A DNA stretch of 64,000 bases, from contig JAJCZU010000002.1 of the NCBI GenBank assembly GCA_029262235.1, forward strand, positions 248,001 through 312,000, written 5' to 3'. The notes beneath the pieces were generated by a model, which saw only the letters and a list, made by a program, of their open reading frames with translations, was not told the DNA's origin and did no database searches. The translations under genes and the position numbers were made by a program. Each line of letters starts with the position of its first letter. Within the stretch, counting starts at the first letter, position 1. The stretch comes from Candidatus Eiseniibacteriota bacterium (GTDB lineage: Bacteria; Orphanbacterota; Orphanbacteria; Orphanbacterales; Orphanbacteraceae). Below are positions 1 to 64,000 of this stretch, piece by piece.

Positions 1-2
1 TT

Positions 3-605
3 CTGGCCTCCCGCCATGGAGCGGGCGAATCGCCGCAGGCGCACTATCTGCTCGGGCTGTTCGCCCGGGAGCGTGAATCCGAATGGGAGGCCGAAACTCA
101 CTTTCGCAGCGCCCTTCGTGAGGAGCCTGACAACGCCGAGTTCCGTCTCGTGCTGGTCGACCTGCTTCGCGAACGGGGCCGCTACGACGAGGCGCTGGCC
201 GAACTCGAGCGCGAGAAATTCGTGCGCGGAAATGACACGGAACTGCGCATGCGGTTCGCCGATTGTCGTCTTCACGTCGGGCAGGATCTCGAAGCGGAAA
301 GATTGTTTCGAGAGATCATGCAGCGGAACCGCGATCGGATCGAACCGGTGTGGGGGCTCAGCATACTGGCACTGCGTCGAAGCGACTTCGAAGAGGCGGG
401 GAAACTGCTTGCGAATTATGCCGCGAAGCTGACAGACGCCCGTGAAGCCGAGCTGTTTCGCGCACTTTCGTCCTCGCTTCTGACGCCCGACGCCTCGTTC
501 GTTTTTACCGACCTCTGTCGGGAGGCCCGCGAGGACGCGGACGATGAGCTTGCGGCGCGACTCGAGCAGTTGATTGTCGCGGTCGAGAGCGAGGATGTGG
601 AATGA
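3..605 (+). CDS. TPR-repeat protein, 5'-truncated by window edge
   Basis: Frame stays open from position 3 upstream of the listed M; repeated TPR-like helices (AHYLLGLFARERESEWEAETHFRSALREEPDN...); stop overlaps next ATG (ATGA at 602). Confidence 0.7.
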   Translation: MASRHGAGESPQAHYLLGLFARERESEWEAETHFRSALREEPDNAEFRLVLVDLLRERGRYDEALAELEREKFVRGNDTELRMRFADCRLHVGQDLEAERLFREIMQRNRDRIEPVWGLSILALRRSDFEEAGKLLANYAAKLTDAREAELFRALSSSLLTPDASFVFTDLCREAREDADDELAARLEQLIVAVESEDVE

Positions 606-1879
606 CCTTCTGCGTGCTGGCGGCGCTTCTCGGCGCGGCCCTGTTCGGCCCGTACATTCAGAACGTGACCGAGACAGGCGGTCTCGTGATCTGGGAGGGT
701 GAGGACCTGAGTCCGGTCGTCCGGGCCGTCGTCGGCCCGGCGGGCGAGTTCGCGCTCGCGGCCGATACGTTGCTGGTGGACGGCGACCCGCGCGTACGCG
801 TGAGGCTCGCGATTCGTGACGTCGAACCGGGCAGCCGCATACACGGGTACCTGATCGATACCGACAGCACGATCGTCCCGCTCTCGTCATTCTCTTTCAC
901 GACACCGGCCCCGGACGCCGCCGTCCGCTTCCTCTACTTCGGCGATTCGGGATCGTGTTCGGGTACGCAGCGCACGCTTTCGCGACTCATCAATCGGCTC
1001 GACGCCGATTTCGCCGCGCATGCCGGGGACGTGATCTATCCGAGTGGAGAACGCAAGCGTTACGACGAATGTTTTCTCGCCATGTACCGGCCGCTGCTCT
1101 CTCGCACTCCGTTTTTCCCCGTGATCGGAAACCACGACATCCGTACGGACGACGGCGCGCCGTATCTCGAAATCTTCGATCTGCCCGTTGTCGAAGGCGT
1201 CCCGGTCGGCCATCGGGAACGCTACTACTCGTTCCGCTGGGGGCCGCTCTTCTGGATCGGGCTTGACAGCAACGACGCGCTCGAGATGAGGGACAGCGAG
1301 TGCAGCAAGGGACGTGAGGTGAGCGACAAAAATCGCTACGAAACCGTGAAGAATATCTCGCTCGAACTGCGCGAAGAGTCGCATCAGTACCGCTGGCTCG
1401 TGAAGGAGCTCGCCGCGGCGCCCGCGGAATGCTGGGTCGTGCTCAATCTGCATGCCCCGCCGCTCAGCACGACCTATCACGAATCATACTGCGGCCTCTA
1501 CAAGGCCCTGCAGGCGGCTTCCCGGGAGGCCGGGCGCAAGATCGATATCGTCATGAGCGGCCACGAACACGACTACCAGAGGAGCTGGCCGATCCGCATG
1601 GACGTGCCGGGCGATCAGACCGATCCCGCAAGCAGAAAGGGGCGTGGCGAGTCCTGGCCGATGGAATTCGAAGCGGCCGAAGGCACGTTCTTCATCGTTT
1701 CGGGCGGCGGCGGCGGGCGCAAGATGTTCCGCCCGTCACCGAACGAGGACGTGGCCTGGATCGCCCGCGGCGAGAAGAAGAATCACGTCATGCAGTTCTT
1801 CGTCGACGATCGATCCATTCTGTTTCAGTCGATCGATTCCCGCGAAGTGCTGCTCGACCAGGTTCGCATCGTACGGTGA
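602..1879 (+). CDS. Metallophosphoesterase (purple acid phosphatase-like)
   Basis: Motifs FGDSGS, GDVIYPSG, GNHD, LHAPPLS, SGHEHDYQRS. Confidence 0.85.
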   Translation: MTFCVLAALLGAALFGPYIQNVTETGGLVIWEGEDLSPVVRAVVGPAGEFALAADTLLVDGDPRVRVRLAIRDVEPGSRIHGYLIDTDSTIVPLSSFSFTTPAPDAAVRFLYFGDSGSCSGTQRTLSRLINRLDADFAAHAGDVIYPSGERKRYDECFLAMYRPLLSRTPFFPVIGNHDIRTDDGAPYLEIFDLPVVEGVPVGHRERYYSFRWGPLFWIGLDSNDALEMRDSECSKGREVSDKNRYETVKNISLELREESHQYRWLVKELAAAPAECWVVLNLHAPPLSTTYHESYCGLYKALQAASREAGRKIDIVMSGHEHDYQRSWPIRMDVPGDQTDPASRKGRGESWPMEFEAAEGTFFIVSGGGGGRKMFRPSPNEDVAWIARGEKKNHVMQFFVDDRSILFQSIDSREVLLDQVRIVR

Positions 1880-3648
1880 ACCGGTCGCATCCTGTATACG
1901 CCTGGGCGATTCCGATCGGGCTGGCCGTACTGGCGCGCCTGGTCGCGTTTCTCGCGCTGCAGGACAATCCTTTCGCGGCGCATCTCTTTTCCGATTCTCA
2001 CCATTACTGGAACTGGTCGGCGGCCCTGCGCGAAGGGAACGCACCGGCGCACGCGTTCTATCAGGCGCCGCTCTATCCCTACATGCTGGCGCTCTGGCGT
2101 TTGTCGGCCGGCGATTCGCTGTTTCTGCTCTACGCGTGGCAGCATCTTCTCGGCGTTCTGACAACGGCGCTGATCATCTTCTATGGAAGGCGTGCGGGGT
2201 GCGGGGCGGGGGCGGTTGTCGCCGCTTCGCTCTATGCGGTACACCCGTATCCGATTTACTTCGAACAGAAAGTATTGAGCGAGGCATGGGCCGTTCCGAT
2301 CGCGCTGCTCGCCGCGGGCTCGATCGCGGCCATCGGCTCGGGCCGCGCACGCCCTCTGCGGTCGCTCGGCGCCGGTCTGCTTGCAGGCGCCGCGTGCCTT
2401 GCGAAGGCGAACCTGCTCCTTTTCGCGGGCCTCTCGGCGCTCTGGCTGGTGTTCGCGCGAAGGGGCGCGCTTGCCACGGCAGCGTTCTTCGTGACCGGTC
2501 TCATTCTCGTGCTCGCCCCCGTAGCAGCCCGGAATCAGTTCGTGGACGGAGGGCTCACTCTCGTTGCCGCGAACGGGGGGGAGGTCTTTCACCACGGCAA
2601 CAACGGAAACGCTTCCGGATCGATGGGGCTCATTCCGGGGCTCGACGCGGACATCGAAACGCTCGGCGAGTCGTCGCGGCTCGTCGCTTCGGAGCGCGCG
2701 GGCCGTACGTTGAACGCGGCGGAAGCCTCGCGTTACTGGTTCGGTGAGGGCTTCCGCTGGATTCGCGCCAACCCTGCCGCTTACGCGAAACTCCTGACGC
2801 AGAAGGGGAGGCTCCTGATTTCGAGCCGGTTCACGCCCCTCAGTTCCTTTTACGACTTCGAATACGAACGCTTCGGCGGCTGGCCGCGCGCATTTCGGTA
2901 CGTGCACTACCCGTTGTTCGTCCTGGGCGCGGCCGCGTTCTTCGGGCGACCCGCCAGGGAGCGTTTCCCCGTGCCGTTTCGGTTACTCGCAATCGTGCCG
3001 GCGGTCGCGATGCTCGTGTTCTTCGCCTGCACGCGCTACTCGCTGCTTCTGCTTCCGCCCCTCGCGATCGGCGCCGGGGCTGCGCTGCAGGCTGTTTTCG
3101 AGTCGGGCCGCTCCGCGCGGCTCCGGGCCGTACTCGTGTTCGCGTGCGCGACGCTCCTCTTTGCCGTCGCGGATCGTCCCGTCAGAACATCGCGGGCGAC
3201 TCCGTTCGTGCAGCTCGGTTCGATTCACGAACAGCGTGGCGAGTTCAGGACCGCGCGCTCGCTCTACGGCGAAGCCGCGGCGAAGAACCCGCGCGATCCG
3301 CGGCATCGCGTTCTGATTGCGAAAACGTATGAGCGGGAAGGGAACCGGGCACGCGCGCTTGCGGAGCTTGAGCGGGCGATGGGAGACGGTGTCGTGGATC
3401 GTCAAACGTACGCGTACCGCGCGTTTCTTCTTATGGAGACGGGGGATTGGGCGGGTGCCGAGAAAGCGCTGTTCGATGCGGCGGCGCGCGACCCGCAGAA
3501 CGCGGATCTCCTGCGGCTTCAGTTTCGACTCTACACGGGACCGCTTGCGGACGAAGCGAAAGCGCGCGAGGTCTTCGATCGACTGGTGAGTCTGCTCGAG
3601 TCGAGGGGCGAACCGGTGATTACTTCACCCGGTCCCCCAGGCGGCTGA
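1876..3648 (+). CDS. Glycosyltransferase family 39-like membrane protein with C-terminal TPR
   Basis: GTG start at 1876 overlapping upstream stop (GTGA); many TM segments; DSHHYWNWSAALREG; C-terminal TPR. Confidence 0.7.
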   Translation: MNRSHPVYAWAIPIGLAVLARLVAFLALQDNPFAAHLFSDSHHYWNWSAALREGNAPAHAFYQAPLYPYMLALWRLSAGDSLFLLYAWQHLLGVLTTALIIFYGRRAGCGAGAVVAASLYAVHPYPIYFEQKVLSEAWAVPIALLAAGSIAAIGSGRARPLRSLGAGLLAGAACLAKANLLLFAGLSALWLVFARRGALATAAFFVTGLILVLAPVAARNQFVDGGLTLVAANGGEVFHHGNNGNASGSMGLIPGLDADIETLGESSRLVASERAGRTLNAAEASRYWFGEGFRWIRANPAAYAKLLTQKGRLLISSRFTPLSSFYDFEYERFGGWPRAFRYVHYPLFVLGAAAFFGRPARERFPVPFRLLAIVPAVAMLVFFACTRYSLLLLPPLAIGAGAALQAVFESGRSARLRAVLVFACATLLFAVADRPVRTSRATPFVQLGSIHEQRGEFRTARSLYGEAAAKNPRDPRHRVLIAKTYEREGNRARALAELERAMGDGVVDRQTYAYRAFLLMETGDWAGAEKALFDAAARDPQNADLLRLQFRLYTGPLADEAKAREVFDRLVSLLESRGEPVITSPGPPGG

Positions 3649-4246
3649 GCCGCGGCCGTTTCGCATCGGCGTTCCACGACCAGTGAATGATCTCCGCCTT
3701 GCCCCGGATCAGGTTCATGTCGAGCGTGCCCCAGAAGCGGCTGTCCTTGCTGTAGTTTCGATTGTCGCCCAGCATGAACAAGTGCCCGTCGGAGACCGTA
3801 ATCGGTCCGTAGTTCGCCTGCGGCGGCATCATCCCGTCGAGGTTGGCATAATCCTCTTCCAGATATTTTTCGTCGATGAACACACGGTTGTCGCGAATCT
3901 CCACCGTTTCACCGGGGAGACCGATGCACCGCTTGATATAGTCGCGGTCTTCAGTCGGCGAGCGAAAGATGATCACGTCCCCGCGACTCGGCTCGAAGCC
4001 TTTGATCTTCCATTCCGTGAACGGAATATGAGGCCCGTAGATAAACTTGTTCGCGATCAGATAATCCCCGACCAGCAGCGTGTTCTCCATCGAACCGGAC
4101 GGAATCTGGTAGGCCTGTACGACGAACGTGCGGATAAAGAGAACGGCGATCACCATGAAGAGAATGTCGGTGAAGCGTTGCCAGCGGCGGTGTCTCAGAG
4201 GGCGTTCGGATTCCATTGTATTGCTTTCAATCGGGGTCGTTTTCAT
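3620..4246 (-). CDS. lepB: Signal peptidase I
   Basis: PSGSMENTLLVGDYL, RGDVIIFRSP, YIKRCIGLPGE, LGDNRNYSKDSR. Confidence 0.95.
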   Translation of the reverse strand: MKTTPIESNTMESERPLRHRRWQRFTDILFMVIAVLFIRTFVVQAYQIPSGSMENTLLVGDYLIANKFIYGPHIPFTEWKIKGFEPSRGDVIIFRSPTEDRDYIKRCIGLPGETVEIRDNRVFIDEKYLEEDYANLDGMMPPQANYGPITVSDGHLFMLGDNRNYSKDSRFWGTLDMNLIRGKAEIIHWSWNADAKRPRLSRLGDRVK

Positions 4247-5106
4247 TAGTTCTCCTTACGGGAGATACCCGCGTCGAGTTCCCCTTTTTTTCGATAGAGA
4301 TCAGCCGCTTTGACCGCTGATTTCACGATCCCCTTGATGAAGGCCGAACTGAGCCCGCCGTGCTCCATTTCGTTCAGCCCCGCAATCGTGCACCCGCGCG
4401 GCGTCGTCACGCGATCGATTTCGTATTCCGGATGCTTCGCGGCGGAAAGCAGCAGGGAAGCCGCGCCTCGCGCGGTCTGACTCGCCATCAGGTACGCCTG
4501 CTCCGAGTGAAAGCCGATTTCGATGCCACCCTGCGAGGCGGCCCGAATCGCGCGAAGGAAAAACGCGACGCCGCAGGCGCAAAGCGCGGTCGCGGCTGTC
4601 ATGAGGTCTTCTTCGATCACGAGCGTCTTCCCTACGCGGTCGAAGATGGATTGCGCGGTGGCGAGCGCGGGCGAATGGGGCGTCTCCGCTGCGAGCGCGG
4701 TCATCGACTCCCCGAGTGCGACGGCCGTGTTCGGCATGGCGCGCGCGACCGGCACAGGGAGAGCGAGTCCGCTCCGGATGTCGGCGATGTCGGCTCCGCT
4801 CACGACCGAGATCAGCGTGTGTTTCTTTTCGTCGAGGTCGGGGCCGATTTCGAACAGCAGGGCGTCCAGATCACCCGGACCGACGGCAATGATGATCGCG
4901 CCCGCCTCGGCGAGCGCTTCGGCATTGTCGGCGGCGCGAAAGCCCTCTTCGACCGCGTCGTCGAGATGCTCGCGGTGGCGCCTCGTCAGAATGATCTTCG
5001 CACGATCGATGCCGCCGTGATTGGCAAGCCCGCGCGCGATGGCGGTTCCGATGTTGCCGCTCCCGAGAATGGCGATCGGCGCCTCGTTCCATGCAGTCGT
5101 TCTCAT
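4246..5106 (-). CDS. proC: Pyrroline-5-carboxylate reductase
   Basis: N-terminal GSGNIGTAIARGL, VPVARAMPNTAVALGESMTAL, TPRGCTIAGLNEME. Confidence 0.9.
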   Translation of the reverse strand: MRTTAWNEAPIAILGSGNIGTAIARGLANHGGIDRAKIILTRRHREHLDDAVEEGFRAADNAEALAEAGAIIIAVGPGDLDALLFEIGPDLDEKKHTLISVVSGADIADIRSGLALPVPVARAMPNTAVALGESMTALAAETPHSPALATAQSIFDRVGKTLVIEEDLMTAATALCACGVAFFLRAIRAASQGGIEIGFHSEQAYLMASQTARGAASLLLSAAKHPEYEIDRVTTPRGCTIAGLNEMEHGGLSSAFIKGIVKSAVKAADLYRKKGELDAGISRKEN

Positions 5107-6017
5107 GCAGTCCCTTCCCGTTTCCGTTTGCTTTCTTCCCGTCCCCGAACGAGTGCGAGAAAGGCCTCGGCCGCCGGGGAAAGATAGCGCCCGCTCTGAT
5201 ACGCGATTCCGATCGACCGTTCGAAGCGCACGCCTTCGATCGCGGGCGAAACGACCCGTCCTTCGCGAATGGCGGCCCGCACCGAGCGTTCGGAAAGAAA
5301 GGCGTATCCGAGCCCCACTTCGACGAGTTTGCGGATCGCTTCGGGACTCGAGATTTCCATTCCGATTGTAGGGGAGAGGCCGTTCTCTGCAAAGCGCCGC
5401 GATATGCGTTGTCTCGTGTGGGAATCGCTCTTGAACGTGATGAGTGGCGAGGGGGCGAGCTCCTCCAGGCGGACGCGCCGCCGGGAGGCCAGCGGATGTT
5501 CCGTGGGCAGGATCGCGACCAGCTTCTCCGTGGCGATCGCTTCGAACACGAGGGGGCCCCGTTCCTCTTCGCCGAGTGAGGCCACGAGCAGTTCGATCCG
5601 GTCCTCTGCGAGGGCGCTCAGAAGCGATGCGGTCCCTTCTACCACCACGGAGAGATCGATGGCGGGGTGGGCGTGGACGAAGCGGCGGTAGACGCGCGGA
5701 AGCACGTAAACCGAGGCGACGTCCGTGGTCCCGATGGCCAGGGAGCCGCCGCGTGCCCCCCGGAAGTCCTCGGCCGCCGCGCCGAGATCCTCGAGTCCGT
5801 GGATGACACGCTCGGCGTAGGGCACGAGAAACTCGCCGGCCGGGGTCAGCGCGCTCCCGCGGCCGCTCCGCACGACGAGCTTCGCCCCGAACTCGTTCTC
5901 GAGCTTGCGCAGATGCGCCGAAACGGCCGGCTGGGTCAGGTGCAGCGAGCGTGCCGCCTCGGAGACGCTCCGCAAGCGGGCCACGGCGATCAGGGATCGG
6001 AGGGGGACTACTTCCAT
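5103..6017 (-). CDS. LysR-family transcriptional regulator
   Basis: N-terminal HTH SVSEAARSLHLTQPAVSAHLRKLENEFGAKLVVR; start MEVVPLRS at 6017. Confidence 0.9.
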   Translation of the reverse strand: MEVVPLRSLIAVARLRSVSEAARSLHLTQPAVSAHLRKLENEFGAKLVVRSGRGSALTPAGEFLVPYAERVIHGLEDLGAAAEDFRGARGGSLAIGTTDVASVYVLPRVYRRFVHAHPAIDLSVVVEGTASLLSALAEDRIELLVASLGEEERGPLVFEAIATEKLVAILPTEHPLASRRRVRLEELAPSPLITFKSDSHTRQRISRRFAENGLSPTIGMEISSPEAIRKLVEVGLGYAFLSERSVRAAIREGRVVSPAIEGVRFERSIGIAYQSGRYLSPAAEAFLALVRGREESKRKREGTA

Positions 6018-6026
6018 ATGCCCATC

Positions 6027-6038
6027 ATAACACGTTAT
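6027..6038. promoter_or_regulatory. Candidate LysR-type operator ATAAC-AC-GTTAT
   Basis: 5-bp inverted repeat just upstream of the lysR start, in the divergent lysR/ino1 intergenic region. Confidence 0.4.
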
Positions 6039-6120
6039 GGATATCATCAAAAAGATTCATTTTCCTTATGCATGGCTCCCGGCCTATGCTTTTCCCGACT
6101 GTCATTCCAGAAAGGATGAA

Positions 6121-7437
6121 ATGCACATGAGTCAGAAGGAAATCAAAAGCGCCGACGGCAAACTCGGGATTCTGCTCCCGGGGCTCGGTTCGGTTGCCAC
6201 TACATTTATTGCGGGTGTCGAAGCCATTCGCCAGGGAATCGCCCCTCCGGTCGGTTCTCTTACGCAGATGGGCACGATCCGCCTCGGGAAGAGAACGGAC
6301 AAGCGGTCGCCGCGCATCAAGGATTTCGTGCCGCTTGCGACTCTCGAAAACCTCGTGATCGGCGGGTGGGATATCTTCGAGGAGAACTGCTACGAGTCCG
6401 CCAGCAAAGCCGGCGTTCTCGAACAGAGCCTGCTCGATCAGGTGCGCCCCGCTCTCGAAAAGATCAAGCCGATGCCGGCCGTGTTCGACAATCGATACGT
6501 AAAGAAGCTGAACGGGCCGAACGTCAAGAAGGGCGAGAACTGGATGGATCTCGCCGATCAGCTCCAGAACGACATCAAGACGTTCAAGGAAACGAACGGC
6601 TGCGATCGTCTCGTGATGGTCTGGTGCGGTTCGACCGAGATTTTCATCGAGACGTCCGACGTGCACAAGACCGTGCGCTCCTTCGAAGAAGGTCTCAGGA
6701 ACAACGACGAAAACATCTCGCCGAGCATGGTGTATGCCTACGCGGCGATCAAGTCGGGTGTACCGTTCGCGAACGGCGCGCCGAACCTCACGGTCGACAT
6801 TCCGGCCATGGTCGAGCTCGCGCGCGAATTGCACGTTCCGATCGTGGGCAAGGACTTCAAGACGGGGCAGACCTTCATGAAGACGGTGCTCGCTCCCGGC
6901 TTCAAGGCACGCCTGCTCGGCCTGAACGGCTGGTTCTCGACGAACATTCTCGGCAACCGTGACGGCGAAGTTCTCGATGACCCGGGTTCGTTCAAGACGA
7001 AGGAAGCGTCGAAGCTTTCCGTGCTCGATCACATTCTGCAGCCCGAACTGTACCCCGAGCTCTACGGCGAAGTGCATCACAAGGTGCGCATCAATTACTA
7101 TCCGCCGCGCGGTGACAACAAAGAGGGCTGGGACAACATCGACATCTTCGGATGGCTTGGCTACAAGATGCAGATCAAGGTCGACTTTCTGTGCCGCGAC
7201 TCGATTCTGGCGGCGCCGCTCGTTCTCGATCTCGCGCTTTTCATGGACCTCGCGAAGCGAACCGGCAAGCGCGGCATTCAGGAGTGGCTCTCGTTCTACT
7301 TCAAGGCGCCGCAGCATGCCGAGGGGCTCTATCCCGAGCACGACCTGTTCATCCAGCTCATGAAGCTGAAGAACACGCTGCGCGACATGAAGGGCGAGGA
7401 CCTCATCACGCATCTCGGCCAGGAGTACTACGACTAG
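6121..7437 (+). CDS. Inositol-3-phosphate synthase (myo-inositol-1-phosphate synthase)
   Basis: LLPGLGSVATTFIAGVEAIR, NGAPNLTVDIPAMVELAREL, VGKDFKTGQTFMKTVLAPGFK, STNILGNRDGEVLDDPGSFKTKE; AAAGGA upstream of ATG. Confidence 0.9.
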   Translation: MHMSQKEIKSADGKLGILLPGLGSVATTFIAGVEAIRQGIAPPVGSLTQMGTIRLGKRTDKRSPRIKDFVPLATLENLVIGGWDIFEENCYESASKAGVLEQSLLDQVRPALEKIKPMPAVFDNRYVKKLNGPNVKKGENWMDLADQLQNDIKTFKETNGCDRLVMVWCGSTEIFIETSDVHKTVRSFEEGLRNNDENISPSMVYAYAAIKSGVPFANGAPNLTVDIPAMVELARELHVPIVGKDFKTGQTFMKTVLAPGFKARLLGLNGWFSTNILGNRDGEVLDDPGSFKTKEASKLSVLDHILQPELYPELYGEVHHKVRINYYPPRGDNKEGWDNIDIFGWLGYKMQIKVDFLCRDSILAAPLVLDLALFMDLAKRTGKRGIQEWLSFYFKAPQHAEGLYPEHDLFIQLMKLKNTLRDMKGEDLITHLGQEYYD

Positions 7438-7473
7438 TCGGGCTTCCGGTCGGGCTTCGAACATGGATACGAC

Positions 7474-7503
7474 AGGGGGCGGGGGAAACCTCGCCCCTTT
7501 TTT
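7474..7503 (+). terminator. Rho-independent terminator downstream of inositol-phosphate synthase
   Basis: AGGGGGCGGGGGAAACCTCGCCCC hairpin with GAAA loop followed by TTTTTT. Confidence 0.85.
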
Positions 7504-7673
7504 CGTGTGCGCTCGAGCCGGGCACGCCGACGAGCCAGGCACGCCGACGGGCCGGGCAAGGCGGCGCGCACGCGTCCAGACCCCGCGTTTCCGTTTTCAA
7601 ATCGCGCCCTCCGTGCTATGTTCGAGCCTGATTCGCGCGGGGCGCGCACGCGTTTTCCCGGCCCGGCTGACCA

Positions 7674-9508
<1,835 letters not shown>

Positions 9509-9509
9509 G

Positions 9510-9720
9510 CGCGGAGCGAGGGAGCAAGCACGGACGGGGACTGTGCGCGGCTCGCAATCCCTGGCCGACCGCCTTTGATGTGATGTGATGGCGGGTGTCG
9601 CGGCAGTTCACATCTGTTGCTGCGGGACGGGTGGGAGCCGGTGCGCCGAAGGCGGCCGGCTCAAGGTTGGTCTTGCTTCGCCGCGCACAGCCCCCCGCCC
9701 GTGCTTGCTCGCGGTCCGCG
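9510..9720. mobile_element. MITE-like element with ~40-bp imperfect terminal inverted repeats
   Basis: 5' arm 9510-9550 CGCGGAGCGAGGGAGCAAGCACGGACGGGGACTGTGCGCGG vs reverse complement of 9681-9720 CGCGGACCGCGAGCAAGCACGGGCGGGGGGCTGTGCGCGG; no coding capacity. Confidence 0.65.
9545..9690. repeat. 146-bp direct repeat, copy 1
   Basis: GCGCGGCTCGCAATCCCTGGCCGACCGCC...CGCCGCGCACAG, near-identical to 9732-9877 (offset 187 bp). Confidence 0.95.
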
Positions 9721-9731
9721 TGGGAGGTGCG

Positions 9732-9877
9732 GCGCGGCTCGCAATCCCTGGCCGACCGCCTTTGATGTGATGCGATGGCGGGTGTCGTGGCAGCTCACAT
9801 CTGTTGCTGCGGGACGGGTGGGAGCCGGTGCGCCGAAGGCGGCAGGCTCGAGGTTGGTCTTGCATCGCCGCGCACAG
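9732..9877. repeat. 146-bp direct repeat, copy 2
   Basis: Same sequence as 9545-9690 with a few substitutions. Confidence 0.95.
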
Positions 9878-9942
9878 TCTCCGCTTCGCGTGCAGTTTCG
9901 CGCGTCGCTCTCCCTCTCTGATTCTCTCGTCTTTTCTCTTTG

Positions 9943-9995
<53 letters not shown>

Positions 9996-10031
9996 CCCCC
10001 GCTCGCAGTCATGGACCGACGTGGGCGTGAT

Positions 10032-10098
10032 GGCCGGTTCCCCGAGCCCCGAGGCCCATTGGCCGTACGCCAGGACGAGGGGCGAGGGGAATCCGGCC
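10032..10098. repeat. Long intergenic inverted repeat/hairpin
   Basis: Arms GGCCGGTTCCCCGAGCCCC (10032-10050) and GGGGCGAGGGGAATCCGGCC (10079-10098), with internal GGCCCATTGGCC. Confidence 0.7.
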
Positions 10099-10218
10099 AC
10101 ACGCCCACACGCCCACACGAGCTCACACCTGCTCCTTTTGCGCCGTTTCCGTTTTTCAGGTATGATTCTCATCACCCCGCACGCGATGCTTCGTACCTAC
10201 AATTCAGGAGGATCAGGA

Positions 10219-10992
10219 ATGGCAGATCAGGGAAAGGTCGTCTGGCACGATCTCATGACGACGGACGTCGACAAGTCGAAGGACTTCTACAAGAAGCTGC
10301 TCGGCTGGGAGTGCAACGTCACGGACATGGGGCCGGCGGGCAAATACAACATGATCCGGTCCGGGAAAACGGACCTCGGCGGATACATGCCGCTTGAGGG
10401 GAAGAGCGGGCTTCCGTCTCACTGGATCGCGTACGTAACCGTTGCTGATGTCGACGCGGCGGCCAGAAAGACGACGGAAAACGGTGGCCAGATCGGGGTC
10501 GAACCGATGGATATCCCGGGCGTCGGGCGTTTCGCCGTCGTCAGCGGGCCGGAAGGCGCGTGGATTTCGCCGTTCAAGCATGAAACTGCACCGGCGGGCG
10601 ATGCACCGGAACCGACGCCGGCGTTCAACACCTTCCACTGGCTTGAACTGATGTCCACGGACATCGATGCGTCTCTCAAGTGCTATGGGAGCGTCTTCGG
10701 CTGGAAAGCCCAGGCAATGGACATGGGCGAGATGGGCACGTACCACGTGATGCAGGTCGACGGCGTGAACCGCGCGGGCATGATGGCGACGCCGCCGGAC
10801 GCGCAGGGACCTTCGCAGTGGGTGCCCTATGTGGGCATCGAGGACGTCGATGACGTGACGGCGCGGGCGGAAAAACTCGGTGGCAAAGTGTATGTGCCGC
10901 CGATGGACATTCCCGGCGTCGGACGCTTCAGCATGATCGCGGATGCCACGGGCGCCACGCTCGGACTTCTGCAGCCGGCCCCGATGGGCTAG
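10219..10992 (+). CDS. VOC (glyoxalase/bleomycin-resistance) family protein, two domains
   Basis: AGGAGG 7 nt before ATG at 10219; duplicated VWHDLMTTDVDKSKDFYKKLLGWE / FHWLELMSTDIDASLKCYGSVFGWK and PMDIPGVGRF. Confidence 0.88.
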   Translation: MADQGKVVWHDLMTTDVDKSKDFYKKLLGWECNVTDMGPAGKYNMIRSGKTDLGGYMPLEGKSGLPSHWIAYVTVADVDAAARKTTENGGQIGVEPMDIPGVGRFAVVSGPEGAWISPFKHETAPAGDAPEPTPAFNTFHWLELMSTDIDASLKCYGSVFGWKAQAMDMGEMGTYHVMQVDGVNRAGMMATPPDAQGPSQWVPYVGIEDVDDVTARAEKLGGKVYVPPMDIPGVGRFSMIADATGATLGLLQPAPMG

Positions 10993-11048
10993 CGCAATCG
11001 CGCGGGCGGGGCACACGCTCCGCCCGCGCATCTTTCAGCGCACCACTT

Positions 11049-11753
11049 ATGGAACTCACACTGATCAATCCTCACTCCGTTGCGGCGGCCCTCCGCTCGC
11101 GCCCGGGGGACGTACGTTCGATTCGTCTCCCGTCGAATGTCGAAGGCACACCGTGGCGCGACGTGGCGAGCCTGGCGGAGAAGCACGGTGTCGCGGTCGC
11201 ACGGAAAGGCGTGGGTGAGCATGCGGAGGCGCGCGTCCGCCCCCGCCGCGTGACGACATGGGAAGAGATCGTAACGGCGCCGCGTGACGACGACCGTCCG
11301 CAGCTCTGGCTCGCGCTCGACCAGGTGCAGGATCCGCACAATGTCGGCGCCATCTTTCGCACGGCGGGCTATTTCGGCGTGCGCGGCATCCTGCTGAGCG
11401 AGCGCCGGTCGGCCTCACTTACTTCAACCGTATACGATGTTGCTTCGGGTGGGGTGGAGGCGGTTCCGCATGCGATCGAAACGAATCTGCGCCGCGCGAT
11501 CGACCGCGCGAAGGAAGCGGGCATCTGGGCGCTCGGGACTTCGGAGCATGCGAAAGACTCGTTGCAGCTTGCGGCTCCGGACCGCCCGTGGCTCGTGATC
11601 GTGGGAAACGAAGAAAGCGGCCTGCGGCGACTTACGCTCGAGTCGTGTGACGCCGTGTACCGGGTGCCGGGCGCGGGAACCGTCGATTCGCTGAATGTGT
11701 CGGTCGCGACCGGAATTATGCTGGCGAGCCTTGCGCTTGCACCGCCGTCATAA
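11049..11753 (+). CDS. TrmH/SpoU-family RNA 2'-O-methyltransferase (RlmB-like)
   Basis: LALDQVQDPHNVGAIFRTA, VGNEESGLRRL, VPGAGTVDSLNVSVATGIML. Confidence 0.92.
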   Translation: MELTLINPHSVAAALRSRPGDVRSIRLPSNVEGTPWRDVASLAEKHGVAVARKGVGEHAEARVRPRRVTTWEEIVTAPRDDDRPQLWLALDQVQDPHNVGAIFRTAGYFGVRGILLSERRSASLTSTVYDVASGGVEAVPHAIETNLRRAIDRAKEAGIWALGTSEHAKDSLQLAAPDRPWLVIVGNEESGLRRLTLESCDAVYRVPGAGTVDSLNVSVATGIMLASLALAPPS

Positions 11754-12810
11754 CGCGCAGAAAATTTTCACCCAGTATCAGTCGCATATCCTCTTCGGGA
11801 ATATCCCGATCGAGAAGGGCCGCTGTCAGCCACGGCAGGCGCGAACAGTCGCCCATGCCGTCCGGCAGCGCGGCCACGCCGTCGAAGTCCGACCCGGTGC
11901 CGACCGCGCCCGCTCCGATACACGCGATTGCATGCATGTAGTGCTCCACGAGTCGCGCGAACGGGGAACGATAGTCCGTGATCGGTTCGCCCGTGCCCGA
12001 CTTCCAGTGCGCCTCATACTCGGCGGGGGGGATATCCGGGAACGCGGGGTCGAGAAACGGCGCGGAGAAATTGAGCTGCATCACGCCGTCCTGTTTCGCG
12101 AGGGCGCGCATCATGTCATCGGTCAGATTGCGGGGATGCTCGTTGATGGCGCGGCACGACGAGTGTGTGGCGAGAACGGGAGCCGCGCTCGCTTCGAGCA
12201 CGTCGCGAAACGTACTGTCGGACACGTGGGAAACGTCGACCATGAGCCCGAGGTCGTTCATGGCCGACACCGCCTCGCGGCCGAGCGTCGTGAGCCCGCC
12301 GTGCTCGGGCGCCGGCGTTTCGTATATGCCGGCCGAGTCCCCCCACGAAGTGTTGAACGCGTGCGTGAGGGTGACATAGATCGCGCCGGCATCGCGCACT
12401 TCGCGCAGCATGCCGAGATCGTCTTCGAGCAGATAGCCCCCTTCGATCGCTTTCAATATCGCAATATGGCCCCGCGCCCGGGCGGAGCGCACTTCGTCCG
12501 CCGTGCGTGCTGCCTCGAAAACATCGTGCGCGTCGATCATGGCATCGATCAGGGCCAGCTGTTCCCGAACGAGCGCGATTCCGGCGCCGGGTCTGGCCGG
12601 CCTGGGGCCGTACACGGCGAATACGACGGCGCTCACGCCCCCTTCGACAAGGCGCGGAATGTCCACGTGTCCGGCCGTGTTCCGGATCGTGAGATCGCGC
12701 TTGCCCGGGCCAAGATACTGGGTCGTATCCACATGAGAATCGAGGACCAGGGAAGACGCGTGCAGCGCCCGCGCCTGTTCCAGCCTGCTTTCGGAGATTT
12801 TGCAGCTCAT
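11716..12810 (-). CDS. Membrane dipeptidase (peptidase M19)
   Basis: DSHVDTTQYL, IEGGYLLEDDLGML, YVTLTHAFNTSWGDS, DVSHVSDSTFRDVLE, ATHSSCRAINEHPRNLTDDMM, GSDFDGV. Confidence 0.92.
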   Translation of the reverse strand: MSCKISESRLEQARALHASSLVLDSHVDTTQYLGPGKRDLTIRNTAGHVDIPRLVEGGVSAVVFAVYGPRPARPGAGIALVREQLALIDAMIDAHDVFEAARTADEVRSARARGHIAILKAIEGGYLLEDDLGMLREVRDAGAIYVTLTHAFNTSWGDSAGIYETPAPEHGGLTTLGREAVSAMNDLGLMVDVSHVSDSTFRDVLEASAAPVLATHSSCRAINEHPRNLTDDMMRALAKQDGVMQLNFSAPFLDPAFPDIPPAEYEAHWKSGTGEPITDYRSPFARLVEHYMHAIACIGAGAVGTGSDFDGVAALPDGMGDCSRLPWLTAALLDRDIPEEDMRLILGENFLRVMTAVQAQGSPA

Positions 12811-12908
12811 CACGCGACTATAGCAGAACGAGGGCGGCATGGCGCGGGCTTGCCCGTTCGCGGGCTCGCGGATACAATGACACGCGATTCAACCAGGGAG
12901 TCTCTCGA

Positions 12909-13541
12909 ATGCTGATCGGGTTTGCGGGCAATTGCGGCACGGGGAAATCTACGATCGCGAAGGAAGTGGCCCGCCATTACAACGGCGAGCTCATCCTCGA
13001 GAAGGAAAGCGCGAACCCGTACTTCGCCGACTTCATCGCCGGGCGGAAAGAGACGGCGCTCCAGGCGGAGCTCGCATTTCTGTCGAACAAGCTCCTCGAC
13101 ATCGAAAACGCGAACCAGAACCGCATGGTGGTGGTCGATCGCGTTCCCGACGAAGACGTCCACATCTTTACGCCCTACTGGCACGAAGAAGGGCTCCTGA
13201 ACGAAACTGATTTCTGGCTCTACACGCAGGTCGCCCGGCAGCTCGTGAGTGCCGCGCCCGCCCTCGACGTTCTCATCTATCTGCACGGTCCGATCGATCT
13301 GCTCGTCGAACGAATTTCGAAACGCAAGGAGAGCGCGTTCAACGAACGGGTGGAGCGCATGGTCCGGCTGCTCGAACCGAAATACGATGCATGGATCGAA
13401 ACGGTGAAGGTCCCTGTGATTCGTAGACATATCGAGGAACACGACTACAAAGGCCCGGGCTGGAAGGAAGATCTGGCGAAGCTCGTGGACGAGATCGAGC
13501 GGTTCCGGTTCCCGCTATTCAGTGACGATGTTCGGCTGTGA
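12909..13541 (+). CDS. Deoxynucleoside kinase family protein
   Basis: P-loop GFAGNCGTGKSTIAKEV, VVVDRVPDEDVHIF, LDVLIYLHGPIDLLVERISKRKE. Confidence 0.85.
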   Translation: MLIGFAGNCGTGKSTIAKEVARHYNGELILEKESANPYFADFIAGRKETALQAELAFLSNKLLDIENANQNRMVVVDRVPDEDVHIFTPYWHEEGLLNETDFWLYTQVARQLVSAAPALDVLIYLHGPIDLLVERISKRKESAFNERVERMVRLLEPKYDAWIETVKVPVIRRHIEEHDYKGPGWKEDLAKLVDEIERFRFPLFSDDVRL

Positions 13542-13748
13542 GTCGGTGTCGAGGATCCCGCGCGCCTTCTCTTCATCCTCGGCCTGCACGAGCACGCGCA
13601 CTTTGCCGACCCCGTTGACCGTAATCGGATGCACGGACTGGACGAGCGAGGAACGCATGACGACCTTGATGCCGTTGCTCTCCAGCAGGGAACGAACGAC
13701 GAGCGCTTCGGAATCGTTCGGTAGAACGGCGATCTGTACGAGATCCAT
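13515..13748 (-). CDS. DUF2007-like small protein
   Basis: 77 aa, MDLVQIAVLPNDSEALVVRSLLESNGI...VRVLVQAEDEEKARGIL. Confidence 0.7.
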   Translation of the reverse strand: MDLVQIAVLPNDSEALVVRSLLESNGIKVVMRSSLVQSVHPITVNGVGKVRVLVQAEDEEKARGILDTDSQPNIVTE

Positions 13749-13751
13749 CGA

Positions 13752-16700
13752 TTACTCTCCGATGTAAATGAAGGGCGCCCAGTAATACGGCTGCTCGCGC
13801 CCTTCTCGTGAAGTGATCCACTCCATTTTAGCATTGCGGAGCGCCTCCCGTGGCGGATTTCCGCTCAGAATCGAAGCGTAGAACGCCTGCATCAGGTCCG
13901 CCGTCGACTCGTCGCTGACCTGCCAGAGCGATGCCACGACGCCGCGTGCCCCGCCTCGCAGAAACGTGCGCGCGAACCCGACCATGCCTTCGCCGTGCGC
14001 GCTCTCCCCGAGTGCTGTTTCACATCCCGAAAGCACGACGAGTTCCGCGCTCCATGCGCCGGTCTTGAGTTCTTCGAGCGTGAGCCGTCCGCGCCGCGGA
14101 TCGTCCCCGCCCGCGGCGAGCAGAATCGCGGACTGCTGCGGCGCCGCCGGCATGATCTCGGCGTGCGTCGCGAAGTGAAGATAACGTGCCGCGCGCGCCT
14201 CGTTCGAGAAGACGGCATCGCGCGTTGCTTCACGCCCCGTGCGCACGTAGGGGGAACTCCCGCGCGCGAACATCGCGGCGATCGCGCGGACTTCGCGGGC
14301 CGCGTGGGGGAGCGGCGGTCGATCGAGCGGTGTTTCCGAAGCGCCGAAACCCGCGAAGGGAATCGGGTTCTCGTGCCGCTCCGCCGACCGGATCGCGGCC
14401 CAGACCGTGGCCGAGGGGGCGAACGCGATGGACAATTGTTCGATCAGCGGTTTCCCTTCGATCGAAAGAAGGTCGAAAGGGACCTGATGCAGCGCGCCGT
14501 CGGGGAGCACGATCAGGCGGTTCGCGTTCACGAGTGCGGACGCCGCCGGGCCCACGAGCCACTCCGAAAGACCGGCCGCCGCGGGCGCCCATGACTCACG
14601 CGCCCGTACCCTGCGGTTCAGGAACAGCGCACGGTCGTCGATTTCATCGGCCGAAGGGAGCGCCGCGTAGCGCATGGGAGCGCCCGGGGTAACGATCCAG
14701 AGATGCGAGGCGGGGTTCGAGAGCCAGTAGGAGAGCAGTACGGTGCCGGCCGGAAGGGCCGCCTGCAGGTCCGCGAGTGTAAGCCTCTGTCCGGCGCCGA
14801 TTTCCTCCGCGAGCGCCTGCGCGCGTCCTTCCTCGAGCAGCAGGAACGCCTCTTCGATCCGTTCCGCTTCGACGAGAATCGAGAGGGCGCCATCGAGCGC
14901 GTCCATGCGCAGGCGCTGAAACGTGACGCGGTCGTAGTCCGTGGCGAGATCCTCGCGCGACGTGCCCGACGCCCGGAAGCTCTGCAGAAACGCGGCGAGA
15001 CTTCGTTCGTGATTCCCCGCGGCGCGCAGTACTTCGCCAAGGCGATAGGACGCGAGCCACTCGCCGTAGCGATCTCCCTGCGCGGACGCGAGGTCGCGTG
15101 CCGCCTCCAGAGTGCGTGCGGCCTCGTCATGCTCGCCGGCTTCGGACAAGGCGCGGCCCATCAGAAACTGGGCATCGCGAAGCGCGGTGGCGTTTCCGCT
15201 CTCGCGCGCGAGAGTCTCGGCGCGGACGAGATGCGCGCGCGCGCCATTGTAATCCCCGCGTTCGAGATCGAGCTCCGCGCGATACGTTTCGATGTGTCCC
15301 TCCGTCTGGGTGTGTCCGAGGGAGCGCACCGCGCGCAGCGAGCGTTCGAGATTGGAGTCGGCCTCGGCGTAACTGCCCGCCTTCAATTGAAGAAGGCCGA
15401 GGTTCGCCCGCTCCTGCGCCATGCCGAGTGAGTCGCCCGTCTGCTCGACCGCTTCGAGGGCTTCGGTTCGATAATGCAGGGCTTCGCGGTAGTTGCCGAG
15501 AAAGTCGTAGAGATTCGCGATCCCCGAAAGCCTCACGGACAGTCGTCCGGCGTTTCCCGTGGCGCGTTCTTCGGGCAGAATCTTGAAGAGCGCGTCGAGT
15601 GCTTCCTGATAGCGCCCCTGCGATTCGAAGACGCGCGCAAGGTCCGCTTCTGCCTGGAGTGCGGCCGCGGGATCGCCGGCCTCGCGATAGATCGCGATCG
15701 CGTCGCGCTGTTCCCGTTCCGCCTCGCGCGCCATGCCCTGCAGCAGATGCGTTTCAGAGAGGCCTTCGTGCGCCGCGGCCCGCAGAAGCGCATCGCGAGC
15801 GCTGCGGGCGGCGAGTTCCTCGTACCAGCGCGTGGCGCCGGCCAGATCCCCCGCGCTCTTCTTCGCGCGCGCGAGGTGCAGAAGGAGACGGAGCATACCG
15901 GGAGTGCGGTCGTCCGGGTTCGCGATCGCCAGCGGTTCGAGCTCCCGTGCCACGGCCCCGAACTCCCCGGTTCGAATCATGAAATCCGCCCAGGTTCCGA
16001 TCGCGTAATACTCGAGCGCCTCGCTTTCGAGTTCCCGCGCCCTTTGCCGCGCCGCGTCGGTCCATTCGTTCGCTTCCTCGTAGCGCCCGAGTCGAATCGC
16101 ACACTCGCTCGCCGCAGCCGCATACTGGATCTCCAGTCGATACAGTCCCGTCGCGCCCGTCCCCTTCACGGCTTCACGAAAGAACCCGAACGCGTCTTCG
16201 TAGCGCCCGAGGCGCATTGCCGCATAACCGCGGCTCGCCTGCACGAGAGCGGCCAGCTCGATGTCGTCTCGCGCCGCAATCACAGGCAGCGAAGCGCCGT
16301 ACGAGTCGATCGCGCGCTCCCATTCACCAAGCGACATGTAGACGGCGCCGAGCGACGCGATCACCCAGCCCGAATCCGCGCCCGCGGCGAGAGCCTCTTC
16401 CAGAAGAGCGCGTGATGCTTCGAAGTCGCCCTCGCGCCTCGCCAGATGGCCGCGTGCAAATGTCAGTTCCGGTGAGGGGGCGGCCGTGTCGATAAACGCG
16501 CGCACGCGCGCCGAGAGACTTTGCGCGTTCGCGTCATCGATGTAACGCCGCCACACGAGACAGTGCGCCGGATCCCTGCGAAGCGATGTTTCGAACGTGT
16601 CCAGCGCCCGCTCCGTGCCCGCATGAATGCGCGCGATCGCGAACAGGATCGGAGCGGGAGCGGGGTCGTGCTCTGTCGCCCGGTCGGCCGCGGGGGGGAC

Positions 16701-17054
16701 GTCGCCGAGGCCGGCGATCGTTCGAAAGAAGCGCTCCCCGCGTTCCTGCTCGCCGGCGTCGGCATAGGCAGTGGCTGCCTTGTCGGCGAGGATCCACGAG
16801 AAGGAACGGGAGAATGACTCTTCGAACAGCGGGATGGCGGCGGCGGGATCTCCGGCGTTCGTGAGCCGGATTGCTTCGATCGAGGGGGCGGCGTGCGTGG
16901 TTTGCGCGATCGCGGGCATGGACACGAGCGCGAGCAGAACGAGCGCGAGCCACGCAGGGGCGATAGGCGCGCGTGTGATGAGCACGCGTGTGATGAGCGC
17001 GCGGGTGCCCTGTGGGAGAAAGCAGATTTTGAATGGCGGGCACGGGCGGTTCAC
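13752..17054 (-). CDS. Secreted TPR-CHAT (caspase-like) protein
   Basis: Signal-like N terminus WLALVLLALVSMPAIAQ, many TPRs, C-terminal CHAT with YLHFATHAE and LVVLSGCETALGE dyad; GTG start. Confidence 0.88.
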   Translation of the reverse strand: MNRPCPPFKICFLPQGTRALITRVLITRAPIAPAWLALVLLALVSMPAIAQTTHAAPSIEAIRLTNAGDPAAAIPLFEESFSRSFSWILADKAATAYADAGEQERGERFFRTIAGLGDVPPAADRATEHDPAPAPILFAIARIHAGTERALDTFETSLRRDPAHCLVWRRYIDDANAQSLSARVRAFIDTAAPSPELTFARGHLARREGDFEASRALLEEALAAGADSGWVIASLGAVYMSLGEWERAIDSYGASLPVIAARDDIELAALVQASRGYAAMRLGRYEDAFGFFREAVKGTGATGLYRLEIQYAAAASECAIRLGRYEEANEWTDAARQRARELESEALEYYAIGTWADFMIRTGEFGAVARELEPLAIANPDDRTPGMLRLLLHLARAKKSAGDLAGATRWYEELAARSARDALLRAAAHEGLSETHLLQGMAREAEREQRDAIAIYREAGDPAAALQAEADLARVFESQGRYQEALDALFKILPEERATGNAGRLSVRLSGIANLYDFLGNYREALHYRTEALEAVEQTGDSLGMAQERANLGLLQLKAGSYAEADSNLERSLRAVRSLGHTQTEGHIETYRAELDLERGDYNGARAHLVRAETLARESGNATALRDAQFLMGRALSEAGEHDEAARTLEAARDLASAQGDRYGEWLASYRLGEVLRAAGNHERSLAAFLQSFRASGTSREDLATDYDRVTFQRLRMDALDGALSILVEAERIEEAFLLLEEGRAQALAEEIGAGQRLTLADLQAALPAGTVLLSYWLSNPASHLWIVTPGAPMRYAALPSADEIDDRALFLNRRVRARESWAPAAAGLSEWLVGPAASALVNANRLIVLPDGALHQVPFDLLSIEGKPLIEQLSIAFAPSATVWAAIRSAERHENPIPFAGFGASETPLDRPPLPHAAREVRAIAAMFARGSSPYVRTGREATRDAVFSNEARAARYLHFATHAEIMPAAPQQSAILLAAGGDDPRRGRLTLEELKTGAWSAELVVLSGCETALGESAHGEGMVGFARTFLRGGARGVVASLWQVSDESTADLMQAFYASILSGNPPREALRNAKMEWITSREGREQPYYWAPFIYIGE

Positions 17055-17086
17055 CTGTCCAGCGTACCGAATCGCCCCGGACTTCG

Positions 17087-20000
17087 CTAGCGGAGAAGCA
17101 CGACCTTCGTCATGCGGCGTTCCTCTCCCGAAACGAGCCGTACGAAGTAAACGCCGCTCGCGGCGTCATTGCCGTTCTCGGTCGTCCCGTTCCAGTAAAA
17201 CGCGCGTTCTTCGGTCTTGAAGGAACCGGCTTCGTGCGGCCCGTCATGCAGCGTTCTGACGAGCCTTCCGCGCACATCGTACACCGCGAGTCGCATCGGT
17301 CCGGCATGCGGGATATCGACGGGAATACGCACGATCGGATTAAACGGATTCGGCGAAGCGGGCCCGAGCCTCAGAGTGCGCACGGCGGGCACTTCGTCAT
17401 CCACGCCGACGAAGAGCATGCAGTCGACGTCCGGTTTCGGGTTCGGAACGCCGAGGCCGAAGCGGTCCAGGACCTTGTTCATGAGGCAGTCGCGCATCTG
17501 ACTGGCCGTGTACATTTCGAGCGGCGCAAGGAACGTGATAACGCGACTGCTCGGCACCTTGGACGGCCCGTGCGGCGTCTCGTCCTCCACGGCAAACGAC
17601 TCCATGCCCGGCCCTTCGACGATCGTCTGCGCGCCGCCGGTCGGCGGGACGTCGTCCACGGTTCGCTGAATCGGCGTCGCGTCCTGCGTTTTGCCGGTCG
17701 TGCCGACGGCAAGATTGATCACGAGTTCCTGGAGGTCCTGCAGAAACGTGCCAGGCACCCCCGAAGCGGGAATCGTACCGGGCACGAGAACGCCGCCGTC
17801 GTCGGGGCAGCCACCGGCCTGCGGCTGCAGCCCCATCAGATTCGTCCAGAGAAACGCGTTGCCCGTTGTCTGGTTGCCGTTCGGATCGACCCAGGCGGGG
17901 TCGCTCAGTTCGTTGTCCTCGCAGAGGTCGTCGCCGTGCAGCCAGAGGTTGGCGCCACCGGGGAAGTTCGCCTGCCCGGGATCGATATATTGCACGAGTT
18001 CGATCTGCGCCGAATCCATGAGCGTATATTCACTGAACGCGCCGAAGAACCAGATTACGGTCTGGTAGCGCCGTCCCTGAATGGAATTGTCCCCCGGGTC
18101 GCGCTCCAGAATACCGCCGTATCCGCTGCCGTTCGCAGGGCCGGAATAGAGTCCGCGGTTCTGGCGCGTCGTGCCGGCGCCGCCGTCATTATAGATGTCG
18201 TAGACCACGCCGAGACGGTCGAGCGCCTCGCGATAAACTTGAAGGGTCGTGGGGAAACGCGCGAACTCGCTGCCGCCGAGCCCTGCGGCTTCGATGTCGA
18301 AAACGCGATGCGGATACGATTCGACGAGCAGCATCGTGTGGTTCTGCGCGGCGAAAGGCAGCGGGCGCTTCGAAACGGGGCACGGCAGAACGGAAACTTC
18401 GAACGGCCATGCCGCGCGCCGGTCCCACTGGTATGTCGTATTGATCAGCGAAGGATCGGTCCGCGATTCCGACAGCCGGTTCGGGAACGTGTCGAGATTG
18501 CCCGCGCTGTCTTCCGCGACGAAGAAGTATTCGATCACGGAGCCCTCCGGCCACTGCGTCGTTGCCGGCGGGAAGTAGCCCGCGTTGTCGCTGATGCGAA
18601 TGCGCGTACGATACGTGCCATTGTTCTCGCACGGGGTTCCCGGGCACCCGATCGGGTCGTCGGGAACGGCAAGGTTCAGCAGCTTGCTGTTGTATTGCAC
18701 AGCCGGGAAGTTCGTCGCGCCCAGGGGCCGCCCGTTGTCCCGGTCCCAGTTCTGACCGCAGTCCGTCGAGATACGCCAGTGGATGCCCACGGTGGCCAGG
18801 CCGTCATAATCGCGAACCTCGATCTGTAAAGAATCCTCGCCTTCCCACGGATCGCTCGGGTTCAGCTCGCGATTTTCTTTGAACGCGGAATGCAGATCGA
18901 CGTTTCTCGCGAACGTGTCCTGCAGCTTGCCCGCGAGAGGGAGCGACCAGTTCGTGCCCGTTTTCGAGAAGACGCCGATGCTCACGTTGTCGATCAGGTA
19001 GGTCGCTTTGCGGTGCTGGCCCATGCACGGCAGCTCGGTCGACGAGTTGTAGTCGCACGCGTCCAGGAATTCCCAGGAGAACTGAAGCGAGTCGGCCGAG
19101 TGCGAAACGAATGCCGACCAGTCGACGCGGCGGTTGACGTCCCAGAAATTGCAGCCGCCGTTTACAGTGTGGGCATCCCCCGCGAACGAGGACCAGCGCC
19201 CGGTGTTCCCGTTGAACGTGCGGATCTGCGTGTCGGTCAGATCGCCCACTTCGCTCTTGATGCACAGATATTCGTCGCTCTCGACGACCACGCCGCTCCA
19301 GCGATTGTCGGGTCCGGGGCCGTCGTTGTTCGGGTCCCAGAACGGATTCGATTCCGAGATGTCGAAGACGGGGGAGACGAGTCTGTAATGATAGCGGTCT
19401 TCCTGATTCTGACCGAACGCCGCGTCGTCCGCGGTCCACATCCAGTTGTTCGAGTAGGTTGGCGTCGCGCCGTAGTTCGCGTAGCTCGGGTCGAGCTCGA
19501 TATGCCACCAGTCGACCGATGCCGGTGTGCCGTTCACCCATTTCCCGCCCGACCAGAAGCCCCCGATCTGGGCTGACGGGAAGTTCGGTGCGGACCAGCC
19601 CGCGGGGAGGCCGCTACCCGGCGTCGTGCCGAAGGTCTGCGGTGTGGCCTGGCTGAAGTAGTCGTTGCTCCCGCCGGCCAGGCCGTCGACCCATATGTTG
19701 TCGATGCGCCAGGCGCCGTCCGTGTGCACCCCCCCCGCCGCATCGTGGTCGTCCCACGCGCTGTCCGAGGCGAAACGCCAGCGAAGAAGCAGGTCGGTGG
19801 CGGTGTTGTTCACGGCGGGGCCGCTCACGTTCAGGCTGTCGTAGTTCGCGCAGCCGTATGTCGGGATCGGTCCGCCGGATCCGTCGATGCACGAAGCGTA
19901 GTTCGAGGTTCCGTGAAAGCGCGCCAGCTCGAACCACGTGGCAAGCGTTTCGTTGTTCGCGACGGCGTACTCGAGGTAGCAGTAGTCGTAGTTTCGTTCG

Positions 20001-20602
20001 ACGTCATACATATGCACGCCGCGCACGTCGAAACCGAGTGTGGCGTCGAAACCCGTCGTACCCGTCTGCCCGAGGTTCAGAATCAGGCTGAAGTTGTAGA
20101 TGGGGCCGTATCCGCCCGGGTTGTTCCAGAGAAGCGGGTCGCCGAACTCACCGCACCAGGGCGAGACGCCGCTCCCCTGATACGCCTGATACGTGTCGAG
20201 ATGCCATTGGTTCGTGAGCGAAGAGTACACGTCGTAATGCGTGAAGCAGCCCGGCAGGCCTCCGCCATAGGCGAGCGTGCTGGAGCACGAGTCGTAGAGG
20301 CCGCCCCCGAGGTCGCCCCCTTCCCAGCACCAGGTTGCGTAATCGGGCGCGGGAAAGCCCTGTCCGCCGTCTTCGGGAAGGCCCGCGAAGGAGCATTCGC
20401 CGCTGTCGAAAACGCGCACCCAGGTCGTGTCGCCGGGCGCCGATTCCTTCGTCAGTACGAGCGACTCCCCGAACTTGCTGTTCTGCCCCTCGAGACTGAT
20501 CGTCTTTCCGAACGGAATCGTTTCGTAGCGTTTCCGTGCGTCCGCTTCGGTGCCGGAGAGAAAGAGTGAGAGTAGAAGGAAGCAGAGCGCAGCTCGCCGC
20601 AT
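17087..20602 (-). CDS. Large secreted protein with C-terminal FlgD/T9SS-like sorting domain
   Basis: Signal MRRAALCFLLLSLFLSG; C terminus SPNPFNPIVRIPVDIPHAGPMRLAVYDVRGRLVRTL...GVYFVRLVSGEERRMTKVVLLR. Confidence 0.8.
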   Translation of the reverse strand: MRRAALCFLLLSLFLSGTEADARKRYETIPFGKTISLEGQNSKFGESLVLTKESAPGDTTWVRVFDSGECSFAGLPEDGGQGFPAPDYATWCWEGGDLGGGLYDSCSSTLAYGGGLPGCFTHYDVYSSLTNQWHLDTYQAYQGSGVSPWCGEFGDPLLWNNPGGYGPIYNFSLILNLGQTGTTGFDATLGFDVRGVHMYDVERNYDYCYLEYAVANNETLATWFELARFHGTSNYASCIDGSGGPIPTYGCANYDSLNVSGPAVNNTATDLLLRWRFASDSAWDDHDAAGGVHTDGAWRIDNIWVDGLAGGSNDYFSQATPQTFGTTPGSGLPAGWSAPNFPSAQIGGFWSGGKWVNGTPASVDWWHIELDPSYANYGATPTYSNNWMWTADDAAFGQNQEDRYHYRLVSPVFDISESNPFWDPNNDGPGPDNRWSGVVVESDEYLCIKSEVGDLTDTQIRTFNGNTGRWSSFAGDAHTVNGGCNFWDVNRRVDWSAFVSHSADSLQFSWEFLDACDYNSSTELPCMGQHRKATYLIDNVSIGVFSKTGTNWSLPLAGKLQDTFARNVDLHSAFKENRELNPSDPWEGEDSLQIEVRDYDGLATVGIHWRISTDCGQNWDRDNGRPLGATNFPAVQYNSKLLNLAVPDDPIGCPGTPCENNGTYRTRIRISDNAGYFPPATTQWPEGSVIEYFFVAEDSAGNLDTFPNRLSESRTDPSLINTTYQWDRRAAWPFEVSVLPCPVSKRPLPFAAQNHTMLLVESYPHRVFDIEAAGLGGSEFARFPTTLQVYREALDRLGVVYDIYNDGGAGTTRQNRGLYSGPANGSGYGGILERDPGDNSIQGRRYQTVIWFFGAFSEYTLMDSAQIELVQYIDPGQANFPGGANLWLHGDDLCEDNELSDPAWVDPNGNQTTGNAFLWTNLMGLQPQAGGCPDDGGVLVPGTIPASGVPGTFLQDLQELVINLAVGTTGKTQDATPIQRTVDDVPPTGGAQTIVEGPGMESFAVEDETPHGPSKVPSSRVITFLAPLEMYTASQMRDCLMNKVLDRFGLGVPNPKPDVDCMLFVGVDDEVPAVRTLRLGPASPNPFNPIVRIPVDIPHAGPMRLAVYDVRGRLVRTLHDGPHEAGSFKTEERAFYWNGTTENGNDAASGVYFVRLVSGEERRMTKVVLLR

Positions 20603-20737
20603 GAAAACACCTCGTGATGCGTGGGAGGGCGAAGAATCGGACACCTCAATTATACCGGAAAACCACGGTTTCGTGGAACTTCGCCGCTCCTGTTGGGCAG
20701 TGATACGGACAAAGTGGTGTCGTTTGATACGAATTCT

Positions 20738-21136
20738 TCAGCGGGAGGCGAGATAGAGCCAGTTGGCGGCGATCGCGCCGGCGATCAGGAGAGCCATGAC
20801 GGCGCGGTGCTTCGCGATCCAGGTCGCGCGCGGCCACTCTCTCCCCATGCGCCATTGCGCGAAGTCGGCGACGCCCCAGACGATCAGGAGAAGGGCCCCG
20901 GCCGTGAAGAGCGGCTGGATCGCGAGAGCCTGCAGGAAGTCGCCGTGTGCGAGCGCGGAGAATGCGCGCGTCGTGAAGCAGGTGGGGCAGGGCATCGCGA
21001 GGTGCCTCTGCAATGCACAGGTGCCGAGAATACCGGTTGCGACGAGGATCGGCGAAATGGCGATGCCGATCAATGTGAGCGCGGCGAACAGCGCGCCGGT
21101 CGGCACGGTTCGCTCCACCACGCCGCGGGACGACAT
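20738..21136 (-). CDS. DUF2752-like membrane protein
   Basis: 132 aa; CALQRHLAMPCPTCFTTRAFSALAHGDFLQAL; ATGA overlap with upstream gene. Confidence 0.75.
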   Translation of the reverse strand: MSSRGVVERTVPTGALFAALTLIGIAISPILVATGILGTCALQRHLAMPCPTCFTTRAFSALAHGDFLQALAIQPLFTAGALLLIVWGVADFAQWRMGREWPRATWIAKHRAVMALLIAGAIAANWLYLASR

Positions 21137-21888
21137 CAATGCCCGGAGAGCGCGATCGGAATCGCGATCAGCAGCGAACAGCACCCCACGAACAGAATCA
21201 GCGGGAACATGACGGCTACGATGGCCGTCATGAGGGGCGCTTTCTGACAGTGTATCAGGCCGATGATCAGCAGCACGGTCATCCAGATCCTGCCGACCCA
21301 GTCGCCGCAGAACGGAACGAGCGACAGGATCAGGGGGCCGGCGGAATAACACGTAACGCGAAGCGTCGTTTCGAACGGGTGCGGCGTCGATCCGAGCAGC
21401 GTGAGCGCCAGATGAAACAGACCGGCCATGATGAAGAACACGGCAACCATCACGAACGGAAGAACGAGAACACGCATCCACGAGAACGCGGCCATCGCCG
21501 CGACTTCGGGAAACGAGACGCCGTTGATCTCGCCGAGAAAGAAGAACGGAAGCGGCGCGAGAACCGCGCTCCAGAGAAGCTGCACGACCGCCGTTATGGC
21601 GACGATGCCGATCCCGAACAGAAGGGCGTCGAGCAGATTGCCCGTGAGCCGAAGCCGCGCGAAGAACTCGTTCGGCTTGAAAGCGGACTCTTCGAGCGTA
21701 CGCGCGAACGAAACGAGCAGTCCGTTGGCGTCGCGATGCTCCCACGGAGGACCCATGCGCGTGGGATCGTCGCCCGTGCCATCGCCGCCCGTGCCATCGC
21801 CGCCCGATCCGCCAGCGCTCGACCCGGTCGGCACCGGCAGCGACTCTTCCCCTTCGTTTCCTTCTTCGAATACGCGATCGTCGTTCAT
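21136..21888 (-). CDS. YIP1-family membrane protein
   Basis: SD GGAGG before ATG at 21888; LEESAFKPNEFFARLRLTGNLLDALLFGIGI plus several TMs. Confidence 0.7.
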   Translation of the reverse strand: MNDDRVFEEGNEGEESLPVPTGSSAGGSGGDGTGGDGTGDDPTRMGPPWEHRDANGLLVSFARTLEESAFKPNEFFARLRLTGNLLDALLFGIGIVAITAVVQLLWSAVLAPLPFFFLGEINGVSFPEVAAMAAFSWMRVLVLPFVMVAVFFIMAGLFHLALTLLGSTPHPFETTLRVTCYSAGPLILSLVPFCGDWVGRIWMTVLLIIGLIHCQKAPLMTAIVAVMFPLILFVGCCSLLIAIPIALSGH

Positions 21889-21919
21889 GTTCGCCTCCGC
21901 CGTCATGGCGCTTGAAACA

Positions 21920-22951
21920 CTAGCCCATGAGCGATTTGTAGAGAAACGGCAGCGACCTGTCCAGTCGATAGTCGACCTGGGAATGGTCGTCGTCGAACTC
22001 TTCGTACTTGTGGGCAATCCCCGCGCCTTCGAGAGTTTTGACGAACTGGCGCGCGCCGTAGTGAAGATGATATTGATCGTGGTCGCCGCAATCAATGAAG
22101 AGGCCCCGGAGCGATCGCAGATTCTCCTGCAGCGCGGGCTGCTGCACGAGTCGCACGGGGTCGTGGGCGAGCCACGCGTTCCAGCGCTCTTCGTTCCGTT
22201 CGCACGTCACGAGGTCGACCGGAAGGCGAATGCCGCGAAACGCATCCGGATCGGGATCGTAGGTGGCCGACATCGCGAGCGTCATGAGCACGTGAAAGTC
22301 CGCGCCACCCAGTTTGCGGCAGGCAGCAAGATGCTCGAGAAACTGCGGAATCGAACGGTCGAACGCCGCGAGCCGGTTCAGGGCCTTCGGCATGTCGGGC
22401 AGGTACACCCACTCGAAGGCCATGTCGCCCGAGTGACACGCGATCGCGCCCCAGGTACTGCTGTGGCGGAGCCCGTGCACGATCGCGCCGTATCCCCCGG
22501 ACGATTTGCCGAAGATCGCACGCCCGTCGCGTGCGGCAATGACGCGATAGCGCTTTTCAATGGCCGGAATCATCTCTTCGATCAGGAAGGTTTCCCACTG
22601 CCCCATGGCAATGGAGTTGATGTACTGGTTTCCGCCGAGCGACGTAAAGCAGTCGGGGAGCGCGGCGACGACGGGGCCCATGCGTTCTTCCGCCACGAGT
22701 CGTTCGAGTCGTTGCGGCACGTTTTCCGCGAACGATTTCCATCCGATATGCCCGAGACCGCTTCCCGTGAAGCCGGCGATGTCGACGAAGAGCGGGAAAT
22801 CCGCGTGCTTGCCCGCGTCATATTCGGGCGGCAGGTAGATCGCCACTTCACGCGACGCCGGGTCGCCGAGCATGTTCGAGCGAAGCGCGGCCGAGTCGAT
22901 CGTAATCGTTTCGATACGGCCCGCGAGGGGGCCGAAAGGATGGACGGGCAC
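21920..22951 (-). CDS. Putative esterase (esterase D / S-formylglutathione hydrolase-like)
   Basis: Nucleophile elbow AIFGKSSGGYGAI; alpha/beta-hydrolase layout; GGAGG before GTG at 22951. Confidence 0.75.
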   Translation of the reverse strand: MPVHPFGPLAGRIETITIDSAALRSNMLGDPASREVAIYLPPEYDAGKHADFPLFVDIAGFTGSGLGHIGWKSFAENVPQRLERLVAEERMGPVVAALPDCFTSLGGNQYINSIAMGQWETFLIEEMIPAIEKRYRVIAARDGRAIFGKSSGGYGAIVHGLRHSSTWGAIACHSGDMAFEWVYLPDMPKALNRLAAFDRSIPQFLEHLAACRKLGGADFHVLMTLAMSATYDPDPDAFRGIRLPVDLVTCERNEERWNAWLAHDPVRLVQQPALQENLRSLRGLFIDCGDHDQYHLHYGARQFVKTLEGAGIAHKYEEFDDDHSQVDYRLDRSLPFLYKSLMG

Positions 22952-23052
22952 GGAGCCTCCTTGATGGCGTGGTCTCGATTCTGCGCCCACTGAGGACGGG
23001 GGCCATGGTATCATGCAGGCTGGTTCGGGGGCGAGAAGAAGGAGGCCGATCC

Positions 23053-23739
23053 ATGTCGACCAACCCGTACATAACCCCGAAGCTCTTCACGTTTCTCCGC
23101 ACGCTCGAGAAAAACAACAACCGCGCGTGGTTTCAGGAGAACAAGGAACGCTACACCGGCGCGGTGCGCGATCCGCTGCTCCATTTCATTGCCGACTTCG
23201 GACCGCATCTCGCGAAAATCAGCAAGCACATGGTTGCCGATCCACGGCCGAACGGAGGGTCGCTCTTCCGTATCTATCGAGACACGCGTTTCTCGAAGGA
23301 CAAAACGCCGTACAAAACGATCGTCGGCGTTCACTTCAAGCATGAAGATGCGAAGGACGTGCACGCGCCCGGGTTCTATCTTCACCTGGAGCCTGGAGAT
23401 TCGTTTCTGGGCGCCGGGATCTGGCGGCCCGACCCGAAGACGGCGCTGCGCGTGAGGGAGGCGATTGCGGAGTCGCCCGCGGAATGGAAGAAGTTTCGGA
23501 AGGGGGCCTTTGCAAAGCGCTTCGCACCGGAAGGCGACTCATTGAAGCGACCGCCGCGCGGTTTCGATCCCGACCACGAATGCATCGAGGACCTGAAGCG
23601 CAAGGACTTCATCGCGGTCACGAAGCTCGACAAGGCGATGCTGGAATCGCCGCGGTTTCTGCCGGAGTTCACGAAGCTCTGCAGGCAGGCGTCGCCGTTC
23701 GTTTCGTTCGTGGCGCGCGCACTCGATCTGCGCTACTGA
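23053..23739 (+). CDS. DUF2461 / TIGR02453 family protein
   Basis: FLRTLEKNNNRAWFQENKERY, RIYRDTRFSKDKTPYKTIVGVHF, GIWRPDPKTALRVREAI; SD GGAGG. Confidence 0.85.
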   Translation: MSTNPYITPKLFTFLRTLEKNNNRAWFQENKERYTGAVRDPLLHFIADFGPHLAKISKHMVADPRPNGGSLFRIYRDTRFSKDKTPYKTIVGVHFKHEDAKDVHAPGFYLHLEPGDSFLGAGIWRPDPKTALRVREAIAESPAEWKKFRKGAFAKRFAPEGDSLKRPPRGFDPDHECIEDLKRKDFIAVTKLDKAMLESPRFLPEFTKLCRQASPFVSFVARALDLRY

Positions 23740-26522
23740 CCGAGCATGCTGTTCCAGCGTTCGGAGTAGAACGAAGTCTCGACCGAAAAGAACCACTCGT
23801 CGTTTTCATTGCCGTTCAGTTCGCGGACGTATCCCGCGCGAAGCGTGGTCGTTTCCGTACCCAGGAACGGCACGAAATGTCCCGAAAACATCGTGAGGCG
23901 CAGGTCGGTCTCCGTCGACTGCACCTTGCCGCCGTTCGTTTCGCCCTGCCAGGCGCGCCCCTCGCGATACGCGACGCGATGTGTAAGACGCTCGAACCAG
24001 AGCGGACCGATCGCAAGCGCGAGATCTTCGGACCACGGGTAGCGAAAATCGACGCTCCATACGAAAGCCCGGTCGCCGAGCGCGAGCGCCGACGGCGTAC
24101 TGAGTCCGGGAGACGTGATGCCTACGACGCGCTTCGACGTACCGGTTTCGGCCAGCCCCTCGATCGACGCGCCGAGAAACCAGTCGTTGCGGAAGATCGC
24201 GTGATTCGCCTGCGCGCTCGAGCGCCAGCGTTCGCGTGAGAAGCGCGAACCGCCGTTTGTCGCGCGCAGGTATTCGAGTGTGAACAGGCGTGCGCTTCGC
24301 GGCGCACTCCGCTGCATCTGCAGGTCAAGTGCCCCCGACCAGTCGTTCGTCGTTTCGCTTGTTTCTTCGTTGCTTCGTTCGAGTCCGCTGCGCGCGACGC
24401 GCAGACCGACGCGTGAACGGCTGTACGCGCCTGCGCCCGACACGGGAATCCGGACTCCGGCACCCGTGGACCAGGCCCGCTCTTCCCACGGAAGCCCGCT
24501 CGTGCTGTTTCTTCTGTAGCTTCCGTCCAGGAACCACGTGGGAAGCCAGACGCGGTTTTCGTAAGTCGCCGACGCGTTCACCGCGTCGCCGTCCCAGCGT
24601 GCGCCGCCCGATCCGTCGAGGCTGTGGAGATCGACCGGGTCGGCCAGGATGTCCTCGATCTCCCAGTCCGCGCGGTCGCTCCCGAATGAAGAGAGCGAGG
24701 GGTTCGGGCGAAGGCGGAGCGCCGTGACCGAGCGATAGCGTGCGTCGGTCGAAACGGGATTCACTGCCGGATCGAGACCGGTACGGCGTGTACCCGTGTC
24801 GGGAAGCAGAGCGGTGCGGTTCCAGGCGGGTGGATCCGGTCGCGAGGTCGGCGCGACGAGGGCGGGATCGCGCAGCCACCACGAGAGTGACGATCCGTAG
24901 CGGCCGTCTCCGCGAACGGCGAACCATTCGCCGTTTTTTCCGCGCACGACGTCCGTTACGAGTCCGGACGCTTCGCGTACGGGGTCCGTGGACACCTGCG
25001 TCTCCGCTCCGGGATTCACTGTTTCGATACGAGTGACCGCTCCCGACCGCGTCACGACATGAAGGCCTTCGGCGGACCAGATCGGACGGAACGCGGCGTG
25101 ACCGGTCGCGATCCTGCTCCACGCGCCCGTCTCGATATCGTAGACGAGCAGAAAGCGCGCGGTCCCTGGCTCGCCGGGGTCCAGCGCGGGCAGGGCAAGC
25201 CGGTCGCGTGCGGGAGAAACCGCAATCGGGCCGGTCAGAAAGAGCGCGTCCGGAGGCGTGATTCGATTCATGGAGTCAGGCTCGATGAGAAGGAGCGCGC
25301 TGAGTCCCGTGTTTCTCTCGTGTGCGATCGCGGCGAGGTTCCCGTCATCGATCCAGACGGGGCGGATGGCGCGCGCGCCGCTCGTGAGGCGTTGCCGTGT
25401 TCGCGTTGCAGGGTCGACGACATGAATGTCGTAAACGAGTGCCTGGCCGGGCGCGCGCACGCTCCTGGCATAAGCGATTCGTCCGTCGGGGCTCACGGCG
25501 ATGTCGGCGTGAACCGGACCATCGTCGAGAATCGTTACGGCGCCGTCCTCGGCCACGCGAACCAGTTCGGCCGACCAGACATCTTCATCGCGGATCACCG
25601 AAAGGGCCCAGCTCCCGTCAGGCAGAGGCGCGGCTCCGATCGGACGCTCCCACACGGCCGGCAGCATCGCTTCTGTCGTAAATGGTTCGTCTGTCAACGG
25701 GCGGGGAGAGTAGGAGGCGCGGATATCCGACAGCCAGGCGGCGTGGAGTTCCTCTTCGCTCATGCCGACCGCGCCCTCGAGTGCGCGCGTGAATGACCAC
25801 GGAACCGGTCGCATCCCGTGATGAACAGCGGCGATCGACTCACGCCCGAACCGGCGCACGAGCCAGCGGATCTTCGATTCGCCGATTCGATAGACGAGCA
25901 GTCTGTCGTAGAGATCGCCCTGGCGAATCGTATCGAGCCTGTGCCGTGTGGGCTCCCGTCCGGATCTCACGGCGACCTGTACGAGCTCCTCTTCGGCTGG
26001 CTCCGTGCCCGGTTTCTCCATCGCCGACGCGAGGCCCTCCACCCACCAGTCCGGCAGGTTCTCGAGCGCGAGCGGGGCTCGTATGAGTTCGAGCTTTTGA
26101 CCGCCGACGGCGTAGTACATCGCAACGTGCGTGAATTCATGAATGACGACCTGGCGCAGAAAATCGGTCGTCTCGGTATCGCGGTCGAGCATGTAAGACT
26201 CGATCTCGATCCGCGGCCAGACCGAATGCGCGAGTCCCGACGAACGATCGGAGAAGTCACGCAGCACGATGTCGATCCGGCGCGGGGGCGCTCCTCCGAC
26301 AAGGGCCGTGACCGGTTCGTACGACTCCTCGGCGATCCGGCCCGCGCGCGCGGCGACGTCGCCGGCCTCAGCCGGGAAGAACACGCGGAAATGCGCGGTT
26401 TCGAATACGCGCCAATGTGCGCCCGGCTGGTTTTCGCCCCAGTTCCACGCGGCGTGCGCCCGCCCGCCGTCAGGTGAGGAATCGAACAGACAAAGAAAGA
26501 TGAGTGCCAGGGGAAGGGCCAT
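23733..26522 (-). CDS. MA-like metallopeptidase with TolB-like propeller and outer-membrane barrel region
   Basis: HEFTHVAMYYAVGG; propeller repeats (SPDGRIAYARSV); C-terminal beta-rich region ending WFFSVETSFYSERWNSMLGQ. Confidence 0.65.
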   Translation of the reverse strand: MALPLALIFLCLFDSSPDGGRAHAAWNWGENQPGAHWRVFETAHFRVFFPAEAGDVAARAGRIAEESYEPVTALVGGAPPRRIDIVLRDFSDRSSGLAHSVWPRIEIESYMLDRDTETTDFLRQVVIHEFTHVAMYYAVGGQKLELIRAPLALENLPDWWVEGLASAMEKPGTEPAEEELVQVAVRSGREPTRHRLDTIRQGDLYDRLLVYRIGESKIRWLVRRFGRESIAAVHHGMRPVPWSFTRALEGAVGMSEEELHAAWLSDIRASYSPRPLTDEPFTTEAMLPAVWERPIGAAPLPDGSWALSVIRDEDVWSAELVRVAEDGAVTILDDGPVHADIAVSPDGRIAYARSVRAPGQALVYDIHVVDPATRTRQRLTSGARAIRPVWIDDGNLAAIAHERNTGLSALLLIEPDSMNRITPPDALFLTGPIAVSPARDRLALPALDPGEPGTARFLLVYDIETGAWSRIATGHAAFRPIWSAEGLHVVTRSGAVTRIETVNPGAETQVSTDPVREASGLVTDVVRGKNGEWFAVRGDGRYGSSLSWWLRDPALVAPTSRPDPPAWNRTALLPDTGTRRTGLDPAVNPVSTDARYRSVTALRLRPNPSLSSFGSDRADWEIEDILADPVDLHSLDGSGGARWDGDAVNASATYENRVWLPTWFLDGSYRRNSTSGLPWEERAWSTGAGVRIPVSGAGAYSRSRVGLRVARSGLERSNEETSETTNDWSGALDLQMQRSAPRSARLFTLEYLRATNGGSRFSRERWRSSAQANHAIFRNDWFLGASIEGLAETGTSKRVVGITSPGLSTPSALALGDRAFVWSVDFRYPWSEDLALAIGPLWFERLTHRVAYREGRAWQGETNGGKVQSTETDLRLTMFSGHFVPFLGTETTTLRAGYVRELNGNENDEWFFSVETSFYSERWNSMLGQ

Positions 26523-26545
26523 GCGGAATCGTGCGGGGGGGAGGT

Positions 26546-26986
26546 TCAATCTTGATCGTCGTCGTCGGGGCGCTTCTGTTTCTGAAACTTGCGGAACGCG
26601 TCGCTGAGCTTGTCGAGCTCCTCTTTCTTCTTCTTGTCGACGCCGCCGGATGCGAAAAACGCTTCCATATCCTCTTTCTGCTTTCTCTTCTTCTCCTCGA
26701 ACTCGTCGAGCGCCTCCCCGAAACCCGAGGAGCGCTCGCCCCGCTCGAGCGTCTCGAGTGCGAGATGGTCGATGATCTCCACGTGCGTTTCGAACGGCGT
26801 CTGCACGACCCTGACCACGCCGCGTGCTTCGAGGCCCCGCACGAACAGATGCGCGATCTCACTGGAGCGGCTCAGAAATGCGCCGATTTCGTCGATCGCG
26901 GGCGGGCGCTTCTCTCTGTGCTCGAGAATGCGGATCGCGGCGACAACGAGGTGCCCCTCTTCGTAGGATGGACCTTCCGTGCTCAT
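26546..26986 (-). CDS. Hypothetical protein, charged coiled C terminus
   Basis: Good coding character; MSTEGPSYEEGHLVVAAIRILEHREKRPPAIDEIGAFLS, possible winged-helix. Confidence 0.6.
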   Translation of the reverse strand: MSTEGPSYEEGHLVVAAIRILEHREKRPPAIDEIGAFLSRSSEIAHLFVRGLEARGVVRVVQTPFETHVEIIDHLALETLERGERSSGFGEALDEFEEKKRKQKEDMEAFFASGGVDKKKKEELDKLSDAFRKFQKQKRPDDDDQD

Positions 26987-27094
26987 GGCAGTCATCTTAG
27001 CGAACAAACGGGATTTTCTCCAGAGTGGACCCTTGGCATACCGCCCGAACCCCGTTATATTTCCGGGACCGCTTCGAAGAGGAGTTGACTCGTC

Positions 27095-28429
27095 ATGTGC
27101 CGATATCGCTGGGCGGCGTTAGTCCTGCTGCCGCTCATTCCGTCCGCTGCCATGGCGGAAACACGCCTGGACCTCGATGCGTGCGTCCGCCGCGCGCTCG
27201 AATCGAACCGCGGAATGCAGATCCAGCGCGAACTCGAAGAAAAGGCCGGTTATCGCGTTCGCGAAGCGTGGGCCGGCGCCTTCCCTCAGATCAATTTCGG
27301 CGGCTCCGTCGCCCACAACTTCCAGATTCAGTCTACCGTGATTACGGCCCCGGACTCCACGGGCGAGCTCGCCGAGCAGGAAATCACGTTCGGGGCCGAA
27401 AACGAACTGCAGGCGGCGTTCCAGCTCCGCCAGCCGATCTGGGTCGGCGGCAAAGTCGGTGCGGCCGTGCGCGGCGCCCGGCACTTCAGCAGGCAGAGTG
27501 CGGGAGAGACGTCGTTCACGGAACAGGGCGTCGTGCTTCAGGCCAAGGCGCTCTACTACACAGCCGTGCTTCAGCGCGAGGAGATTGCCGCTTTTCTGGC
27601 GGCGCGTGATCGTGCGGCTCGCTCCCTGGAGATGACGGAGCTGCGCGCCGAAAGCGGCCTGCTTTCCGATTTCGAGGTGTTGCGCGCACGCACGGAGCTC
27701 GCGAATCTCCAGGTTCCGCTCATGAACGCCGAGAGCGCGTTCGAGGAAGCGATCGACCGGCTGCAGGTGTTCCTCGCGCTTCCGATGGCCGAGTCGGTCA
27801 TTCTCGAAGGCGATCTCGACTACATGCCCGTGCCTGCAGAGGCGGCGAAGCGTCGTCATTCGCTCGCGAAAGAGATTCGCCCCGACTGGCTCGCACTGAA
27901 CGAGGCGGTCGGGCTGCAGAAGCAGCTTCTTCGCATCGCGCGCGGCGATCGTTTCCCGAGCTTCTATCTCACCGGGTCTTACGGCTGGTTCGGGTTCTCG
28001 GATGATTTTCAGTTCAACGATATCTCCGACTTCTCGACCGCGGCGGTCGAAGTGTCTTTCCCGATCTGGACGAGCGGCGCCACGACCGCACGCGTGCGGC
28101 AGGCGCGTTCCGATCTCGCGATCGTGCATCTCCAGCTCGAGCAGCTCGACTCCGAAATCGAGCGCGAAGTGCGTGAGGCGGAGAATGCGATGAGAACCGG
28201 CGAACGACGCGTCGAGGCGACCGGGGAATCGTGGGATCTTGCAAAGCGCGCGGCGGAAATCGCGGAGCTTCGCTTTGAAAACGGCCTTCTTTCACAAGTG
28301 GCATTGCTCGACGCGCAGGACAGTTTGACGGAAGCCCGCGTGGCCCATCTCCGCGCTCTCAGCGACGCGCTGATTGCGCGCGCATCGTGGGAGCGCGCGG
28401 TCGGCCACGCATACGGAGAACCATGGTAA
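27095..28429 (+). CDS. TolC-family outer membrane efflux protein
   Basis: LDLDACVRRALESNRGMQIQRELEEKAGYRVREAWAGAFPQI, duplicated TolC repeats. Confidence 0.9.
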   Translation: MCRYRWAALVLLPLIPSAAMAETRLDLDACVRRALESNRGMQIQRELEEKAGYRVREAWAGAFPQINFGGSVAHNFQIQSTVITAPDSTGELAEQEITFGAENELQAAFQLRQPIWVGGKVGAAVRGARHFSRQSAGETSFTEQGVVLQAKALYYTAVLQREEIAAFLAARDRAARSLEMTELRAESGLLSDFEVLRARTELANLQVPLMNAESAFEEAIDRLQVFLALPMAESVILEGDLDYMPVPAEAAKRRHSLAKEIRPDWLALNEAVGLQKQLLRIARGDRFPSFYLTGSYGWFGFSDDFQFNDISDFSTAAVEVSFPIWTSGATTARVRQARSDLAIVHLQLEQLDSEIEREVREAENAMRTGERRVEATGESWDLAKRAAEIAELRFENGLLSQVALLDAQDSLTEARVAHLRALSDALIARASWERAVGHAYGEPW

Positions 28430-29505
28430 TGAACGGAAACTGGAATCGCGGCGCCGTCATGGTGCTCCTGATCGCGGCCCTGCTCATGACCTCCTGCGGC
28501 GGAGAGAAGAGCGAAGAGGCCGTCGCCTCGGGTGAAAAAGGCGGGGAAGGGCAGCGCGCGCCGAGCAGCGTTCCGGTCCATGTCGCGCCGGTCACCACGC
28601 GGTCGTTCGAAAACTACTTTCATCTGCTCGGTACGGTGCGCGGACAGAACGAGGCGACACTCGTGTTCGAAGTGGGCGGCGTGATCGAATCGATCCTCGC
28701 GGAGAAGGGCTCGTTCGTGAAGCAGGGCGCGCCGATTGCGCGTCTCGACGCCGACATGTATGAAGCGGGCGCGGCAGAAGCTTCCGCGGCGCTCACGATC
28801 GCGAAGGAAACGTACGACAAGAGCCGGAACCTGCGCGAAAAGGGCGCCATTTCCGAGATCGAACTCTCGGCGCTCGAACAGCAGTACGAGGCCGCGAAGG
28901 CGCGCCATCGATCGGCGTCGATTCTGCAGCAGGACGCGACACTGCGCGCGCCGTTTTCCGGCGTGCTCGACGCGCGCTATCTCGACCGCGGAGACTACGC
29001 GGCCCCGCAGACTCCGTTCGGCCGGCTGATCGATTCGCGTCAGGTGAAGGTGGAGGTTCCCGTGCCGGAAATTCATCTGGCGCGCGTGCAGTCCGGCGAC
29101 GCCGCCACGGTGGTCGCGGACCAATACCCCGGTCGCGAGTTCGCCGCCATCGTGACGTTCGTGAGCCGTGAAGTGAACGCCGCGACGCGCACCGTGCTCG
29201 TCGAGGTGACCACGGGGAACGAGGAAGGCCTGCTCCGGCCCGGCATGACCGTGCGTGCGCGTCTCGTGAAAGAGCGGTTTCAGGACGCGATCGTCGTGCC
29301 GCAGGACGCGGTGCTGAACGGCGACAAAGGGGCTTCGGTTTTTCTGGAGCAGAACGGGCTCGCTCTGGAGCGGCCGGTCGTCGTTTCGACCGTCTCGAAC
29401 GAGATGGCCGTGATCGAAAACGGGCTCACGGTCGGCGATCGCCTGATTACGCGCGGCGCGCGCGATCTCGTGAACGGCGAGCGAGTCGAAGTGCTGGCGA
29501 ACTGA
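28429..29505 (+). CDS. RND efflux periplasmic adaptor (MFP)
   Basis: Lipobox LLMTSCGG; barrel-sandwich FEVGGVIESILAEKGSFVKQGAPIARLD, ATLRAPFSGVLDARYLDRGDY. Confidence 0.92.
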   Translation: MNGNWNRGAVMVLLIAALLMTSCGGEKSEEAVASGEKGGEGQRAPSSVPVHVAPVTTRSFENYFHLLGTVRGQNEATLVFEVGGVIESILAEKGSFVKQGAPIARLDADMYEAGAAEASAALTIAKETYDKSRNLREKGAISEIELSALEQQYEAAKARHRSASILQQDATLRAPFSGVLDARYLDRGDYAAPQTPFGRLIDSRQVKVEVPVPEIHLARVQSGDAATVVADQYPGREFAAIVTFVSREVNAATRTVLVEVTTGNEEGLLRPGMTVRARLVKERFQDAIVVPQDAVLNGDKGASVFLEQNGLALERPVVVSTVSNEMAVIENGLTVGDRLITRGARDLVNGERVEVLAN

Positions 29506-29512
29506 GGCGCAG

Positions 29513-32500
29513 ATGTCGATTACCGATTTTTCACTGAAGCACCGCACATCCGTCTTCTCGCTCTGCGTTCTGATCGTGATCGCGGGCGTTACGTCATACC
29601 TCTCCATTCCGAAAGAGTCGAACCCGTCCATCACGATTCCGATCATCGTGGTGAGCGTCATTTATCCCGGCGTTTCGCCGAACGACATGGAATCCCTCGT
29701 TACGAAAAAGATGGAATCGAAGCTCGACGAGATTCGTTCCGTGCGCGAACTGCGTTCGACGACCGCGGAGGGGTACACCGCGATCGAGGTCGAGTTCGAG
29801 CCGAACATGGAGATCGAGTCGGCGCTTCAGCGCGTGCGGGACAAAGTGAATCAGGCGAAGGTCGAAATTCCGGCCGACGCCGAAGAGCCGATCATTTCCG
29901 AGATCAACTTCGACGACTTCCCGATCATCATGCTGAATCTGGCAGGGGAGTACGGACTGCTGCGCCTCAAGAAAGTGGCGGAAGATCTCCAGGAAGAGCT
30001 CGAGAAGATCAAAGGCGTGCTCGACGTGACGATCTCGGGCGACCTCGAGCGCGAAGTGCAGATCGATGTTGACCCGGTGCGTCTGCAGTCCTACAACCTC
30101 GAGCTTTACGACATCATCGAAACCGTGCGCGACGAAAACCTCACGGTCCCCGGCGGCAGCATCGACGGGGGCACGGTCGGCTATTCCGTGCGTGTCCCGG
30201 GAGAATTCGAAGATCCCGATGTGATCGGGGGGCTCGTCGTGACCTCGGTCGGCGACCGCCCCGTCTACATTCGCGATCTGGCCGACGTTCGCTTCGGCAC
30301 GAAAGAGCCGTCGACGTACGCGCGCCAGAACGGCGTCGAGTGCATCACGCTTTCGATCAGCAAGCGTTCGGGCGAGAACATCATCGAGATCGCCGACGCC
30401 GTAAAGGCCACGCTCAAGGCCCAGGAGCCGAAGTTCCCGCCCACCACCGAAGTCACCGTGGTTGCCGACCAGTCGAAGGAAATCCGCGACATGGTCAGCG
30501 ATCTCGAAAACAATATCCTGAGCGGCCTTCTTCTCGTGGTGTTCGTTCTGTTCGCGTTTCTCGGGTTTCGCAATTCCCTGTTCGTTGCCATTGCGATTCC
30601 GTTCTCGATGCTGCTTTCGTTCATCGTGATCGGCGCGCTCGGTTACACGATGAACATGGTTGTGCTGTTCAGCCTGATTCTCGTGCTCGGGATGCTTGTC
30701 GACAACGCGATCGTGATCGTGGAGAACATTTATCGACACCGGGTTGACGGGTATACGCGCGAACAGGCCGCTTCGAAGGCTACGAACGAAGTGGCGCTCC
30801 CCGTGATCGCGTCGACCGTGACGACGCTCTGCGCATTCGGGCCGCTGCTGTTCTGGCCGGACGTGGTCGGCGAGTTCATGAAGTACATTCCGATCACGCT
30901 GATCATCACGCTCACTTCTTCGCTGTTCGTCGCGCTCGTGATCAATCCCACGTTCTGCGCCGTACTCATTCAGAGGCCGAAGAAGGGCGAGAAGCGCTTC
31001 ACCGATCCGCTCATGGCCCGGTCGCTGAAGAGCTATCGGTCCGTTCTCGACTGGGCGCTGGCTCACAGGGCGCTCACGATCGGCGGAGTTTTCCTGCTTC
31101 TCATCGTGACGATGATTCTGTACGGGTTCTTCGGCAAAGGCGTGGAGTATTTCCCGGATGTCGAACCGAACTACGCCTATATCGACGTGACGGCGCCGCT
31201 CGGCACCAGGCTGGAAGTGTCGGACGAAATCGTGCGGCAGATCGAAAACGAGATCCCGCGCTTCCCGGACATCAAGCACTATGTGGCGAATGTCGGGAGC
31301 GCGACCGACGTTTTCTACGGGAGTTCGCAGGGGACGTCGAATCAGTCGCGCGTGACGGTCGAGTTCGTCGACAGGGAAGAGCGCACGCAGACTTCGTTCA
31401 AGACGATCGAACAGTTCCGTGACGCGTTTACGAAGATCGCGGGCGCGCGGATCGATGTCGAGAAACCCGAGCAGGGGCCGCCCGGAGGCGCGCCGGTCGA
31501 CGTCGAGATTCTGGGTGAGGACTTCGAGGTACTCGGGCGACTCAGCAAGGAGATCGAGCGCAAGATCAAGGACGTCCCGGGGCTCGTCGACCTGCGCAGC
31601 GATTTCAACGAAGGGAAGCCGGAGATTCGCGTGCGGATCGATCGCGAAAAAGCCGCGCTCTACGGACTTTCCACCGCCTCGATCGCAAGTACGATCCAGA
31701 CCGCGATCATGGGAACCGAAGCGAGCAAGTATCGTGTGGGCGAGGACGAATACGACATTACGGTGCGCTTCCGCGAGTCGGACCGCGATCATTTCGAAAG
31801 TCTCGATGAGCTGACCGTCTTCTACGAAGGCTCGCACATTCCGATCGCGAACTTCTGCGCGTTCGAACTCGCCGGCGGGCTTGGCACGATCGTGCGCAAG
31901 AATCAGGATCGCGTCGTATCGCTTACGGGCAATGCGGCCGAGGGCTATCTGCCGAACGATATTCTTGCGGAGATCGGGACCGTTCTCGAGGACTACCCGC
32001 TGCCGACCGGATACAGCGTCCGCTTTTCGGGTGAAACCGAAGACCAGGACGAAGCCGCCGCGTTCCTGAAGGGTGCCTTCGGAACGGCGTTGCTCCTGAT
32101 CCTGCTCGTGCTGATTTCGCAGTTCAATTCCGTCATGCTTCCGCTCGCGATTCTGACTTCGGTGATCTTGTCGCTGATCGGCGTGTTCGTCGGACTCATG
32201 GTGACGCAGCTCCCGTTCGGGATCATCATGACGGGGGTCGGCGTGATTTCGCTCGCCGGCGTCGTCGTGAATAACGCGATCGTGCTGATCGATTACATTC
32301 AGAAGCTGCGCCAGCGCGGTTATCCGAAGCTCGAAGCGATCGTCGAAGCCGGCCAGACCCGTTTCCGGCCCGTGGTTCTCACGGCGATCACGACGATTCT
32401 CGGGCTCATTCCGCTCACGACCGGGTTCTCGTTCGACTTCAAGACGTTCCGCGTGATCACGGGGAGCGAAAGCTCCGAATGGTGGGGATCCATGGGCGTC

Positions 32501-32686
32501 GCCGTGATTTTCGGCCTTGCCGTCGCCACGTTCCTCACGCTCGTTGTGGTGCCCGTTCTCTATTCGACGCTGACCGGTGTTTCCGAGTGGTTGACCGGGC
32601 TCGTGCGCCGGGACCCGGACGAGCCGGAGGAGGAGCTGATCCTGGCCGGGGGCGAGAAGCCGGATGGACCGCCTTCGTTGACATAA
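29513..32686 (+). CDS. RND efflux transporter permease
   Basis: 1057 aa; FSLILVLGMLVDNAIVIVENIYRH, GVGVISLAGVVVNNAIVLIDYIQ. Confidence 0.95.
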   Translation: MSITDFSLKHRTSVFSLCVLIVIAGVTSYLSIPKESNPSITIPIIVVSVIYPGVSPNDMESLVTKKMESKLDEIRSVRELRSTTAEGYTAIEVEFEPNMEIESALQRVRDKVNQAKVEIPADAEEPIISEINFDDFPIIMLNLAGEYGLLRLKKVAEDLQEELEKIKGVLDVTISGDLEREVQIDVDPVRLQSYNLELYDIIETVRDENLTVPGGSIDGGTVGYSVRVPGEFEDPDVIGGLVVTSVGDRPVYIRDLADVRFGTKEPSTYARQNGVECITLSISKRSGENIIEIADAVKATLKAQEPKFPPTTEVTVVADQSKEIRDMVSDLENNILSGLLLVVFVLFAFLGFRNSLFVAIAIPFSMLLSFIVIGALGYTMNMVVLFSLILVLGMLVDNAIVIVENIYRHRVDGYTREQAASKATNEVALPVIASTVTTLCAFGPLLFWPDVVGEFMKYIPITLIITLTSSLFVALVINPTFCAVLIQRPKKGEKRFTDPLMARSLKSYRSVLDWALAHRALTIGGVFLLLIVTMILYGFFGKGVEYFPDVEPNYAYIDVTAPLGTRLEVSDEIVRQIENEIPRFPDIKHYVANVGSATDVFYGSSQGTSNQSRVTVEFVDREERTQTSFKTIEQFRDAFTKIAGARIDVEKPEQGPPGGAPVDVEILGEDFEVLGRLSKEIERKIKDVPGLVDLRSDFNEGKPEIRVRIDREKAALYGLSTASIASTIQTAIMGTEASKYRVGEDEYDITVRFRESDRDHFESLDELTVFYEGSHIPIANFCAFELAGGLGTIVRKNQDRVVSLTGNAAEGYLPNDILAEIGTVLEDYPLPTGYSVRFSGETEDQDEAAAFLKGAFGTALLLILLVLISQFNSVMLPLAILTSVILSLIGVFVGLMVTQLPFGIIMTGVGVISLAGVVVNNAIVLIDYIQKLRQRGYPKLEAIVEAGQTRFRPVVLTAITTILGLIPLTTGFSFDFKTFRVITGSESSEWWGSMGVAVIFGLAVATFLTLVVVPVLYSTLTGVSEWLTGLVRRDPDEPEEELILAGGEKPDGPPSLT

Positions 32687-32770
32687 AGTGCAAGGATTCT
32701 TATACTTAGATCTATAGCGCGCTCCACGCTCATAACGTCAAACCCGCTCCCCGACGGGGTCGAATCGCCC

Positions 32771-34543
32771 ATGAATCGAATTCATTTCCGAGCCGCCTCA
32801 GTGGCGTTGCTGCTGCCTGCCGTACTCGCGATCGTGCTGCTCTCGTGCGGAGATTCCGGCACGACCGGCCCGCCGACCGGCGACCGACCGACGGTGCGCG
32901 TGACCTCGCCGCGAGACCTCGACGCGATTGCGGGTGTCTTCGTCGTGGAAGCCGACATCGACACTTCCGTGATACGCGGAAACGAAATCATTCGCATTGA
33001 AGTCGTCGTCGACGGCGCTCCGGTGGTCGTCGACAGCATCCCTTACCCCGCGGCCTGGAACGGGGAACTCGCGTTCTCGCTCGACACCGAAATGCTGACC
33101 GAGGGAGGGCATGCGCTCCTCGTCCGCGCCACCGATCTGTCACTCAATCGATACAACTCCGCGTCGATCTCACTCACCGTTCAGAACCAGATCGTTTTCT
33201 CGCAGCATATTCAGCCGATCTTCCGTGCCACCTGCGCCGTCGCCGGGTGTCATGATCCGGCCACGCGCCAGAACGAACTGAACCTCTGGACATACGAGAG
33301 CATTCTGGAAGGATCGCAGCACGGTTCGGTCGTCGTGCCGGGAAATGCCGCGAAGTCGGCCATGATGTTCTTTATCGATTTCACCGAAGATCCGAACCTC
33401 CGTATGCCGCCGCCCTCGCAGGGGCCCGCGCTCAACAAGGCCGCGATCAGCCGCATTCGCAAATGGATTAACGACGGCCTGAAGAACGATAACGGCGATG
33501 AGCCGTTTGCGAACGTCACGGATCGCATCTTCAATACGAATCAGGGCGCCGACGCCATTTCCGTGATCGACCGCAATACGGGGCTTACGGTCCGCGTCGT
33601 GCCGGTCGGGGTCGACGAGAACGCGCCCGAGGTTCCGCATTTTCTGATCACAGACAATCACGATCCCGCCGAGTACTTCTACGTAACGCTGATCACGTCG
33701 GGCGAGCTTTGGAAGTTCTCCGCCGCCGACTACACCCTTCTCGACAAGCTCGATGTCGGCGACCAGCCCGCTCACGTCATTCTGACAGAAGACGGCTCGA
33801 CGGCGTTTGTGTCGAACTGGGTGACGGAAGGGGGGGCGAGCGGAACCATTCAGGTTGTCGACGCTTCCACGATGTCGCGCATCAAAGCGATTGATACCGG
33901 CGGTTCTCCGCACGGTATGCGGATCACGCATGATGAACCCTACACGCTCTTTGTCGGGAACAGCGGCACCGATAACGTCACCGTAGTCGATGTCGCCACG
34001 CAGTCGTTCGTAAAGACGTTTCCGCTTCTGCGCAATCAGGGCGAGTCCCTGAACCCGCTTCAGATCGCGATCGACCGCGAAGACCGCTACGCGTACGTCG
34101 CGTGTCACTTGAGTCATGAAGTACAGGTGTTCGATGTCGAAACGCACGAGGTCGTGAAGCGTATCGACCTGCGTCGCTTCCCCGGGGATGTCGTCGGCCC
34201 GTTTCAGCTCGAAGCGTCGCCCAGCCTCGACCTCGTGGTCGTCGCGAACCAGCTGAACAGTACCGTGTCGATCATCTCGACCGACTCGCTTGCGGTCGTG
34301 CGCACGATCGAGAGCGAGGACTTCGCCCAGTGTCACGGCGTCGATATTTCCGAAGACGGGGAGTATGCGTACATCACGAACGAGAACACCGACAGCGATG
34401 TGCCGCCGCACCATCCCACGGAAACCGGCGGGAATCCGGGGAATGTGGCTTTCGTGAACCTGACTACGTTCCTGGTAGACCGTGTCGTCGAAGTCGAAGA
34501 GGATCCCACGGGCATCAGCATCACCCCGGGGCGGGGAAACTGA
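32771..34543 (+). CDS. Lipoprotein with CX4CH cytochrome-like segment and YVTN/YncE beta-propeller
   Basis: Lipobox VLLSCGD; FRATCAVAGCHDPATRQ; SVIDRNTGLTVRVVPVG, VGNSGTDNVTVVDVATQSFVKTF. Confidence 0.75.
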   Translation: MNRIHFRAASVALLLPAVLAIVLLSCGDSGTTGPPTGDRPTVRVTSPRDLDAIAGVFVVEADIDTSVIRGNEIIRIEVVVDGAPVVVDSIPYPAAWNGELAFSLDTEMLTEGGHALLVRATDLSLNRYNSASISLTVQNQIVFSQHIQPIFRATCAVAGCHDPATRQNELNLWTYESILEGSQHGSVVVPGNAAKSAMMFFIDFTEDPNLRMPPPSQGPALNKAAISRIRKWINDGLKNDNGDEPFANVTDRIFNTNQGADAISVIDRNTGLTVRVVPVGVDENAPEVPHFLITDNHDPAEYFYVTLITSGELWKFSAADYTLLDKLDVGDQPAHVILTEDGSTAFVSNWVTEGGASGTIQVVDASTMSRIKAIDTGGSPHGMRITHDEPYTLFVGNSGTDNVTVVDVATQSFVKTFPLLRNQGESLNPLQIAIDREDRYAYVACHLSHEVQVFDVETHEVVKRIDLRRFPGDVVGPFQLEASPSLDLVVVANQLNSTVSIISTDSLAVVRTIESEDFAQCHGVDISEDGEYAYITNENTDSDVPPHHPTETGGNPGNVAFVNLTTFLVDRVVEVEEDPTGISITPGRGN

Positions 34544-34544
34544 G

Positions 34545-35846
34545 ATGATCCGGGGCGCACGCATTGAAATGTTCCCGGGCGCGCGCACTGCCGGGCTGCT
34601 GCTCCTCGCGAGTCTGGCAGTCGGCTGTGGTGATGACAAACCGAACGATTCCGGCCCGGGAGACACGACCGCAGCGACTTTCGCCCTGTCCGACTTTCAA
34701 TCCTCGACGGAATGTGCCGGCTGCCATCCCAACCACTACGAAGAGTGGAGCGGGTCGATGCACGCCTACGCCACACAGGACCCGATCTGGGTGGCGCAGA
34801 ATCGGCACGAGATCGAAGACCTCGGGCAGACCAGCGAAACCTTTTGCGTGCAGTGCCACTCACCCATCGGTTTTCTGACGGGCACCGCGAAAGGGGCCTT
34901 CGACGCCGCGGATCTCCCCGCGCTCGTGCTTGAAGGCATCACTTGCGATGCCTGCCATTCGATGGTCGATCCCGGGCTCGACAATCACGGCGTTTCAACC
35001 TATGAGCTGAATCCCGGCGTCACGAAGTACGGCCCGATCAGTGATCCGGAACGCACCACCGCCCATTTGTCCGAGGGCAGGGAGTTCTTCCGCACTTCGG
35101 ACCAGTGTCGCAACTGCCACAATCTGTTCGTCGATGGCGAGCCGTTCGAACCGCTCTGGACGGAGTGGATCGGCGCATTCTCCGCGATGGCGCGCGAGTG
35201 CCAGGACTGCCACATGCCGGCTTACACAGGGCAGGCAGCCGTCGGCGGGCCGACCCGCACCGTACACAGGCACGAGTTCACGGGAGTCGATCTCGCGCTT
35301 ACCGATTTTCCGAACCGGGGCCGCCAGCGCGCGCTCGTCGATTCGCTCATGAAGACCGCCGCGAAGATCGATTCGCTTCGTGTCGAGCCCCTCGATGGCG
35401 GCGACTCACTCGCCATCCGGTTCCAGGTGCAGTGCCTCACGGGACACAATCTGCCCGCGGGCACGTCGTTCCGGCGCGATGCCTGGCTGCACGTGGTGGC
35501 AGGCGCCGGCAGCGATCCTCATTTCGAGAGCGGCTATCTCGCCGAGGATGGCGATCTCGATCTGACGGATCCCGTCCTCGAACGCTTTTACGTCGAGTTC
35601 GAAGGCCGCACCGAACAGGGGCGCATCACATGGAACAACAGCCTCGCCCCGCTCGAAATCCGCCGCTACGAATACCGGATCCCCGTTCCCGATACGGACG
35701 GCCCGCTCGACGTCACGGCGTCGTTCCTGTTTCGCGCGCTCAAGCCGTCGTTCGTGCGCGACCTCGGGCATCCGGAATTCGCCACCGAAGAGTTTCTCCC
35801 CATCTTCACCATCGACGAAGAGAGCCTGACTTTCCTGCGCCCGTAA
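34545..35846 (+). CDS. Multihaem (5 CXXCH) cytochrome c lipoprotein
   Basis: Lipobox LAVGCGDD; ECAGCHP, FCVQCHS, TCDACHS, QCRNCHN, ECQDCHM. Confidence 0.88.
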   Translation: MIRGARIEMFPGARTAGLLLLASLAVGCGDDKPNDSGPGDTTAATFALSDFQSSTECAGCHPNHYEEWSGSMHAYATQDPIWVAQNRHEIEDLGQTSETFCVQCHSPIGFLTGTAKGAFDAADLPALVLEGITCDACHSMVDPGLDNHGVSTYELNPGVTKYGPISDPERTTAHLSEGREFFRTSDQCRNCHNLFVDGEPFEPLWTEWIGAFSAMARECQDCHMPAYTGQAAVGGPTRTVHRHEFTGVDLALTDFPNRGRQRALVDSLMKTAAKIDSLRVEPLDGGDSLAIRFQVQCLTGHNLPAGTSFRRDAWLHVVAGAGSDPHFESGYLAEDGDLDLTDPVLERFYVEFEGRTEQGRITWNNSLAPLEIRRYEYRIPVPDTDGPLDVTASFLFRALKPSFVRDLGHPEFATEEFLPIFTIDEESLTFLRP

Positions 35847-37083
35847 GCGCGCGCATGTCCGCGAGGAATCGATCGGCCCGGTGCAGGTCATGCGATCCCG
35901 CCGGCCACGCGTTCCACCTGAGCGCCACCACCGCCCCGCGATGAAATGCAGCTTCTGCCGTGAGTCGCTGACCGAGCACGCTCGCGGTTGATGCGAGTAC
36001 GGGCACGACATGGCCCCGTCGATTCGTGCGCACGAACTCCACTCTCCCCTGGACCTCAAAGAACGATCCCGGAAACAGGAGCCGCTGGTATTCTGTTTTC
36101 ACGAATGACAACGGAGTGCTCTCCTGCTCGACGATCCAGAAAGAGCGTGAGAGCGGCGAGGTGAGTGCGGCTCCCGCGTCCGACCAGACCGCCTCCAGCG
36201 TTATGACGTTGCGCCGTTTTCGGCCCGCAAGAAACGATCGCACGCCGGCACGTCCCCTCTCGTCGATCAGAATACCGAACAGCGCTGCATAATCGGAACC
36301 GTCGCGTCCCGCTGTGCCGCCGGCGCGCACCCCGTTCCCCGCGTCCGCGAAGAGTTCGACTGTCATGGCGTCTTCACACGGATGCGAAGCGAGTCGCGCG
36401 GCCACGAGGTACCGGGGGGCATGGCGACCGGGGCTCTCTTCCATCTGGTCGTTGCCGCGTTCCGGGGCAACGAATGCGACCTGTGCGCCGATGGACTCGA
36501 CTCCACGATAGAAAAGGGGCAGAAGGAGAGCGATCTCTCCGACGGGCGGGCCCGCTGTCACGCCATTCGTTTCACGAGGAGGTTTGCGCCATCGTCGGTT
36601 TCGCGAGCTCCCGCTCCGGGCCAGCCAGCCTCGCGCAAGCACGCGTTCGCCGAGCCGGAATGCGGAGTCGATACGAATTCGCAGCCCCGGTTCCCATGGT
36701 CGCCCCGGAAGCGTGCGCGGTTCGATGCCGCCCCGCACGGCCACTCCGTGCCTGCCGGTTACCTGGACATAAGTCCGGTCCGGGACGGAAATCGTGCGTG
36801 TTCGGAGGGAGCGAACGCCCGGAAGCGACTGCAGACAGTCAACGATCCGGGACGTCGGCATGCACGGGGAGTTCCGAGCACCGGCAAGAGTCCGGTACAA
36901 CGTGTGCGCGAGGCACGGGGGGAATCCGTGCACTGCGATCGTGTCCGGGGTTGGCGGTGCTGCCTGGGCCCGGGCCGTCGGTGCTGCCTGCGCGGCCGAC
37001 GGGTGGAACAGGCCCGCAACCGCCAGTGCGCCGGCGACACTTCCTGCATGGCTCGCGAGCGCGCCTGTCCATCGAGACATCAA
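35806..37083 (-). CDS. Secreted protein of unknown function, possible POTRA plus beta-barrel
   Basis: Signal-like N terminus; IAVHGFPPCLAHTLYRTL...LQSLPGVRSLRTRTISVPDRTYVQV resembles POTRA; beta-rich remainder; ATGA overlap with upstream gene. Confidence 0.5.
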   Translation of the reverse strand: MMSRWTGALASHAGSVAGALAVAGLFHPSAAQAAPTARAQAAPPTPDTIAVHGFPPCLAHTLYRTLAGARNSPCMPTSRIVDCLQSLPGVRSLRTRTISVPDRTYVQVTGRHGVAVRGGIEPRTLPGRPWEPGLRIRIDSAFRLGERVLARGWLARSGSSRNRRWRKPPRETNGVTAGPPVGEIALLLPLFYRGVESIGAQVAFVAPERGNDQMEESPGRHAPRYLVAARLASHPCEDAMTVELFADAGNGVRAGGTAGRDGSDYAALFGILIDERGRAGVRSFLAGRKRRNVITLEAVWSDAGAALTSPLSRSFWIVEQESTPLSFVKTEYQRLLFPGSFFEVQGRVEFVRTNRRGHVVPVLASTASVLGQRLTAEAAFHRGAVVALRWNAWPAGSHDLHRADRFLADMRALTGAGKSGSLRRW

Positions 37084-38495
37084 TGGATACGCACGACCCC
37101 GAGCGCAATGAGGAGTTCCCGCCGCGCCCCCGCTCCGGTCGAACGCTTCGTGTGAGTCAGGTCGATCACACCATCACCATCGACGTCCCTGACTCTGTAA
37201 TCGCACGCTTCCGTTTCGTCGCAGTGCCAGCGTGAAGTCTGCTTCGTCGCGAACGAGCTGCCGTCCGTCGTCTGGTTCAGGGAGAGCGTGTGGTCGGAAA
37301 CGATCAGCATGTCGCGCAGCCCGTCGGCGTTCCAGTCGCTCGCATCGTCGAAGCGAACCGGGGACCCGCGATCGTCGTTCCAGTCGGCCTGAACGGAGAA
37401 GTCTCCCTGTTCCCGGCGTACGAACACGCCGTCTTCCGTCTGCACGTAGAGCCGGGAGTGCACAGGGACAGTCCCGCTTGCAAGCGCACGCAGAATCGCG
37501 CCCGTTCCGGTTGCCGCCGTCTGCACACGCAAGTCGGCGAGACCGTCGCCGTCGCGATCGCAGGTCGGCAGAAGGCGTCCCCATGAGTCGAGCGTGAGGA
37601 CTTGATCGGGCAACGGGCCGCAGCCGGCGCCGTGATTTCGGTGTACCGCGACCGACAGATACGCATCGAGCGGATCCTTCGGTTCGCCTGCAACCACGAG
37701 GTCCGCGAGTCCGTCGCCTTCGAGATCGCAGACGGCAACCCGCACGATCTCGTCCGAAGCGCGATCCGATTCGGAACGCCTCTGGAAGGAGATGCGGACT
37801 TCCGCGCGGGGGCGGAACGAACCATCCTGCTCGCCCGTGTGCACGGCCAGGTCGGCTTCATCGATCACAATCAAATCGACGAACCCGTCATCGTTCCAGT
37901 GCGCGGGAACGACACGCGGCGATGTCACGATCATTCTCCTTCCCCGGACTTCCGTTAGCGCCCCGCCGGGAATGGAGAATCGTCCCGTCGCCGTGAAGAG
38001 CAGCAGAGAGTCGGAGGTGGGTACGGCGAACCCGCGCCACCCGGCCCCCCGTGCGGCGAACGGGAAAGGCAGGAGGACTTTCGCCGCCGCTCCGCAGGGC
38101 ATGCGCACCGGGTAAGCCGGAGCGAGCGAAACGCCCGCGCTTCCGTTCATGACAAGACGAAGCGAGTCGCGACCGGCGAGGAGCAGTGAGCTTGCGTTAC
38201 CGGTCGTGAACGAGTCGAGTACGTCTGCTACGACATGGGAGTCATCGACTGTGAACGAATCGGAGACGACCCAGGTGTTTCTGTCGGTCTGAAGGCGGAT
38301 CCGGATCGTTCGACCGTCGAACAGCATGAGATCGAGCATGCCGTCTCCGTTCCAGTCGCTGAGTTCCCAGCGAGCTCCTGCCGGAATCGGGATCCTGATC
38401 TCTTCGTCAATGTCCCAGCGATTCGCCGATGGGATTTCGTGCCCGATCTGCAGAGCCGCGAACAGGATCAGAGCGAACGCGCGCGACCCGGTCAT
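37080..38495 (-). CDS. FG-GAP/VCBS-type beta-propeller secreted protein
   Basis: Repeated DWNGDGMLDLML, HWNDDGFVDLIVI, DLEGDGLADLVV, DRDGDGLADLRV, DWNADGLRDMLI, DVDGDGVIDLT; signal-like N terminus. Confidence 0.75.
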   Translation of the reverse strand: MTGSRAFALILFAALQIGHEIPSANRWDIDEEIRIPIPAGARWELSDWNGDGMLDLMLFDGRTIRIRLQTDRNTWVVSDSFTVDDSHVVADVLDSFTTGNASSLLLAGRDSLRLVMNGSAGVSLAPAYPVRMPCGAAAKVLLPFPFAARGAGWRGFAVPTSDSLLLFTATGRFSIPGGALTEVRGRRMIVTSPRVVPAHWNDDGFVDLIVIDEADLAVHTGEQDGSFRPRAEVRISFQRRSESDRASDEIVRVAVCDLEGDGLADLVVAGEPKDPLDAYLSVAVHRNHGAGCGPLPDQVLTLDSWGRLLPTCDRDGDGLADLRVQTAATGTGAILRALASGTVPVHSRLYVQTEDGVFVRREQGDFSVQADWNDDRGSPVRFDDASDWNADGLRDMLIVSDHTLSLNQTTDGSSFATKQTSRWHCDETEACDYRVRDVDGDGVIDLTHTKRSTGAGARRELLIALGVVRIH

Positions 38496-39166
38496 GAGGC
38501 CGCGCTTTCCGCGGCGGCGCCCCGATCACGCGGCCTCTGAAACGCGCCGTCGGCCAGCTCGATGCGTCCCATCGGAAAAGTGGGCGCGCCGACGCCGTCG
38601 CATTGCACGATTACGATCGTGGTGTCCTCCAGGCGATGAATCTCGCGCAGCGTCGAGCCGAGCTGCGCCACCTGGTTACCGCTCAGATGGGAGAAAGGAT
38701 TTTCCAGAAGGAGAAGATCGGGGTGATGCGATGCGGCAAGCACCATGTTCGCAAGCCGGGCAGCGACGGGCGAGCGTGCCCCTTCGGCGCGATTCCAGCA
38801 GTCGCCGAGCCCGACCTCGACCGCGAGTTCGTCGGCATAGCCGGCATCGAACGAGTGAAGGCGCCCGCCGAGTCTCACGACATTTTCGCGCAGTGTCGCG
38901 CCTGCATGCCAGAAGGGTGTTTCGAATAGAATCCCCATCGACCGGAGGCAGTCGACACGATTGCGACGCATGTCTCTGCCGTCAACCAGTACGACTCCGT
39001 AGGTTGGTGCCAGCAGGCCCGTCAGAAGACGAAAGAACGCACTGCCTTCCTGAGCGCTCTGCGGGTGGATGAGAATGCGCGCCCCCTCTTCCCAGCGGTC
39101 GTTCAAAGGCCCGATCGCGAGATGGGGGCGATGCAGTGTGAGATCGATCAGATCGATTCGCGTCAT
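38492..39166 (-). CDS. Degenerate ABC-transporter ATPase domain protein
   Basis: FFRLLTGLLAPTYGVVLVDGRDMR, GILFETPFWHAGATLRENV, PDLLLLENPFSHLSG; Walker A replaced by SAQEGSA (no Lys); no TM. Confidence 0.65.
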   Translation of the reverse strand: MTRIDLIDLTLHRPHLAIGPLNDRWEEGARILIHPQSAQEGSAFFRLLTGLLAPTYGVVLVDGRDMRRNRVDCLRSMGILFETPFWHAGATLRENVVRLGGRLHSFDAGYADELAVEVGLGDCWNRAEGARSPVAARLANMVLAASHHPDLLLLENPFSHLSGNQVAQLGSTLREIHRLEDTTIVIVQCDGVGAPTFPMGRIELADGAFQRPRDRGAAAESAAS

Positions 39167-39635
39167 TCGGCGCGTTTCCTTTCGCTCGCGAGATTCGAAT
39201 CCAGTATCCGGTTGTGATCCAGGCGAAGCGTTTCGATGCGATTTCGACCCGTCCGAACGCGGGGTCGAACAGCCGTACTTGCTGCGGGTCCGCATGCTCC
39301 ACCACGACGAAGTGCTCCTCTTTCAGGTGCGCAATCGAAGGATGCGGAAACGGCGTGCTTCCCGAGCCGGAGAAGCGGCCGCCGCTGACGCGGAACCCCC
39401 GCCTCTCCGCCGCGTCGCGCAGACGGCCGAAGTTCGTGCCGCCATGCGGAAGGCGCACTTCCCGTGCGATGGCAGATTCGTCGGCAGCCTCGCCCTCACG
39501 TTCGATGAGATACGCGAGTGAGGCCGCGCCGCACGTGTCGTCGGCACGCTGGAGCCGCGCCGGATCCGTATCGAGCGGCTCGCCCGACATGTAGACGGCG
39601 ACTGTCAGGCATTGCCAGCGCGAGAAACAGATCAT
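38982..39635 (-). CDS. Stand-alone C39-like (double-glycine) cysteine peptidase
   Basis: DDTCGAASLAYLIEREG, HLKEEHFVVVEH, VRLFDPAFGRVEIASKRFAWITTGYW; C/H/D order of C39; start uncertain (ORF open to 39734). Confidence 0.7.
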   Translation of the reverse strand: MICFSRWQCLTVAVYMSGEPLDTDPARLQRADDTCGAASLAYLIEREGEAADESAIAREVRLPHGGTNFGRLRDAAERRGFRVSGGRFSGSGSTPFPHPSIAHLKEEHFVVVEHADPQQVRLFDPAFGRVEIASKRFAWITTGYWIRISRAKGNAPNDANRSDRSHTASPPSRDRAFERPLGRGGAHSHPPAERSGRQCVLSSSDGPAGTNLRSRTG

Positions 39636-39649
39636 GACGAGTAACGCTG

Positions 39650-39692
39650 CGGAAAAAACGAGGCGGAGGGGGAGGGCGAACCCCCTCCGCCT
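39650..39692 (-). terminator. Intrinsic terminator between peptide gene and C39 gene
   Basis: Minus strand AGGCGGAGGGGG-TTCGCCCT-CCCCCTCCGCCT perfect 12-bp stem, then CG-TTTTTT. Confidence 0.85.
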
Positions 39693-39714
39693 GCCGGTTG
39701 GTGGAGTTCCGCGG

Positions 39715-40029
39715 TCAGTGCTGCGGCTCTTCACCGCATTCTTCGTCGCCGCCGGGGATCAGGTCGAGAATGGCCCGCAGGATCTTGCGAACCCAGTTCC
39801 ACCATCCTCCCTCCGCCGCGGCGAGATCGGCCGGGAACGCCGTTCCCGTGACCCCGATTTCTGTGAGATCGGCTCCGATCCGCGTAAGGTCCCGCGCGAT
39901 CACCGCCTCGCATTCCGGTACGCGTTCTGCCATGACCGTCACCGGGTGACCATCGATCACGGGATGCGGACTCCAGGCAGTCATCCAGACAGTCAGGACA
40001 CAGAGTGTGATTCCCAGGAACGCTTTCAT
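39715..40029 (-). CDS. Small secreted peptide precursor (104 aa) with GG-WWNW C-terminal module
   Basis: MKAFLGITLCVLTVWMTAW... ...EGG-WWNWVRKILRAILDLIPGGDEECGEEPQH; SD AAGGAG; paralogous to next ORF. Confidence 0.75.
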   Translation of the reverse strand: MKAFLGITLCVLTVWMTAWSPHPVIDGHPVTVMAERVPECEAVIARDLTRIGADLTEIGVTGTAFPADLAAAEGGWWNWVRKILRAILDLIPGGDEECGEEPQH

Positions 40030-40056
40030 TGTCTCACTCCTTCTTTTGCTTTCCGT

Positions 40057-40272
40057 CTAAACAATCGGGAGAAGGGGACAGTCGTCGGGACGGAAATCCC
40101 GAAAGCAGTCCAGGAGCTTCTTGAGCCAGTTCCACCAGCCGCCGGTTGCGAGCTCCCAGTCGGCTGATTGGACGATCGGATCACTTCCGAGAAGTATGGG
40201 GGTGTCTGCCGAAGGCAAAGCGCCCTCCAGAATTCCAGCGATAGCCAACGTGATGAATGCAACCCGCAGCAT
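40057..40272 (-). CDS. Small secreted peptide precursor (71 aa) with GG-WWNW C-terminal module
   Basis: MLRVAFITLAIAGILEGALPSAD... ...TGG-WWNWLKKLLDCFRDFRPDDCPLLPIV; SD GAAGGAG at proper spacing. Confidence 0.75.
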   Translation of the reverse strand: MLRVAFITLAIAGILEGALPSADTPILLGSDPIVQSADWELATGGWWNWLKKLLDCFRDFRPDDCPLLPIV

Positions 40273-40426
40273 GTTGTCTCCTTCGCCCCGAGTGAAAACG
40301 GCGGCGCAGCGGGACATGGCATTGCAAGCGAAGGGCCACGTTCTTCTCAAAAAAGAATCCGGGCGGGAGACACGATGGAGGCAGGAATTACGGGGCGAAC
40401 GGGACGGCGATCCCGTCGCGCGACGA

Positions 40427-40440
40427 GTCGTGTTCACGAC
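40427..40440. promoter_or_regulatory. Palindrome GTCGTG-TT-CACGAC upstream of peptide genes, candidate operator
   Basis: 6-bp arms, 2-nt spacer, in queE/peptide intergenic region. Confidence 0.3.
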
Positions 40441-40500
40441 GCGCGTGACAAGCGTGTGGTCGGCAGATGACAAGAAGCTGGCGTCTGACCCGGAACGGGA

Positions 40501-41280
40501 CTAGCGCAGGGCAAGCAGCTTGTGGCACTGGGGAATGACGCGAACATCGGAGAGTCGGCTGGACGCGATGCGGCACCAGTCGCGGAACTCGCCCTGCTCG
40601 GCGGGAGGCGCGGTGCCTTCCTGCGGCGTGACGGGCTGCAGGACGAACGGAATGTGCGGTGACTGCGCCGCCACGAGCTCGACGGCCTTTTCGAGGTCGG
40701 CCGGGTCGAGGCCGGGACCGGCCACCACCTTGACGAACAGCTTCGCAGGGAGGGCGTCGGCGATGGCGAGAAATCCGGCATGCTCGCGCCAGCGCGGCGC
40801 GTCGCCGGTGATGCTCGGCAGTTTGATGTCCATCGCGATCCATCCGATTCCCTTTTGCGGGAGCTGCGCGAGCGGCTTCGGAAGGTCACCGGTCGTCTCG
40901 AGATACACCGGCCCGAGCGTCGCGGCGGCTTTCGGAATGAACTCCTGCAGAAACGGGGCGTGAAGCAGCGGCTCTCCGCCGGTCAGGGCGACAGAATGAT
41001 GGGGGCCGGCACTCTCTTCGCGCGCGATCAGGAGCGCAAGAAGGTCAGCAGCGGTAACCGGGTTTGCGATGCGTTCGTCCGCGCCGTTGCCGGTTTCGAA
41101 AGCAAACGAGTCGGGCTGAAATCCTCTGGGCTGCCATGCGGTTACCGCTTCGGGAGTGTCGCAGTAGGAACACGTGCGATGACAGCCGTAAAAGCGAACG
41201 AAAAGCTGACGCTTTCCGAGCAGGAGCCCTTCGCCCTGAATCGAACTGAAGATCTCGAGGAGATGTGCCTGGGAGCGCAT
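40501..41280 (-). CDS. queE: 7-carboxy-7-deazaguanine synthase-like radical SAM protein
   Basis: EIFSSIQGEGLLLGKRQLFVRFYGCHRTCSYCDTPEAV (IQGEG plus CX3CX2C), ALTGGEPLLH. Confidence 0.85.
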   Translation of the reverse strand: MRSQAHLLEIFSSIQGEGLLLGKRQLFVRFYGCHRTCSYCDTPEAVTAWQPRGFQPDSFAFETGNGADERIANPVTAADLLALLIAREESAGPHHSVALTGGEPLLHAPFLQEFIPKAAATLGPVYLETTGDLPKPLAQLPQKGIGWIAMDIKLPSITGDAPRWREHAGFLAIADALPAKLFVKVVAGPGLDPADLEKAVELVAAQSPHIPFVLQPVTPQEGTAPPAEQGEFRDWCRIASSRLSDVRVIPQCHKLLALR

Positions 41281-41306
41281 CGCACAATGGTAGCAGACCG
41301 AGCGGC

Positions 41307-42026
41307 TTAAGGGGAGTCGACGAGTACCGGTTGCCAGGGGGAGGACTCGATCAGCGCCCCCGATTCGTCGAGGGCTGTAACATTCCACTGAACGGCCGGC
41401 GTCGTGATCCAGTCGATACCGCTTGTCGTCACCGGGAAGCGTACGAGAGCGGGGCGCGCCCCTTCGCCCGCGGGCGGTGCCGTGACCACGCTTTCGTGGA
41501 GGAGGGTGCCGTCGGATTTCTCGACGCGAATGCGATAGGAAGCGGCCGTCGGCTCGGCAGTCCATGAGAACGCGGTCGGGGCTTCGGTCAGCACGCCGCG
41601 CGGTGTAAAGGAATCGAAACCGCCCATGGCAGTCTCGCCACGGAACCGGGGGCCGTCTTCCGTAACGGAGTCGGTAGATCCGGGCCCGCTGCCGACTTCG
41701 GGGCGGGTCGTCCAGATTGCGATCAGCACGGCGGCCGCGACCGCGACGGCGGCACCCAGCGTCCATCCCCGCTTCCTGCGAAGGGGGGGGCGAGCGGCCG
41801 ATCGAGGGCGCGTGGCCGTGTCTGTAGTCCTGCCGGAACTCACCGAAGCTCCGGCGAGCGCGGTGTGCGTATTCACGTCCTGATAGAGCTCTTCGCTGCG
41901 CGCTTCGTCCCGCAGCACTTCGTTCTCGAACCGAGCCCGTTCTTCTCCGCGCAGTTCTCCCGCGATATAGCTTTCCATCGATTCGTTCCCGTTTCCGCTT
42001 CCTTCACGATCCTTCGCATCGTTCAC
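41307..42026 (-). CDS. Putative anti-sigma factor
   Basis: ESYIAGELRGEERARFENEVLRDEARSEEL, single TM; ATGA overlap with sigma factor. Confidence 0.65.
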   Translation of the reverse strand: MNDAKDREGSGNGNESMESYIAGELRGEERARFENEVLRDEARSEELYQDVNTHTALAGASVSSGRTTDTATRPRSAARPPLRRKRGWTLGAAVAVAAAVLIAIWTTRPEVGSGPGSTDSVTEDGPRFRGETAMGGFDSFTPRGVLTEAPTAFSWTAEPTAASYRIRVEKSDGTLLHESVVTAPPAGEGARPALVRFPVTTSGIDWITTPAVQWNVTALDESGALIESSPWQPVLVDSP

Positions 42027-42559
42027 GCCGTCACCCCTTCCTCCCGCATCAGTTCACGCAGCTTTCCCCGGCATCGGTAGATCCTTCGATAGAAGACCGC
42101 GGCGCGCAGCTTCTCTCTCTCGGCAACCTCGGCCGGCTTTTCGCCTTCCGCAAGGCGCTGGAGATAGCGCGCGCACTGCGGATCGGTCTCTTCGAGCGTC
42201 GCGAGGAGCGCATGGATCAGCGTCTCGCTTTCGCTTTCCTGCAGTGCTTCGAGCGGCGTTTTTCCATGCGACAAACCGTACGCCGTATCGATGTTCTGCT
42301 CGCGGCTTCGCGTGCGCCGCTTCTGATAGTGATTCCCGATCGTGTTCCGAAGCACCTGGAAGCACCACGCGAGAGGGGGAAGTCCGTCTTCTGTATCCCG
42401 CGAGAAAATGCCCTCCCGTTCGAACACGACCCGGAGCGCCTCCTGGACGACGTCTTCGACCGCGTCCGGCTCGACCCGGCGGCGCGCCAGAGACAGATAG
42501 CGCTGCCGCAGCGATTCGTACCAGCGGTTGCGCTCATTCGTGTTCGCGGCGCCGGTCAT
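42023..42559 (-). CDS. ECF-type RNA polymerase sigma factor
   Basis: YLSLARRRVEPDAVEDVVQEALRVVFERE...AWCFQVLRNTIGNHYQKRRTR...YLQRLAEGEKPAEVAEREKL. Confidence 0.85.
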   Translation of the reverse strand: MTGAANTNERNRWYESLRQRYLSLARRRVEPDAVEDVVQEALRVVFEREGIFSRDTEDGLPPLAWCFQVLRNTIGNHYQKRRTRSREQNIDTAYGLSHGKTPLEALQESESETLIHALLATLEETDPQCARYLQRLAEGEKPAEVAEREKLRAAVFYRRIYRCRGKLRELMREEGVTA

Positions 42560-42695
42560 GACGGGTATTTGGCACCGCGGAGAATCTCCCGCGTGCGATG
42601 AAAAACGGGGAGAACGGTGTCGCCTTGCGGGGCGAAGCGGGCGTGAGGCGTGCAATCGATGGGCGGGAGCTGCATGGTTCGATATTGCCAGATCG

Positions 42696-43778
42696 TCAAA
42701 GTGGCGGCAAGGCGCGTGTCCATGCCGCGCGCGTCACTTCTTCCGCGGGCTTGTCGCGCGGCGTGAAATCATGATTGGTCAGGCCGCCCCGGCCCCGTGC
42801 CAGCCAGTTCCACCAGAAGATACCGGCGAACCATTCGAGGTCACGGGTGGCTTCGAGAGCCCCGCGATAGAGGTCGGCCTGCTCGTCGAGATCGACGGTT
42901 CCGAGCGTCTCGAAATCGTAAGGGCGGCGGCCGGCGCCGTCGATCGATCGATAGCCGATTTCCGTAAACAGCACGGGCCGCCCGCGGAGAGCGGCCAGTT
43001 CCTCGAGTTCCTGGATGTAGAACTCCCAGCGCGCGGCGATATGCGCGCTGTCCGGATCGTCGACTCCCGCGACTGTTTCGTAGAAATCGACGCCCAGAAA
43101 ATCGAGGCTGCGCCAGAACTCGATTGCGAACGCCTCCTGGTAAGTCGCGGCGTACGTCAGGCGCCCTGAAAAGCGCGCACGGCAATCGGCGATCACATCT
43201 CGCCAGTCCGAATCACGATGCGAGAGCGAGCGAAATTCCGTGCCGACGAGAAAGAGATCCACTCCCTCGGCTTCCGCGAGGTCGAGCCACGGAAACAGGA
43301 AGTTACGGTACGATGCGAACCAGGCTTCGGGGTTTGCGGGGTCGAGATAGCCGCGCCATTCGCCCGTATCGAGATCGATATGTGGTTTCAGCGAAACGAC
43401 CAGTCCGCGCGACCGTGCCGCCCGGATGAGAGTGCGCACGTGCGCGGCATCGGGTGTCCGGGAGTCCCCGGTTCGGATCGTGCTCGCGGTGAGACGCGGC
43501 TGATATCCCGTGACGAGGATCGCGACATGGGTGGCGCCGGTGGCGGCGATTTCGTCCAGCATCGCGAGAGCCGTCGGCGATCCGTAGCCGTTCCGGGTCC
43601 AGTCGGCCAGCACGAACCCGCGCATATCCTCGGATGTCCCCGGCGGGGGGGGCAGCGGACCGGTGCCGCCGCTGCAGGCAAGCCCCAGCAGCAGCGCGGG
43701 CAGCGTCCCGCGCAGGGCGGGCAGCGTCCCGCGCCGCATTACGCGGACCCGCTTTCGAATCAGCCATCGGATTCCCAT
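42696..43778 (-). CDS. Putative glycoside hydrolase-like lipoprotein (GH113-like)
   Basis: Lipobox LGLACSGG; HIDLDTGEWRGYLDP, WLDLAEAEGVDLFLVGTEFRSL, FLGVDFYETV, VLFTEIGYRS. Confidence 0.65.
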   Translation of the reverse strand: MGIRWLIRKRVRVMRRGTLPALRGTLPALLLGLACSGGTGPLPPPPGTSEDMRGFVLADWTRNGYGSPTALAMLDEIAATGATHVAILVTGYQPRLTASTIRTGDSRTPDAAHVRTLIRAARSRGLVVSLKPHIDLDTGEWRGYLDPANPEAWFASYRNFLFPWLDLAEAEGVDLFLVGTEFRSLSHRDSDWRDVIADCRARFSGRLTYAATYQEAFAIEFWRSLDFLGVDFYETVAGVDDPDSAHIAARWEFYIQELEELAALRGRPVLFTEIGYRSIDGAGRRPYDFETLGTVDLDEQADLYRGALEATRDLEWFAGIFWWNWLARGRGGLTNHDFTPRDKPAEEVTRAAWTRALPPL

Positions 43779-43850
43779 GTCACGATCGTATATCCAGTCG
43801 TTTCAGAGAGCGAGCGGATCCTCCGGAATTCAGCTTTGGGTGAAGGACAT

Positions 43851-45518
43851 TCAGCGAACGTTCCATTCATATAAGTGAATCGAAGCGCCGGCGTGCGCGA
43901 AGGGCTCGCTTTCACGCAAACGGGCGAGGATATCCGGATCGACACGGGTAAACGGGGTGATTCCGTTCAAGTGATGGACGCTGATGGCGATTACCCCGTT
44001 TTCGTTTGCGTCGAATGAACTGAGCGGCCGGGAACGAACGCCGTAGAGTGCCGGGTCGACGAGTCCGAAGTAGGAAAGCGCGACGGTCGGGTTCTGCGCG
44101 CCATCGTCGCGCAGTGGTCGATCTTTCTGCAGCCTCGCGAGTTCGGGAAGGTCCTGGCCCCAGTCCACGTTCGAGTCGCTCAGCAGTTTGTAGCCGTTCT
44201 CGGTGCCGCCCGCTACGAAGTTGAAGTACGCGAGGGAGTCGGGCGCGTTCCGCACGGTCGCGAGCATGCTGAGGCCGATCAGTCCCGCCGTCCCCCATAC
44301 CATCCCCTTGCGTTCCGGCATGAGCGCCAGCGCGGCGATGCCGTATAGAAACGGGATCGCGGGCAGCACGTATCGGATTCCGAGATTCGCCCCGATCCCG
44401 GCCGAGAAGAGCCCGATCAGATAGACCGGCGGCAGTGCGAGAAGGAGCGCCCTCCGCGCGCGCCCCGGCACAGACCACGCGAACAGCAGCGCGCTGCCGA
44501 ACCCGATCAGAATCAGCGAAGAAACGGGCAGCTTCCAGAGAAGGGCGGCGAGAAAATACACGGGGTTCTTCTCGCGCGTGACCGTGCCGCGAAAGAAGAA
44601 CACGTTGCGTTTCTGCTCGACACGCGCAAGTTCCCGGTCGAGTCCCCGCCAGTACCATTCCGGGAGCGGCGACGGCGCGTTCCCGAGTGCGCCGTCCTGC
44701 AGCGAAAGGAAGGCGCCGCTCTCGAACGGAAACGCCCGCATCGGTTGGCCGATTCCCTCTCCGCGGAAAAACAGCATCAGGACGAGGATCGCCATGCTGA
44801 GTGCGGTGGCAAACTTGCCGACGGCCCGGAGCGCGCGCCGGCCCGCCGCGAAGAGGAGCGCGAGAAAGAGGGGCACGAGCAGAAGAGCCGTGAACTTCGT
44901 GAGCAGGGCGGCTGCCAGGGAAAGCGCGAGCAGTCCTGTCATGGCATACCCGGATCGCTCCGGCCCCCGCGTGATCTCTGCGATGCAAACGACGACGGCG
45001 AGCGTGAAGCACGTGAACGCGGCATCGACCGTCGCGAGGTGCCCGTGCCCGATCAGGTTCGGTCCGAACGCGCCCAGCGCCGCGGCGCCGAGCGCGACGC
45101 GCCGCTCCGGGACCACGATTCGCATGAGCGCGTAGAGCAGGCATGTCGTGAGCAGCGCGAAGATCATCGTAACGGCCCGCGCGGCTCCGAAGATCGCGCG
45201 ATAGCGCTCGGGCCTTTCGCGCATGAACGAGAGCCCCGCTTCCCAGCGTGCCTCCGGCCGTTCGGACCCGATCGTGTGGCGATCGATCCGCTCTCCCGCA
45301 AGATAGAGGGGCGCTGCCTGCAGCATGGGCACGAGGGGCGGATTCACGGGATTCAGCCAGAATACGTCCGTTCCGTGCTGCAGTTTGGCCAGCCCGGCGG
45401 GCAGAAGGGCGAATTCGTCCACCGTGACGGAGTCGTGGGCAGAGGCATGGAGGAGCAGCAGAAGCTGCCCGGCGAGCAGGACGAGAAGCCAGGGATTCGG
45501 CCGGGAGATGCGCATCAC
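43851..45518 (-). CDS. Glycosyltransferase family 39/PMT-like membrane protein
   Basis: ASAHDSVTVDEFALLPAG..., multiple TMs, LLSDSNVDWGQDLPELARL. Confidence 0.75.
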   Translation of the reverse strand: MMRISRPNPWLLVLLAGQLLLLLHASAHDSVTVDEFALLPAGLAKLQHGTDVFWLNPVNPPLVPMLQAAPLYLAGERIDRHTIGSERPEARWEAGLSFMRERPERYRAIFGAARAVTMIFALLTTCLLYALMRIVVPERRVALGAAALGAFGPNLIGHGHLATVDAAFTCFTLAVVVCIAEITRGPERSGYAMTGLLALSLAAALLTKFTALLLVPLFLALLFAAGRRALRAVGKFATALSMAILVLMLFFRGEGIGQPMRAFPFESGAFLSLQDGALGNAPSPLPEWYWRGLDRELARVEQKRNVFFFRGTVTREKNPVYFLAALLWKLPVSSLILIGFGSALLFAWSVPGRARRALLLALPPVYLIGLFSAGIGANLGIRYVLPAIPFLYGIAALALMPERKGMVWGTAGLIGLSMLATVRNAPDSLAYFNFVAGGTENGYKLLSDSNVDWGQDLPELARLQKDRPLRDDGAQNPTVALSYFGLVDPALYGVRSRPLSSFDANENGVIAISVHHLNGITPFTRVDPDILARLRESEPFAHAGASIHLYEWNVR

Positions 45519-45614
45519 GAGGGGAGTCTAGCGGAAAGAGCAGTTTGCACCGAGGCGGAAATCGGGTAATTATGATAGGAACGGCCTGCGAGTGCGGGCA
45601 CGGAGGGAGACGAC

Positions 45615-48404
45615 ATGAAGGAAAGAGCCATGAAGCTCTCGGCCCTGGGGCAGAGCATCTGGTACGACAATATAGAGCGCGGCCTGATTCGCACGGGCGA
45701 GATGGCGCGGATGATTCGTGAGGACGGCGTCGTCGGGGTTACGTCGAACCCGTCCATTTTCGAAAAAGCGATCGGGGGCAGCTCCGAATACGATGAAGCG
45801 TTTCGCACGCTGGTCGATGGCGGCGCCGACGCGGACGCGATCTATCGGGCGCTCGTGCTCGAAGACATTCAAGGCGCGGCGGACCTTCTGCGGCCCGCTT
45901 ACGATCGCACGAAGGGGGGCGACGGCTATATCAGCATCGAAGTCTCGCCGCAGCTCGCGCACGAAACCGCGAAGACGATCGAAGCGGCGCGCGAGTGGTG
46001 GAAGTGGGTCGATCGTCCGAACGTGATGATCAAGATTCCCGCCACACCCGAAGGGATGCCCGCGATTCAGCAGGCAACGGCCGACGGGATCTCGGTGAAC
46101 GTGACACTGATCTTCACCGTGGGGCAATACGAAGACGTCGCGTCCGCTTATCTTGCCGGGCTCGAAGAACGGGTGGCCGCAGGCAAGCCTGTGGACGGCA
46201 TTGCGTCGGTCGCGAGTTTCTTCGTAAGTCGCATCGACTCGAAGATCGACCCGCGCCTTCCGGAAGACTCCGGGAGCCGGGGCCTCGTAGCGATCGCCAA
46301 CAGCAAGGTCGCGTACGAAGCATACAAGCGAATCTTCGCCGGCAAACGATGGGAGGCGCTTCACGGTGCCGGCGCGCGCCCGCAGCGCATGCTCTGGGCG
46401 AGCACGAGCACGAAGAACCCGGCCTATCGCGACGTATTATATGTAGAAGAATTGATCGGTCCGAACACCGTGAATACGGTTCCGCCGAAAACACTCGACG
46501 CGTTTCTCGATCACGGGGAGGCGAAGGCGACGCTCGAAGCCGGTGTTGCCGATGCGCATGCCGTTCTGAACGGGCTGGCCGGCGAGGGTGTCGATCTGGC
46601 CGCGGCGGGCGAAGAACTCCTGCGCGAAGGCGTGGCCTCTTTCGCCGCGTCGTTCGAAAAGCTCATGACGTGCATCGCGTTTCGACGCGAAGCCGTGCTC
46701 GAGGGAGATCCGCGCAAGGTCCGGTACGCACTCGGCGATACACTGCCCGATGTTGAGGCGCGCCTTGCGAAGCTGGCCGAGTCGAACATGGCGGCACGCA
46801 TCTGGGCGCGCGATCCCTCGGTCTGGCGCGACGACGAAGAGCATCGTGCCGTGATCGAGAACCGTCTCGGCTGGCTCGAAATCGTCCCGCCGATGCGCGA
46901 GGCGATTCCCGAACTCAAGAAGTTCGCGAAGTCCATCGTCGACGGCGGCTACAGGCACGTTCTTCTGCTCGGCATGGGAGGGTCGTCGCTCTGCCCCGAA
47001 GTGCTGCGCGAGACGTTCGGCCCGAAAGAAGGTTATCTCGACCTGCGCGTACTCGACAGCACGGATCCGGACGCGGTGGAGGGGGCGACGGAAGGGATCG
47101 ACCTCGACGAAACACTTTTCCTCGTGGCGTCGAAGTCGGGAACGACCACCGAAGTCAAAGCGTTCTATCAGTATTTCGCGTATCGCGTTCATGATCACAG
47201 CCGCTTCATCGCCGTGACCGATCCGGGAACGATTCTGAACAAGCTGGCGCGTGAGGAGCGTTTCCGAAAGACGTTCGTGAATCCGCCCGACATCGGCGGC
47301 CGGTATTCGGCGCTCTCCTATTTCGGCCTCGTGCCGGCGGCGCTTCTCGGGATCGATCTCGAAGCGTACCTCGATGACGCGCTGCGCATGTCACATGCGT
47401 GCGGCTCGTGTGTGCAGGCGGAAAAGAATCCCGGCATACGGATGGGCGCGGTGCTCGGCGAGGCGGCTCTTGCGGGTCGCGACAAGCTGACACTGCTTTT
47501 TTCTCCCGAGTTCGCGGCTCTCGGCAGCTGGGTCGAACAGCTCGTGGCGGAAAGCACGGGCAAAGAGGGCAAAGGTATCGTGCCCGTCGACGGCGAATCA
47601 CTCGGCACGCCCGATCAATACGGGGAGGATCGCATCTTCGTCTACACGCGATACGCGAACACGCGGGACACGGCCCAGGACGCGGGCGTCGCGGCGCTCG
47701 AGAGCGCGGGGCATCCCGTCATCACGATCCAGGTCGAAACGCTCGAAGATCTCGCGGGCGAATTCTTTCGATGGGAAATGGCGACCGCGGTGGCGGGTGC
47801 GGTTCTCGGGATCGATCCGTTCGACGAACCGAACGTGAAGGAGTCGAAGGACCTGACGAAGGAACTGCTCGATGTTTTCGAATCGCAGGGGACGTTTCCG
47901 AAGGAGAAGCCGCTCGTGTCGCGCGGGGGGCTCGAGCTCTACGGTGACGACGAGTGGCGCGACCGCTGCGCGGGTTGCAGCGCGCGTGAAGCGCTGCAGT
48001 TTCACGTGGGGCGTGCCGAGGAGGGTGACTTCCTGGCGGTGCTTGCGTACCTGCCATCGACGCCCGCGATTCGCGCACAGATCGACGCGATTCGCGCGGC
48101 ATTGCGCGCCCGCACGAACTTACCCGTCACGGTCGGTTACGGGCCGCGTTTCCTGCATTCCACGGGCCAGCTCCACAAGGGCGGCACGAACAACGGCGTG
48201 TTTCTGCAGATCACGACGAAAGACGCATCCGATCTCGCCATCCCTGACTGGAAGTTCGGTTTTTCGACGCTCAAACAAGCCCAGGCTCGCGGCGACTTTC
48301 AGGCGCTCACGAAGCACGGGCGACGTGTCGTGCGCGTGCATCTCGACGGCGACGCAAAAGAACTGCTGGCCGGTCTTGAAGACCGATTGAAAGGTGACCG
48401 TTAG
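45615..48404 (+). CDS. Bifunctional transaldolase / glucose-6-phosphate isomerase fusion
   Basis: TAL: GVTSNPSIFEKAI, NVTLIFTVGQYEDV, LWASTSTKNPAYRDVLYVEELI; PGI-like: LLLGMGGSSLCPEVL, SKSGTTTEVKAF. Confidence 0.93.
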   Translation: MKERAMKLSALGQSIWYDNIERGLIRTGEMARMIREDGVVGVTSNPSIFEKAIGGSSEYDEAFRTLVDGGADADAIYRALVLEDIQGAADLLRPAYDRTKGGDGYISIEVSPQLAHETAKTIEAAREWWKWVDRPNVMIKIPATPEGMPAIQQATADGISVNVTLIFTVGQYEDVASAYLAGLEERVAAGKPVDGIASVASFFVSRIDSKIDPRLPEDSGSRGLVAIANSKVAYEAYKRIFAGKRWEALHGAGARPQRMLWASTSTKNPAYRDVLYVEELIGPNTVNTVPPKTLDAFLDHGEAKATLEAGVADAHAVLNGLAGEGVDLAAAGEELLREGVASFAASFEKLMTCIAFRREAVLEGDPRKVRYALGDTLPDVEARLAKLAESNMAARIWARDPSVWRDDEEHRAVIENRLGWLEIVPPMREAIPELKKFAKSIVDGGYRHVLLLGMGGSSLCPEVLRETFGPKEGYLDLRVLDSTDPDAVEGATEGIDLDETLFLVASKSGTTTEVKAFYQYFAYRVHDHSRFIAVTDPGTILNKLAREERFRKTFVNPPDIGGRYSALSYFGLVPAALLGIDLEAYLDDALRMSHACGSCVQAEKNPGIRMGAVLGEAALAGRDKLTLLFSPEFAALGSWVEQLVAESTGKEGKGIVPVDGESLGTPDQYGEDRIFVYTRYANTRDTAQDAGVAALESAGHPVITIQVETLEDLAGEFFRWEMATAVAGAVLGIDPFDEPNVKESKDLTKELLDVFESQGTFPKEKPLVSRGGLELYGDDEWRDRCAGCSAREALQFHVGRAEEGDFLAVLAYLPSTPAIRAQIDAIRAALRARTNLPVTVGYGPRFLHSTGQLHKGGTNNGVFLQITTKDASDLAIPDWKFGFSTLKQAQARGDFQALTKHGRRVVRVHLDGDAKELLAGLEDRLKGDR

Positions 48405-49952
48405 ATGACCGACCTTCATACGCTCGGGCTCGACATCCATGCGAGGAAAGGGCCCGAGATTCATCCGCCCATGAAGAACACGGCAGAGCCGTGCACTCTC
48501 GTCATCGTCGGAATTACAGGTGACCTCGCCCACCGCAAGCTGATCCCGGCTCTCTACAATCTCGAGAGGGGCCATCTTCTCCCGGACGGTGTGCGCGTCG
48601 TCGGCATGGGGCGCCATGACGTCCCGCTCGAGTCGCTCATGTACGGGCTGAAGGAAGCCGCGGCCGAGCACTCGCGCACGCAGCCGATCGACGAAGACGT
48701 ATGGCACAAGTTCGCCCAGCGTTTCGATTACATCGCGAATCCGGGGGAGGGAAGCGGCGCGTTCAAAAAGCTCGCAGCCCTGATGGAAGAGCACAAGGAG
48801 GAGACCGAAGGGAACCGGATGTTCTACTTCGCGACTCCGCCGAGCGCGTTCGGCCTGCTCCTGAAACGGATCAGCGCCGCGGGCATGATCCATAATCCGC
48901 GTGAGAAGCAATGGACCCGCGTCATTCTCGAAAAGCCGATCGGACACGACCACGACAGTGCGGTCGAACTGAACCAGTTGACGGCTGACTTCCTTGCGGA
49001 GAAACAGACATATCGAATCGATCACTATCTCGGCAAAGAGACGGTGCAGAACATCCTGATCTTTCGTTACGCGAACGCGATTTTCGAGCCGCTCTGGAAT
49101 CGGAATCATATCGATCATGTGCAGATCGAAGCGTGCGAGACGATCGGCACCGAGGGACGCGGGAGCTTTTACGATCAAACGGGCGTCGTGCGCGATATCG
49201 TGCAGAATCATCTTCTGCAGGTGATTGCGATGGTCACGATGGAGCCGCCGAGTTCGTTTCACAGCGAATCGATTCGCGACGAAAAAGTGAAAGTGTTTCA
49301 GTCGCTGCGCCAGATCTACCCGCAGGATGTCGGCAAGGACATCATGCACGGGCAGTACCGCGGCTATCGCGACAACCAGGGAGTTGCCGACGACTCGCGC
49401 ACGCCCACGGCCGTTGCGATGCGGTTCTGGATCGACAACTGGCGCTGGCAGGGCGTGCCGTTCTATCTGCGCGCCGGGAAGCGACTCGAACAGAAGGTCA
49501 CGCAGATTTCCATTCATTTCAAATCGATCCCGCTCTGTCTCTTCGGCGATGACGAAGCGTGTCAGCAGATCGAGCCGAACGTGCTGACGCTGCGCATTCA
49601 ACCGGACGAAGGGATCTCGCTGGCCTTCAATTCGAAGGTGCCTGGCGACGCAATCACCGTGGGGTCCGTCGAGATGGACATGAGCTACGAGAAAGCTTTT
49701 CAGAAGCCGATTCACGATGCGTACGAGCGTCTCGTGCTCGACTGCATGCGCGGCGACGCGACGCTGTTCGCGCGGCGCGACGGCGTGGAGCAGACGTGGA
49801 AGTTCATCGACCCGCTGATCAAGACGTGGGAGGCGGCCAGGGGGCCGGTGCCCCAGTACGAACAGGGCTCTACCGGGCCGCAGGAATTTCACGATCTCAT
49901 TCAGAAGGACGGAAGACGATGGCACCACACGACCACGGATTCGTCCACATAA
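48405..49952 (+). CDS. zwf: Glucose-6-phosphate 1-dehydrogenase
   Basis: GITGDLAHRKLIPALYNL, RIDHYLGKETVQNILIFRYAN, RAGKRLEQKVTQISIHFK. Confidence 0.97.
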   Translation: MTDLHTLGLDIHARKGPEIHPPMKNTAEPCTLVIVGITGDLAHRKLIPALYNLERGHLLPDGVRVVGMGRHDVPLESLMYGLKEAAAEHSRTQPIDEDVWHKFAQRFDYIANPGEGSGAFKKLAALMEEHKEETEGNRMFYFATPPSAFGLLLKRISAAGMIHNPREKQWTRVILEKPIGHDHDSAVELNQLTADFLAEKQTYRIDHYLGKETVQNILIFRYANAIFEPLWNRNHIDHVQIEACETIGTEGRGSFYDQTGVVRDIVQNHLLQVIAMVTMEPPSSFHSESIRDEKVKVFQSLRQIYPQDVGKDIMHGQYRGYRDNQGVADDSRTPTAVAMRFWIDNWRWQGVPFYLRAGKRLEQKVTQISIHFKSIPLCLFGDDEACQQIEPNVLTLRIQPDEGISLAFNSKVPGDAITVGSVEMDMSYEKAFQKPIHDAYERLVLDCMRGDATLFARRDGVEQTWKFIDPLIKTWEAARGPVPQYEQGSTGPQEFHDLIQKDGRRWHHTTTDSST

Positions 49953-50617
49953 GCGAGTCCGAAGGAACCTGGGCGGAAGAAACCGCGGATGAAGTGCTCG
50001 CGGCATTCGAGCGCGCGGAAACCGCCGCGATTTCGTTCGGTCTCTCGGGCGGTTCGACGCCGGGCAAGGTGTATGACGTACTGGCGCGCCGGGAGTTCGA
50101 CTGGGACCGTGTGCGTTTTTACTTCGGAGACGAGCGGTGCGTGCCGCCCGCGAGCGAACAGAGCAATTATCGCAGCGCGCGCGAACACCTTTTCGAGCCG
50201 CTCGGCATCGACGAAGCACGCGTGTTTCGCATGAAGGGCGAATACGAGGACCGCGAAGAAGCCGCGCGGGAGTATGAGGCCGCGCTCCCGGATGCGTTCG
50301 ACCTGCTGCTGCTCGGCATGGGCGGCGACGGGCATACCGCTTCGCTCTTCCCGGGCTCGCGCTGGATCAAGGAAGTGGATCGGCGCGTCGCACCGGCGAA
50401 GGCCGATGTGGAACCGCGCCAGAGGCTCACGATTACGCCGCCGGTCATTCAGAGCGCGCGCGAAGTAATGGTGCTCGTGACGGGAAGCGGCAAAGCGCCG
50501 ATGGTCGCGCGGGCGCTCGAAGGAGACTGGGATCCGATGGAGATTCCGTCGCAGCTCGCGCGTTTCCGCCGATGGATTCTGGACCCGGGCGCGGCGTCCG
50601 CACTTCGCGAACGTTAA
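49919..50617 (+). CDS. pgl: 6-phosphogluconolactonase
   Basis: [54 protein letters not shown]; overlaps zwf end. Confidence 0.93.
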
Positions 50618-50643
50618 TCGAAACAGAGAGTAAGGAGAACGAC

Positions 50644-52656
50644 TTGTCCACAACGGATACGAACCTCGCCCTGCAGAGCGTGAATACGATTCGCACGCTC
50701 AGCATCGACGCGGTACAGCGCGCGAATTCCGGGCACCCCGGGCTTCCGCTCGGCGCGGCGCCGATGGCATACGTCTTGTGGGAGAGGCATCTGAAGCACA
50801 GCCCCTCGAATCCCGACTGGCCGGATCGCGATCGCTTCGTGCTTTCGGCCGGGCATGGAAGCATGCTGCTCTACTCGCTGCTTCACCTGACCGGTTACGA
50901 TCTTTCGATGGACGACATCAAGAACTTCCGGCAGTGGAAGAGCAAAACGCCGGGACATCCCGAGTGGCACGACACACCCGGCGTGGAGGCGACCACCGGG
51001 CCGCTCGGGCAGGGAGTGACGAACGCAATCGGCATGGCGATCGCCGAGCGGGCGCTCGCGCATCGTTTCAATTCGCCCGATCACGCGCTGGTCGATCATC
51101 ATACGTACGCGCTTGTTTCCGACGGCGACCTCATGGAGGGCGTGGCGCTCGAGGCGATTTCGTACGCGGGTCATTTGAAGCTCGGCAAGCTGATCTTTCT
51201 TTACGACTCGAATGATATTTCGCTCGACGGGCCGCTCTCGATGACGTTTACGGAGAACACGGCGGCGAAATTCGAAGCGTGCGGCTGGCAGGTTCTTACG
51301 GTAGAAAACGGCGATGAAGATCTCGACGGAATCGACGCCGCGATCACGGCCGCCAAGGCCGAGACCGGGCGCCCGACGATGATCGAAGTGCGTACTACAA
51401 TTGGATACGGTTCGCCGAACAAGGCCGGGAGCGCCAAGGCACACGGGAGCCCGCTCGGGGACGACGAAGTGGTGCTGACCAAAGAAGCGCTCGGCTGGGA
51501 CCCCGCGAAGAAATTCTACGTGCCGGGTGAGGTGACGGAGCACATGAACGCGGCTGTCGCGCGCGGCAAGGCCGCGGAGAAGACATGGAACGAGACGCTG
51601 GCTTCTGTGAAGAGCGCGCACCCGGAAGTGGCACGGGCGTGGGACGAAGCGATCCACGGCAAACTCCCGAAAGGGTGGGACAAGGATATTCCGGCGTACA
51701 AGACCGGCGACAAGCTCGCCACGCGCGTGGCGGGCGGCGATGCGCTGAACGCGATCGCGGCGCATGTTCCGTGGCTCATGGGCGGCGACGCTGATCTTTC
51801 CTCGAGCACGAAGACGAACTTGAAGGACGAAGGATCGTTCGACGGCCAGTCGGGCGCCGGCCGCAACCTGCACTTCGGTGTGCGCGAGCACGCGATGGGC
51901 GGTATCTGTAACGGAATGGCGTACCACGGCGGCCTCAGGCCTTATTCTTCGACGTTCCTTTGCTTTTCGGACTACATGCGCGGTTCGGTCCGCCTGGCTG
52001 CGCTGAACCGTCTGCCCGCGATCTATGTCTGGACGCACGACTCGATCGCGCTCGGCGAAGACGGCCCGACCCATCAGCCGGTCGAACACGTGATTTCGCT
52101 TCGTGCGATTCCGAACCTCACGGTGTTTCGCCCCGCCGACGCGACCGAAACAGCCGATGCGTGGCGCTGGACGATGGAGAATCCGGAGGGCCCCGTCGCC
52201 TTCATTCTGGGACGCCAGGGGATTGCGGTTCTTTCGCGTGACGGAGCCGAAAAGGACACAGGACCCGCTCGCGGCGCCTACATTCTGGCCGATGCGAAGG
52301 GCGGCACTCCCGATGCGATCATTCTCGCGACGGGGTCGGAAGTCGCAACGGCGATGACGGCCTGGGAGCAACTCACGAAGGACGGCAAGCGCGTGCGACT
52401 CGTTTCAATGCCGAGCTGGGAGATCTTCGCGGACCAGGATGCCGCGTATCGCGAACATGTACTGCCCGCAAGCGTGACGGCGCGCGTCTCGATCGAAGCT
52501 GGCGTTACGCTCGGCTGGGAACGCTGGATCGGGTCACACGGCATTGCGATCGGTGTCGATCGTTTCGGCGCGTCGGCACCGGCGGAAGTGCTTCTCGAAA
52601 AGTACGGATTGACGGCGGAACACGTTACGGATGCGGTGCGAAAGGTGATGAAGTAA
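50644..52656 (+). CDS. tkt: Transketolase
   Basis: [46 protein letters not shown] before TTG at 50644. Confidence 0.95.
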
Positions 52657-54075
52657 ATGGCGCTCTCGCAAATGGGCATGATCGGGCTCGGCGTCATGGG
52701 ACGAAACCTCGCGCTGAACCTGGAGGATCACGACTACTCGGTGGCGGTCTGGAATCTCGAACCCGAGGCGACCGACGCCTTCATCAAAGAGAACAAGGGG
52801 AAGCGCATTACGGGAACGCGCACGTTCGAAGAGCTGGTCGCGTCGATCGAGAAGCCGCGCCGTATCATGATCATGATCAAAGCGGGCGCGCCGGTCGACT
52901 CGGTCATCGGAAAGATCGCGCCGCTGCTCGACAAAGGGGATATCCTGTTCGACGGTGGAAACTCCCATTTCGACGATACGCGCCGGCGCGAAGCGGCGCT
53001 TCGCGAGAAGGGCATTCGCTTTTTCGGCGTCGGGATCTCGGGCGGGGAAGAGGGCGCACGCAACGGCCCTTCGATCATGCCGGGCGGGGACAAAGAGGGC
53101 TACGAGCACCTGCGCCCCGTACTCGAAGCGATTGCCGCCCGTTCGGATTCCGGGCCGTGCGTCGCCTATCTCGGGCCGGACGGCGCGGGCCACTTCGTCA
53201 AGATGGTGCACAACGGGATCGAGTACGGTGACATGCAGCTGATCGCCGAGGCGTACGACATTCTGTCGCGCGGCCTCGACATGAAGGCGGACGAACTGGC
53301 GACGCTCTTCGCCGAGTGGAACGAAGGACCGCTGGCCTCGTTTCTGATGGAGCTTACGGCGAAGATATTCACCGTGCGCGATCCGGAAACCGGCGACCCG
53401 CTCGTCGACAAGATTCTCGACAAGGCGGGGCAGAAGGGGACCGGGCGCTGGACCGTGCAGACCGCGCTCGAGCTCGGCGTCACGATCCCCACGATCAGCG
53501 CCGCCCTTGACGCGCGCATTCTGTCGAGCCTGAAGGACGAACGCGTGGCCGCCGCCGCGAAGATGATCGGTACGACCGCGCGCGGCAGCCTCAATCTGAA
53601 GAAGAGCGATTTCATCGATGCCGTGCGGGATGCGCTGTACGCATCGAAAATCGCGGCGTACGCGCAGGGCATGAAGCTCATTCGCGAAGCGTCGAAGCAT
53701 TACGGGTGGGACGTGAATCTTCGCGAAGTCGCCCGGATCTGGAAAGCCGGGTGCATCATTCGCGCTTCGCTGCTCGATCCGATCATGTACGCCTTCGAAA
53801 AGACGCCCGACATTCCGAGTCTTCTCGTGCATCCGCCGTTTCGGGAGGCGATCGCGAGAGCCGAAGAAGGGTGGCGCTTCGCGGTGCGGACCGCCCTGCA
53901 CCGCGGCATCCCGGTCCCGGCAATGGCGGCGAGCCTCATGTACTTCGACAGCTACCGCACCGCTGACCTCCCGCAGAACCTCACGCAGGCCCAGCGGGAC
54001 GCGTTCGGGGCGCATACCTACATCCGAAAAGACCGCCCGGACGATGGCCCGGTTCATACCGACTGGCTCGACTGA
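52657..54075 (+). CDS. gnd: 6-phosphogluconate dehydrogenase (decarboxylating)
   Basis: MIGLGVMGRNLALNLEDHDY, GISGGEEGARNGPSIMPGG, YLGPDGAGHFVKMVHNGIEYGDMQL. Confidence 0.96.
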   Translation: MALSQMGMIGLGVMGRNLALNLEDHDYSVAVWNLEPEATDAFIKENKGKRITGTRTFEELVASIEKPRRIMIMIKAGAPVDSVIGKIAPLLDKGDILFDGGNSHFDDTRRREAALREKGIRFFGVGISGGEEGARNGPSIMPGGDKEGYEHLRPVLEAIAARSDSGPCVAYLGPDGAGHFVKMVHNGIEYGDMQLIAEAYDILSRGLDMKADELATLFAEWNEGPLASFLMELTAKIFTVRDPETGDPLVDKILDKAGQKGTGRWTVQTALELGVTIPTISAALDARILSSLKDERVAAAAKMIGTTARGSLNLKKSDFIDAVRDALYASKIAAYAQGMKLIREASKHYGWDVNLREVARIWKAGCIIRASLLDPIMYAFEKTPDIPSLLVHPPFREAIARAEEGWRFAVRTALHRGIPVPAMAASLMYFDSYRTADLPQNLTQAQRDAFGAHTYIRKDRPDDGPVHTDWLD

Positions 54076-54111
54076 GCGCCCGCTTCGGTTTATCCCACAC
54101 GCCCGGAAAAA

Positions 54112-54134
54112 GGGGGTTGTCAGTGACAGCCCCC
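54112..54134. terminator. Possible terminator hairpin between gnd and the suf operon
   Basis: GGGGGTTGTCAGTGACAGCCCCC stem; T5 only on the minus-strand side, so + strand activity uncertain. Confidence 0.35.
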
Positions 54135-54145
54135 CTCCCTATACT
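54117..54145 (+). promoter_or_regulatory. Sigma70-type promoter for Rrf2-suf operon
   Basis: TTGTCA - 17 nt - TATACT. Confidence 0.7.
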
Positions 54146-54149
54146 CTAA

Positions 54150-54159
54150 TCAGTACTGA
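54150..54159. promoter_or_regulatory. Palindrome TCAGTACTGA at predicted +1, candidate Rrf2/SufR operator
   Basis: Perfect 10-bp palindrome 5 nt downstream of the TATACT box. Confidence 0.5.
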
Positions 54160-54188
54160 ACTGGTCCTATATTTTCAGGGTTTGTAAG

Positions 54189-54668
54189 ATGTTACGTATC
54201 AGCAAGATCACGGATTACGGAATCGTGGCTCTCACGACCATGGGGCGCCAGGAAGCGGATCTCCCCCTGACGGCGCGCGACGTGTCCGAAGGCTCGGGGC
54301 TGCCGCTCCCTACGGTCAGCAAGATTCTGAAGACGCTGACGCGCGCCGGCCTCCTGATCTCGCACCGGGGGACGAAGGGGGGCTACACGCTCTCACGCCC
54401 CGCCGGCGCCATCTCCGTGGCGGAAGTGATCTCGGCGCTCGAAGGGCCGATCTCCGTCACCGAGTGCAGCGACCACGGCCACGCCGGGGAATGCGATCAC
54501 GAATCGGGGTGCCCGGTTCGCGGCCACTGGCAGGTGATCAACCGGGCCATCGTGGGCGCGCTGCACGGCATTACTCTCGCGGAGATGATGCTGACCGAAC
54601 CTGTTCAAATTACCGCTGATCGAGACGCTCCGCTTCCGGAGTTCGTCTCTATAGAAGAGGAGAGATGA
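54189..54668 (+). CDS. Rrf2-family Fe-S transcriptional regulator (SufR/IscR-like)
   Basis: [38 protein letters not shown], cysteine cluster [19 protein letters not shown]. Confidence 0.9.
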
Positions 54669-56110
54669 TGAAGACTTCGGATGCCGAACTGCAATCCATA
54701 GTCGAGAAGCAGGAATATAAGTACGGGTTCGTTTCCGATATCGAATCCGACACGTTTCCGAAAGGGCTCAGCGAAGACGTTGTTCGCATGATCTCGGCGA
54801 AGAAGAACGAGCCCGAATGGCTGCTCGAGTGGCGCCTCAAAGCGTACCGGCACTGGCTCACCATGGTCGAGCCGAAATGGCCGAACGTGAAGTTTCCGAA
54901 GATCGACTTTCAGGAGATTCACTACTTCTCGGCGCCGAAACCGAAGCTCGAAAGCCTCGATGACGTCGACCCGGACCTGCTCGAGACGTTCGAAAAGCTC
55001 GGGATTCCGCTGAACGAACAGAAGGCGCTCGCCGGAGTCGCGGTCGACGCCGTGTTCGATTCCGTTTCCGTCGTCACGACGTTCAAGAAGCAGCTTGCGG
55101 AGAAGGGCATCATCTTCGGCTCGTTCTCCGAGGCCGTTCACAGCCACCCGGAACTCATCAAGAAGTACCTCGGGTCCGTCGTGCCGCATACGGACAACTA
55201 CTACGCGGCGCTGAACTCGGCCGTGTTCTCGGACGGTTCGTTCGTCTACATCCCGGAGGGCGTGCGCTGCCCGATGGAACTCTCGACCTACTTCCGTATC
55301 AATGAAATGAACACGGGGCAGTTCGAGCGCACGCTGATCATCGCCGAGAAGGGCTCGTACGTGAGCTATCTCGAAGGATGCACGGCGCCGATGCGCGACG
55401 AGCACCAGCTGCACGCGGCGGTCGTCGAACTCGTAGCCCACGAAGACGCCGAGATCAAATACTCGACGATCCAGAACTGGTACCCGGGCAGCAAAGAGGG
55501 CAAGGGCGGCATCTACAACTTCGTGACGAAGCGCGGAATCTGCAGCGGCGATCGCGCGAAGATCTCGTGGACCCAGGTTGAAACGGGTTCGGCCGTAACC
55601 TGGAAATACCCGAGCTGCATTCTGAAGGGCGATCATTCGGTCGGCGAGTTCTACTCGGTCGCGCTCACGAACAATTACCAGCAGGCCGACACGGGCACGA
55701 AGATGATTCACATCGGGAAGAACACGAAGAGCGTGATCGTTTCGAAGGGGATCTCGGCCGGCCGCGGGCAGAACACGTATCGCGGGCTCGTCAAGATCAT
55801 GAAGGGCGCCACCGGCGCGCGCAACTTCTCGCAGTGCGACTCGATGCTGATCGGCGATCTGTGTGGCGCGCACACGTTCCCGTACATCGATGTACGCAAT
55901 ACGTCTTCGACCGTCGAGCATGAAGCCTCGACGGCCAAGATCGGCGAGGACCAGATTTTCTACTGCAATCAGCGCGGCATCAGCATGGAAGACGCGATCG
56001 GCATGATCGTGAACGGCTTCTGCAAGCAGGTGTTCAAGGAACTCCCGATGGAGTTCGCCGTGGAAGCGCAGAAGCTTCTGAACGTGAGCCTCGAAGGCAG
56101 CGTCGGATAG
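54665..56110 (+). CDS. sufB: Fe-S cluster assembly scaffold SufB
   Basis: [69 protein letters not shown]. Confidence 0.97.
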
Positions 56111-56186
56111 CCGTTACGAACAAGCGAATAATAAAGCGCGGTGAATTCGCGCGTTTCCGTTAGACAAGTCAAGGAGTCGAATAGAA

Positions 56187-56942
56187 ATGCTCAGCATCAA
56201 GAATCTTCACGCGAGCGTGGAGGGGAACGAGATCCTGAAGGGGATCAACCTGGAAGCGAAGGCGGGCGAAGTCCACGCCATCATGGGGCCGAACGGATCG
56301 GGCAAGAGCACGCTGGCTCAGGTGCTTGCCGGACACGAAGACTACGAAGTGACCGAAGGGTCCGTTACGTACCTCGGAAAAGACCTGCTCGAACTCGGCG
56401 CGGACGACCGCGCGTGTGAGGGCATCTTTCTCGCGTTTCAGTATCCGGTCGAGATTCCGGGCGTCAGCACGTCTTACTTTCTGAAGGCCGCGGTGAATTC
56501 CGTGCGGCGCTATCGCAAGGAAGAGGAACTCGACGCCGTGCAGTTCCTGACTCTCGCGAAAGAAAAGATGAAGGCGCTCGACATGGACCCGTCGTTCCTG
56601 CATCGCTCCGTCAACGAAGGCTTTTCGGGCGGCGAGAAGAAGAAGAACGAAATCTTCCAGATGGCGGTTCTCGATCCGAAGCTCGCGATTCTCGATGAAA
56701 CGGACTCGGGCCTCGACATCGACGCGCTTCGCGTCGTCGCCGACGGCGTCAACTCGCTCCGGAGCCCCGATCGCACGATGATCGTGGTGACCCACTACCA
56801 GCGCCTGCTCGACTACATCGTGCCTGATTTCGTTCACGTGCTGTCCGAAGGGAAGATCGTGAAGTCGGGCGACAAGAACCTCGCGCATCAGCTCGAAGAC
56901 GAAGGCTACTCGTGGCTCCGCTCGCACGCGGAAGCGCGCTAG
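56187..56942 (+). CDS. sufC: Fe-S cluster assembly ATPase SufC
   Basis: IMGPNGSGKSTLAQVLAGHEDYEVTEG, NEGFSGGEKKKNEIFQ, AILDETDSGLDIDAL. Confidence 0.97.
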   Translation: MLSIKNLHASVEGNEILKGINLEAKAGEVHAIMGPNGSGKSTLAQVLAGHEDYEVTEGSVTYLGKDLLELGADDRACEGIFLAFQYPVEIPGVSTSYFLKAAVNSVRRYRKEEELDAVQFLTLAKEKMKALDMDPSFLHRSVNEGFSGGEKKKNEIFQMAVLDPKLAILDETDSGLDIDALRVVADGVNSLRSPDRTMIVVTHYQRLLDYIVPDFVHVLSEGKIVKSGDKNLAHQLEDEGYSWLRSHAEAR

Positions 56943-56958
56943 GGCGGAGGGAACGCAC

Positions 56959-58347
56959 ATGACTACCCAGACAAAAACCGCAGCCGCGCCTCCGAAGCAG
57001 GACATCCTCGACCAGTACGACGCGTTTCGCGCCGGCGCCGCGTCCGCGTCCGACTGGCTTGCGCCGGTTCGCGAAGACGCCATCGCGCGATTCCGCGAAC
57101 AGGGCATTCCGACTCAGAAGTGGGAGGACTACCGGTTCACGAACCTCGCTCCGATCGCGCGCACGAAGTTTCGTCACGCCTCGACGTACAAGCAGCCCGA
57201 CGGAATCGCGGAGATTGCCGCACGCATGAAGTTCGCGAAGGAAACGGCTGTCGAGCTCGTGTTCGGCAACGGCCGCCTCATGCAGACGAACGGGGGCGAG
57301 GCGCTCCCGGCCGGCGTGATCGTCATGAGTCTCGCCGAGGCGATGAAGTCGCATACGGACCTTGTGAAGCAGCACCTGGCGAAGGTTGCGAAGCTCGATT
57401 CCGCTCCCATGGCGGCCCTCAACACCGCGTTTATCGAAGACGGTCTCTTCGTGTACGTCCCGAAAGGCGTTCATGTCGAAAAGCCGGTGCACGCGATCTT
57501 CGTGACCGATTCGGGCGACGGGAAAGCCGGCGCCGCGGACTCCGGGGCCGAGCGCCTGGTCTCGCACCCGCGCACATTGATCGTGCTCGGCGAGAGCGCG
57601 GAAGCACGCGTTTACGAAACGTTCACTTCCCGTAAGGGCGACGCCTTCTGGTCGAACCCGGTTACCGAAGTCGTGGTCGGGGAGAACGCGCGCCTCGAGC
57701 ACCTGCGCTTTCAGGACGAAAGCGGCGAGGCGTTTCACACGGGCACGATCGAAGCGACGCAGGGGCGTTCTTCCTGGTTCACCACATACTCGTTCGCGTT
57801 CGGGTGCCGGATCACGCGGAACGACGTCAACCTCGCTCTTCTGGGCGAGGGGATCGAGTCGGACCTCGACGGCCTCTATATCGGGGCCGACGAGCAGCTC
57901 ATCGATCATCACACGTTCGTCTATCATCGCGAGCCGAACTGCGAAAGCCGTGAGTTCTACAAGGGCATTCTGGGCGACAAGGCAACCGGGGTGTTCAGCG
58001 GCAAGATCCTGGTGCATCAGAAAGCGCAGAAGACCGACGCGAAGCAGACGAATCGCAACCTGCTGCTTTCGGATTCGGCGAACGTGCACACGAAGCCGCA
58101 GCTCGAAATCTTCGCGGACGACGTGAAGTGCACGCACGGCGCGACGATCGGACAGATCGACGCGAACTCGCTCTTCTATCTGAAAACGCGCGGAATCGAT
58201 GAAGTGACCGCGCGCAGTCTCCTGATCTACGCCTTTGCGGGTGAAGTGGTCGAGCGCGTTTCGTTTCCGCCGATGCGGGAACGCCTGCAGAATCTCCTTT
58301 ACGACCGCCTCCCGAACGGGGACGAACTCCGCGGGCTCGGGGAGTAG
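56959..58347 (+). CDS. sufD: Fe-S cluster assembly protein SufD
   Basis: HTFVYHREPNCESREFYKGILGDKATGVFSGKILV, QTNRNLLLSDSANVHTKPQLEIFADDVKCTHGATIGQID. Confidence 0.96.
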   Translation: MTTQTKTAAAPPKQDILDQYDAFRAGAASASDWLAPVREDAIARFREQGIPTQKWEDYRFTNLAPIARTKFRHASTYKQPDGIAEIAARMKFAKETAVELVFGNGRLMQTNGGEALPAGVIVMSLAEAMKSHTDLVKQHLAKVAKLDSAPMAALNTAFIEDGLFVYVPKGVHVEKPVHAIFVTDSGDGKAGAADSGAERLVSHPRTLIVLGESAEARVYETFTSRKGDAFWSNPVTEVVVGENARLEHLRFQDESGEAFHTGTIEATQGRSSWFTTYSFAFGCRITRNDVNLALLGEGIESDLDGLYIGADEQLIDHHTFVYHREPNCESREFYKGILGDKATGVFSGKILVHQKAQKTDAKQTNRNLLLSDSANVHTKPQLEIFADDVKCTHGATIGQIDANSLFYLKTRGIDEVTARSLLIYAFAGEVVERVSFPPMRERLQNLLYDRLPNGDELRGLGE

Positions 58348-58362
58348 GGAAGGGGCTCGACA

Positions 58363-59604
58363 GTGGCCATCGAAGCGAAACACACATTCGATCCGGTGCG
58401 GATCCGGGCGGAGTTCCCGATTCTCGCGAAGAGCATGAACGGCAAGCCTCTCGCGTATCTCGACAGCGCCGCGAGCGCGCAGAAACCGCAGTGCGTGATC
58501 GACTCGATGGTGGACCTCTATACGAGCTACTACGCGAACATCCATCGCGGTGTCTACCAGCTGAGCGAGATGGCCACGGAACGGTACGAAGCCGTACGCG
58601 GGAAGGTCGCGAAGCTCATCAACGCGCGCGAATCGCGGGAAGTGATCTTCGTGCGCGGCACGACCGAGGCCATCAACCTGGTCGCCGCCACGTACGGGCG
58701 CAAAAATATCGGGCCCGGCGACGAAGTCCTCATCACGCACATGGAACACCACTCGAACATCGTGCCATGGCAGATGCTCTGCGAGGAGAAGGGCGCGAAG
58801 CTCGTTGTCGCCCCGATCGACGATCGCGGTGAACTCATGATGGACGAGTTCGAGAAGCTCTTGAGCGATCGCACGCGGATCGTTTCGGTCGTGCACCAGT
58901 CGAATTCGCTCGGCACGATCAATCCGGTGCGCGAGATCGTGGCGCTTGCGCACGCGCGCGGGATTCCGGTTCTGCTCGACGGTGCGCAGACGATGGCGCA
59001 CAAGCGTGTCGACGTGCAGGATCTCGGGTGTGATTTCTACGCGCTCTCCGGACACAAGATGTTCGGGCCGACAGGAATCGGCGTGCTCTACGGACGCGCG
59101 GAAGTGCTCGAAGAGATGCCTCCGTGGCAGGGCGGCGGGGATATGATCCGGCGCGTCACTTTCGAGAAAACGACTTTCAACGATCTCCCGTACAAGTTCG
59201 AAGCGGGCACGCCCGATATCGCGGCCGGCATCGGGCTCGGCGCGAGCATCGACTTTTTAGAGGGGCTCGACCTGAGCGGCGCCGCTGAATACGAGGCGGA
59301 ACTGCTTCGCTACGCCGAAGACAACCTGAGCGAGCTCCCTGGAGTGCGTCTGATCGGGACCGCGCGAAAGAAATCGTCCGTCGTTTCGTTCGTGGTCGAC
59401 GGCATGGGCGCGCTCGACGTCGGCACGTATCTCGATCAGCAGGGAGTCGCCGTACGCACGGGGCATCATTGCACGCAGCCGGTCATGGACCGTTTCGGCG
59501 TATCCGGAACCGTCCGTGCCTCGCTCGCCTGTTACAACAATCGCGACGACATCGACCGCCTGGTCGACGGCGTCCGCAAAGTCATTCGGATATTCCAAGG
59601 TTAA
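58363..59604 (+). CDS. sufS: Cysteine desulfurase SufS
   Basis: LAYLDSAASAQKPQCVIDSM, NIHRGVYQLSEMATERYE, ITHMEHHSNIVPWQ, FYALSGHKMFGPTGIGVLYG, RTGHHCTQP. Confidence 0.97.
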   Translation: MAIEAKHTFDPVRIRAEFPILAKSMNGKPLAYLDSAASAQKPQCVIDSMVDLYTSYYANIHRGVYQLSEMATERYEAVRGKVAKLINARESREVIFVRGTTEAINLVAATYGRKNIGPGDEVLITHMEHHSNIVPWQMLCEEKGAKLVVAPIDDRGELMMDEFEKLLSDRTRIVSVVHQSNSLGTINPVREIVALAHARGIPVLLDGAQTMAHKRVDVQDLGCDFYALSGHKMFGPTGIGVLYGRAEVLEEMPPWQGGGDMIRRVTFEKTTFNDLPYKFEAGTPDIAAGIGLGASIDFLEGLDLSGAAEYEAELLRYAEDNLSELPGVRLIGTARKKSSVVSFVVDGMGALDVGTYLDQQGVAVRTGHHCTQPVMDRFGVSGTVRASLACYNNRDDIDRLVDGVRKVIRIFQG

Positions 59605-59609
59605 ATAAA

Positions 59610-59921
59610 ATGTCGCAGGAAATGATCAAAGAGAACGTGGTCGAGGTCCTGAAGACCGTTTACGATCCGGAGATCCCGGTGAACATCTACGACCTCGGGC
59701 TCATCTATGAGATCGACGTGGACGAAGAAGCCAACGTCTCGATCGAGATGACCTTGACGTCGCCGAACTGCCCCGAAGCGCAGACGCTGCCGATCAAAGT
59801 GGAGCAGACGGCTCTGGCGGCCGAAGGCGTGAAGACGAGCAAGGTCACGATTGTCTGGGATCCGCCATGGACGATGGACACGATGACCGAAGCGGCAAAG
59901 CTCGAACTCGGCCTGCTCTAG
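59610..59921 (+). CDS. DUF59/MIP18-family Fe-S assembly protein (SufT-like)
   Basis: VLKTVYDPEIPVNIYDLGLIYEIDVDEE, MTLTSPNCPEAQTLP, WDPPWTMDTMTEAAKLELGLL. Confidence 0.9.
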   Translation: MSQEMIKENVVEVLKTVYDPEIPVNIYDLGLIYEIDVDEEANVSIEMTLTSPNCPEAQTLPIKVEQTALAAEGVKTSKVTIVWDPPWTMDTMTEAAKLELGLL

Positions 59922-59967
59922 GCCCGTTCCCGCCCGTGCAGATGAGAATTCGCCATTCCATCCGCGC

Positions 59968-61746
59968 TTAGAACGGCCAGATGATCGGGATCATGATGGT
60001 CGAGATGATCCAGACGATGACGTTCAGCGGCGTCCCCACTTTCAGAAAATCCGCAAACCGATATTGCCCCGGCCCGTAGATGATCGTGTTCGTCTGGTAG
60101 CCGACCGGCGTCATGAACGAGACGGAAGCCGCGAACGTGACCGCCATCAGAAGCGGACGTGCCGAGATGCCGAGCGCGGCCGCCGTCGAGATCGCGACGG
60201 GTGCGAGAAGGGCCGCGGTCGCGCCGTTCGACATGACGGCCGTGAGCAGTGACGTGACGGCGAAGAACGCGGACACGATCGCGACCGGCCCCCAGTGACC
60301 GACGCTCGAAACGATGCCGGTCGAGAGCAGCGCGGCCGCCCCTGTCTTCTCGAGCGCGACCCCGAGCGAGAGAACCCCTGCCAGCAGCACGATGACCTGC
60401 CAGTCGATCGCGTCGTACGCCTCTTCCGCTTCGATGCAGCGCGTGATGATCATGAGCACCGAACCGATGATGGCGGTCGCGAGAATCGGGAGCACGCCGA
60501 ACGCGGCGAAGCCGACGACGGACGCGACGATGACGAGCGCGGGAATCACTTTTCTCTTACGGAACGTGGGAGTGTCGACCTCGCTTACGAGAACGAAATC
60601 CGCATGCGCTTTGAGGGCCGGAAGCCGGTTTCTGCGAATCTCGAGCAGCAGGGCATCGCCTGCGCGCAGTGTGGCGGTTCGCAGATTCTCGTGCAGCAGT
60701 TCGTTCCGGTGCCGGATCGCGAGAGCGGTGGCGCCGAGAATGTTACGAAGCTGCACTTCCTGGACCGAGCGCCCGACGAACGTCGAGTTCGGCGCGATGA
60801 CGGCTTCGACGAGCACCGTTTCTTCTGTCGTGAGGTCGCCCTCTTTGAGCGCGATATCCGTCCGAAGCTCGACGCCCTCTTTCTCCTGCAGCTTGCGGAT
60901 CTTCTCTACATCACCGCGCACACGCAGCACGTCGCCGGCCCGCAGCACGAGATAAGGGGACGGAAGCAGGATCTGGCGGCTCTTGCGCCGTACTTCGAGC
61001 ACGTCGATATCGAGATCGCGCACGATCGAGGAGTCCATGAGCGCGACGTCCACCGACGGCCCGCCCGGCTGCAGAATCACCTCGGCCAGATAATGGTTCA
61101 TCCCGAACGCCTCCACGAGGTCACCGGCGGGGCGCCGTTCGGGAATCATGCGCACCCCGATCGTGAGCATGTAGGCCGTGCCGGCCACGAACAGAATGAG
61201 GCCCAGAACCGTAAACTCGAACATGCGAAACGGCTCGATCCCGGCCTGCTCGGCGATCGAGCTCACGAGGATGTTCGTCGACGTGCCGATCAGGGTGCAG
61301 GTGCCGCCGAGCATCGACGCGAACGAAAGGGGCATCAGCAGCTTCGAAGTGCTCATGCGCGTCTCTCTGGCGACGCCGAGCACGATGGGCAGGAAGATCG
61401 CGACGGCGGCCGTATTATTGATGAACATGGAGATGATGCCGATCGAAATCATGATCGAGATGAGCGCGATCGTGAAGCTCTTGCGCGCCACGCGGCCGAG
61501 CAGCTCGCCCATGAAGTTGACGGCCCCCGTCTTGAAGAGTCCGGCGCTCAATACGAACATGGCCGCGATCGTGACGGTGGCGGTGTTGCCGAAGCCGCGC
61601 AGCGCCTCGTCGGCGGTCAGAATGCCGCTGCCGAGAAGCGCGACCACGATCAGCAGCGCCACGATATCGACGCGGAGCTTCTCCGTGGCGAATAGCACGA
61701 TGGACGCCGTCAGGAGCGCCAGTACGAATAGCATGGGGGTTGTCAT
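59968..61746 (-). CDS. SLC13/CitM-type permease with central RCK_C (TrkA-C) domains
   Basis: 592 aa, many TMs; NTATVTIAAMFVLSAGL, FINNTAAVAIFLPIVLGVAR; two soluble RCK_C-like repeats. Confidence 0.85.
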   Translation of the reverse strand: MTTPMLFVLALLTASIVLFATEKLRVDIVALLIVVALLGSGILTADEALRGFGNTATVTIAAMFVLSAGLFKTGAVNFMGELLGRVARKSFTIALISIMISIGIISMFINNTAAVAIFLPIVLGVARETRMSTSKLLMPLSFASMLGGTCTLIGTSTNILVSSIAEQAGIEPFRMFEFTVLGLILFVAGTAYMLTIGVRMIPERRPAGDLVEAFGMNHYLAEVILQPGGPSVDVALMDSSIVRDLDIDVLEVRRKSRQILLPSPYLVLRAGDVLRVRGDVEKIRKLQEKEGVELRTDIALKEGDLTTEETVLVEAVIAPNSTFVGRSVQEVQLRNILGATALAIRHRNELLHENLRTATLRAGDALLLEIRRNRLPALKAHADFVLVSEVDTPTFRKRKVIPALVIVASVVGFAAFGVLPILATAIIGSVLMIITRCIEAEEAYDAIDWQVIVLLAGVLSLGVALEKTGAAALLSTGIVSSVGHWGPVAIVSAFFAVTSLLTAVMSNGATAALLAPVAISTAAALGISARPLLMAVTFAASVSFMTPVGYQTNTIIYGPGQYRFADFLKVGTPLNVIVWIISTIMIPIIWPF

Positions 61747-61847
61747 GGGGTCAGAGGATACCGAGATCGGGCGCCCTCCGCCAAGGGGAATCGGGTGGAG
61801 TTATGGCTACTTGATGCGCTGGGGCCGCGAGCGTATGCTTCACCGTT

Positions 61848-63191
61848 ATGAATGGAATCATCGTTGGCGCGGGAGAGGTCGGCTTTCATATTGCGGATCG
61901 TCTCTCACGCGAGGGCCATAATATCGTCGTGATCGAGCAGGACGCTGAAAGAGAGCGCCTGCTGACCTCGAAGGTCAACGCGCTGGTCGTTCATGGCAGC
62001 GGCGCGAGCACGGAAACGCTCGAACAGGCCGGAATCGAGAAAGCCGACCTCTTTATCGCCGTCACGAACCAGGACGAGGTCAACCTCGTGGCCTGTCTGC
62101 TGGCCACCCAGTACAACGTGGGGCGCAAGATCGCGCGCGTCCGGTCGCTCGAATATCACGGCGGCAAGAGCCGGCTCGACGCCGGCGACTTCGGCATCGA
62201 TCTTCTCATCAACCCCCAGCGGGTCGTGGCCGAGGAAATCGTGGACGCCGTCCGCTATACCAGCGCGAACGAAGTCTCCGAGTTCGCGGACGGCCGCATC
62301 GTGTTTCTCGGCTATTCCATCGAGGAGAACAGCCCGGTGCAGGGCGTCGCTCTGAGCGACCTCGGCGAGATCCGCGGCATGTACCCCATCGTAATTGCCG
62401 CGATCGACCGCAACGGGGAGACGATCATTCCCCGCGGCGACGATCGGATCGAAAAGGGCGATATCGTTTTTTTCGTCTGCAACAAGCGCGACCTTCCGTC
62501 GGTTCGCTATCTCTTCGGCGTCGAGGCACGGGAAACGCGAAAGATCTTTCTGCTCGGAGGCGGTGGCGTCGGGCTGGCCGTCGCGCGGCTCCTTCACACC
62601 TCCGGCTACGAGGTCAAGTTGATCGAGCAGAACGCCGATCGATGCAACGAACTGGCCGATGAGCTCGAAGGCGTTCTCATTCTGAACGCGGGCGCGACGG
62701 ATATCGAAACGATGCTGACCGAGGGGATCGATGAAGCGGACGTGTTCATCGCCGTCACGAACGACGACCAGACGAACATTCTGAGCTCGCTTCTCGTGAA
62801 GCGGCACGGCACGAAGCGCGTGATCGCCCTCGTCGATCAGCCCGAGCTGCTGCCGCTTGCGACTTCGATCGGGGTCGACGTAGCCATCAGTCCGCGCCTT
62901 GCCACCGCGAGCGCGGTGCTCCGCTACGTGCGAAGCGGCGAAGTGCTGAAAGTGGCGCCTGTGGATCACGGGAACGCGGAAGTGCTCGAGGTCGTGATTC
63001 CCGAGAACAGCAAACTCGTCGGAAAGAAACTGATGGATGTCCGGTTCCCCGAAGGGGCGATCGTGGGCGCGATCATGCGCGGACAGGATGCTCACATTCC
63101 GGACGGCGCCGACATGCTGGAGCGAGGGGATCGCCTGATCGTCTTCGCGCTGCCGTCGGCCACGAAGAAAGTCGAACGATTCCTTTCCTGA
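61848..63191 (+). CDS. trkA: Trk potassium uptake regulatory protein TrkA
   Basis: IIVGAGEVGFHIADRLSREGHNIVVIEQD and second FLLGGGGVGLAVARLLHTSGYEVKLIEQN; RCK_C repeats. Confidence 0.95.
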   Translation: MNGIIVGAGEVGFHIADRLSREGHNIVVIEQDAERERLLTSKVNALVVHGSGASTETLEQAGIEKADLFIAVTNQDEVNLVACLLATQYNVGRKIARVRSLEYHGGKSRLDAGDFGIDLLINPQRVVAEEIVDAVRYTSANEVSEFADGRIVFLGYSIEENSPVQGVALSDLGEIRGMYPIVIAAIDRNGETIIPRGDDRIEKGDIVFFVCNKRDLPSVRYLFGVEARETRKIFLLGGGGVGLAVARLLHTSGYEVKLIEQNADRCNELADELEGVLILNAGATDIETMLTEGIDEADVFIAVTNDDQTNILSSLLVKRHGTKRVIALVDQPELLPLATSIGVDVAISPRLATASAVLRYVRSGEVLKVAPVDHGNAEVLEVVIPENSKLVGKKLMDVRFPEGAIVGAIMRGQDAHIPDGADMLERGDRLIVFALPSATKKVERFLS

Positions 63192-63198
63192 GCAACCC

Positions 63199-64000
63199 AT
63201 GAATGTAAACGCAACTCTGAAAGCGCTCGGCGCGCTTCTGCTCTTCCTCGGGTTCATGCTGCTGACGCCGCTCCCGTTCTCCCTGTATTTCAAAGATGGT
63301 GCGGCCTACTCGTTTCTCCTCTCGGCAGTGGCCGCATTCGCCGCGGGCGCCGGGCTTTACTTCGCGATCCCGGGACCGATTCGCCTCAGCCATCGCGAAG
63401 GGTTCGCGATCGTTTCTCTCGGCTGGGTCGCGTTTGCCGTTTTCGGATCGCTCCCGTTCATGCTTTCCGGCGAGATCCCGCACCCGGTGGACGCGTTCTT
63501 CGAAGCGATGTCGGGCATCTCTACGACCGGCGCTACGGTGATCACGAACCTCGAACCCATCGCGAAGAGTATTCTCTTCTGGCGGGCCACGCTTCACTGG
63601 ATGGGGGGGATGGGGATCATCGTGCTTACGATTGCGGTGCTCCCGTTCCTGGGTGTCGGGGGGATGCAGCTCTTTCAGGCCGAAGTGCCGGGACCGACCG
63701 CCGATCGCCTGAGCCCGCGTATCCAGGACACCGCGAAGCTTCTCTGGGGCGTCTACTTCATATTCACGCTGGCCGAACTCCTGCTTCTGATGCTCGGGGG
63801 GATGTCGTTTTTCGAAGCCATCTGTCATGCGTTCGCCACGATGGCGACAGGCGGCTTTTCAACCGAGAACGCGAGCCTCGGCGGCTTCGACAGCGCGTAT
63901 CTGCAGTTCATCGTTGTCCTTTTCATGTTCCTCGCGGGGATCAACTTTTCGCTGCACTTCTATGCGCTGCGGGGCGCGGTCGGCAACTACTGGAAGAGTT
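63199..64000 (+). CDS. trkH: Trk potassium transporter TrkH, truncated by window end
   Basis: Not in ORF track because no stop falls in the window; MNVNATLKALGALLLFLGFML..., DAFFEAMSGISTTGATVI, WMGGMGIIVL, FATMATGGFSTENASL. Confidence 0.92.
   Translation, partial: MNVNATLKALGALLLFLGFMLLTPLPFSLYFKDGAAYSFLLSAVAAFAAGAGLYFAIPGPIRLSHREGFAIVSLGWVAFAVFGSLPFMLSGEIPHPVDAFFEAMSGISTTGATVITNLEPIAKSILFWRATLHWMGGMGIIVLTIAVLPFLGVGGMQLFQAEVPGPTADRLSPRIQDTAKLLWGVYFIFTLAELLLLMLGGMSFFEAICHAFATMATGGFSTENASLGGFDSAYLQFIVVLFMFLAGINFSLHFYALRGAVGNYWKS

What the first reader, a model, noticed from the sequence alone, without database searches (positions are those of the whole stretch)
35806..40272. Candidate undescribed secreted-peptide system: two GG-WWNW precursors + stand-alone C39 protease + lysine-less ABC ATPase + FG-GAP propeller + POTRA-like protein
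Six consecutive minus-strand genes, mostly linked by overlaps or very short gaps. The layout (two tandem small signal-bearing ORFs with a shared C-terminal module, terminator, C39 peptidase, ABC-like ATPase, secreted/surface-type proteins) resembles a bacteriocin/RiPP export operon. It differs from known ones: there is no PCAT-type C39-TMD-ABC fusion, no ABC membrane domain and no obvious modification enzyme. Sequence shows the gene order and motifs; C39 and ABC family knowledge supplies the enzyme logic; operon function is inference.
Basis: partly seen in the sequence, partly recalled or inferred. Interest (0 to 1): 0.9.

Follow-up and report, generated by a model that had tools for sequence, protein, structure and literature searches.

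The report
Lineage-specific C39 protease–peptide pair operon
A six-gene operon found in one genus of a small, little-sampled bacterial phylum probably makes two short secreted peptides that a membrane-anchored protease trims outside the cytoplasm, and it carries a conserved but catalytically dead transporter-type ATPase; the overall logic has precedents but this combination was not matched elsewhere.

Summary
In detail: six minus-strand genes (40272-35806), mostly overlapping, encode two small ORFs sharing an ADxxxAxGG-WWNW(L/V)(K/R)K module, a stand-alone C39 peptidase, a degenerate ABC ATPase, an FG-GAP protein and an unassigned secreted protein. C39 is firm (PF03412, E 8e-16, all catalytic residues). 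In the one same-genus relative, C39, ABC, FG-GAP and ORF6 are syntenic; dN/dS is 0.12-0.15 for C39 and ABC. Walker A, Walker B, signature and H-loop residues are lost in both species, so it is a selected pseudo-ATPase. The other five phylum genomes lack the cassette. The GGWWNW motif scan of 85,000 species gave only nine hits, all chance. The POTRA label is unsupported. The peptides could not be checked in the relative because its contig starts inside C39. Best reading: N-terminally membrane-targeted precursors are cut after GG by a periplasm-facing C39, releasing WWNW amphipathic peptides. That is the logic of the published Neisseria Nap island and Pseudomonas FapD, not of a PCAT exporter. 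New variant of a known kind: the dead ABC subunit and the lineage restriction are the unusual parts. Cleavage, secretion and activity are inferred, not shown.

The parts
40057..40272 (-). pepA, 71 aa; N-terminal hydrophobic signal/anchor, GG at residues 44-45, candidate core WWNWLKKLLDCFRDFRPDDCPLLPIV (26 aa)
   Evidence: ORF and strong SD AAGGAG; hydrophobic segment residues 4-20; shared module with pepB; no family match
39715..40029 (-). pepB, 104 aa; N-terminal hydrophobic signal/anchor, GG at residues 74-75, candidate core WWNWVRKILRAILDLIPGGDEECGEEPQH (29 aa)
   Evidence: ORF and strong SD; hydrophobic segment residues 3-19; core N-terminal 16 aa strongly amphipathic, 3 of 20000 shuffles as high
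39661..39692 (-). terminator-like hairpin (12 pairs, 10 GC, then U-run) after pepB; candidate partial terminator setting a peptide:machinery ratio
38982..39734 (-). stand-alone C39 peptidase, 250 aa from GTG (alternative start ATG 39635 after the hairpin); one TM segment at residues 21-37 after RRR, C39 domain 61-184, unconstrained tail overlapping the ABC gene
   Evidence: PF03412 E 8.4e-16; dN/dS 0.145 and wobble in the C39 frame up to the ABC start only; TM
38492..39166 (-). pseudo-ABC ATPase, 224 aa; whole NBD length but Walker A, Walker B, signature and H-loop residues lost
   Evidence: PF00005 22 bits; alignment; dN/dS 0.118
37080..38495 (-). FG-GAP repeat protein with N-terminal signal-like segment, 471 aa, likely extracytoplasmic beta-propeller
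   Evidence: PF13517 E 1e-17, 4 stretches; hydrophobic N-terminus; 65% identical in the relative, dN/dS 0.29
35806..37080 (-). ORF6, about 424 aa from ATG 37080; signal-like N-terminus, beta-rich by inspection, no known family; fastest evolving of the four comparable genes
   Evidence: no Pfam, NCBIfam or PDB match; relatives in G001 only; dN/dS 0.42-0.48

Best explanation
A peptide-maturation operon that works without a peptidase-containing ABC exporter. pepA and pepB are inserted into or across the inner membrane through their N-terminal hydrophobic segments (inferred, Sec). The C39 protein, held by one N-in TM helix, faces the periplasm and cuts after GG, releasing two amphipathic peptides that begin WWNW. 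The FG-GAP protein and ORF6 act downstream in the envelope, as binding/assembly factor and possibly outer-membrane passage or immunity. The cytosolic pseudo-ABC protein is not a motor; it is probably a scaffold or regulator, perhaps paired with a canonical NBD. A terminator-like hairpin after pepB would keep peptides in excess over machinery. The end use (antagonism, signalling, or surface assembly) is open; a bacteriocin-like or autolysis-like toxin pair is my first guess. Shown: genes, C39 catalytic residues, motif loss, purifying selection, absence of any TMD. Inferred: topology, cleavage, secretion, function.
For: C39 is complete and under purifying selection. The two small ORFs are significantly similar to each other around an ADxxxAxGG-WWNW junction. 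They share acidic -8, hydrophobic -7 (W/L) and Ala -4 before GG, partly in line with the hydrophobic -4/-7/-12 rule reviewed in PMC10885120. The three proteins that would meet at the periplasmic side (pepA, pepB, C39) each have an N-terminal hydrophobic segment. This genome has no PCAT; its two other C39s are also extracytoplasmic-type proteins directly downstream of small signal-bearing proteins, PA2778/PA2779-like. Published precedent for periplasmic C39 with GG peptides and no PCAT: Nap island, PMC11798529; FapD, PMC5557850.
Against: The peptides are not seen in the only relative, whose contig starts inside C39, so their coding status rests on one genome. If C39 starts at ATG 39635 the TM segment is mostly lost and the periplasmic location fails. 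pepA position -12 is V but pepB -12 is A, and -4 is only Ala, a weak fit to canonical leaders. Neither core is clearly cationic (net charge 0 and -3). No inner- or outer-membrane conduit is identified.
Confidence: 0.5

Rival explanations
1. Surface-assembly system: the small proteins are minor subunits or activators of an envelope structure (Fap-like fibre or an FG-GAP adhesin), and C39 cleavage triggers assembly rather than producing a free peptide.
For: FapD is a periplasmic C39 needed for amyloid secretion; the operon carries an FG-GAP repeat protein and a secreted unassigned protein; a weak FapD-model match (NF058616, E 0.11).
Against: No low-complexity or repeat subunit of amyloid type in the operon; ORF6 has no sequence match to any solved structure, FapF included; cores are short and helix-like.
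Confidence: 0.22
2. Remnant of a PCAT exporter: C39 and NBD are the two ends of a C39-TMD-ABC protein that lost its membrane domain, now decaying.
For: Order C39 then ABC matches a PCAT; overlap without an intervening C39 stop; C39's best NCBIfam match is the NHLM PCAT model.
Against: Both pieces are under strong purifying selection (dN/dS 0.145 and 0.118); no indels between species; the ABC protein's closest matches are stand-alone or ABC-2-type ATPases, not PCAT NBDs; a TGA directly before the ABC start in G001 excludes a frameshift fusion upstream of it.
Confidence: 0.1
3. The small ORFs are not C39 substrates; they are small membrane or secreted proteins of other function, and C39 acts on an unlinked protein or on FG-GAP/ORF6.
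For: Peptide ORFs unverified by comparison; C39 leaders are atypical; the strings GG and WWNW can occur by chance, e.g. WWNWL in the nearby GH113 enzyme.
Against: The similarity between the two ORFs centres on the GG-WWNW junction and includes the upstream ADxxxA; both have strong SDs directly upstream of C39.
Confidence: 0.18

Closest known systems
Neisseria nap island (NapA/B/C, NapP C39 peptidase, NapF; PMC11798529)
   Same: Several small GG peptides, a stand-alone C39 peptidase, no PCAT; model of periplasmic cleavage then outer-membrane exit
   Different: Nap has a FapF-type channel, a putative regulator, holin-like and immunity-like genes; here a pseudo-ABC, an FG-GAP protein and an unassigned ORF6; no sequence relation of the peptides was tested
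Pseudomonas Fap operon, FapD (PMC5557850)
   Same: C39 peptidase with Sec targeting acting in the periplasm, outside any ABC transporter
   Different: No amyloid-repeat subunits here; no ORF6 match in PDB; FapD model match only E 0.11
PCAT/AMS bacteriocin exporters (C39-TMD-ABC; TIGR03796, LahT, ComA)
   Same: C39 fold and catalytic residues; double-glycine site
   Different: No TMD, separate and catalytically dead NBD, precursors with hydrophobic N-terminal segments
PA2778/PA2779 pairs (NF033920/NF033919, DUF6627)
   Same: Small signal-bearing protein immediately upstream of an extracytoplasmic C39; two such loci in this same genome
   Different: Those C39 proteins are 706-733 aa with TPR; the window C39 and peptides do not match these models

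Membership tests
Peptidase family C39 (PF03412) | Profile match above curated cut-off with Q/C/H/D catalytic set | tested here: met
   58.4 bits against cut-off 22; Q62, C68, H141, D157 present and invariant in the relative
PCAT exporter | C39, transmembrane and ABC domains in one polypeptide | tested here: not met
   C39 and ABC separate, no multi-pass TM protein; fusion by frameshift excluded upstream of the ABC start in G001
ABC ATPase (PF00005), active | Walker A GxxxxGK, Walker B, signature, H-loop | tested here: not met
   All replaced in both species: PQSAQEG/PQDSREG, LLLLENP, SPVAA, no H; 22 bits, below cut-off 25
Double-glycine leader peptides | GG (or GA/GS) preceded by hydrophobic residues at -4, -7, -12 | tested here: inconclusive
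   GG present; -7 W/L; -4 A/A; -12 V/A
Omp85/POTRA protein (ORF6) | POTRA profile similarity | tested here: not met
   No Pfam match; local POTRA profile and hhalign negative. A fold-level match was not testable, model pLDDT 32
Nap/Fap-type periplasmic C39 system | C39 located in the periplasm | tested here: inconclusive
   TM segment after RRR if the GTG start is used; start codon unproven
Nap/Fap-type periplasmic C39 system | FapF-type outer-membrane channel in the locus | tested here: not met
   ORF6 has no sequence match to any PDB chain at E<=5; a fold-level match could not be tested
Bacteriocin / toxin pair | Killing or signalling activity of the mature peptides | not testable with these tools
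   needs synthesis and assay

The most novel reading that the evidence does not exclude
A lineage-specific peptide secretion system in which membrane-anchored double-glycine precursors are released by a periplasmic C39 protease, and a conserved, nucleotide-binding-dead ABC protein has been recruited as a non-motor component coordinating synthesis or export.
Probability: 0.25. Interest if true: 0.75.

Novelty: new variant of a known kind. Interest (0 to 1): 0.5.

Why it matters
If true, it adds a PCAT-independent route for double-glycine peptides in a phylum with almost no biology, makes the Nap/Fap logic look like a recurring design, and offers a clean test case for what a selected, catalytically dead ABC NBD does outside a transporter heterodimer.

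Tried and rejected
GGWWNW pattern across 85,462 species: nine hits, none in a small signal-bearing ORF and none with a C39 nearby. Peptides in the relative G001 and other family members: none found at protein or motif level; the WWNW matches fall in GH113 or spurious frames. C39-ABC frameshift fusion: rejected by a TGA directly before the G001 ABC start and by the switch of wobble position at the ABC start. PCAT decay: disfavoured by dN/dS. POTRA in ORF6: profile tests negative; the first of these included mis-oriented minus-strand sequences and was repeated without them. AlphaFold without alignment: pLDDT 32 (ORF6) and 34 (ABC), not interpreted. Defence-system models: none matched. Best outside C39 relatives G313 and G341 are also stand-alone with hydrophobic N-terminal segments but have unrelated neighbours.

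Full report
WHAT IS THERE. The window lies in a 4.47 Mb genome (G000, contig C2) whose phylum is represented by only 7 held genomes, all one family. Between a QueE-like radical SAM gene (ORF 40501-41766 -) and a convergent cytochrome c554-like gene (34482-35846 +) lie six minus-strand genes: pepA 40272-40057, pepB 40029-39715, C39 39734-38982, ABC-like 39166-38492, FG-GAP 38495-37080, ORF6 37080-35806. The last junctions are 4-nt-type overlaps, and pepA, pepB and ABC have clear Shine-Dalgarno sites.

THE PEPTIDES. pepA (71 aa) and pepB (104 aa) each start with a hydrophobic segment and share AD(W/L)xxxAxGG-WWNW(L/V)(K/R)K(L/I)L, allowing for gaps in the x positions. Local alignment score is 80, against a maximum of 58 in 5000 shuffles. 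The shared stretch differs mostly by synonymous or conservative codon changes, which argues for selection on protein. Putative cores are 26 and 29 aa, net charge 0 and -3; pepB's first 16 residues are exceptionally amphipathic and pepA's moderately so. Residues before GG fit the C39 leader rule only partly.

THE PROTEASE. PF03412 E 8.4e-16 with all catalytic residues. From the GTG start it carries RRR plus one TM helix, so the C39 domain would face the periplasm. A strong terminator-like hairpin (39692-39661) lies inside that reading; an ATG at 39635 after the hairpin would remove most of the TM. This is the weakest link in the topology.

THE PSEUDO-ABC. It aligns along a whole NBD but has lost the Walker A lysine and glycines, Walker B D/E, the signature glycines and the H-loop histidine, in both species. 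It is the weakest match covering most of the ABC profile among 45 in the genome. dN/dS of 0.118 shows that the dead version is maintained. Nearest relatives are ABC-2-type or stand-alone ATPases, not PCAT NBDs; this was judged from score lists, not from a tree.

CONSERVATION. In G001 (same genus) contig C609 carries C39-ABC-FG-GAP-ORF6 in the same order, with ORF6 continuing on C617 next to the same cytochrome gene. The contig begins inside C39, so the peptides cannot be seen; the G001 sequence next to GH113 differs from the window. In G002 the interval between the cytochrome gene and QueE holds a TPR lipoprotein and a different FG-GAP protein, and no C39/ABC/FG-GAP/ORF6 homologue was found in the five other family members. 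The block is therefore a genus-level insertion or replacement. An exact degenerate search of 85,462 species for the GG-WWNW motif returned nine chance hits; the tool warns that records of this genome itself may be left out.

FRAME ANALYSIS. Between the species there are no indels over C39-ABC. Wobble sits at C39 codon position 3 up to the ABC start and switches to ABC position 3 thereafter. The C39 tail that overlaps ABC is unconstrained. G001 has a TGA immediately before the ABC ATG, so a fusion by frameshift upstream is excluded.

HOW IT PROBABLY WORKS. See best explanation. Precedent: the gonococcal Nap island combines GG peptides with a stand-alone C39 (NapP) and an outer-membrane channel, with cleavage proposed in the periplasm (PMC11798529). 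FapD is an experimentally supported periplasmic C39 (PMC5557850). In this same genome two PA2778/PA2779-like loci also pair a small signal-bearing protein with an extracytoplasmic C39, so a C39 outside the cytoplasm is the local norm and no PCAT exists here.

LIMITS. One genome for the peptides; two for the machinery; no named taxon; no usable structural model; no functional data.

Noticed in passing
L050:5297-7874 and L051:6399-8929 (own genome, contigs C4 and C3): Two PA2779/PA2778-type pairs: small signal-bearing protein (DUF6627-like) directly followed by a 706-733 aa extracytoplasmic C39 with TPR-like repeats.
   Followed up: partly
window 39166-38982 and L025:437-900: The C39 frame stays open 60 codons (G000) and 153 codons (G001) into the ABC gene; synonymous shuffles reach this in 13% and 0.6% of cases, so the long overlap in G001 is unusual though its sequence is unconstrained.
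   Followed up: partly
window 42696-43778: GH113 glycoside hydrolase carries the string WWNWL, as do its homologues in G001 and G005; the WWNW string alone is not distinctive.
   Followed up: yes
window 41307-42655: Sigma-70 family factor and an overlapping downstream anti-sigma-like protein precede QueE; the same three-gene order occurs in G005 (L053:4442-6515).
   Followed up: no
L129:7947-8696 (G313) and L130:1127-1879 (G341): Stand-alone C39 proteins with hydrophobic N-terminal segments, nearest outside relatives of the window C39, next to a thioredoxin-like gene and near pilus-like genes respectively.
   Followed up: partly
window 45615-48404: Transaldolase fused to phosphoglucose isomerase in one 929-aa ORF (PF00923 + PF00342).
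   Followed up: no
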